A stretch of 32,971 nucleotides of DNA, taken from positions 1 to 32,971 of the forward strand of contig JAPVVG010000266.1 of the NCBI GenBank assembly GCA_028571455.1, given 5' to 3'. Within the stretch, counting starts at the first letter, position 1. Every line of letters starts with the position of its first letter. The notes below the pieces were generated by a model. That model did not search any database. It worked only from the letters and a program-made list of their open reading frames with translations, and had not been told where the DNA came from. Source of the DNA: Desulfobacteraceae bacterium (lineage in GTDB: Bacteria; Desulfobacterota; Desulfobacteria; Desulfobacterales; ETH-SRB1). The translations under genes were made by a program, and so were the position numbers. Below, piece by piece: positions 1 to 32,971 of this stretch.

Positions 1-552
1 TCCGTATTCTTTTGCTTCTTCACCGGACATAAAAAAATCGCGGTCCGTATCAGCGCGTATTTGCTCTATATCCTTGTTTGTGTTAAGCACCAGTATCTTA
101 TTTAGAGTTTCTTTCATACGAAGAATTTCCTTGGCCTGGATCGCAATGTCAGAGGCCTGTCCCTGGAATCCGCCCATTGGCTGGTGAATCAAAATCCTTG
201 AGTGGGGAAGGGAATATCGTTTCCCTTTTGTGCCTGCAGAAAGCAAAAGTGCGCCCATGCTGGCGGCCTGGCCAATACATACTGTGGCAATATCAGATTT
301 AATATACTGCATTGTGTCATATACAGCAAGACCTGATGTTACAACTCCGCCCGGCGAGTTAATATAAAAATTTATATCCTTGTCAGGATCTTCAGACTCA
401 AGAAACAGCAACTGGGCTATCAAAAGATTTGCAATTTCATCAACCATGGGAGAACCGAGAAAAATTATTCTGTCCTTGAGAAGCCTTGAATAAATATCAT
501 ATGCCCGTTCCCCTCTGTCACTCTGTTCTATAACCATCGGTATTAACGGCAC
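1..552 (-). CDS. clpP: ATP-dependent Clp protease proteolytic subunit (3' end outside window)
   Basis: This is the serine peptidase of the cytoplasmic Clp protease, which degrades unfolded or tagged proteins fed to it by ClpX or ClpA. The visible 184 residues cover nearly the whole protein; the last 10-25 residues lie beyond the window edge. The catalytic triad is visible: Ser98 in GQAASMGA, His123 in LIHQPMGG and Asp172 in TDRDFFMSG. The start is a GTG at 550-552, preceded on the minus strand by a good Shine-Dalgarno (GGAGA, about 6 nt spacing), giving [10 protein letters not shown], the usual ClpP N-terminus. It lies about 110 bp downstream of tig on the same strand, the common tig-clpP(-clpX) order. 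The gap between them is a repeat, so the two may no longer be tightly coupled. Family assignment is certain. Confidence 0.97.
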
Positions 553-570
553 GAATAATCTCCTTTCAAT

Positions 571-664
571 ATTCAGGTTGTTTAGGCTGTAGGCTGTTAG
601 TTATAAGCTGAAAGCCTAACAGTCTACAGCCTAACAGTCTACAGCCTATCTACCTGAGTAGTTA
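571..664. repeat. Class A word-palindrome between tig and clpP
   Basis: Plus-strand text reads as copies of TTTAGGCTGTAGGCTGTTAG followed by the complementary words AACAGTCTACAGCCTAACAG, so the region can fold on itself. The end next to tig is CCTATCTACCTGAGTAGTTA, and the tig stop codon (662-664) lies inside it. The stretch ATTCAGGTTGTTTAGGCTGT at its other end recurs near 29042-29061. This is a dispersed intergenic repeat. No transposase or coding potential is seen. Confidence 0.85.
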
Positions 665-1978
665 TGATTTTTTCTGTTGAGTTTCAGGTCCAACATTTTC
701 AATAATACTATTTTCAATAATAAGCTTGATTGATTTTTTTTCAAGGACTGTATTTTTAAATAATTCCAGATTCTCCTTGTTTTGTTTATAAAAGCTGCTT
801 ATTTCTTCAAGCGGTTTATTAAAGGCTTTAGACATCTCCTTGAAACCATTATCAATTTCTTCATCAGAAAGAGTCAGCTTTTCCTGCTCGATCAGCTTGT
901 TTAATATTAAATGACGCTTAACCTGTTTTATTGCCGTATCCCGATATTTTTCTGAAAGATTTTCTTTTGAAAGGCCCAGGTCTTCCATGGATGTGTTGCT
1001 GTGAGCAAAAGACCTTTCAATGTCTGCAATGATGCCGTTTAGCTCATATTCAACCATTATATCCGGCACCTCAAAGTCCTTTTTCGCTATTAATGCCGTA
1101 AAGATTTGTTCGTTAAGCTCTTGCTCGGTTTTTTTCTCATAACCCTGCCGCAGGTTATCAGAAATTGCATTTTTCAACTGATCTAATGTTTCATATTTAC
1201 CGAGATCCTTAGCAAAATCATCATCGATTTCCGGGAGCACCTCTTCTCTGATTTCATTGAGTTTAACGTGAAAGGTTATATCAAGGTTAGCCAGTTTCTT
1301 GTTAAAATAGTCTTCAGGAAAATGTATATTTATTTCCTTGCTTTCATCCGGATTCATGCCGATCAGTTGTTCATCGAACTCCTCGAAAATTTTACCATTG
1401 CCAACCTTTAATGTAAAGTTTTCCGTCTTTTCAGTTTCGGCAAATGGTTTTCCGTCTTTAAAACCTTCATAATCTATGAGGGCAAAATCCCCTTTTTGAA
1501 CCGGCCTAACCTCTTCGACAGTCTTTTGCTGAGCCAGGTTCTTTTGCAGTATCTTGAGTTGCGCAGACATTTCTTCATCACTTACCATGTACAGATTTTT
1601 TTTGAGTTTTAACCCTTTAAAGTCGAGTTCATCAATTTCGGGTTCTACTTCGACTATTACATCATATTTATAAGGCTCTTTTGCATCAAGTCCAGGAGAA
1701 TCAATTTTCGGGGTTCCAATAACCTTAAGATCCTTTTCCCTGATTGCGTTAATTAATGAGTCCTGAAGCAATCTGGATGATACATCGGAATGCACATTTT
1801 TTTTAAATAATCTTTCCAGAACCGAGCGGGGCGCCTTACCGGGACGGTAACCTTTTATCTTTGCGGTTTTTTTGAGGTTTTTATACGCCTCGTCCAATTT
1901 CTGGACAACCACATCGTTTGAGATTTCAATATGAAGTTTCTTTTTTACACTGTTAAGATTTTCTACTGTAACTTGCAT
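662..1978 (-). CDS. tig: Trigger factor, ribosome-associated chaperone
   Basis: Trigger factor binds the ribosome exit tunnel next to L23 and shields nascent chains; it also has peptidyl-prolyl isomerase activity. The 438-residue length is normal. The N-terminal ribosome-binding domain carries the signature loop GYRPGKAP at residues 43-50. An FKBP-type domain follows at about 160-250 (GDFALIDYEG and later motifs), then a long helical C-terminal chaperone domain. The start MQVTVENLNS is typical of the family. It is the first gene of a tig-clpP pair on the minus strand. Its stop codon TAA (minus strand, 664-662) is part of a repeat terminus, so its last residues (QQKKS) may have been reshaped by that element. 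Identification is firm. Confidence 0.97.
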   Translation of the reverse strand: MQVTVENLNSVKKKLHIEISNDVVVQKLDEAYKNLKKTAKIKGYRPGKAPRSVLERLFKKNVHSDVSSRLLQDSLINAIREKDLKVIGTPKIDSPGLDAKEPYKYDVIVEVEPEIDELDFKGLKLKKNLYMVSDEEMSAQLKILQKNLAQQKTVEEVRPVQKGDFALIDYEGFKDGKPFAETEKTENFTLKVGNGKIFEEFDEQLIGMNPDESKEINIHFPEDYFNKKLANLDITFHVKLNEIREEVLPEIDDDFAKDLGKYETLDQLKNAISDNLRQGYEKKTEQELNEQIFTALIAKKDFEVPDIMVEYELNGIIADIERSFAHSNTSMEDLGLSKENLSEKYRDTAIKQVKRHLILNKLIEQEKLTLSDEEIDNGFKEMSKAFNKPLEEISSFYKQNKENLELFKNTVLEKKSIKLIIENSIIENVGPETQQKKS

Positions 1979-2002
1979 AATCTTCCTTTTTCGTTAGTTA
2001 AC

Positions 2003-2150
2003 TAGTCCATAAATGGAATTTATGTTTTAAGCGGTTAGCTTTTAGCTTTTAGCTAAAGAACTCATTTAATTAAGTAGTTAAGCTAACAGCTAATCGCTAA
2101 AGGCTAATAGCTCCATCCAGAAATTTTGTATTTATGGATGGACACTAACT
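2003..2150. repeat. Class B word-palindrome upstream of tig
   Basis: The core at 2031-2112 reiterates GGTTAGCTTTTAGCTTTTAG and then its complement-like words (GCTAACAGCTAATCGCTAAA). The core is bracketed by an outer imperfect inverted repeat: AGTCCATAAAT near 2005-2015 and ATTTATGGATGGACACTAAC near 2130-2149. It fills the gap between the tig start and tRNA-Leu, so it may form part of the tig leader. No gene is seen here. Confidence 0.75.
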
Positions 2151-2190
2151 ATCAAAAATTATATTCGATTTCCAGGCAATTATTTTTAAC

Positions 2191-2277
2191 TGGTGCGAGA
2201 GGAGAGACTTGAACTCCCACTCTGTTTCCAGAACTGGATCCTAAGTCCAGTGCGTCTACCAGTTCCGCCACTCTCGC
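2191..2277 (-). tRNA. tRNA-Leu (anticodon UAG)
   Basis: The minus strand folds as a class II tRNA: acceptor 5' strand GCGAGAG pairs with CTCTCGC, followed by A and an encoded CCA. The anticodon stem CTGGA/TCCAG encloses the loop CTTAGGA, giving anticodon UAG, which reads CUN leucine codons. A short variable arm (TCTGGAAACAGA) follows, as expected for leucine. The T-arm GGGAGTTCAAGTCTCTC contains the standard TTCAA. Confidence 0.97.
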
Positions 2278-2410
2278 GGGTTGCGATTATTTCATTTTTT
2301 TATAGATTAAAGCCGGTTGCAAAATCCTTGATTTAATAATATATATAAAATTAAAAATTTATTATCAAACAATATATGTGTCAAGGCAAAATTGATGCGC
2401 TTATCTTCTT

Positions 2411-3166
2411 ATGTTTAATATAACTACACCAAATCGGATGAAACGGTTCTTCGCATTAATAATCTGTTTGTTAATGTCTGCGTGCTTTATAACGACCAAT
2501 GGACATGCAGAGCTTAATTTATTTAACGGCAAGAAGATTGTTGCTTTAGACCCAGGACATGGGGGGCACGATAAAGGCGCTCAGGGAGCGGATGGAACAT
2601 ATGAAAAGACAATAACCTTAAACCTTTCCCGGATGATTGCAGCCGAACTCGAGAATAAATACAGGCCGGTTTTAACAAGGACTGGTGATTACAGGCTTGA
2701 TATACCGGATAGAACTGCCGTTGCAAACCATCTTGAAGCAGACCTGTTTGTCAGCATACATATTGGTGGAAGTTTTCTTCATAAAGCAAGCGGAATAACC
2801 GTATATTATTTTAAAGAAATGTTGAGTCCTGATATGACTTTTAAAAGCGCAACATCAAAGACTTATAATTCAGACAACGAGCGGACAACCTGGGATAATA
2901 TTCAAAAAAGGCATATAAAGAGAAGCAGGGCTTTGGCTAAATCAATGCAAACTCAGATTAATAACAGGATAAAATATATGGAAACCAGGATAGAAGGCGC
3001 GCCGCTTGTAGTGCTGTCAGGCGCGGATACGCCTGCTATACTTATTGAAATCGGATACATAAGCAACCCTGGCGAAGAGAAAAAGCTGTGTGACACACGG
3101 ATCCTGTCCGAATTTGCAAAAGTAATAAGCAAGGCAATAGACAATTTTTTGTCACAAAAAAATTGA
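2411..3166 (+). CDS. N-acetylmuramoyl-L-alanine amidase (Amidase_3 type), exported
   Basis: This is a zinc amidase of the AmiC/CwlD family that cleaves the amide bond between N-acetylmuramate and the stem peptide of peptidoglycan, acting in the periplasm during septum splitting or wall turnover. Residues 1-33 form a Sec signal peptide: a basic start, the hydrophobic core FFALIICLLMSACFI, and cleavage near GHA. The catalytic domain spans about 41-250. Likely Zn ligands are His50 (DPGHGG), Glu65 and His117 (SIHIGG), with catalytic Glu213 (LIEIGYISN). The usual SIHAN motif reads SIHIG here, a small oddity. No extra AMIN or peptidoglycan-binding domain is present. Met10 (2438) is an alternative start; neither site has a strong Shine-Dalgarno. 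It stands alone between two tRNA genes. Confidence 0.92.
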   Translation: MFNITTPNRMKRFFALIICLLMSACFITTNGHAELNLFNGKKIVALDPGHGGHDKGAQGADGTYEKTITLNLSRMIAAELENKYRPVLTRTGDYRLDIPDRTAVANHLEADLFVSIHIGGSFLHKASGITVYYFKEMLSPDMTFKSATSKTYNSDNERTTWDNIQKRHIKRSRALAKSMQTQINNRIKYMETRIEGAPLVVLSGADTPAILIEIGYISNPGEEKKLCDTRILSEFAKVISKAIDNFLSQKN

Positions 3167-3218
3167 TAATTATAAATTGCGCGAATAAATAAAGCATGAT
3201 AGAAAACCGATCTATTAT

Positions 3219-3449
<231 letters not shown>

Positions 3450-3480
3450 TCAAGGTCTCGAAACTTGAATAAAATATTTA

Positions 3481-3532
3481 TTGACAATATGAACGGGAGT
3501 GATTATTTTCAATTGTTTTGAGTATATTCTCA
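3481..3532 (+). promoter_or_regulatory. Sigma-70-like promoter and possible operator for DUF134 gene
   Basis: A perfect -35 hexamer TTGACA (3481-3486) is followed, after exactly 17 bp, by TATTTT (3504-3509). Just downstream lies the near-perfect palindrome TGAGTATATTCTCA (3519-3532), 10 bp before the start region of the DUF134 gene. A DNA-binding regulator with a palindrome at its own promoter suggests autoregulation; that part is inference. Confidence 0.55.
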
Positions 3533-3545
3533 TAATGGAGATATG

Positions 3546-3974
3546 ATGGTTAGACCACGAAAGAATCGTATAGTAGCTTTTGATCCAGATGTAAGCTACT
3601 TTAAACCAAGAGGCATTCCCATGATTGACCTGCAGGAAGCGCATCTCACTGTTGATGAATGTGAAGCCATAAGGTTAGCTGACCTTCTTAATATGTCATA
3701 CGAGGAGGCCGGTGAACAGATGGGGGTATCCAGAGCGACATTCGGAAGGATTGTTCAGCGGGCAAGAAGCAGGGTCGCAGACGCCATTATTAATGGAAAG
3801 GCAATAAATATCGATGGCGGGAATTACAGTGTAATCAACGAAAAGCGAATATTTATGTGCCGCAAATGCAATAATACGTGGGAGGAACCATGTGGAACTG
3901 GAAGACCCAAAAATTGTCCATCATGCAGCCACGAACAATTTTATCGGATTTGGGGAAAAATGGATGACACATAA
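3546..3974 (+). CDS. DUF134-family DNA-binding regulator with C-terminal zinc ribbon
   Basis: Small HTH protein of the DUF134 family, found in anaerobes beside NifX/Mrp (orange-protein type) genes. The N-terminus reads VRPRKNR, matching the usual MPRPRK start. The sigma-4-like HTH lies at about residues 36-80, including YEEAGEQMGVSRATFGRIVQ. A C-terminal zinc ribbon is formed by CRKC and CPSC (Cys106, 109, 125 and 128, counting from the upstream Met). Tandem ATGs occur at 3543 and 3546. The second is preferred because GGAG (3537-3540) is then 5 nt away and it gives the family N-terminus. It heads the cofactor cluster and has its own promoter, so it probably controls it. The zinc ribbon could make it redox- or metal-responsive (inference). 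Confidence 0.88.
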   Translation: MVRPRKNRIVAFDPDVSYFKPRGIPMIDLQEAHLTVDECEAIRLADLLNMSYEEAGEQMGVSRATFGRIVQRARSRVADAIINGKAINIDGGNYSVINEKRIFMCRKCNNTWEEPCGTGRPKNCPSCSHEQFYRIWGKMDDT

Positions 3975-3995
3975 TACCTGATGAATTCGACTTTT

Positions 3996-4077
3996 CTGTC
4001 ACTCCGGCGAAGGCGGGGGTCCACAACTATCTGATCCGCCTCCGGCGGACTGGATTCCCGCCTTCGCGGGAATGACA
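3996..4077. repeat. REP-like palindromic element
   Basis: Outer arms TGTCACTCCGGCGAAGGCGG and CCGCCTTCGCGGGAATGACA are imperfect inverted repeats. Between them is a small hairpin TCCGCCTCCGGCGGA. This is the widespread 'CCCGCCTTCGCGGGAATGAC' kind of bacterial intergenic palindrome, here between the DUF134 regulator and NifX-1. It may act as an mRNA-stabilising or attenuating stem; it lacks a T-run typical of an intrinsic terminator. Confidence 0.85.
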
Positions 4078-4135
4078 AAAGCTGGTGTTTTTTCGACTTT
4101 TTAGGAGTTTATTGATATGGAGGTAGTTTGTTATT

Positions 4136-4498
4136 ATGAAAATTGCTATTACATCAACAGGGAAAAATTTATCGTCAGACATGGATCCGCGCTTTGGAAG
4201 AGCAGCATATTTTATTATCGTTGATCCAGAAACCATGGAATATAATGTTGTAGAAAACAGCCAGAATCTGAATCTTCCTCAGGGCGCAGGGATACAGGCT
4301 GGCAAGACTGTAGTAGACAGCAAAGCAGAAGTATTAGTTACAGGCAATTGCGGCCCAAAAGCATTTCAGGTATTGCAAAGCGCAGGCATAAAGATCCTAA
4401 TCGGCGCTAAGGGGCTGGTTAGTGATGCAATTGCACAATATGAAAACAAAGAATTAGAAATCATCCGGGATGCTAATGTAGAAGGTCATTGGGTATAG
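4136..4498 (+). CDS. NifX/NifB-C-terminal-like (dinitrogenase FeMo-cofactor) domain protein 1
   Basis: This 120-residue protein is a stand-alone NifX-fold domain (Pfam dinitrogenase iron-molybdenum cofactor family), the fold that carries FeMo-co precursors in nitrogenase assembly and the Mo-S-Cu cluster of the Desulfovibrio orange protein. Typical motifs are visible: MKIAITSTG start, RFGRAAYFIIVD, GAGIQAGKTVV and VTGNCGPKAFQVL with the conserved Cys of NCGP. No other domain is present. A GGAGG lies about 12 nt before the ATG. It is followed after 22 bp by mrp, the same pairing as in ORP operons. There are no nif structural genes in view, so nitrogen fixation is not implied. The carried metal cluster is unknown. 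Confidence 0.9.
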   Translation: MKIAITSTGKNLSSDMDPRFGRAAYFIIVDPETMEYNVVENSQNLNLPQGAGIQAGKTVVDSKAEVLVTGNCGPKAFQVLQSAGIKILIGAKGLVSDAIAQYENKELEIIRDANVEGHWV

Positions 4499-4520
4499 TC
4501 GATAATATAGGAGAGGTATA

Positions 4521-5363
4521 ATGGTTACACATGATAAAGCAAGCCGTAGCACGGCTGAAAAGGAAAAAGAAAAAACTGAGCAAGATGTTCTGGTAGAGAT
4601 ATCTCTAAACAAAATAAAAAATAAGTTTATTGTTATGAGCGGCAAAGGGGGGGTTGGCAAGACAAGTGTGTCTGTTAATCTTTCCATAGCCCTTGCCAAC
4701 AAAGGTTATAAGGTTGGGATTATGGATGTTGATCTGCATGGTCCTGATGTCCCTAGAATGCTCGGGCTTAAAGGAATGTTAAGTTTGAGTCCAACTCAAA
4801 GGCTGATGCCGATGAGCTCTATAGAAAATTTGCATGCGGTTTCCATCGAATCCCTTACACAAGACAAGGATGCTGCGATAATATGGAGAGGTCCGCTCAA
4901 ACATGGTGCGATCAGACAATTTATCTCCGATATTGAATGGGGCGAGCTTGATTTTTTGATTATCGATTCTCCTCCAGGAACAGGTGACGAGCCTCTTACC
5001 GTTGCCCAAACCATTAAAGATGCAAAGGCAATTATAGTGACCACACCGCAGGAGGTGGCTCTTGCCGACATCAGGAAATCGATCAATTTCTGCAAAACCG
5101 TAAAAATGGAAATCTTTGGTCTTATAGAGAATATGAGTGGTTTTACATGCCCTAATTGCGGTGAAAAGATTGATCTGTTCGGAAGCGGCGGCGGGGAAAA
5201 AACAGCCAAAACAGCAGGAATAACCTTTCTTGGTAAAATTCCCTTTGATCTTAATGTAGTGTCATGTGGTGATACAGGCGTTTCTTTTCAGGAAAAATAT
5301 AAAGATTCTCCGGTAACAAAGGCATTTGCCGATATTGCCGAAAGAATGTCAAAATTAGTGTAA
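4521..5363 (+). CDS. mrp: Mrp/NBP35-type P-loop Fe-S carrier ATPase
   Basis: Cytoplasmic ATPase of the Mrp/ApbC/Nbp35 group that binds a [4Fe-4S] cluster between subunits and hands it to target proteins. The deviant Walker A motif GKGGVGKTSVSVN lies near residue 40, followed by MDVDLHGPDVPRMLG and the Walker B-like IIDSPPGTGDEPLT. The paired cysteines of the bridging cluster are in FTCPNCGEKIDLFG near residue 210. A charged N-terminal extension of about 30 residues precedes the P-loop. The 280-residue length is normal. The start has AGGAGAGG at good spacing. It follows NifX-1 closely, as in the orange-protein cluster where Mrp and a NifX-fold protein are partners. Function within this operon is inferred. 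Confidence 0.93.
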   Translation: MVTHDKASRSTAEKEKEKTEQDVLVEISLNKIKNKFIVMSGKGGVGKTSVSVNLSIALANKGYKVGIMDVDLHGPDVPRMLGLKGMLSLSPTQRLMPMSSIENLHAVSIESLTQDKDAAIIWRGPLKHGAIRQFISDIEWGELDFLIIDSPPGTGDEPLTVAQTIKDAKAIIVTTPQEVALADIRKSINFCKTVKMEIFGLIENMSGFTCPNCGEKIDLFGSGGGEKTAKTAGITFLGKIPFDLNVVSCGDTGVSFQEKYKDSPVTKAFADIAERMSKLV

Positions 5364-5369
5364 AAAACG

Positions 5370-5540
5370 TAACTACTCAGGTGGATAGGCTAAAGGCTGA
5401 AGGCTTTTAGGGAAAAGAGTCATAAAACTCAATAATAGCCTAACTATTAGCTTAAAAAATCAAACAGATAATCCGCCAAAGGGCTCTGGCGGACTAAGAG
5501 CTAATTCGCCAACGTACTCTGGCGGACTAATAGCTTTTTT
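5370..5540. repeat. Class A terminus plus class B words with nested GGCGGA hairpins
   Basis: Begins TAACTACTCAGGTGGATAGG six nucleotides after the mrp stop codon, continues with AGGCTGAAGGCTTTTAG words and later CTAACTATTAGC and GAGCTAATTCGCC words. Two hairpins of the form TCCGCCAAAG...CTGGCGGAC interrupt the words (about 5471-5493 and 5505-5528), apparently a second element inserted into the first. It fills the gap between mrp and NifX-2. Confidence 0.8.
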
Positions 5541-5572
5541 ACGAATTCATCAAAATTTGGAGGATTATTAAT

Positions 5573-5905
5573 ATGAAATTTGCGATACCGTTGGCCGAAG
5601 GAAAACTCACAGCTCATTTTGGGCATTGTGAGGAATTTGCGATTATCGAAGTTGAGAATGATCAGATCAAGAATAAAGAGATTCTCGTTCCCCCACTCCA
5701 CGAGCCTGGGGCGCTTCCGAGATGGCTTCATGAAATAGGCGCAAATGTGATTATTGCCAGTGGAATGGGACAGAGAGCGATTGATCTTTTCAGTCAGAAC
5801 AGCATTAGCGTGGTTATCGGCGCGCCTTCTCTGGAGCCTGAAGGACTGGTTACGAGTTATATTGATGCTACTCTTGCAACCGGTGATAACCTCTGCGACC
5901 ATTAA
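5573..5905 (+). CDS. NifX-like domain protein 2
   Basis: A second stand-alone NifX-fold protein (110 residues) of the dinitrogenase FeMo-cofactor family. It begins MKFAIPLAEGKLTAHFGHCE, with the family's His/Cys motif HFGHCEEF near residue 15-22, and has IIASGMGQRAIDLFSQ in place of the NCGP segment seen in NifX-1 and NifX-3. This branch often sits next to Mrp proteins in anaerobes. GGAGG lies about 10 nt before the ATG. The gene is flanked on both sides by class B repeats but keeps the direction and theme of its neighbours. The HFGHC motif suggests metal or cluster binding; the bound cofactor cannot be told from sequence. Confidence 0.88.
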   Translation: MKFAIPLAEGKLTAHFGHCEEFAIIEVENDQIKNKEILVPPLHEPGALPRWLHEIGANVIIASGMGQRAIDLFSQNSISVVIGAPSLEPEGLVTSYIDATLATGDNLCDH

Positions 5906-5914
5906 ACCTAAAAT

Positions 5915-6076
5915 GAGCGATTAGCCATTAGCTTTTAGCAGTTAGCACAATAATTTCAATATATTGCTAAAGGTCAATCCGCCAGAGCCCGTTGGCGGAG
6001 GTGAAAATCGAATCGCTGGTAACTACCCGAAATAATAAGAGCTAACCGCTAATTGCTAACAGCTAATCGCTTAACG
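5915..6076. repeat. Class B word-palindrome with nested GGCGGA hairpin
   Basis: The left arm repeats GATTAGCCATTAGCTTTTAG; the right arm reads AGCTAACCGCTAATTGCTAA and AGCTAATCGC, its approximate complement. The centre holds the hairpin ATCCGCCAGAG...GTTGGCGGA (about 5974-6000), like those at 5471, 5505, 20150 and 26640. It lies between NifX-2 and the radical SAM gene. Nothing coding is seen. Confidence 0.8.
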
Positions 6077-6112
6077 TAGGTTAGAGGGAATTTCAGGAAG
6101 GAAAACTGATAG

Positions 6113-7069
6113 ATGAAAGACTATAAATATCTGTTTGGCCCAGTGCCTTCCCGTCGATTCGGGCGGTCTCTTGGTGTTGATCTGAATCCTTACAAGACAT
6201 GCAGTCTGGATTGTGTGTTTTGCCAGTTAGGACGAACCACTCAAAGAACTGTGACCAGGCAAGAATATGTCCCGACAGATATGGTATTATCCGAACTGAA
6301 AGACTGGCTAAAAACAGATGGCAGAGCAGACTATATTACCCTTTCCGGCTCAGGGGAGCCTACATTGCATTCCGGCTTCGGGAAAATACTTGAGTTCATA
6401 CGCTCAAAAAGCACAATTTCTGCCGCACTCTTGACTAATGGCACGATGTTAGACCTTCAGGAAGTGCGTGATGCGGCATCTCTTGCCAACGTTGTAAAGG
6501 TTTCTCTAAGCGCCTGGGACCAGGCTTCCTATGGATGGGTGAACCGCCCTCATCCACAGTTGCTGTTCGATCACCTGGTCGAAGGGCAGAAGGTTTTCCG
6601 TGCGGAATTCAAGGGACAGCTATGGATGGAGGTCTTTCTGATGGGAGGGATCAACTCGATGCCTGCCGATGTCCGCAAGATCGCGACTTTTGCAAAGGAA
6701 ATCGGTCCGGATCGCATCCATCTCAATACCGCTGTTCGTCCTCCGGCGGAGGATTTTGCCACGGCCCTGTCCAGGGAACGTATGGAGGCGCTGATCCATC
6801 TGTTTCACCCGACAGCAGAGGTTATTGCGGAGTTCAGGGCGAAGCATGCAAACCATATACAGATAAACCAGGAAACAATTTTTTCCATGTTGCAACGACG
6901 GCCGTGTACAGCAAATCAGGTTGCGGACATATTCGGTATGCATCTCAACGAGGTGTCAAAATATCTTGGCAATCTTATGCGTACTGATCAGATCCGCACG
7001 GAACGTAAAAATACTACTGTGTATTACGCAGCCAAAAACAGGAAAAACAAACCACTAAATAGGAGGTAA
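6113..7069 (+). CDS. Radical SAM protein with C-terminal winged-helix domain
   Basis: A 318-residue radical SAM enzyme. Cys30, Cys34 and Cys37 in CSLDCVFC form the canonical CxxxCxxC that binds the catalytic [4Fe-4S] cluster. TLSGSGEPTLH around residue 80-90 is the SAM-contacting GE-type motif. The N-terminus FGPVPSRRFGRSLGVD is typical of the COG0731-related group. The last 65 residues form a winged helix (RRPCTANQVADIFGMHLNEV then KYLGNLMRTDQIRTE), suggesting nucleic-acid binding or a regulatory role. The stop codon overlaps the Shine-Dalgarno of NifX-3, so the two are translationally linked. This placement between NifX-fold proteins is reminiscent of NifB, the radical SAM enzyme with a NifX domain. 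A role in maturing a metal-sulfur cofactor is plausible but inferred; the substrate is unknown. Confidence 0.88.
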   Translation: MKDYKYLFGPVPSRRFGRSLGVDLNPYKTCSLDCVFCQLGRTTQRTVTRQEYVPTDMVLSELKDWLKTDGRADYITLSGSGEPTLHSGFGKILEFIRSKSTISAALLTNGTMLDLQEVRDAASLANVVKVSLSAWDQASYGWVNRPHPQLLFDHLVEGQKVFRAEFKGQLWMEVFLMGGINSMPADVRKIATFAKEIGPDRIHLNTAVRPPAEDFATALSRERMEALIHLFHPTAEVIAEFRAKHANHIQINQETIFSMLQRRPCTANQVADIFGMHLNEVSKYLGNLMRTDQIRTERKNTTVYYAAKNRKNKPLNRR

Positions 7070-7074
7070 GTAAT

Positions 7075-7719
7075 ATGAAAATAGCAGTCACATCTACAGG
7101 CCCCACACTTGATGATATGATGGAGGCGCGTTTCGGACGGTGCGCCTACTTCCTGATTATCGATTTGGATACCATGGAATTTGAAGCGTTTGAAAACCCA
7201 AATATTGCTTTAGGCGGAGGGGCAGGGATCCAATCTGCCCAGCTCATGGCGGATAAAGGCGTATCAACGGTTTTGACCGGAAACTGCGGCCCCAACGCAT
7301 TTCAAACTTTTAGCGCGGCTAACATACAGGTGATAACAGAAGTGAGCGGACAGGTGCGTCAGGCTGTTGAGCAATACAAATCCGGCGCTTTAGCCAGCAC
7401 CACCACTCCAAATGTGCAAAGTCAGTTTGGAATGGGCATGGGAGGCGGTATGGGTACGGGGCGTGGAATGGGCATGGGTGGCGGTAGAGGCATGGGAGGC
7501 GGTGGCGGTAGAGGCATGGGAGGCGGTGGCGGTAGAGGCATGGGAGGCGGTGGCGGAATGGGCATGGGAGGCGGAATGGGAGCCTCAGCATGGCCCGGTT
7601 CAGGTCAGCCAGAACCCACTGCGTTATCAGAAGAGAAGAGCCTGAAAGAGCAGGTAAATGAATTGCGTAAGCAGATTGAAACCCTTCAATCAAGCATCAA
7701 TGCCTTAGGAAAAAAATAA
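7075..7719 (+). CDS. NifX-like domain protein 3 with Gly/Met-rich tail and coiled coil
   Basis: Residues 1-110 are a NifX-fold domain close to NifX-1 (MKIAVTSTGP, RFGRCAYFLIID, LTGNCGPNAFQTF). Residues 119-170 are an unusual Gly/Met/Arg-rich segment made of GMGGGGGR units. Residues 185-214 (SLKEQVNELRKQIETLQSSI) look like a short coiled coil, suggesting oligomerisation. Met-rich linkers often bind soft metals such as Cu(I), which would fit an orange-protein-like Mo-S-Cu carrier, but this is inference. The tail resembles the Gly-rich and coiled-coil layout of the DUF5320 protein at 14223-14630. AGGAGG precedes the ATG. The gene sits 5 bp after the radical SAM gene. Length is nearly twice that of a plain NifX-like protein because of the tail. 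Confidence 0.88.
   Translation: MKIAVTSTGPTLDDMMEARFGRCAYFLIIDLDTMEFEAFENPNIALGGGAGIQSAQLMADKGVSTVLTGNCGPNAFQTFSAANIQVITEVSGQVRQAVEQYKSGALASTTTPNVQSQFGMGMGGGMGTGRGMGMGGGRGMGGGGGRGMGGGGGRGMGGGGGMGMGGGMGASAWPGSGQPEPTALSEEKSLKEQVNELRKQIETLQSSINALGKK
7492..7563 (+). repeat. In-frame 24-bp tandem repeat inside NifX-3
   Basis: Units starting at 7492, 7516 and 7540 encode Met-Gly5-Arg-Gly; the third diverges at its end. Shorter related units lie upstream (7432-7491). Such in-frame tandem repeats change length by slippage, so the tail is probably variable between strains. Confidence 0.85.
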
Positions 7720-7796
7720 GTAATAGCCCTTCTTTGTGCCTGGTGGCTGAACTATTAGGGGGAATGTAGAATTTTACAAATGACGAGGAGCAGATA

Positions 7797-8642
7797 ATGA
7801 TTATCAGTATTGCAAGCGGGAAAGGAGGTACAGGAAAAACAACTATAGCTACCAACCTGGCCGTTTCCCTTAAATCCGATGTCCAGCTTTTGGACTGCGA
7901 TGTAGAAGAACCCAATTCGCATCTTTTTATTCAGCCCGTTATTGAAAAGGTTAAAACAATTACAACACCTGTTCCTGAGGTGGATATGGAGAAGTGCAGC
8001 TTATGCGGAAAATGCGGGGAAATATGCCAGTTCAAGGCCATTGCAGTTATTGCTGATACTGTATTGGTATTTCATGAATTGTGTCACAGTTGCGGCGGCT
8101 GTATGCAGGTATGTCCTGAAAAAGCCATTACCGAAACAGGCCGCGAATTAGGCGTCATCGAACAAGGGCACAGAAATGGTCTTGAATTCGTGCATGGTCG
8201 GTTAAGAGTCGGAGAGGCAATGTCTCCCCCTTTAATCAAAAAAGTACGCGAATATACCCGGCCTGGCATATTGACCATCATTGATGCCCCTCCGGGAACC
8301 TCATGCCCTGTAATCGCTTGCATGACGGGCGCTGATTTTGTCTTGTTAGTCACAGAACCTACCCCTTTTGGTCTGCACGATCTTAAGCTGGCTGTCGGGG
8401 CCGTCAAGATCCTTGGGATTCCGTGTGGATTGGTTATCAACCGGTCAGACATAGGGAATGATCAGGTAAAGATTTATGCCGAGCAGGAAAATATTCCTGT
8501 TTTAATGGAAATTCCTTTTGACCGACGTATTGCAGAGGCGTACTCAAGAGGAAAAATGATCGTCGAGGTAATGCCCGAGTGGAAAGAAAGGTTTGCGAAA
8601 TTATATCATCAAATCAAAGAAATTGTATTTTCTAATAATTGA
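7797..8642 (+). CDS. MinD-superfamily ATPase with inserted 2[4Fe-4S] ferredoxin domain, copy 1
   Basis: Cytoplasmic P-loop ATPase of the MinD/ParA superfamily with a bacterial ferredoxin domain inserted after the first strands. Walker A is GKGGTGKT at residues 9-16. Two four-Cys motifs follow, CSLCGKCGEIC (Cys67-77) and CHSCGGCMQVC (Cys96-106), then the Walker B-like IIDAPPGTSCPV. Length 281. These proteins come in pairs in anaerobes and belong to the orange-protein complex gene set (Orp3/Orp4 type) as well as to other cofactor loci. They presumably couple ATP hydrolysis to electron or cluster transfer; the exact reaction is not established. GAGGAG sits 7 nt before the ATG. Copy 2 is at 8949, with an FmdB protein between. 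Confidence 0.92.
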   Translation: MIISIASGKGGTGKTTIATNLAVSLKSDVQLLDCDVEEPNSHLFIQPVIEKVKTITTPVPEVDMEKCSLCGKCGEICQFKAIAVIADTVLVFHELCHSCGGCMQVCPEKAITETGRELGVIEQGHRNGLEFVHGRLRVGEAMSPPLIKKVREYTRPGILTIIDAPPGTSCPVIACMTGADFVLLVTEPTPFGLHDLKLAVGAVKILGIPCGLVINRSDIGNDQVKIYAEQENIPVLMEIPFDRRIAEAYSRGKMIVEVMPEWKERFAKLYHQIKEIVFSNN

Positions 8643-8656
8643 AGGAATGGATAACT

Positions 8657-8875
8657 ATGCCGATTTATGAATTTAGATGCAAAAACTGCGGCAATATTTT
8701 TGAATATTTATGTTTTAAAAGCAGTGACAGAGATCAGGCGCTTTGTCCTAAGTGCGGTCACAAAAAATCCGACTTACTGATGTCTGCATTTTCCTCCACA
8801 AGTTCCAGCAGTACCGGCAAGGGAGCAAACAGTGCATCATTATCTTCGTGCTCTCCTTCAGGCGGTTTTTCATGA
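8657..8875 (+). CDS. FmdB-type zinc ribbon protein 1
   Basis: A 72-residue protein beginning MPIYEFRCKNCG, the hallmark of the FmdB regulatory/zinc-ribbon family. Zinc ligands are the CKNC and CPKC pairs. The C-terminus is a Ser-rich low-complexity tail ending SCSPSGGFS. I chose ATG 8657 over an in-frame TTG at 8639 because it gives the family N-terminus and has GAAGGA upstream. It sits between the two MinD-ferredoxin genes, a location that points to a role with them. The molecular function of FmdB ribbons is poorly defined. Confidence 0.88.
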   Translation: MPIYEFRCKNCGNIFEYLCFKSSDRDQALCPKCGHKKSDLLMSAFSSTSSSSTGKGANSASLSSCSPSGGFS

Positions 8876-8948
8876 GCCTGATCCTAACAGCCGTGTGCTG
8901 TTGCGAGAATTAAATAGAAAAACAAAAGGAAACACAGGGATAATCGCC

Positions 8949-9815
8949 ATGAAAGAAATAGTTATCATAAGCGGTAAGGGCGGGACAGGAAAGACAAGTA
9001 TTATTGCGGCATTTGCCTCATTGGCTAAAAGCAAGGTTCTTTGTGATGCAGATGTGGACGCGGCTGATCTGCATTTAATCACAAAACCTGAAATTAAGGA
9101 GAAGCATGATTTTGAGTCCGGGCACACGGCAATTATTAACCAGGATAAATGCAGCGAGTGCGGCCTGTGCCGGGATTTATGCAGGTGGAACGCAATTAGT
9201 GAGGATTTTGTAGTAAACTTTATTGAATGTGAAGGCTGTGGTGTTTGTTACTATTTCTGCCCTGAAAAGGCCATTGATTTTCCTCTGAATACATGCGGAG
9301 AGTGGTATCTTTCTGAGACCCGTTTTGGCCCCATGGCTCATGCCAGGCTCCATATTGCCGAAGAAAATTCCGGTAAACTGGTAGCCCTTATACGGCAGGA
9401 AGGTAAAAAGCTTGCAGAAAAAAGGCATATAAATTTACTTCTCACAGACGGACCTCCGGGCATAGGCTGCCCGGTCATCGCATCCCTTGGAGGGGCTACT
9501 GCGGTGCTCATTGTGGCCGAACCCACTGTTTCGGGAAGACACGACATGGAGCGTGTTGTCGAATTAGCTGCCTTTTTCAAGATTCCGGCCATGGTTTGTG
9601 TTAACAAATTTGATCTTAACCCTGATCAGGGAAAGGCCATTGAAGTATTTGCAAGAGAAAAAAATATAGGTGTGATTGGTCGAGTCCCTTTTGATCCTGC
9701 CTTTACCAGGGCAATGGTTCAGGGTAAGACCATTGTGGAATTTGACAGCCAGTCTGAAGGTTGTAAGGCGGTCAAGGGTGTATGGGAAAATCTGGCGCAA
9801 AGTCTTGAGATTTGA
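8949..9815 (+). CDS. MinD-superfamily ATPase with inserted 2[4Fe-4S] ferredoxin domain, copy 2
   Basis: A 288-residue paralogue of the protein at 7797. Walker A is GKGGTGKT at residues 9-16. The ferredoxin insert has CSECGLCRDLC (Cys68-78) and CEGCGVCYYFC (Cys94-104), so eight ligands for two [4Fe-4S] clusters. A later GPPGIGCPVIASLGG is the Walker B-like region. The frame is open further upstream to 8832, overlapping the FmdB gene, but ATG 8949 gives the canonical start MKEIVIISGKGG with an AGGGA about 8 nt upstream. The two ATPases probably form a heterodimer, as proposed for the Orp3/Orp4 pair. Partners are likely the NifX-fold proteins upstream (inference). Confidence 0.92.
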   Translation: MKEIVIISGKGGTGKTSIIAAFASLAKSKVLCDADVDAADLHLITKPEIKEKHDFESGHTAIINQDKCSECGLCRDLCRWNAISEDFVVNFIECEGCGVCYYFCPEKAIDFPLNTCGEWYLSETRFGPMAHARLHIAEENSGKLVALIRQEGKKLAEKRHINLLLTDGPPGIGCPVIASLGGATAVLIVAEPTVSGRHDMERVVELAAFFKIPAMVCVNKFDLNPDQGKAIEVFAREKNIGVIGRVPFDPAFTRAMVQGKTIVEFDSQSEGCKAVKGVWENLAQSLEI

Positions 9816-9857
9816 AGGGATTGAGAGATCTTTTGGTTTATCCCGGGATGAATTTAA

Positions 9858-10184
9858 ATGAGCAACTACAATAAATATGAGGCAATTACTAAGGCAAGAG
9901 AGATTCTCGACCTCCCTGAGTCAGCGACAATGGAGGAAATAAAAAGCCATTATAAGATATTGCTCAAAAAATGGCACCCGGATGTATCACAAGAAAAGAA
10001 GGAAAGTTATGAAAAAATGATAAGAAAAATTACAGATGCCTATAACTGCATAATGATATATTGCAGTGACTATAAGTTTTCGTTTTCAAAAGAAGAGGTG
10101 GAAAAATATATTTCACCTGAGGAATGGTGGGTCAAACGATTTGGAAATGATGGAATATGGAGTAGTGACAGCAAAGAGATTTGA
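9858..10184 (+). CDS. Short J-domain protein
   Basis: A 108-residue protein consisting of a J domain (about residues 8-65) plus a short tail. The HPD tripeptide that activates Hsp70 ATPase is at residues 40-42 (KWHPDVSQ). There is no Gly/Phe region or zinc domain, so it is not DnaJ itself but a minimal co-chaperone, perhaps dedicated to this cluster as HscB is to IscU (inference). The tail has KYISPEEWWVKRFG. It follows MinD-ferredoxin 2 by about 40 bp. Its TGA stop is followed three nucleotides later by an in-frame ATG small ORF. Confidence 0.88.
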   Translation: MSNYNKYEAITKAREILDLPESATMEEIKSHYKILLKKWHPDVSQEKKESYEKMIRKITDAYNCIMIYCSDYKFSFSKEEVEKYISPEEWWVKRFGNDGIWSSDSKEI

Positions 10185-10187
10185 TCA

Positions 10188-10277
10188 ATGCCAAAAATAT
10201 CCCCCTGCTTTGTTGATGACATTAACAGGGCCTTGCTGGAGGCTCATCCAGGTGTGAGCGATATGAGGCTTAGATGA
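10188..10277 (+). CDS. Small ORF of 29 residues, overlapping the start of the metal exporter
   Basis: Reads MPKISPCFVDDINRALLEAH and nine further residues, then stops at TGA 10275-10277. The stop overlaps the ATG of the next gene in the classic ATGA arrangement, and the start lies 3 nt after the J-domain stop in the same frame. The junctions are those of a translated leader or small gene. It could also be a tail of the J-domain protein cut off by a TGA. No family is recognised and the Shine-Dalgarno is weak. Confidence 0.4.
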   Translation: MPKISPCFVDDINRALLEAHPGVSDMRLR

Positions 10278-11329
10278 TGGTTGTGTTATTAGGTGTCTTC
10301 AAGCATGCACTTATGATTACCGTCTTTGTGTTTGTGATGATGCTTTTGGTCGATTTTATCGACATGGCCAGTAAGGGACGCATGTCGGGCATCATCAAAG
10401 GAGGTCCGTGGAGACAATATACCTTAGCCTCTTTTTTAGGCGCTACCCCTGGTTGTCTTGGCGCTTTCATGAATGTCAGCCTTTATGTCCACGGCATGAT
10501 CTCTTTTGGCGCCATAGTGGGTGGAATGATAGCCACATCCGGAGATGAGGCGTTTGTGATGCTTTCTCAGTTCCCGGGTACGGCGCTGGCGCTTTTCGGG
10601 TTGCTGTTTGTGTTCGGAATAGTTTTTGCCTGGATAAGTGACAGGATTATCCCTATCCTGGGAATTACCCCTTGCGAAGCATGCATTGATGCCTATTGTG
10701 AAGAATGCCTGCCTGGTATAGATAATCAGGAAACTATCCGTGATATTTTTCGACCCGCGAATTTCGTTGAAAATTTTCAGTCCCTTTCCTTCACCAGGTT
10801 CCTTCTCCTTATACTTTCAGTCTCTTTTATGATTTTAGTCATACTTGGAACTCTCGGCCCATCCACCTGGGACTGGAAACGCATTACCTTTATCTCTCTT
10901 TCTATATGCACATTCTGCATTATTATGGTTTGCTCCGAACATTATCTTGAATCCCATATCTGGGACCACATCATAAAGAAACACCTGTTTCGGGTCTTTT
11001 TGTGGACTTTTGGAGCCCTTCTTTTTGTGCACTGGGGTCTGGCCTTATGGAATCTGGATCGCTTTATCCATGACCATATGCTGTGGGTGTTGCTGATCGG
11101 TGCCTTAATGGGAATTATTCCTGAATCAGGTCCGCATCTCATATTTGTGATGATGTATGCACAGGGTCTTATACCCTTTTCCGTATTATTCACCACATCG
11201 TTTGTACAGGACGGGCACGGCATGCTCCCCCTTCTTTCATACAGCCTCAAGGATTCTGTGTTGATTAAAGTCTTTAACCTTGCTTTTGGATTAGCCGTTG
11301 GGAGCATCCTTTACGCCATAGGATATTAA
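10274..11329 (+). CDS. Putative 10-TM heavy-metal exporter (ArsP_2/putative manganese transporter family)
   Basis: A polytopic membrane protein of 351 residues with about 8-10 hydrophobic helices in two related halves. Each half has a Gly/Pro motif followed by an aromatic or His loop: GATPGCLGAFMNVSLYVHG (about 56-74) and IPESGPHLIFVMMYAQG. The central cytoplasmic loop holds a four-Cys cluster, CEACIDAYCEEC (Cys134, 137, 142, 145), plausibly a metal-sensing site. The family is annotated as putative heavy-metal or manganese exporter; the substrate has not been shown from sequence. A GAGG lies 5 nt before ATG 10274. It overlaps the 29-residue ORF and so is probably the distal gene of the cofactor operon. 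It might protect the cell from the metal handled there (inference). Confidence 0.82.
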   Translation: MMVVLLGVFKHALMITVFVFVMMLLVDFIDMASKGRMSGIIKGGPWRQYTLASFLGATPGCLGAFMNVSLYVHGMISFGAIVGGMIATSGDEAFVMLSQFPGTALALFGLLFVFGIVFAWISDRIIPILGITPCEACIDAYCEECLPGIDNQETIRDIFRPANFVENFQSLSFTRFLLLILSVSFMILVILGTLGPSTWDWKRITFISLSICTFCIIMVCSEHYLESHIWDHIIKKHLFRVFLWTFGALLFVHWGLALWNLDRFIHDHMLWVLLIGALMGIIPESGPHLIFVMMYAQGLIPFSVLFTTSFVQDGHGMLPLLSYSLKDSVLIKVFNLAFGLAVGSILYAIGY

Positions 11330-11346
11330 GGGGCAAAACTATAAAT

Positions 11347-11520
11347 AATTAGTGCCTGTCCGAAAAATCTGGTTTTTGGTAGGTTGGGTTGAGCGTAATC
11401 AGTTACATTGGGTTTCGTATCTCAACCCAACCTACGAAAATCAAGCAATTACCAGAATATGGTTTCAGTGAGCGAAACCCAACAAATCATGTGGCCGGGG
11501 TTCTCGGACAGGCACTAATT
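11347..11520. mobile_element. MITE-like element with perfect 17-bp terminal inverted repeats
   Basis: 174 bp bounded by AATTAGTGCCTGTCCGA (11347-11363) and its exact complement (11504-11520). Inside, GTAGGTTGGGTTGAG (11379-11393) and CTCAACCCAACCTAC (11421-11435) form a second perfect 15-bp inverted repeat. GGGTTTCG (11410-11417) and CGAAACCC (11473-11480) form a third. No transposase is encoded. The GTAGGTTGGGTT word is common in unrelated bacterial genomes. Likely a non-autonomous palindromic element between the exporter and the flavoprotein. Confidence 0.8.
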
Positions 11521-11579
11521 AAGCAAGGCATCTGTGGATGCGCAGAGATAAAACTGAAAAATCAAACAGGAGGTATACC

Positions 11580-13493
11580 ATGAAAAGAATGTTCAAAACA
11601 TTTAGCTTAGGTAATCTGGAGCTTGTAAACCGGTTTATCTTTCCCCCGATCAAGATAGGCCGTGGCAATCCTGATGGCGCCGTGACGGATAGCCAATTGA
11701 CTTTCTACCAACAAATCGCCAAAAACGGCCCGGGATTGGTAATTATTGAGCCTGTTTCAGTTACTGCTGATGGCAGGGAACACCCTAAACAACCCTGCAT
11801 CCATCTGCCTCAGAGCGCCGTTGAACTCAAGAAGATTGCGGATGTTGTACATGGGGAAGGTCGCTTCGTGTGCCTTCACCTGAACCATGCCGGTGCTGGC
11901 GCACTTCCCAAAATCATCGGGGGTAAACCCAAGGCGCCGTCCGTTATGACATGCGTTGCCAGGGAGGGCACCGTTTCAGAGGCCCTTACCGAAGAAGATA
12001 TTGAGATAATCCTTGGCGGATACAAATCCGCTGCCGAAAAGGCACAGGAAGCAGGGTTTGACATCATAGAAATCCAGGGAGGACACGGTTATCTCATCTC
12101 GCAATTCCTGAACAGGAAGCTAAACAAAAGAGAAGACCGCTACGGCCAGGATCGGTTGCTTTTTGCAAGGGAGGCCATTGCAGCAGTAAAACAGGGAGCG
12201 CCCGATCTCCCATGTATTCTCCGGATCTCAGGCAATGAGATGTCTCCCGAGTTTGGCATCAGCCAGGAGGATCTTCTACCCCTACTGAAACTGGCGGAAG
12301 GAGCTGGAATCAACGCCATACATGTAAGCATGGGAAACGCCTGCTTTAGCCCTCCATGGTATTTTCACCATACCAGTCTCCCGGATAAACCCCAGATGGA
12401 TGCATTGTCATGGGTCCGTAATCATACATCCATTCCCATGATTGTCGCGGGCAGGATGGGCAGGAAGGAAAAAGTAATCAAGGTCCTGGATGATGGACTG
12501 GCTGATCTTGTGGCCCTTGGAAGACCTCTTATTGCCGACCCTGATTTGATAGAGAAATGGCAAAAAGGGATGGATGAGGATGTCATGTATTGCGGTTATT
12601 GCTTACAGGGATGTCTCCATCGCATGAAAGGCGGCGAATCCCTGGGCTGCAATTTAAATCCGGAAATTGGTTTGCCTCCTTTGGGGCAAACAGACATTCC
12701 CATGAAGGTCCTGATCGCAGGAGGAGGTCCCGCAGGTATGAGTGCAGCCCTGTATATGACCAGACGTGGTCACCATGTTACGCTGTCCGAAAAAACGGAT
12801 CATCTGGGCGGGCAGTTCGCCCTTGCGTGGCAGGCGCCCGGAAAAGAAAGGATGAAACAGGGGTTGGATAGCCTTAAACATGTGACAAAGGCGAGTGGCG
12901 CATCTATCCTTATGAACAGAGCCGTGGACGCGGTCCTTGTAAGAGAAATTCAACCCGATCTTTTGGTGTGGGCAACCGGAGCAATGCAAAACATCCCGGA
13001 GATCAAGGGCCTTGACAATCAGCATGTCATGACATCCATAGAGTATTTCCAGAGGGAAAAGGAGATAAAAGGGCCGAGGATCCTGGTCATCGGGGCCGGC
13101 AGGACTGGGGTTGAGATCGCCGAAAAATTAGGCAAGGAGGGTTATGATGTAGTTGCCACAAAGCGAACAGATCCCATAGGGAGCATGATGGAGATGATTA
13201 CAAAGAAATTGGCCCTAATGAGGATTGACCAGATGGACAAGGTGACGCTGATGCCACATACAACTGTTAAGGAGTTCAAGGCTGACAGCGTTGAGGTGGA
13301 AAAGGATGGGGAGATGCTGTCTTTGAAACCCTTCCAGAGCGTTATCCTGGCGTCTGGCATGAGATCGGCTGCAGGACCCGATGAAGAGATCGTAAACGCA
13401 GTTACCAGGATGGAAGTCATTGGAGATGCCAGAGAGGTCCATGATATATTCAGCGCTGTCCATGCAGGCTATAATCTTGCCCTTAAATACTGA
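11580..13493 (+). CDS. Old Yellow Enzyme-type NADH:flavin oxidoreductase / 2,4-dienoyl-CoA reductase-like Fe-S flavoprotein
   Basis: A 637-residue cytoplasmic reductase with the three-part layout of 2,4-dienoyl-CoA reductase and trimethylamine dehydrogenase. Residues 1 to about 335 are an FMN-binding TIM barrel, with the active-site region QGGHGYLISQFLNRKLNKR. Cys338, Cys341, Cys345 and Cys357 (CGYCLQGC then GCNLNP) bind one [4Fe-4S] cluster. From about 370 a dinucleotide fold LIAGGGPAGMSAALYM binds FAD, with an embedded NAD(P)H fold VIGAGRTGVEIAEKLG near 500. Electrons would pass NAD(P)H-FAD-FeS-FMN to an unsaturated substrate, which is unknown. AGGAGG lies 6 nt before ATG 11580, favouring that start over an upstream in-frame one. 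It is followed closely by an FmdB gene. Confidence 0.93.
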   Translation: MKRMFKTFSLGNLELVNRFIFPPIKIGRGNPDGAVTDSQLTFYQQIAKNGPGLVIIEPVSVTADGREHPKQPCIHLPQSAVELKKIADVVHGEGRFVCLHLNHAGAGALPKIIGGKPKAPSVMTCVAREGTVSEALTEEDIEIILGGYKSAAEKAQEAGFDIIEIQGGHGYLISQFLNRKLNKREDRYGQDRLLFAREAIAAVKQGAPDLPCILRISGNEMSPEFGISQEDLLPLLKLAEGAGINAIHVSMGNACFSPPWYFHHTSLPDKPQMDALSWVRNHTSIPMIVAGRMGRKEKVIKVLDDGLADLVALGRPLIADPDLIEKWQKGMDEDVMYCGYCLQGCLHRMKGGESLGCNLNPEIGLPPLGQTDIPMKVLIAGGGPAGMSAALYMTRRGHHVTLSEKTDHLGGQFALAWQAPGKERMKQGLDSLKHVTKASGASILMNRAVDAVLVREIQPDLLVWATGAMQNIPEIKGLDNQHVMTSIEYFQREKEIKGPRILVIGAGRTGVEIAEKLGKEGYDVVATKRTDPIGSMMEMITKKLALMRIDQMDKVTLMPHTTVKEFKADSVEVEKDGEMLSLKPFQSVILASGMRSAAGPDEEIVNAVTRMEVIGDAREVHDIFSAVHAGYNLALKY

Positions 13494-13523
13494 AGGTTGA
13501 AAGTAGGTTAAAGGAGGATTGAA

Positions 13524-13766
13524 ATGCCAATTTATGAGTACCGATGCAAGGTATGTGGGGCTACATCTGAGTATCTAATGGGTGTGGGAAAGGATGAAAA
13601 TATCTCTTGCAAAGAATGCGGAAGCGCTGAGATGGAGAAGATATTATCCGTTGCTTCCTTTATTGGTGGAATATCGGAACGTGCTCCAGGCATGACCTGC
13701 TGTGGTCGTGAAGAGCGCTGTGACACACCTCCATGCTCTGATGGAGGCACATGCAGACGGGGATAA
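13524..13766 (+). CDS. FmdB-type zinc ribbon protein 2
   Basis: An 80-residue FmdB-family protein starting MPIYEYRCKVCG, with zinc-ligand pairs CKVC and CKEC. Unlike copy 1 it has a Cys-rich tail (TCCGREERCDTPPC then GGTCRRG) with six further cysteines, which may bind another metal. AAGGAGG is well placed before the ATG. It lies 30 bp after the flavoprotein gene and 32 bp before the ferredoxin, so the three are probably cotranscribed. Role unknown beyond zinc binding. Confidence 0.88.
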   Translation: MPIYEYRCKVCGATSEYLMGVGKDENISCKECGSAEMEKILSVASFIGGISERAPGMTCCGREERCDTPPCSDGGTCRRG

Positions 13767-13798
13767 GCGCCGAGGTCAGAAAAGGAATAGAACATAAA

Positions 13799-14311
13799 AT
13801 GAGCTGTAAGGAAGAGCTTCAAGAACTTAAAACAAAGGCCAGGGCGATTCAAGACAGCCTTGATCTCTTGAAAATGCGAATCAAGAAGCTTCGGCAGGGA
13901 GCCCCTGCGACTTCCCAATGGAAGGCCTTTGTCGATGTAGAAACATGCGTGGGATGCGGGATCTGCCAGGAAGCCTGTCCTGTGGGGGCAATTGCCGTTG
14001 AGGGAATTGCGCTGGTTGACGCCCAAAGATGTATTGGCTGTGGCCGCTGTGTTCAGGAGTGTCCGAAAGGTGCACTTTCTCTTGGCCCATCCGGTTTACC
14101 TGCTCAATATCAGGCAAGATCTTGGAGAAGGGCTAATAATTTTGGCCATCCAGTCGCAGGTTATCCCGGGCCTCCGGTGAAAATGAATTTTGCGGCAAAT
14201 CCGGAGGCTCGGAAACCCATTATTATGATTCAGAAGATTTCGACTCGAGCTCTTCGATGCGCTTGCTTATCGCATCAAGTTCACTCTTCACGGCATCGGC
14301 TTCGCTTTTGA
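13799..14311 (+). CDS. 2[4Fe-4S] ferredoxin-like protein with N-terminal coiled coil
   Basis: A 170-residue protein. Residues 1-40 form a charged helix (MSCKEELQELKTKARAIQDS), followed by two ferredoxin motifs, CVGCGICQEACPVGAI and CIGCGRCVQECPKGAL, each supplying four Cys for a [4Fe-4S] cluster. The tail is Pro/Gly/Arg-rich and its last 29 or so residues overlap the 3' end of the opposite-strand DUF5320 gene by 89 bp. An upstream in-frame ATG at 13751 would overlap fmdB. ATG 13799 is preferred because MSCKEEL begins the conserved part, although its Shine-Dalgarno is distant. It is likely an electron carrier for the flavoprotein or for the adjacent cofactor proteins (inference). Confidence 0.85.
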   Translation: MSCKEELQELKTKARAIQDSLDLLKMRIKKLRQGAPATSQWKAFVDVETCVGCGICQEACPVGAIAVEGIALVDAQRCIGCGRCVQECPKGALSLGPSGLPAQYQARSWRRANNFGHPVAGYPGPPVKMNFAANPEARKPIIMIQKISTRALRCACLSHQVHSSRHRLRF

Positions 14312-14630
14312 GCATGTTGACCTCGTCTTCGGGGTCCATGTTGTAAGGACTCCCATAAGGGGCATTGTAAGCGAGTCCATACCTTCCTCCAGTAAGAGGA
14401 TAAGCTCCTCGCCAACCAAAGCCACTCCCGTATCCTCGGCCCCACCCAAAGCCTGGCCCAAAACCGCCTCTGAAACCACGACCAAATCCGCGTCCATAAC
14501 CGGCACCCAAATATCCGGGTCCCGCTGCAGGCGCTGGACCATAACCAGCCTGGGAAGGATTGCAGTAACCTCGGCCTCCTCCAGTCATAGGACCCATTCC
14601 CGCAGGTCCTGTTCCATCAAATCCTGGCAT
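14223..14630 (-). CDS. DUF5320-type Gly/Tyr/Phe-rich protein with C-terminal coiled coil
   Basis: A 135-residue protein starting MPGFDGTGPAGMGPMTGGGR, the recognisable N-terminus of the DUF5320 family. Residues 25-85 are Gly/Phe/Tyr/Arg-rich (RGFGRGFRGGFGPGFGWGRG), and residues 100-135 form a coiled coil (MLKSEADAVKSELDAISKRI). These genes accompany DUF134 regulators and NifX/Mrp clusters in anaerobes; their function is not known. ATG 14630 has AGGAGG at 8 nt and was chosen over longer in-frame starts inside the DUF134 gene. It lies 19 bp downstream of DUF134-2 in the same operon. Its layout parallels the tail of NifX-3. It overlaps the ferredoxin gene tail-to-tail. Confidence 0.85.
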   Translation of the reverse strand: MPGFDGTGPAGMGPMTGGGRGYCNPSQAGYGPAPAAGPGYLGAGYGRGFGRGFRGGFGPGFGWGRGYGSGFGWRGAYPLTGGRYGLAYNAPYGSPYNMDPEDEVNMLKSEADAVKSELDAISKRIEELESKSSES

Positions 14631-14649
14631 ATAAAACACCTCCTTTCCT

Positions 14650-14985
14650 TTAAAATCCACCGCCCCGGCCCCGGCGGCGTCTTCCTCTTCCTCTGGGCGG
14701 CATCTCAAAATTACCACCCTCGATTCTAAGTATTTTTCCCATAACCAGGGCATCGGCAACAATGGCCCTCGCCTCAGCCAAGATTCTCCCAAAGGTCTGA
14801 CGTGAGACATTCATCATCCGGGCTGATGTCTCCTGATCCAACCCTTGAAAATCGTTCAGTTTGATCGCCTCAAGACCCTCTATGGGCAGGATAACCTCCT
14901 CTTTTCCCGGGGGCATCCTGCTGGGAAAAAAGGCGTCAACAATAGGGCGTCCCTGAACAAATCTGAGCTTTCTTGGCCTCGGCAT
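14650..14985 (-). CDS. DUF134-family DNA-binding regulator 2
   Basis: A 111-residue DUF134 protein beginning MPRPRKLRFVQGRPI. The HTH lies at about residues 45-80 (DQETSARMMNVSRQTFGRIL). In contrast to copy 1 there is no zinc ribbon; instead the C-terminus is a basic Arg/Gly tail (PPRGRGRRRRGRGGGF), possibly for nonspecific DNA contact. GGGAG lies 7 nt before the ATG. It is the first gene of a minus-strand pair with DUF5320 and converges on the ferredoxin gene. A MITE-like element begins only 17 bp upstream of its start, so its promoter must lie within or beyond that element. Confidence 0.88.
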   Translation of the reverse strand: MPRPRKLRFVQGRPIVDAFFPSRMPPGKEEVILPIEGLEAIKLNDFQGLDQETSARMMNVSRQTFGRILAEARAIVADALVMGKILRIEGGNFEMPPRGRGRRRRGRGGGF

Positions 14986-15002
14986 TTTTCATCTCCCGTT
15001 AC

Positions 15003-15145
15003 GAGACCTTTGCAAAACGCCCCCTTTTGCCCAATTACTGCGTCAGGCTCAAATTTTAATCCTCGAAATATTCAATATATTCCTGCGGTTAAAATTTCTG
15101 CCTTCCTTGTACTTGAACAAAATTGAACATTTTTCAAAGGTCCCG
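15003..15145. mobile_element. 142-bp MITE-like element, copy 1
   Basis: Left end GAGACCTTTGCAAAACGCCC, right end TTTTTCAAAGGTCCCG: inverted termini of about 13 bp. The first 56 nt match copy 2 at 16935 exactly and the rest differs by point changes. No coding capacity is apparent. The left end is next to the start of DUF134-2 (minus strand). The following 178 bp (15146-15323) to the DUF89 start is AT-rich leader with nothing clearly recognisable. Confidence 0.85.
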
Positions 15146-15323
15146 TTATGAGCTTGTGCCTATAATACAGCTCTTTTTATGGAATAATCAAGCATTTTTT
15201 TGAGCATACGCTTAATTAAAGCTCCCCGCAGTCCACTTGACCCTTGACCGTTCCAACATAATCCGATATTGATTTTTTCAGTTTCCAAATTTTTCTTAAA
15301 TACGATTGCTTAGAGGATTGAAA

Positions 15324-16217
15324 ATGAAAACCTATCTTGACTGTTTTCCCTGTTTCTTAAATCAAGCGCTCCGGGCGGCGAGGATAGCAACCGATGATGA
15401 AAAGAAGGTTAAAGAGGTATTAGATGAAGTCGGAATGATGCTAAAAAACATCCCGCTTGAAAGCAGTCCCCCGGAAACCGGCAGGCTGATCTATCGCAAG
15501 GTAAGCGAGATTACTGGAAATTGGGACCCCTACAGAGAAATAAAAGATAAAAGCACAAAAAAGGCCCTGTCATTATATCCTTCTTTGAAAAGCCATGTTG
15601 AAAAATCTAACAACAGCCTCCTTACAGCGATTAGAATTGCGATTGCCGGCAATGTAATAGACTTTGGTGCAGGCAGGGCTTTTGATATTGAAAAAGACAC
15701 AGCCGAAACGCTTAAAAAAGACTTTGTTATATGCGATTATAGTAAATTCAAAGATTGTTTAGATAAAGCCGATGAAATTTTGTATATTGGGGATAATGCT
15801 GGGGAATGTGTCTTTGACAAAGTTTTAATAGAGGAGATGAAAAAACCAACCATATATGTCGTCAGGAATACACCTGTTATAAATGACGCGACATATGAGG
15901 ACGCAGTAAAGGCAGGCATCGATAAAGTTGCAACCATATTATCCTCTGGCACGGATGCTCCTGGAACTATACTCAAAACATGCAGCCTAAAATTTAAGAA
16001 TGTTTATAAAAGTTCAAAATTCATAATAAGTAAGGGCCAGGGAAATTATGAAGCGCTTTCCAATGAAAAACATACCATATTTTTTCTCTTAAAAGTAAAA
16101 TGTCAGGTCATTGCAAATGATATTGGCGCTGGGGAAGGTGATATTATATTGAAAGGAAAAGATATAGATACAACAGTAAAAGCAGCAGAGGAGGTGCCGG
16201 GTTCTCTCAAGGAATAG
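15324..16217 (+). CDS. DUF89/ARMT1-type metal-dependent phosphatase
   Basis: A 297-residue protein of the DUF89 family (COG1578), metal-dependent phosphatases proposed to hydrolyse damaged or excess sugar phosphates and related metabolites. The N-terminus MKTYLDCFPCFLNQALRAAR with Cys7/Cys10 is characteristic of the prokaryotic branch. The metal-binding core IGDNAGECVFDKVL lies near residue 158, followed by VVRNTPVINDATYEDAVKAG and later the motif DAPGTIL. The start ATG 15324 has AGAGGA 6 nt upstream and gives the family N-terminus. The gene converges with the MBL-fold gene, overlapping by 11 bp. The physiological substrate is unknown. Confidence 0.88.
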   Translation: MKTYLDCFPCFLNQALRAARIATDDEKKVKEVLDEVGMMLKNIPLESSPPETGRLIYRKVSEITGNWDPYREIKDKSTKKALSLYPSLKSHVEKSNNSLLTAIRIAIAGNVIDFGAGRAFDIEKDTAETLKKDFVICDYSKFKDCLDKADEILYIGDNAGECVFDKVLIEEMKKPTIYVVRNTPVINDATYEDAVKAGIDKVATILSSGTDAPGTILKTCSLKFKNVYKSSKFIISKGQGNYEALSNEKHTIFFLLKVKCQVIANDIGAGEGDIILKGKDIDTTVKAAEEVPGSLKE

Positions 16218-16920
16218 ACTTTACCCTCCCTATGGAAAGATCGTGTAAAGGAATCAGTATGTCAGCCATCTCCTTTATCTTTTGGGCGGAATCATAAGCC
16301 TCCATCACATTAATATGTACACCAGAAGCAATAGCCGGTCCTTGTGCCGGAAAATTTTTATCATTGCAGCAAAAGCCGGTGATAATAGCCTTTCCTTTTG
16401 AAGTATTTATCGAAACAGACTGCCCCCCGACAGTATGGCCGGGCGTAAAAATTACATCGATTCCGTCGAATATATTTGCGTCTCCTTCCACCTCGATCAC
16501 ATTTACATCATCAAGCACATCCGAATAATACCTGTGATCAATCGGATGAGGGTTTTTAAAAAATTCAAGTTCAGCTTTCTGAACATACACATCTGCATTT
16601 ATGCATTTATAATCATTTTCACAGTGATCATTATGAAGATGGGTATGAATGATCACATCAATTTCTTCCGGCTTTAGATTTACAGTTGCAAGCGCCTCTT
16701 CAAATTCAAATATTTCAAATCCACACTTTTCCCTTGCTCCATCAGGCACGACAAACTGTTCAAGCCCTGTATCAACCAGAATATTTTTGCTTCCCCCTTT
16801 TATGCAAAAAACATAAATAGGAAGAAGAATCCTTTTCCCATAATCGTGAAGATAGGTCATGACCCCCTGGTCTGTTTCATTAATGCCAACGGTCAGGGGA
16901 TGAATTGTATATTCATGCAT
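16207..16920 (-). CDS. MBL-fold metallo-hydrolase (AHL-lactonase-like)
   Basis: A 237-residue metallo-beta-lactamase-fold protein. The dinuclear zinc motif HTHLHNDH lies near residue 100, followed by the downstream ligand segments FTPGHTVGGQS and LIPLHDLS. The HLHNDH signature and overall layout resemble the N-acyl homoserine lactonase (AiiA-like) subgroup, but many such proteins have other substrates, so quorum quenching is only one possibility. No signal peptide is present, so it is cytoplasmic. ATG 16920 is chosen for its GAGG at 5 nt; an in-frame ATG at 16947 lies inside the adjacent mobile element. The MITE-like copy 2 starts 14 bp upstream of the chosen start. Confidence 0.88.
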   Translation of the reverse strand: MHEYTIHPLTVGINETDQGVMTYLHDYGKRILLPIYVFCIKGGSKNILVDTGLEQFVVPDGAREKCGFEIFEFEEALATVNLKPEEIDVIIHTHLHNDHCENDYKCINADVYVQKAELEFFKNPHPIDHRYYSDVLDDVNVIEVEGDANIFDGIDVIFTPGHTVGGQSVSINTSKGKAIITGFCCNDKNFPAQGPAIASGVHINVMEAYDSAQKIKEMADILIPLHDLSIGRVKSIP

Positions 16921-16934
16921 AGCAGCCTCATTCT

Positions 16935-17076
16935 GAGACCTTTGCAAAACGCCCCCTTTTGCCCAATTACTGCGTCAGGCTCAAATTTTAGGCCTCGAAA
17001 TACTCAATGTATTCCTACGTTTAAAATTTTCGCCTTCCTTGAACTTGAACAAAATTGGGCATTTTTCAAAGGTCTC
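16935..17076. mobile_element. 142-bp MITE-like element, copy 2
   Basis: Same element and same orientation as at 15003, with better-preserved termini: GAGACCTTTGCAAAA at 16935 and TTTTTCAAAGGTCTC ending at 17076. It again lies directly upstream of a minus-strand gene. The 169 bp between it and the BrnT remnant hold AT-rich sequence without a recognised gene. Confidence 0.87.
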
Positions 17077-17245
17077 ATTCTAAAGAAAAGCTCAAGTTTT
17101 GGATTTCATGGGACTTGCGCAACCTGTATGTGCATTTGCAAAGAGTTTGGTAAAATTCAGGTAATATGTTAAACAGTTGTTACTTTTTTATCAAGAGAAA
17201 ATATCGCATCCTTTTTAAAAAGCTTGACTTGTATATTATTGTCAT

Positions 17246-17410
17246 ATGCAATATAAATTAATGGAAAAGAAATTTGAACATTTTACAGGATTCCAGTGGG
17301 GCTAAGGAAATATCGATAAAAATCTCATTAAGCATGATGTCGAAAACTGGGAATGTGAACAGGTATTTTTTAACAGGTCTCTTCTTGTTCTCGATGATCC
17401 AAAGCAGTGA
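17246..17410 (+). pseudogene. BrnT-like toxin gene, decayed
   Basis: Translation from ATG 17246 reads EHFTGFQWG, a TAA stop (17303-17305), then GNIDKNLIKHDVENWECEQV and FFNRSLLVLDDPKQ before a TGA stop (17408-17410). This is the beginning and middle of BrnT, the RNase toxin of BrnTA modules (family pattern FxWDxxKxxxNxxKHxV and VFFNRPLLVLDD). Two stops disrupt it, the C-terminal half is missing, and no BrnA antitoxin follows, so it is dead. A TTGACT lies at 17224-17229 upstream. It is the relic of a toxin-antitoxin module. Confidence 0.75.
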
Positions 17411-17484
17411 AAGAACATTGCGGTTATACCTTTCAACTATAAAATTCTAATAATCTGATAACCACATTAACAAGAGGCATTACA

Positions 17485-17796
17485 ATGAACATACTATTTA
17501 TTATTTCTACAGACGATGCTGAAACAGCATATAATGCTATGAGGTTAGCCAATGTGGCAGTCAAAAAAGATGATGATGTAAGTGTGTTCATGCTTGGAAA
17601 AGGAGTTCTTTTTGAACAAATCAGCAATGAAGAGTTTAATGTAATGGAACAGATTGACCAATTTGAAGGTGATTTTTACGTCTGAGGGGTGTGTATGAAA
17701 TCCCACGGTCTGGAGGGATCAAGCTCATGTCCTATTGGTTGGATGGATGATCTTTATGAATTATCTATGGAGGCGGATAAAGTGTTTACCTTTTGA
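17485..17796 (+). CDS. DsrE-like selenoprotein candidate (in-frame TGA at 17683-17685)
   Basis: Read straight, this ORF ends after 66 residues in DQFEGDFYV. If the TGA is read as selenocysteine, the frame continues as U-GVCMKSHGLEGSSSCPIGW and then MDDLYELSMEADKVFTF, ending at TGA 17794-17796, for 103 residues. Both halves match the small DsrE/DsrF-like sulfur-relay family: start NILFIISTDDAETAYNAMRL, middle LGKGVLFEQISNEEFNVMEQ, and C-terminal LCP..DLYE..DKVxTF pattern. The TGA falls exactly at the first Cys of the family's CGxC, giving Sec67-Gly-Val-Cys70. DsrE-like selenoproteins have been reported in deltaproteobacteria. The function would be redox or persulfide transfer in the cytoplasm. 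The alternative is a nonsense-mutated pseudogene, but the intact downstream frame and the hairpin argue against it. Confidence 0.8.
17700..17719 (+). promoter_or_regulatory. SECIS-like hairpin downstream of the recoded TGA
   Basis: The stem ATCCC (17700-17704) pairs with GGGAT (17715-17719). An inner C-G pair (17706/17713) closes the loop GGTCTG (17707-17712). The GGTC loop is the feature bound by SelB in the E. coli fdhF SECIS, and here it starts 21 nt after the TGA, near the 18 nt seen in fdhF. Outer bases ATGA and TCAT may extend the stem. Judged by eye; no folding energy was computed. Confidence 0.65.
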
Positions 17797-17821
17797 TATC
17801 ATTTTCAACAAGGAGAATATT

Positions 17822-18763
17822 GTGGAGGAGCTGAAAAAAAGCATTGTCATACCGATTGATGGTTCAAAAAATTCGTTGAGATCATTGGATTATCTTAATC
17901 TTATGTTTGGCCCGGACCATAAAATGCATGTCCATCTTCTGTATGTCATGCCCTCTTTGCCGCCGCTGTTAACAGACAATAAAACAATGGACAGGAAGAT
18001 CAGGTCAGCGCTGGCGTCAGTTAAAAGAAAGAATAAAGAAATAGCCGAGCGGGTTTTAGCAGAAGCCAGGAAAATTCTTAGTGATAAAGGTTTTAATGAA
18101 GAGAATATCAAACCGCATTACCAGCAATGTGAAAGTACTATTGCCAGAGATATTTATTATTGGGCAAAAAATAAAAGGGCGGATACTATTCTGATGTCCA
18201 GGCGTGGGCAAACCGATTTTAAACCGTTTATCATGGGTGAAATTTCCACCAGACTTGTGGAGTACTGCAGGGATTGCCCTTTGTGGATAGTGGGGGGCGG
18301 TGTTCGTTCAAAAAAGGCGCTCATTGCCGTGGATAGTTCCGAAAATGCCCTGAGAGCTGTTGACCATGCCGGTTTTATGCTTTCCGAAACCGATTGCAAG
18401 GCAACCATTTTTTATACCATGAGACATTTGAGACGCTTTGTTCCTCTGGAGGCCCTTGAAGAAGCTCCTGATCTCGAAGAGTTCTGGAAGAACAAGGCAG
18501 GTCAACAGATTGCTCCATATATGAAAAAGGCTAAAGAAATACTTCTCGATGCAGGGCTTTCCGAGGATCAGATCGCCACAAAGGTAATAGACGGCAGCCG
18601 GTCTGCTGCTGACGATATTCTCAAAGAAGCGCGTAAAAACGGTTTTGGAACAATTGTATTGGGACGCAGGGGTGTTTCGAAAATAAAGGAGCTTTTCATG
18701 GGCAGTGTAACCAGAAAGATTTTGAACAGCTTTAGCGGGTTGACTCTCTGGATCGTTCAATAA
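17822..18763 (+). CDS. Tandem universal stress protein (two UspA domains)
   Basis: A 313-residue protein with two UspA domains, about 4-155 and 160-313. Each has the N-terminal strand (IVIPIDGSKNS; ALIAVDSSENA) and the C-terminal nucleotide-binding signature (MSRRGQTDFKPFIMGEISTR; LGRRGVSKIKELFMGSVTRK), the G-x2-G-x9-G-S/T pattern of ATP-binding USPs. The start is GTG 17822 with AAGGAG at 6 nt; the open frame upstream belongs to the DsrE-like region in another frame. The stop lies 1 bp before the ATG of the antiporter gene, so the two are coupled. USPs often regulate transporters allosterically, which fits this pairing (inference). Confidence 0.92.
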   Translation: MEELKKSIVIPIDGSKNSLRSLDYLNLMFGPDHKMHVHLLYVMPSLPPLLTDNKTMDRKIRSALASVKRKNKEIAERVLAEARKILSDKGFNEENIKPHYQQCESTIARDIYYWAKNKRADTILMSRRGQTDFKPFIMGEISTRLVEYCRDCPLWIVGGGVRSKKALIAVDSSENALRAVDHAGFMLSETDCKATIFYTMRHLRRFVPLEALEEAPDLEEFWKNKAGQQIAPYMKKAKEILLDAGLSEDQIATKVIDGSRSAADDILKEARKNGFGTIVLGRRGVSKIKELFMGSVTRKILNSFSGLTLWIVQ

Positions 18764-18764
18764 T

Positions 18765-19988
18765 ATGGAAACAATCCATCCTCTTGTTTACATAGGCCTG
18801 CTTCTTGTCTTGAGCTATGCAGGCGGAAAAGTAGCAAACTACTTTAAAGCCCCTCGTGTGACAGGATATCTTGTAATTGGGGTGCTGCTTAGCCCTTCGC
18901 TTCTGGGGCTGTTCCATGAGAGTCTGGTTAAAGAAGAACTAACTCTAATTACAGATATAGCTTTGTCTATAATTGCTTTTTTAATCGGTGGATCTCTTAG
19001 TCTGATAAAGTTGAAAAAGCTTGGAAAGCATATTCTCTGGATAACGCCATCGGAAGCTATTTGTGCTTTTCTTGCAACCACAGGAATTCTCATCCTGTTT
19101 TTCCCTTTTGTTGATGCTTATACAGGGGCTTTTTGTTCATTCTGGAACCTGTATTTTCCTATGGCGCTTGTAATAGGGGCGCTATGTTCCGCCACAGCGC
19201 CGGCAGCGACGTTGGCCATTATTCATGAATACAAATCAAAAGGGCCTCTAACATCCATAATCCTGGGTGTGGTGGCTCTGGATGATGCTTTGGCCATTAT
19301 ATTTTTCGCTCTTGCCGGCACAATAGCTCATATTTTTATTGGTCATGAATCCATTAACTGGCAAAACTTGCTGTTTTTACTCGTTTATTCCATATTTATT
19401 TCCCTTTTTTTAGGTGGCGCTACCGGGTTGTTCCTTCGATACCTGATACGATTTATCTCTCGGGAAAGCGCAATGCTTACAGTGATGTCAGGATCCATTT
19501 TTCTGGTAGCAGGTCTATCTATCAGCCTTAAAACATCTCCTTTGCTTGCCAATATGATGCTTGGGTTTGTGGTGGTCAATTTTGTAAAGCACCATGAAGA
19601 TCTTTTTACAGTTGTGGAAAAAATCGAAGAACCCATATTTGGAATGTTTTTTACTCTTGCAGGGGCGCATTTTGACTTTAGCGTAATTCAAATGGCCGGC
19701 TGGTTGGCCATAGTTATTACCATTGGTCGTTTTGCCGGAAAGTTGCTTGGGAGCCGTCTTGGTTCTCAAATTTCACATGCCCCCAGGGAGGTCAAAAAGT
19801 ATCTTGGGTTTGCCCTGATGCCTTCAGCAGGAGTAGCTGTTGGCCTTGTTTTGGAAGCTGGTGCAATATTTGGCCCTTCATCACTATTGGAAATAATGGT
19901 AAACGCTGTATTGGGATCGGTAATAATCAATGAACTGATGACGCCGTTTTTTGTCCGATTTTCACTTAGAAGGGCAGGGGAGGCGTAA
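18765..19988 (+). CDS. CPA2-family cation:proton antiporter
   Basis: An integral membrane protein of 407 residues with about 12 hydrophobic segments, of the Na+/H+ exchanger (CPA2, KefB/NapA-like) fold. Recognisable parts are YFKAPRVTGYLVIGVLLSPS at about 25-45, the unwound-helix region SATAPAATLAIIHEYKSKGP with VVALDDALAIIFFALAG (the conserved Asp pair of ion-binding helix 5), and the C-terminal helices GVAVGLVLEAG. It lacks the cytoplasmic TrkA-N (RCK) domain of Kef proteins. Translation is probably coupled to the USP gene. It probably exchanges Na+ or K+ for H+; specificity cannot be read. The stop codon is followed directly by a word repeat. Confidence 0.9.
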   Translation: METIHPLVYIGLLLVLSYAGGKVANYFKAPRVTGYLVIGVLLSPSLLGLFHESLVKEELTLITDIALSIIAFLIGGSLSLIKLKKLGKHILWITPSEAICAFLATTGILILFFPFVDAYTGAFCSFWNLYFPMALVIGALCSATAPAATLAIIHEYKSKGPLTSIILGVVALDDALAIIFFALAGTIAHIFIGHESINWQNLLFLLVYSIFISLFLGGATGLFLRYLIRFISRESAMLTVMSGSIFLVAGLSISLKTSPLLANMMLGFVVVNFVKHHEDLFTVVEKIEEPIFGMFFTLAGAHFDFSVIQMAGWLAIVITIGRFAGKLLGSRLGSQISHAPREVKKYLGFALMPSAGVAVGLVLEAGAIFGPSSLLEIMVNAVLGSVIINELMTPFFVRFSLRRAGEA

Positions 19989-20225
19989 GCGATCAGAGAG
20001 CAGAGGGCGGAGATCAGAGGTCGGAGGTCAGAGGTCGGAGATCAGAGGTCGGAGCTTGCCCGCCGTCAGTTTGGCGGGGTCGGAAGTCGGAAGTCGGATG
20101 TTGAGAGGGTGAGAAGGTAAAAAGAGAAAAAGATGAACGTCCAACATCGAATCCGCCAAAGCTCACTGGCGGAAACGTCCAACGTCGAATGAAAAACAAA
20201 AGAATTAGAGATCGGAGGTTGGAGG
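19989..20225. repeat. Class D and class C word repeats between antiporter and CBS genes
   Basis: Starts right after the antiporter stop with GATCAGAGGTCGGAGGTCAG-type words (class D), then GGAAGTCGGAAGTCGGATG, then class C words (ACGTCCAACATCGAA, 20134 onwards). A nested hairpin ATCCGCCAAAGCTCACTGGCGG lies in the middle (about 20151-20172). The stretch ends with GATCGGAGGTTGGAGG, whose GGAGG is the ribosome-binding site of the CBS gene. No gene is present. Confidence 0.8.
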
Positions 20226-20232
20226 ACACGAC

Positions 20233-20688
20233 ATGAAGCATGTTGAAAAAGTTACAGAAAATACAAAGGTAGCCGAACTGGTCGCTCTTCTAAAAAAGAG
20301 AAAGATTCCGATTATTCATGAAAATGCCAGTATTAAAGAGGTGATTGACGTCGTGATCAGTTTTGAGCACAGGCGTCTTCTTTATGTGATTGATGGTGAA
20401 AAAAAACTTGCCGGCCTCATCTCTTTGGGGATTCTTGCACGACATGTATTTTCTCCAAGCCATGAGCCCCAAATCCACGCAAGGTTTTTAATCAATATGA
20501 TTACCGCTGAAACAGCAAAGGACATAATGAAAAGAAAAACAGTGGTGGCGACTGAAAATGAACAGGTGGGGATGGTATTGAAGAGAATGATCAGGACCAA
20601 TGTGCATGAGATGCCTGTTGTAGATGATGAAAAAAGGGTGGTTGCCGATATTACGCTCATCGATCTATTGCGATTTTTAGTCAAGTAA
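20233..20688 (+). CDS. CBS-domain pair protein
   Basis: A 151-residue stand-alone CBS (Bateman) module. CBS1 lies at about 10-70 (AELVALLKKRKIPIIHENAS, later RRLLYVIDGEKKLAGLISLG) and CBS2 at about 92-150 (TAKDIMKRKTVVATENEQVG, later HEMPVVDDEKRVVADITLID). Such pairs bind adenine nucleotides and regulate transporters or enzymes. Being next to the antiporter and Ktr genes suggests regulation of ion transport by cell energy state (inference). The Shine-Dalgarno GGAGG (20221-20225) is supplied by a class D repeat word, 7 nt before the ATG. The strand is the same as the antiporter, and the 244-bp gap is all repeat. Confidence 0.9.
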   Translation: MKHVEKVTENTKVAELVALLKKRKIPIIHENASIKEVIDVVISFEHRRLLYVIDGEKKLAGLISLGILARHVFSPSHEPQIHARFLINMITAETAKDIMKRKTVVATENEQVGMVLKRMIRTNVHEMPVVDDEKRVVADITLIDLLRFLVK

Positions 20689-20689
20689 A

Positions 20690-20800
20690 GTTAAGAGATT
20701 GAGGAATTAAGAGATTGAGGAATTAAGGGATTGAGGGATTAAAAACAATAGAATACCTTTAATTCCTAAATTCCCTAATTCCCTAATTCCTAAATTTTAA
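20690..20800. repeat. Class E word-palindrome after the CBS gene
   Basis: Left arm: GATTGAGGAATTAAGAGATT words; right arm: TTCCTAAATTCCCTAATTCC words, the approximate reverse complement, with a short AT-rich loop near 20743-20755. The same vocabulary fills the gap after atpD (25016-25195). It lies between the convergent CBS and ktrA genes and could act as a bidirectional stem, but it is not a classical terminator. It is followed by CCTGACACCTGACACC (20819-20834), a short direct repeat. Confidence 0.8.
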
Positions 20801-20860
20801 AGTAGTAATTGCTTTAACCTGACACCTGACACCTTATAAATTCAATTACTTACGAATTCA

Positions 20861-21511
20861 TCAAAAGTTTAGTCTGTCAATATCAGAAGTTTTGCCGATT
20901 ATAATCATGGCGCTATTCTGACAAAACTCGAAATCAGCTCCCGGGATCAGATGAAATTCGTTCGATAGAATATCTTTTACAGCAATAACTACCACCTTAT
21001 ATTTATTTCGTATCTTAAGATCGCCAAGTGTTTTGCCGATAAACTTATCAGGCGCCGCAAGTTCAACGATTTCGTACTCAGGGGAGAGGGGAATGTGTTC
21101 GATCAGATTGGGGGAATGTAGTTTTTGGGCGAGCCGTTTGGCTCCTTCTCTTTCAGAGTAAATGATATCTGTTGCCCCAATGGCGGTCAATATTTTGCCA
21201 AAAGCATCATTTTTTGCTTTGATAATGATCCGTTTAACCCCAATATTTATCAGGTTAAGAGTAGTCAGAGCATTAGCCTCAAGATTATCGCCCATATTAA
21301 GTATGACTGCATCCACATCTTTATTCACAAATTCCGACAAAACCTTTTTATCAGTGGTATCGGCGATAATAGATTCAGTCACCAGGTCTTTTGTTGCGTT
21401 CACCCTTTTTTCGTTCCGGTCAATGATTAGCACCTGATGCCCGAGGTTTTCCAACTCTATGGCTGTATTTTGCCCGAAAGTTCCCAGACCTATAACAACG
21501 AAATATTTCAT
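20861..21511 (-). CDS. ktrA: KtrA/TrkA-type potassium uptake regulatory subunit
   Basis: A 216-residue cytoplasmic gating ring protein. Residues 1-125 are the RCK_N Rossmann fold with VVIGLGTFGQNTAIELENLG and the acidic end of the second strand (LIIDRN) that binds NAD or ATP/ADP ribose. Residues 140-216 are the TrkA_C domain (IVELAAPDKFIGKTLGDLKI). The single RCK copy and about 216 residues are typical of KtrA, not of two-copy TrkA. AAGGAGA precedes the ATG at about 9 nt. It lies downstream of the ktrB-like gene on the same strand, with a 308-bp repeat-filled gap. It binds nucleotide and opens the KtrB channel. Confidence 0.92.
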   Translation of the reverse strand: MKYFVVIGLGTFGQNTAIELENLGHQVLIIDRNEKRVNATKDLVTESIIADTTDKKVLSEFVNKDVDAVILNMGDNLEANALTTLNLINIGVKRIIIKAKNDAFGKILTAIGATDIIYSEREGAKRLAQKLHSPNLIEHIPLSPEYEIVELAAPDKFIGKTLGDLKIRNKYKVVVIAVKDILSNEFHLIPGADFEFCQNSAMIIIGKTSDIDRLNF

Positions 21512-21577
21512 AATTAATGTTCTCCTTTAACTCAATGTCATTAACTTAATGGCCGTTCTTTAAAGTAGTCCCCTTAA

Positions 21578-21810
21578 AAGATGAACATCCAACATCGAAC
21601 ATTGAACGTCGAACATCGAATAATGATGTCGCTCCGCTCTTTAAAATTATTTTAAAATAGAACAAAAAAATCAATACCGAACCTTGAATGACTATTTCTG
21701 TTTCTTTTCAGATGTTCATCTTTTTCCATTCAGCATTCGATGTTCGACATTCATCTCTTTTCCCATTCAACGTTCGATGTTGGACGTTCGATGTTCGATG
21801 TTCATTTTTT
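21578..21810. repeat. Class C word-palindrome between ktrB and ktrA
   Basis: Left arm AACATCCAACATCGAACATT and AACGTCGAACATCGAATAAT (21585-21622); right arm ATTCAACGTTCGATGTTGGA and CGTTCGATGTTCGATGTTCA (21767-21803). Between them GATGTCGCTCCGCTC plus an AT-rich stretch recurs in opposite orientation at 26085-26130. The rest of the 308-bp gap (21512-21819) is AT-rich and I see no gene. The repeat separates two genes normally cotranscribed. Confidence 0.8.
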
Positions 21811-21819
21811 TTCAGTCCT

Positions 21820-23187
21820 TTAACTTACGACTATATCCGCTTCCGGATAAGTAAATGAAGCCGGTTTTAGGCGCCCCACAAGAGAATATGCTATGGCAAG
21901 GGGCCCTGCACGTCCGATAAACATCGAAAGAATGGTCACCACTTTTCCTGCAAAGCTCAGCTCCGGGGTTATCCCTGTTGAAAGTCCAACTGTTCCCAGA
22001 GCGGAGACTACCTGGAAAAGAATATCCAGAGGAGCTGATTTTTCTATATACATGAGTATTCCGGTGGCTGTAAAAACCCACAGCATTGCCATGATGATTA
22101 TGGCAAAAACTTTTCGCATGGTTTCCTGTGGAATCCGGTTTTTAAAAATGGAAACATCATTTCTACCGGAAAGGTAGGAACGTAGAAATGCCAGAAGCAA
22201 GACAAAGCTGACAGTTTTAATCCCGCCACCGGTGCCGCCTGGTGAAGCCCCTACAAACATGAGAAAGAGGATAATCCAGAGACTGGATGTATGCATATTT
22301 CCGATTTCGATTGTATTGAAGCCGGTGGTTGTTGAGGCGGAGACGGCCTGGAAAATGGAGGTCATGAAAGGTCGAAGAAGAATTGTTGAATCCTGAGTTC
22401 CGGCTTCCGCAATCCATATAACTCCTGCTCCGCCTAATATTAGAAGAACCGTGCTGGAGAGAACTATTTTTGTGTGTGTCGATAATCTTATGGCTTGTTT
22501 CATAAACCGTTTTTCAGGCAGGAGAACAAAAAATTCGTACAGGCAAAAAAAACCAATTCCACCGCCTAAGGCGAGAAGGCTGATTATGAGGTTGATAGAA
22601 AAAAATTCATTATAAGCTTTCATGCTATCGGGAAAAAGGGAGAATCCAGCAGTACAAAAGGCAGACACTGAGTGAAAAGCGGCCAGGTAGAAAGCTTTTC
22701 CGCACGGGAAAAATCGCATCCAGGAAAGTCCAAGGAAAATGGTTCCGGCCAGCTCGAATAAAAGGGTGAAAAGAAGGATAATTTTTGCAAAGCGGATCAT
22801 GTCAACAGATGTTGGCCGGGTTATTGATTGTCTCAGCAAAGTTTGACCGCTGATAGACAGCCTGCCGCCTATGCCTAAAACTACAAAGGTTATTATTATC
22901 ATATATCCCAGACCGCCGATTTGAAAAAGCGCAAGGATAATAATTTGCCCGAAGCGGGAATAGAATGATCCTGTGTCCACAACTACCAATCCTGTTGTAG
23001 TGACAGCGGAACTGGCTGTAAACAGGGCATCCAGAAATGATTGACCATATCCGCTGGAACAGGCAGCCGGCAAGGTTAGAAGAAAAGCGCCGATAAAAAT
23101 CAGAAAAAGAAATCCAGCTACAATTAGCTGCATGGATGTAGGTTTTTTAAATAGTCCTGCCATCTTGAACCGCAACAGCGAGCGCAT
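21820..23187 (-). CDS. ktrB: KtrB/TrkH-type potassium transporter
   Basis: Membrane-embedded K+ uptake subunit of 455 residues with four M1-P-M2 repeats. The four pore loops are visible: TTTGLVVVDTGSFYSR, SAFCTAGFSLFPD, SASTTTGFNTIEIG and SALGTVGLSTGITP, each with the filter glycine. MFVGASPGGTGGGIKT is the conserved membrane loop of this family. It pairs with ktrA downstream. K+ uptake through Ktr is often driven or stimulated by Na+. The start is uncertain: the first eight residues (MRSLLRFK) are encoded by a dispersed repeat shared with the end of atpC, and Met9 (23163) gives the more usual N-terminus. Neither start has a good Shine-Dalgarno. Confidence 0.92.
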   Translation of the reverse strand: MRSLLRFKMAGLFKKPTSMQLIVAGFLFLIFIGAFLLTLPAACSSGYGQSFLDALFTASSAVTTTGLVVVDTGSFYSRFGQIIILALFQIGGLGYMIIITFVVLGIGGRLSISGQTLLRQSITRPTSVDMIRFAKIILLFTLLFELAGTIFLGLSWMRFFPCGKAFYLAAFHSVSAFCTAGFSLFPDSMKAYNEFFSINLIISLLALGGGIGFFCLYEFFVLLPEKRFMKQAIRLSTHTKIVLSSTVLLILGGAGVIWIAEAGTQDSTILLRPFMTSIFQAVSASTTTGFNTIEIGNMHTSSLWIILFLMFVGASPGGTGGGIKTVSFVLLLAFLRSYLSGRNDVSIFKNRIPQETMRKVFAIIIMAMLWVFTATGILMYIEKSAPLDILFQVVSALGTVGLSTGITPELSFAGKVVTILSMFIGRAGPLAIAYSLVGRLKPASFTYPEADIVVS

Positions 23188-23290
23188 TCCCCGTAGCTTG
23201 CTGCGGGGTTAGCGAGTGAATATAAAAAAAGCAAGTTTCCTTACGGTCGAAGATTCCCTGCGGCTTGCCGCAGGGAATCTTCAATTTTGA
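23162..23290. repeat. Element shared with atpC end, containing a perfect 16-bp hairpin
   Basis: ATCTTGAACCGCAACAGCGA followed by GCGCATTCCCCGTAG recurs with one change at 25624-25658. Further on, TTTCCTTACGGTCGAAGATT recurs with a small change at 25709-25730. Here the second part forms a perfect hairpin: GAAGATTCCCTGCGGC (23249-23264), TT, GCCGCAGGGAATCTTC (23267-23282). It overlaps the 5' end of ktrB. No T-run follows at once, so it is not an obvious terminator. Confidence 0.82.
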
Positions 23291-23379
23291 CGGATTTATA
23301 TTTATTATCTATTCAGCATTTATACCGGATGTCAACCTTGACAATATCAACCATCCATTGTAATTGGAAAGGGTACTAT

Positions 23380-25195
<1,816 letters not shown>

Positions 25196-25253
25196 GAATT
25201 ATATTATAATTTTTTGTGTCTTAGTGCCTTAGTGGCCGAACTATTACAAAAAA

Positions 25254-25658
25254 ATGAAGCTTAAGGTTTTGCTCCCTACAGAGGTTCTTGTTGACGAAGA
25301 GGTTGTCAAGGTGATTGCCGAGGCTGAAAACGGTTCTTTTTGCCTTTTGCCCCGTCATGTTGATTTTGTGGCTGTCATTGTTCCCGGTATTTTTTGTTTT
25401 GTAACACCCGATCTCGTCGAACAGTTTTATGCTGTTGATGAAGGTATCCTGATCAAATGCGGCCATGAGGTTATGCTTTCCATTAGAAATGCCGTGCGGG
25501 GTCCTGATCTTGGAGTGTTGAAAAAAACTGTTCAAAAACAATTTGTTGAGCTTGAAGATCGGGAAAAAATGTCGCGTTCTGCATTAGCCAGGCTCGAAGC
25601 CGGTTTTATCAGGCGCTTTATGGATCTTGAACCGCAACAGCGAGCGTATTCCCCGTAG
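25254..25658 (+). CDS. atpC: N-type ATPase F1 epsilon subunit
   Basis: A 134-residue central-stalk subunit. Residues 1-85 form the beta-sandwich domain (LKVLLPTEVLVDEEVVKVIA, then GSFCLLPRHVDFVAVIVPGI); residues 95-125 are a helical hairpin. The order beta-epsilon at the 5' end of the operon is the N-ATPase arrangement. The start ATG 25254 has no Shine-Dalgarno (ACTATTACAAAAAA precedes). The last eleven residues, DLEPQQRAYSP, and the TAG stop are encoded within a dispersed repeat also present at 23162, so the natural C-terminus has probably been replaced. Epsilon usually couples gamma rotation to the c-ring and can inhibit ATP hydrolysis. Confidence 0.93.
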   Translation: MKLKVLLPTEVLVDEEVVKVIAEAENGSFCLLPRHVDFVAVIVPGIFCFVTPDLVEQFYAVDEGILIKCGHEVMLSIRNAVRGPDLGVLKKTVQKQFVELEDREKMSRSALARLEAGFIRRFMDLEPQQRAYSP

Positions 25659-25760
25659 TCCCGCTTTAGCGGGACGGGGAATGCGAGCGAATCCAAAAAT
25701 AGCAAACTTCCTTACGGTCGAAGATTACCTGCAGCTTGCTGCATGGAGCTTCAAAAACAG
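25623..25760. repeat. Second copy of the ktrB-linked element, overlapping the end of atpC
   Basis: GATCTTGAACCGCAACAGCG then AGCGTATTCCCCGTAG matches 23162-23196. The hairpin ATTCCCC-GTA-GTCCCGC, TTTA, GCGGGAC-GGGGAAT follows, with the atpC stop codon TAG in the bulge. After it TTCCTTACGGTCGAAGATTA matches 23237-23256. Copies differ in the hairpin sequence but keep a hairpin at each place. Confidence 0.8.
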
Positions 25761-25784
25761 GGGTTGACAGCATAAGCACTGAAA

Positions 25785-26165
25785 AAAATGAACATCGAAC
25801 GGATTAAAAGATGAACATCGAACATCGAACGTCCAACATCGAATGTTGAATGGGAAAAGATGAAGAAACAGAGGTCAGAGGTCGGAGATCGGAGGTCAGA
25901 AAAACAGCAACTAAATATCCCTGAACCATAATTTAGAATATCGAACAAGGAATAATGAATTTCGAATGTCGAAGGAAAAAACTTCATAATTCGACTAGGC
26001 GTGTTTCGATATTTGATATTCGCATTTTGCTAAGAACCTCTGAACACTGAACCTTTATTTTTCATTTGGTGTTTGTTTTTTTATTCGATTTTTAAATAAT
26101 TTGAGGAGCGGAGCGACATCATTATTCGACGTTCGATGTTCAATGTTCGATGTTGGACGTTCATC
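25785..26165. repeat. Class C and D words in the 533-bp atpC-atpQ gap
   Basis: AACATCGAACATCGAACGTC and CCAACATCGAATGTTGAATG (25813-25851), then AGGTCAGAGGTCGGAGATCG (25871-25890). A run of TCGAA-rich text follows to 25990. The far arm is TTCGACGTTCGATGTTCAAT and GTTCGATGTTGGACGTTCAT (26124-26164). Near 26104 GAGCGGAGCGACATCATTAT mirrors 21619-21640. No gene is seen in the whole gap (25659-26191). It is the largest interruption of the ATPase operon. Confidence 0.8.
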
Positions 26166-26191
26166 TTTCAAAACAATCCGGTATGGCATAA

Positions 26192-26509
26192 ATGCAACCT
26201 GTGAATAAAAAGCATCGACAGTCAGGTGATAAATTTAGCGAAACAGTGGGAGCCAAAGAGGTTCGCAAGATCAAAGCGCGTCGTGAGAAGGAGAGTGTCG
26301 TCTGGTTTGGACTGGGCATGTTCGGCGTCCTTGGATGGTCGGTAGTTATTGCCACCTTGCTTGGCATCGGCCTGGGCGTCTGGATAGATATGAAATGGCC
26401 GAGCCGCTATTCCTGGACATTGATGCTTCTCATCATCGGCCTTATTTTAGGTTGTTTAAACGCATGGTTATGGATAACATCCGAGCGAAAGATGATTAAT
26501 AAAGAGTAA
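26192..26509 (+). CDS. atpQ: N-ATPase accessory membrane subunit AtpQ
   Basis: A 105-residue protein characteristic of N-ATPase operons (ATPase gene 1-like, related to AtpI). A basic N-terminal 38 residues is followed by two TM helices: VVWFGLGMFGVLGWSVVIAT with LLGIGLGVWIDM, and WTLMLLIIGLILGCLNAWLW. AtpI-like proteins help c-ring assembly or Mg2+ supply; AtpQ is thought to act similarly. It is followed by atpR, the other N-ATPase-specific gene. ATG 26192 lacks a strong Shine-Dalgarno. The TAA stop (26507-26509) is part of the class A repeat terminus TAATTACTCAGGTGGATAGG. Confidence 0.92.
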   Translation: MQPVNKKHRQSGDKFSETVGAKEVRKIKARREKESVVWFGLGMFGVLGWSVVIATLLGIGLGVWIDMKWPSRYSWTLMLLIIGLILGCLNAWLWITSERKMINKE

Positions 26510-26725
26510 TTACTCAGGTGGATAGGCTGAAGGCTGAAGACTGTTAGGAAAAAGCAAAAATACGGAGCATTTTGAAGCCATGTTTGGTGCAAGAATCAGA
26601 CCCGCCCGCCTCGCCTGATCTCGCAATGGCGGGCAGGTATTTCCGCCAAAGTACGGCAATCGTGCTCTTCTGACCCCTTCAGCCTTCAGTCTAAACAGCT
26701 TCAGCCTGACTACGTGAGTAGTCAC
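26507..26725. repeat. Class A element, atpQ-atpR gap
   Basis: The left terminus TAATTACTCAGGTGGATAGG (26507-26526) contains the atpQ stop codon. GCTGAAGGCTGAAGACTGTT words follow. The right side reads CTTCAGCCTTCAGTCTAAAC and AGCCTGACTACGTGAGTAGT, its imperfect complement. Inside lie GC-rich CCCGCCCGCCTCGCC text (26600-26614) and TTCCGCCAAAG text (26640-26650). This is the best example here of the element with both inverted ends. Confidence 0.82.
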
Positions 26726-26744
26726 GATAAAGAGACAAAAAAGA

Positions 26745-27056
26745 ATGAGTGAAGTTGTAATCCTCATAACGGCTTTTGCCGCAGGCATAGGTCTCGGTAC
26801 ATTTTACTTCGGAGGCCTGTGGCTGACTGTTAAGCGGCTTCCTAAGGTCAGAAGGCCGGCGCTTTTGAGTATGTGCAGCTTTTTTGGACGCCTTGGAATA
26901 ATTCTTTTTGGATTTTATCTCATCATGGACGGTCATTGGGAACGGATGATAGTCTGTATGATCGGTTTTTTAGTAATGCGGGGAATTCTTGTGCGTGTAT
27001 GGGGGCCGGTGAGAGGCCGGAGGTCGGAGGTCAGAGGTCGGAAGTCGGAGGTCTGA
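26745..27056 (+). CDS. atpR: N-ATPase accessory membrane subunit AtpR
   Basis: A 103-residue protein of the N-ATPase AtpR family (F1/F0 ATPase subunit 2-like) with three predicted TM helices: about 3-27 (VVILITAFAAGIGLGTFYFG), 38-61 and 66-82. Family members carry conserved Arg residues in the membrane thought to interact with the c-ring carboxylates during assembly; RLGIILFGFYLIMDG and FLVMRG show candidate arginines. The last fifteen residues, VRGRRSEVRGRKSEV, are the translation of a class D repeat, so the original stop has been lost and the protein extended by a basic tail. The ATG has only a weak AAAGAGA upstream. Confidence 0.9.
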   Translation: MSEVVILITAFAAGIGLGTFYFGGLWLTVKRLPKVRRPALLSMCSFFGRLGIILFGFYLIMDGHWERMIVCMIGFLVMRGILVRVWGPVRGRRSEVRGRKSEV

Positions 27057-27163
27057 AGTCAGAGGTCGGAGAACCAGCAACGAGGAACCAGCAACGAGGA
27101 ACCAGCGCAGTAAGCAGTAGGCAGTAGGCAGTAAGCAGCAACGAGTAACGAGAAACGAGAAAT
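27008..27163. repeat. Class D and class G word repeats across the atpR end and the atpR-atpB gap
   Basis: GAGGCCGGAGGTCGGAGGTC words (27013 onwards) begin inside atpR and continue past its stop. Then come AACCAGCAACGAGGAACCAG words, AGTAGGCAGTAGGCAGTAAG words, and AACGAGTAACGAGAAACGAG immediately before the atpB ATG. Three vocabularies in about 150 bp. The run leaves atpB without a Shine-Dalgarno. Confidence 0.85.
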
Positions 27164-27865
27164 ATGCATATAACTCCTGATTCAATAATTTTATTTCAAT
27201 TGGGGCCTGTTTCACTTAATGCGACCATACTGTTTACATGGTGCATAATGGCGTTGATGACTGTCGGGTCCTGGCTTGTGACCAGAAAGCTTTCCTCAGC
27301 AACACGGCTGTCTCGATGGCAGAACCTTCTTGAAGTACTGGTAACCGGCATAAGGGATGAGATTCGTGAGATCAGCGGACAGGATCCGGGCAGGTACCTG
27401 TCCTTTGTGGGCACACTCTTTTTATTTATTGCGGTTTCAAATCTTTTAAGCATCATCCCCGGATATAACCCGCCGACCGGGTCACTTTCAACAACGGCCG
27501 CGCTTGCTGTTTGTGTGTTTATTGCGGTTCCCATATACGGCATTACTCAAAAAGGTCTATCTTATTTTAAACAATATACCAAACCTTCGGTATTGATGTT
27601 GCCATTTAATATTATAGGCGAGATATCACGCACGATTGCATTGGCTATGCGCCTTTTTGGAAATATAATGAGCGGCACGATAATTGCCGCCATCCTGCTT
27701 TCCATTACGCCCCTTATATTTCCGGTTATAATGCAGGCTTTTGGATTATTAATTGGATTGATCCAGGCATACATATTTGCAATTTTGGCGATGGTATACA
27801 TTGCGGCAGGCGCTCGTGTGCGGCAAAACAAGAGTGGTCGAGTAGTCGAGTCGTCGAGTAGTTAA
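27164..27865 (+). CDS. atpB: N-type ATPase Fo subunit a
   Basis: A 233-residue stator channel subunit with about five or six TM helices. The essential arginine lies in the helix reading ISRTIALAMRLFGNIMSG (residues about 150-168); RLFGN is the invariant core. Earlier LLSIIPGYNPPTGSLSTTAA is the loop typical of shorter archaeal or N-type a subunits. With the c-ring it forms the ion path; the c-subunit ligands suggest Na+. The last ten residues, SGRVVESSSS, are the translation of a class F repeat (GTCGAGTAGTCGAGTCGTCG), so the C-terminus is repeat-derived. The start codon is directly preceded by AACGAGAAACGAGAAAT with no proper ribosome-binding site. Confidence 0.94.
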   Translation: MHITPDSIILFQLGPVSLNATILFTWCIMALMTVGSWLVTRKLSSATRLSRWQNLLEVLVTGIRDEIREISGQDPGRYLSFVGTLFLFIAVSNLLSIIPGYNPPTGSLSTTAALAVCVFIAVPIYGITQKGLSYFKQYTKPSVLMLPFNIIGEISRTIALAMRLFGNIMSGTIIAAILLSITPLIFPVIMQAFGLLIGLIQAYIFAILAMVYIAAGARVRQNKSGRVVESSSS

Positions 27866-27902
27866 CCACTCGACCATTTTCCCACTCGACCACTCGACCA
27901 TG
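27834..27902. repeat. Class F word hairpin, atpB-atpE junction
   Basis: GTGGTCGAGTAGTCGAGTCG is followed by ACCACTCGACCATTTTCCCA and CTCGACCACTCGACCATG, giving a hairpin of GTCGAGT words against ACTCGAC words. It encodes the C-terminal tail of AtpB and ends just before the atpE ribosome-binding site. It lies at a place where differential expression of subunit c is often set. Confidence 0.85.
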
Positions 27903-27932
27903 TCCAAGCTATTACGAAAGGAGATGTATAAA

Positions 27933-28211
27933 ATGGATAACATCGGTATTATTGGAGCTATATCCATTCTTGCGTCGGGACTGACCATCGGCATCGGTTC
28001 GATCGGTCCTGCGCTTGGAGAGGGGCGGGCATTGGCCCAGGCTTTGAGCTCTATTGCACAACAGCCTGATGAGGCCAATACAATTACACGCACCCTTTTT
28101 GTGGGTTTGGCAATGGTGGAATCAACGGCTATTTACTGTTTTGTAGTATCCATGATTCTAATTTTTGCAAACCCGTTCTGGAATTATGTAGTATCTAAAG
28201 CCGGGGGATAA
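27933..28211 (+). CDS. atpE: N-type ATPase Fo subunit c with Na+-binding signature
   Basis: A 92-residue two-helix proteolipid forming the rotor ring. Helix 1 has GPALGEG with Glu30; helix 2 has MVESTAIY with Glu63, Ser64, Thr65 and Tyr68. The EST..Y set matches the Na+ ligands of the Ilyobacter c-ring, and the helix 1 Glu replaces its Gln, giving the two-carboxylate site described for N-ATPases. I chose ATG 27933 because GAAAGGAG lies 9 nt upstream. An upstream ATG at 27900 falls in a repeat, and the family N-terminus is short. It has the clearest Shine-Dalgarno in the operon, as suits the most abundant subunit. It is followed by atpF after 3 bp. Confidence 0.94.
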   Translation: MDNIGIIGAISILASGLTIGIGSIGPALGEGRALAQALSSIAQQPDEANTITRTLFVGLAMVESTAIYCFVVSMILIFANPFWNYVVSKAGG

Positions 28212-28214
28212 TCC

Positions 28215-28988
28215 GTGCTAATCGATTGGTTTACAGTAATTGCTCAGATAATAAATTTTCTGGTGCTTGTTTATCTTCTTAAGCGTTTTCTTTACGGCCC
28301 CATTATTAAGGCCATGGACAAGCGACAGGAGAAAATCGCTCTTCGTCTGGAAGGGGCGCGCAAAAAAAAGCAGGAGGCCGAGCAGGAGGCCGAGCTTTTT
28401 CTTCAAAAAAACAGGGAGTTTGATACCAGGCATGAAGAGATGCTTTCTCAGATCAAAAAAGAGGCTGAAGCCCGCAGAGTAGAGCTTATAAAGGAGGCTC
28501 GCAGTCAGGTTGATGCCGATATGGCCAGATGGTATGGGGCTATCCAGAAGGAGAAAGAAACCTTTCTCCAGGATATTCGCAGGCGTACGGTGGGGCACAC
28601 CTGCGCCATTGCTCGCAGGGCAATAAAGGAGTTGTCGAACGAGGATCTTGAGAATCGCATTACGAGCATTTTTATCGAGCGTCTCCAGAACATAGACAGC
28701 AATGAGCGAGAAGCGCTTGTGCAGGCCATTAAACATTCTATGGAAGGAATTCGAGTAAACAGCTCCTTTGAAATTCCAGGGGAATCGGCAAAAGAAATTG
28801 TGCGACTTTTACAAAATCTGACAACCGATCCCATTGCAGTGCGGTTTGAGATTTTACCGGAGCTTATCTGCGGCATTGAGTTAAAACTTCATGGCCGCAA
28901 AATTTCCTGGAATATAGCCGATTATCTGGAATCATTTGAGGAAAGTATGCGCGCAGCAATTGAGGCAAAAGGGATAAAAGAAACGTAA
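28215..28988 (+). CDS. atpF: N-type ATPase Fo subunit b (long form)
   Basis: A 257-residue peripheral-stalk subunit starting at GTG 28215. A single N-terminal TM helix (DWFTVIAQIINFLVLVYLLK) leads into a long charged coiled coil (about 30-120). A C-terminal domain of about 130 residues follows that ordinary b subunits (about 160 residues) lack. N-ATPase operons have no delta gene, and this extension is thought to take over delta's contact with F1. It follows atpE closely, and the two are probably translated together. Its TAA stop (28986-28988) lies within a class A repeat terminus (TAACTGCTCAGATAGATAGG). Confidence 0.92.
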   Translation: MLIDWFTVIAQIINFLVLVYLLKRFLYGPIIKAMDKRQEKIALRLEGARKKKQEAEQEAELFLQKNREFDTRHEEMLSQIKKEAEARRVELIKEARSQVDADMARWYGAIQKEKETFLQDIRRRTVGHTCAIARRAIKELSNEDLENRITSIFIERLQNIDSNEREALVQAIKHSMEGIRVNSSFEIPGESAKEIVRLLQNLTTDPIAVRFEILPELICGIELKLHGRKISWNIADYLESFEESMRAAIEAKGIKET

Positions 28989-29160
28989 CTGCTCAGATAG
29001 ATAGGCTGTAGGCATTTAGGCTGTAGGCTGTTAGTTTTTGTATTCAGGTTGTTTAGGCTGTAGGCTAAAGGCTGTTAGTTATAAGCTGAAAGCCTAACTG
29101 CCTACAGCCTAACAGCCTACAGCCTAAATGCTTACAGCCTAAATACCTACAGCCTAAACA
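28985..29160. repeat. Class A element, atpF-atpA gap
   Basis: Starts GTAACTGCTCAGATAGATAG, containing the atpF stop codon, then AGGCTGTAGGCATTTAGGCT words. It goes through ATTCAGGTTGTTTAGGCTGT (as at 571) and GTTATAAGCTGAAAGCCTAA (as at 600), and ends with CTACAGCCTAACAGCCTACA words up to the atpA start. Two nested palindromes seem joined. No Shine-Dalgarno for atpA is left. Confidence 0.85.
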
Positions 29161-29162
29161 AA

Positions 29163-30686
29163 ATGACTGAGAATAATACTACATCTAAATCCTTTCTTGA
29201 TGACACGTTCATGCTGTTTGATCAATCTCTTGAAAGACACGCATATGAGCTGAAAGGGAGGGAGGTTGGAATTGTGACCTATGTTGGCCAGGGAATTGCC
29301 CGCGTTGATGGTTTGTCCGGAGTTAAATCCGAGGAAGTGATCCGGTTCCCCGGCAACATCCCCGGCATGGTTTTTAATATTGATATTTCAGAGGTGGGCG
29401 TTATTCTTTTCGGCGAAAGCGATGAGATAGGAGCAGGTTCCGAGGTATACAGAACAGGACAGGTTTTGAATGTTCCGGTTGGCGATGCGCTGATAGGACG
29501 CTTTGTGGACCCCATGGGACGCCCTCTGGACAATCTTGGTCCTGTGAAGACGTCGGAGCGGCGTCCTGTTGAACGCGAGGCTCCTGAGATTATGGACAGG
29601 GCTCCTGTTTTCGTGCCGTTACAGACAGGCCTGAAGGTTGTTGATACCTTAATTCCGATAGGGCGCGGGCAACGAGAGCTCATTCTTGGCGACCGGCAAA
29701 CAGGCAAGACAGCTATTGCACTTGATACGATAATTAATCAAAAGGGAAAAGATGTGTTATGCGTTTATTGCGCTATTGGACAGAGAAGTTCCTCTGTGGC
29801 AAAACTTATTAATGAGCTTCGAAAGCACGGCGCCATGGATTACTCCATCGTCGTGGTCGCAGAAGGGGAAAGCACTCCTGGAATGCAGTTTATTGCGCCT
29901 TATGCAGCCACGTCAATGGCGGAGTTTTTTATGGAACAGGGAAGGGATGTATTAATTATATACGACGACCTCACGCGTCACGCCAGGGCTTATCGTGAGC
30001 TTTCACTTCTGTTGCGCAGACCTCCCGGCAGGGAGGCTTTTCCTGGCGATATTTTCTATATCCATTCACGGCTCCTTGAACGCTCAACCCATCTTCGAGA
30101 AGAGCTTGGAGGCGGCTCATTGAGCGCTATGCCTATTGTTGAAACAGAGGCGCAAAACATATCCGCATATATTCCGACAAACATCATCTCGATCACCGAT
30201 GGTCAGATCTATCTTTCACCTGACCTTTTTCAAAAGGGTGTGCTTCCGGCAGTAGATGTTGGAAAATCTGTGTCAAGGGTGGGCGGCAAAACACAATTGG
30301 CCTCATATCGCGCAGTTGCCGGTGATTTGCGTCTTTCTTACTCGCAGTTTGAAGAACTTGAGACATTCTCCCGTTTTGCCACGCGTCTGGACGAGGAAAC
30401 ACGCAAAAGGCTGGAGCGGGGGAGACGGGTTAGAGAAATTCTAAAGCAGCCTCAATATCAAACTATGCCGGTTGCAGAGCAGATAGCTGTGTTTGTGGCA
30501 GTAAATAAAGGTGTCTTTGATGAATTTCCCCTTGATCGGATTCCACAGGTTGAACGGCTTATACGCAAGGAGGTCACGGCACATCTGTCCCATCTTTGCG
30601 AACGGATTGAAGCCGGCGGTCAACTAAAGGATGAGGATCAAGAGGCTATCTTGAGCATTGCCCGGAAAGCTGTTGAAAATGCTTGA
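29163..30686 (+). CDS. atpA: N-type ATPase F1 alpha subunit
   Basis: Non-catalytic nucleotide-binding subunit of the F1 head, 507 residues. An N-terminal beta-barrel (about 25-95) precedes the P-loop [14 protein letters not shown] near residue 177, then Walker [21 protein letters not shown] and the C-terminal helical domain. [20 protein letters not shown] near 385 is the conserved alpha motif. The extreme N-terminus ([20 protein letters not shown]) lacks the usual delta-binding helix pattern, as expected in an operon without a delta gene. The start is preceded by CAGCCTAAACAAA, with no ribosome-binding site. The stop overlaps the atpG start by 8 bp. Confidence 0.96.
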
Positions 30687-31548
30687 ATTGGTGAAACGTA
30701 AAATCAAGAGCGCTGAAGATTTGCTGTCTGTCGTGAAAACAATGAAGGTTCTTGCGGCCATAAACATTCAGCAGTATGAGAAGGCGGTTGAGTCCCTTGG
30801 CAAATACAATCGGTCTGTTGAATTCGGATTGCAGGCCGTTCTAAAACATAGGCCAGGTGGAATCCAGATAGTCAAACCTGTTTTAAAACAAAGACTCGGC
30901 GCCATTGTTTTTGGCTCTGACCAGGGCATGGTTGGTCAGTTTAATGAAGTGATAGCTCATTATGCAGTTGAAGAAATAAATACACTCAAGGTAAAACAGG
31001 AAAACCGTGCGGTTATAGCTGTTGGGCTGCGAGTTATGTCCCGTCTTGAAGAGGCCGGCCAGCCTGTTGAAGACTGCCTTTCTTTGCCAGGCTCAATAAC
31101 CGCTATTACGCCGATGGTGCAGGATATTGCGCTGAAGATGGAGGCGTGGCGCTTTGAGCGGAAAATCGATCAGATCGTTATTTTTTATAACAGAACGGTT
31201 GGCGCATCTTATCGCCCCCATAGGCTCCAGTTGCTGCCGGTTGATCATAAATGGTTTCAAGAGCTGAAAAGCAGACCATGGCCATCGCGCTCTTTGCCGC
31301 TTTTTACTATGGATTGGAACCGGCTGTTTTCATCATTGATCCGCCAACATCTGTTTGCATCGGTTTTTCAAGCTTTTGCCGAATCCATGTGCAGCGAAAA
31401 TGCCAGCCGTCTTGCATCCATGCAGGCGGCTGAAAGAAATATTGAAGAGCGTCTGGACGAGCTGAACTTTCAATTTCACCAGGAAAGACACACCTCTATT
31501 ACAGAAGAACTATTAGATATTGTTGCAGGTTTTGAGGCGTTAAAATGA
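30679..31548 (+). CDS. atpG: N-type ATPase F1 gamma subunit
   Basis: The rotating central shaft, 289 residues. The N-terminal helix [20 protein letters not shown] and [16 protein letters not shown] correspond to the family's coiled-coil foot; the C-terminal helix [20 protein letters not shown] with [20 protein letters not shown] completes the shaft. The central Rossmann-like domain is present but diverged, as in other N-ATPase gammas. ATG 30679 lies inside the end of atpA (ATGCTTGA overlap), so translation is coupled to alpha. A longer in-frame start at 30658 is less likely. It is the last gene of the operon. Confidence 0.93.
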
Positions 31549-31559
31549 AATCGCTCCTG

Positions 31560-31845
31560 CCCGCCATCGCAAGCCGTACTCAATGCTCTTCGTCCTTTTG
31601 TTGCCTGCCCGCCATCGGCTTCGCCTTCAGGCGAGGCGGGCGGGTCTCGCTCAGGCGAGGCGGGCGGGTCGCTCCGCTAGTTTATAAATTGGCAGAATTT
31701 CTTATTCAAAATTCGACGTTGGATGTTGGACCTGCCCGCAATGCCTTTGGGTGGTCTTGGTAGAATATCCTGGTGTCTCGGCCCGGTGACAATGATTATG
31801 CCGCCATCGTTTGTGATGCATGGCAGGCGGGTGTTCGACGTTCAT
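31560..31845. repeat. GC-rich palindromes and class C words between atpG and pgk
   Basis: CTGCCCGCCATCGGC, GGCGAGGCGGGCGGGTC (twice, about 31632-31669) and related text form strong stems after atpG. Then TTCGACGTTGGATGTTGGAC (31713-31732) and GTGTTCGACGTTCA (31831-31844) are class C words. The pgk stop codon lies in the last of these. An ORF overlapping atpG (from 31545) is only a translation of these repeats. The stems may end transcription of both converging units. Confidence 0.75.
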
Positions 31846-32971
31846 AGCCTTCTATCTTGACGGCTACGTCCTCCATTTTCCATAAGGGCTTTGACAGGTT
31901 CAAGGCTGTAAGGGGTGCCTTCTTCTATAGCCTTGAGCACTGTGCCGCCTCCGGTGAAAAAGAAGTACTGGGCGTTGTCCATGGCTGCCAGATACAGGCC
32001 AGGGCTGAGATTTTTAAATTCCTGGAGTGTATCTCCGCCGCCGTAAAGCTTTTGTGCCAGTGTATTCTTGTCAATGGTTCTGTCAAGTTTTTCCGAACCT
32101 TCAAAAAAGTGCGGCGTAAAACCCATGACCGCATTAACAAAGATAGTTTTAGCCGAACCGATAACATCGGCAACCTCAGGAACATCAAACGATTCAGGAG
32201 CAACATCAAGGAAGTATCCATATTCGTTTCCGGGCTTAAAATCCATGATGTTGAGTGTCCTGAATTTTCCCTCAACACGCGCCTGAATAGTATCCGACTC
32301 GACCACAAAGGGCAGGTCCACAATCTTTCCGGCCTTTTCATCCTGCTTGACAAGATTTTTGGCCGCATTAATGTCCGATTCGCTTACACCTGCCACCCGA
32401 ATGTCGTATTTGGCGCATAAAAAGGTGTTATAGATAATGCCGCCAAGCAGCAGGTGATCAACCTTCTTGTAAATTTCGTTTAGCGGTCCGATTTTAGTGT
32501 CGTATTTTGCTCCGGCTACAACAGCCACAAAAGGTCTTTCCGGTTCCAGAACCCTTCTCAAATGAGCTATTTCCCTTTGCATTAGAAATCCGGCAAAACT
32601 GGGCAGGTACCTGGTTATATCACAGGTGGAAGCGTGGGGCTGCCATGAACCAAAAGCGTCGTTGACAAAGACGTCGGCAAGCCCGGCAAGTTGTAAGGCG
32701 AAACGCTCTCTTTGCTCGCCAATGGCCTCCTCTCCTTCAAACCAGCGTGTGTTGGGAAGATAAATGCCTCCTATCCGGCGGGCGCGCAGATCGCGTATAT
32801 GCCAGTTAATGGAGGTGTCGATCTGTTTAATACCAGCATCAGGATCAACAGGAAACTCTGGCACCGAGAATTTTGTGTGCAGTTTCCGTTCCAGGTATTC
32901 AACAACAGGCTGTACAGAAGTGTTGTCTTCAACTTTGATTTTACCTGTCTTCTTGTCTCGTGTCCGGTCAA
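31842..32971 (-). CDS. pgk: Divergent phosphoglycerate kinase (5' end outside window)
   Basis: About 376 C-terminal residues of a phosphoglycerate kinase, the glycolytic enzyme interconverting 1,3-bisphosphoglycerate and ATP/3-phosphoglycerate. Recognisable blocks are LPNTRWFEGEE (family LENxRFxxGEE), VFVNDAFGSWQPHAST (YVNDAFGxxHRAHAS), FVAVVAGAKYDTKIG (GGAKVSDKIG), LYGGGDT and FFTGGGTVLKAIEEG. Differences are clear: NGPxG reads NAVMG, the AHRAHA stretch reads SWQPHA, and extra residues lie before the last TGGG. An open frame continues to the window edge, and the first 50-60 residues are missing. It could be a paralogue with altered activity instead of the housekeeping enzyme. Its stop codon lies in a class C repeat word. 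Confidence 0.85.
   Translation of the reverse strand, partial: DRTRDKKTGKIKVEDNTSVQPVVEYLERKLHTKFSVPEFPVDPDAGIKQIDTSINWHIRDLRARRIGGIYLPNTRWFEGEEAIGEQRERFALQLAGLADVFVNDAFGSWQPHASTCDITRYLPSFAGFLMQREIAHLRRVLEPERPFVAVVAGAKYDTKIGPLNEIYKKVDHLLLGGIIYNTFLCAKYDIRVAGVSESDINAAKNLVKQDEKAGKIVDLPFVVESDTIQARVEGKFRTLNIMDFKPGNEYGYFLDVAPESFDVPEVADVIGSAKTIFVNAVMGFTPHFFEGSEKLDRTIDKNTLAQKLYGGGDTLQEFKNLSPGLYLAAMDNAQYFFFTGGGTVLKAIEEGTPYSLEPVKALMENGGRSRQDRRL

Follow-up and report, generated by a model that had tools for sequence, protein, structure and literature searches.

The 32,971-nucleotide stretch of a Desulfobacteraceae genome analyzed here (contig JAPVVG010000266.1; hereafter the window) almost certainly holds, at positions 17485-17796 of the forward strand, a working gene for a DsrE/DsrF-like selenoprotein, judging from its read-through translation, its full-length match to the Pfam DsrE family and the conservation seen in a 26-row alignment. 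The frame opens with an ATG at 17485, meets an in-frame TGA at 17683-17685 (codon 67), continues for 36 codons and ends at a terminal TGA at 17794-17796. When codon 67 is read through, the product has 103 residues before the stop and reads MNILF...GDFYV-U-GVC-MKSHGLEGSSSCPIGWMDDLYELSMEADKVFTF, with the motif Sec67-Gly-Val-Cys70 and an invariant Cys82; otherwise it has 66 residues. A likely ribosome-binding region, AACAAGAGGCA, can be picked out by inspection at 17470-17480 on the same strand.

An earlier note on this DNA had proposed that the TGA is read through into a DsrE-like tail of 36 codons, and its coordinates for the gene, the TGA and the hairpin discussed below proved exact when the sequence was read again. 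The read-through product matches the Pfam DsrE profile (PF02635) from end to end (positions 1-116 of 116) with 42.4 bits, as against 24.0 bits and partial coverage only for the 66-residue product, the gathering cut-off being 22.7 bits. The same profile is matched by all 26 homologues tested, and the alignment retains a conserved tail after the TGA, including the invariant residues C70, C82, P83 and W86-E92. Ordinary gene calling does end at the TGA, as the note had expected, and would shorten the protein to 66 residues despite its relatives in many genera; correct annotation yields a clear Sec/Cys pair for a sulfur-handling family.

Conservation of the in-frame TGA

The distribution of the TGA among relatives is revealing of its meaning. 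When one genome per species was scanned with peptide patterns that avoid codon 67, 79 relatives were returned, and at 74 of these loci the motif surrounding the codon is readable. TGA occupies codon 67 in 73 of the 74 and is followed by the conserved 36-residue tail; the conservation of codon and downstream frame on which the earlier note had let its proposal depend is therefore present, and the reading of codon 67 as Sec is strongly supported by these comparisons. The sole exception (L059) has TGG at codon 67 and, besides, an in-frame TAG at codon 39, so that this copy looks damaged, misassembled or misread. A further in-frame TAG lies within an otherwise intact DsrE-like gene at codon 13 of L051, and damage, sequencing error and a pyrrolysine reading are all candidate explanations of the two TAG codons. 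Among the carriers is a named strain, Desulfoferrobacter suflitae DRH4 (L027), which makes the function of the protein testable in cultured bacteria.

Sampling with a family profile, first in 395 genomes of the phylum and then in 193 genomes of the order, extends this picture to more distant homologues. Every full-length match above 120 bits has one in-frame TGA, except for one copy with TAG. Homologues scoring at about 90-113 bits are free of in-frame stops, and those that were read have Cys at the column of codon 67, in sequences such as ACGTCLKL, ACKVCLKL and ACRACLKI, with Cys70 and Cys82 retained; copies of the Cys form are present in L181-L184, L190 and L194. The TGA of the present gene does therefore align with the family Cys, as had been claimed, and in these alignments the Sec forms and the Cys homologues make up a classical Sec/Cys pair. 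Close relatives have no Cys copies, which suggests a need for selenium in the chemistry of the protein. In DsrE relatives that score lower still, TGA reappears within different motifs (AUGSCLRSRG, AUGKCMGVHG, GUKKALKMHG), so that several DsrE superfamily branches contain Sec.

Some of the distant relatives carry DsrE-like genes as tandem pairs. One Sec copy and one Cys copy are paired in L182, L183 and L193, and both copies are of the Sec form in L185. The Sec copies of L182 and L193 (GUKKALKMHG and GUKKALGMHG) have no Cys partner at position +3.

The hairpin after the TGA and the Sec machinery

A hairpin at 17700-17719 on the forward strand, 21 nt past the UGA, is read as a bacterial SECIS element from its pairing counts, its covariation and the frozen third positions of codons 72-79. 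More specifically, its stem pairs 17700-17706 with 17713-17719, with one A.A mismatch in this copy, and its 6-nt loop (17707-17712) reads GGUCUG; both the GGTC in the loop and the SECIS-like distance are exactly as the earlier note had described them. The published model calls for a loop of 3-9 nt with a G in its first two positions, a UGA distance of 16-37 nt, a stem of 4-16 bp and an MFE of at most -7.5 (PMC13188914). The GGUCUG loop, the 21-nt distance and the stem of 5 bp, a mismatch and 1 bp all agree with it, as does the MFE of a 48-nt stretch (-10.6); whether the energy limit is reached varies with the piece chosen for folding, the isolated 27-nt hairpin giving only -6.4.

The folding energy of this copy taken alone does not exceed that of shuffled sequences (z 0.15 and -0.61). 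A single sequence is therefore insufficient, and the SECIS claim is carried by comparison. Codons 72-79 are nearly invariant at the DNA level, while the flanking codons vary at their third positions. At conserved residues, the normalised synonymous entropy amounts to 0.22 for the 7 codons inside the hairpin and to 0.86 for the 56 outside it, with a Mann-Whitney p of 1e-5 that serves as a guide only, as the 69 gapless genes compared are related sequences. In a diverse set of 30 sequences, 90.5% of the cells of the stem (18-24 with 31-37, counted from the TGA) are paired, and stem covariation is 0.264 compared with 0.139 +/- 0.016 after shuffling. Changes on both sides occur at three stem pairs, in 12 cells where 2.8 are expected from shuffles; the compensatory pairs run from U-A to G-C (5) or A-U (2), from A-U to G-C (2) and from C-G to U-A (2). 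Sliding the stem partner by 1-3 columns lowers pairing to 26-50%, a control that somewhat favours the stem because the structure was drawn from the same sequences. L072 and L073, the two copies that diverge most, have IRGQTG in place of SHGLEG, yet all seven pairs of their helix form and the loop keeps its GGUC. Thus, of the hairpin stability that the earlier note had made a test of its proposal, covariation and the synonymous freeze speak in favour and the folding energy of this one copy does not. An Rfam scan around the gene gave no match at a permissive threshold, and the bacterial SECIS family RF00031 has no matches in this genome and none in the control genomes either, so that its silence carries no weight.

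The search of the genome for selA, selB, selC and selD, which had been proposed as a check, found the first, second and fourth present and the third begun at a contig edge. SelA (531.6 bits, contig C70) and SelB (372 bits, contig C71) are intact. The selD gene is in two pieces at the ends of contigs C181 and C152 (the latter piece being L090, G000:C152:1-417), and the N-terminus of SelD reads GSGUASK, so that SelD is itself a Sec protein. Read in reverse, contig C159 starts with GGAAGTGCGCAGCTCACTGGTGGGGCT, the first 27 (5'-terminal) bases of selC, the tRNA-Sec gene, and then reaches its edge. This piece is identical to the corresponding bases in two congeners and a same-family relative (L102, L108, L105). 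A complete tRNA-Sec gene was not found in the assembly. Among the six congeners sampled, four have selC in a high-scoring common form, a fifth has a tRNA-Sec call of lower score (L110) and in the last no call exceeds the cut-off. The missing remainder of selC is most plausibly due to a break in the assembly rather than to absence. The best Rfam match for tRNA-Sec, on contig C82, was rejected, as ARAGORN identifies it as tRNA-Trp.

These observations bear on two other ways of reading the TGA. Were the gene a decayed DsrE gene in which a nonsense mutation had created a true stop, the 66-residue gene call would be correct, and the absence of the gene from congeners and its position near a repeat would be in keeping with decay. 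The same TGA nevertheless stands in 73 of the 74 homologues spanning the site, the tail after it keeps its invariant residues, and the synonymous freeze is confined to the hairpin. That TGA and tail are kept in many genera refutes a nonsense mutation, which is left with a vanishingly small probability. It is also highly improbable that the UGA is read as some other residue, through Trp or Cys reassignment or stop-codon leakage, in place of SECIS-driven Sec insertion. The TGG of L059 is the one observation in its favour, in a copy that appears damaged or misread by its TAG; the gene itself uses TGA as an ordinary stop, the Cys homologues and the SECIS signal indicate Sec, and the genome holds Sec machinery. 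Counted against the favoured reading as a whole are the shortness of the hairpin, its A.A mismatch and its stability no greater than that of shuffles, together with the lack of an Rfam match, of a complete selC in the assembly and, for the most part, of conserved neighbourhoods elsewhere.

Predicted fold, chemistry and known relatives

On its PF02635 match and its predicted fold, the protein is a member of the DsrE/DsrF-like family. The AlphaFold2 model (pLDDT 94, pTM 0.86) has DsrE-like structures as its top Foldseek matches (3pnx, 3mc3, 2qs7); a sequence profile search of solved structures gave no match. Residue 67 of the model lies where a strand (63-66) gives way to a helix (68-73), and a UxxC pair placed at the start of a helix suits chemistry of the thiol-disulfide redox type.

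In the proposed mechanism, SelB with Sec-tRNA would bind the hairpin 21 nt past the UGA and selenocysteine would be inserted at codon 67, giving a protein of 103 residues with Sec67-Gly-Val-Cys70 at the helix start of a DsrE fold. Most likely, Sec67 would then attack a disulfide, persulfide or polysulfide, Cys70 would resolve the product and Cys82 could be a third participant, which would make the protein a small carrier, either of selenol redox type or of sulfane sulfur. Selenol/thiol redox or sulfane-sulfur transfer through Sec67 and Cys70, as proposed by analogy with the DsrE family, has roughly even chances of being the actual chemistry, and the sequence cannot decide between a redox and a sulfur-carrier role. 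An unlikely extension is that this is a nearly Sec-only DsrE subfamily (Sec67, Cys70, Cys82), horizontally mobile among sulfate-reducer families with its SECIS built in, that would carry sulfane sulfur or selenium on Sec in perselenide form. To our knowledge, no DsrE protein has such perselenide-type chemistry.

DsrE-like UxxC selenoproteins were reported from the Sargasso Sea set in 2005 (PMC1088965), entered a 2006 list for Desulfovibrio vulgaris (PMC1794560) and appear in a 2026 review (PMC13188914) with WP_014524487.1, in agreement with the earlier note, which had stated that such proteins are known from deltaproteobacteria. The present protein shares with these known PF02635 selenoproteins the DsrE domain, Sec as the first residue of UxxC and a SECIS just past the UGA, a likeness of domain and motif that may extend to the subfamily, whose marks here are the invariant Cys82 and W86-M-D-D-L-Y-E. 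The locus is thus a well-supported addition to the DsrE-like UxxC selenoproteins and no new kind.

The DsrE-family fold is also shared with the DsrEFH and TusBCD sulfurtransferases. In DsrEFH, Cys78 of DsrE carries sulfane sulfur and hands it over to DsrC (PMC3397948). Those systems hold sulfur on a conserved Cys within a hetero-hexamer whose three paralogous subunits are encoded together, whereas the present protein is small, stands alone and has a UxxC pair: the window shows neither DsrF/DsrH nor TusBC neighbours, and searching the genome at the protein level gave no further copy of the subfamily. YedF (TIGR03527) has a C-terminal DsrE-like domain with CGxC and a link to selenium use (PMC5322559). 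Although the redox motif and the selenium link are alike, the present protein consists of the DsrE domain only, lacking the SirA/TusA-like N-terminal domain, and scores 14.1 bits against the NCBIfam YedF model, whose cut-off is 110.

Genomic setting and origin of the gene

The dsrE-like gene is followed on the same strand, 25 nt past its stop, by a universal stress protein gene (usp, 17822-18763; Pfam Usp 101.5 bits) with a GTG start and its own AAGGAG just upstream. Upstream neighbours are a gene of the metallo-beta-lactamase fold and a 145-bp repeat (16935-17079). Homology to relatives restarts at about 17805-17812, just before usp, with 91-92% identity, and in the five relatives examined the sequence ahead of usp holds no remnant of the dsrE-like gene. 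By DNA match the gene is absent from all six congeners, three of which are also negative by protein profile, and other sampled genomes of the same family are negative as well. Its closest relatives, at up to 89% DNA identity, are in genomes that a separate scan had found. The segment 17080-17805 is A+T-rich, with a GC content of 34% as compared with 44% for the window. The simplest reading of these comparisons is that this species probably acquired the gene recently by horizontal transfer and that its position upstream of usp came about by chance; loss of the gene in congeners is a possible alternative.

The note had seen novelty in a linkage of the gene to usp and antiporter genes, and such a unit, perhaps serving stress or pH homeostasis, would be compatible with the selenoprotein reading. 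The 25-nt distance on one strand and the occurrence of usp followed by an Na+/H+ antiporter gene in several relatives are in its favour, and transcription may perhaps run from the dsrE-like gene on into usp. However, the other DsrE loci that were examined, about 105 in number, have neither usp nor the antiporter nearby, and in congeners usp is present without the dsrE-like gene and with unrelated sequence upstream. A functional unit is thus quite improbable, and the adjacency is probably a local accident. Neighbourhoods of DsrE-like loci in other genomes are scattered and mostly unconserved; an ArsR-type regulator near 12 of about 74 loci and a thioredoxin-reductase-like protein near 10 are weak hints, the families having been assigned by eye.

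Several other elements of the window were noted. A possible broken toxin-antitoxin gene lies upstream of the dsrE-like gene at 17250-17450; the toxin relic that the note had placed there is unconfirmed, a Pfam search of one piece of the region having given no match. The 145-bp repeat is present twice, at 15003-15147 and 16935-17079, in copies 91% alike, of which the second has imperfect 33-bp inverted ends, TGAGACCTTTGCAAAA...TTTTTCAAAGGTCTCA; many more copies are found in the genome and in congeners, and the element is MITE-like. An ATP synthase operon at 23626-31548, identified in the ORF list by eye, is arranged as beta, epsilon, small membrane proteins, a, c, b, alpha, gamma and in this resembles N-type ATPases. 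Its atpD (64-70% identity in other carriers) was dropped as a yardstick of horizontal transfer because the operon order suggests an N-type ATPase, possibly itself mobile. A different interspersed repeat, of which the genus holds many copies, lies at 21574-21820 between potassium-uptake-like genes.
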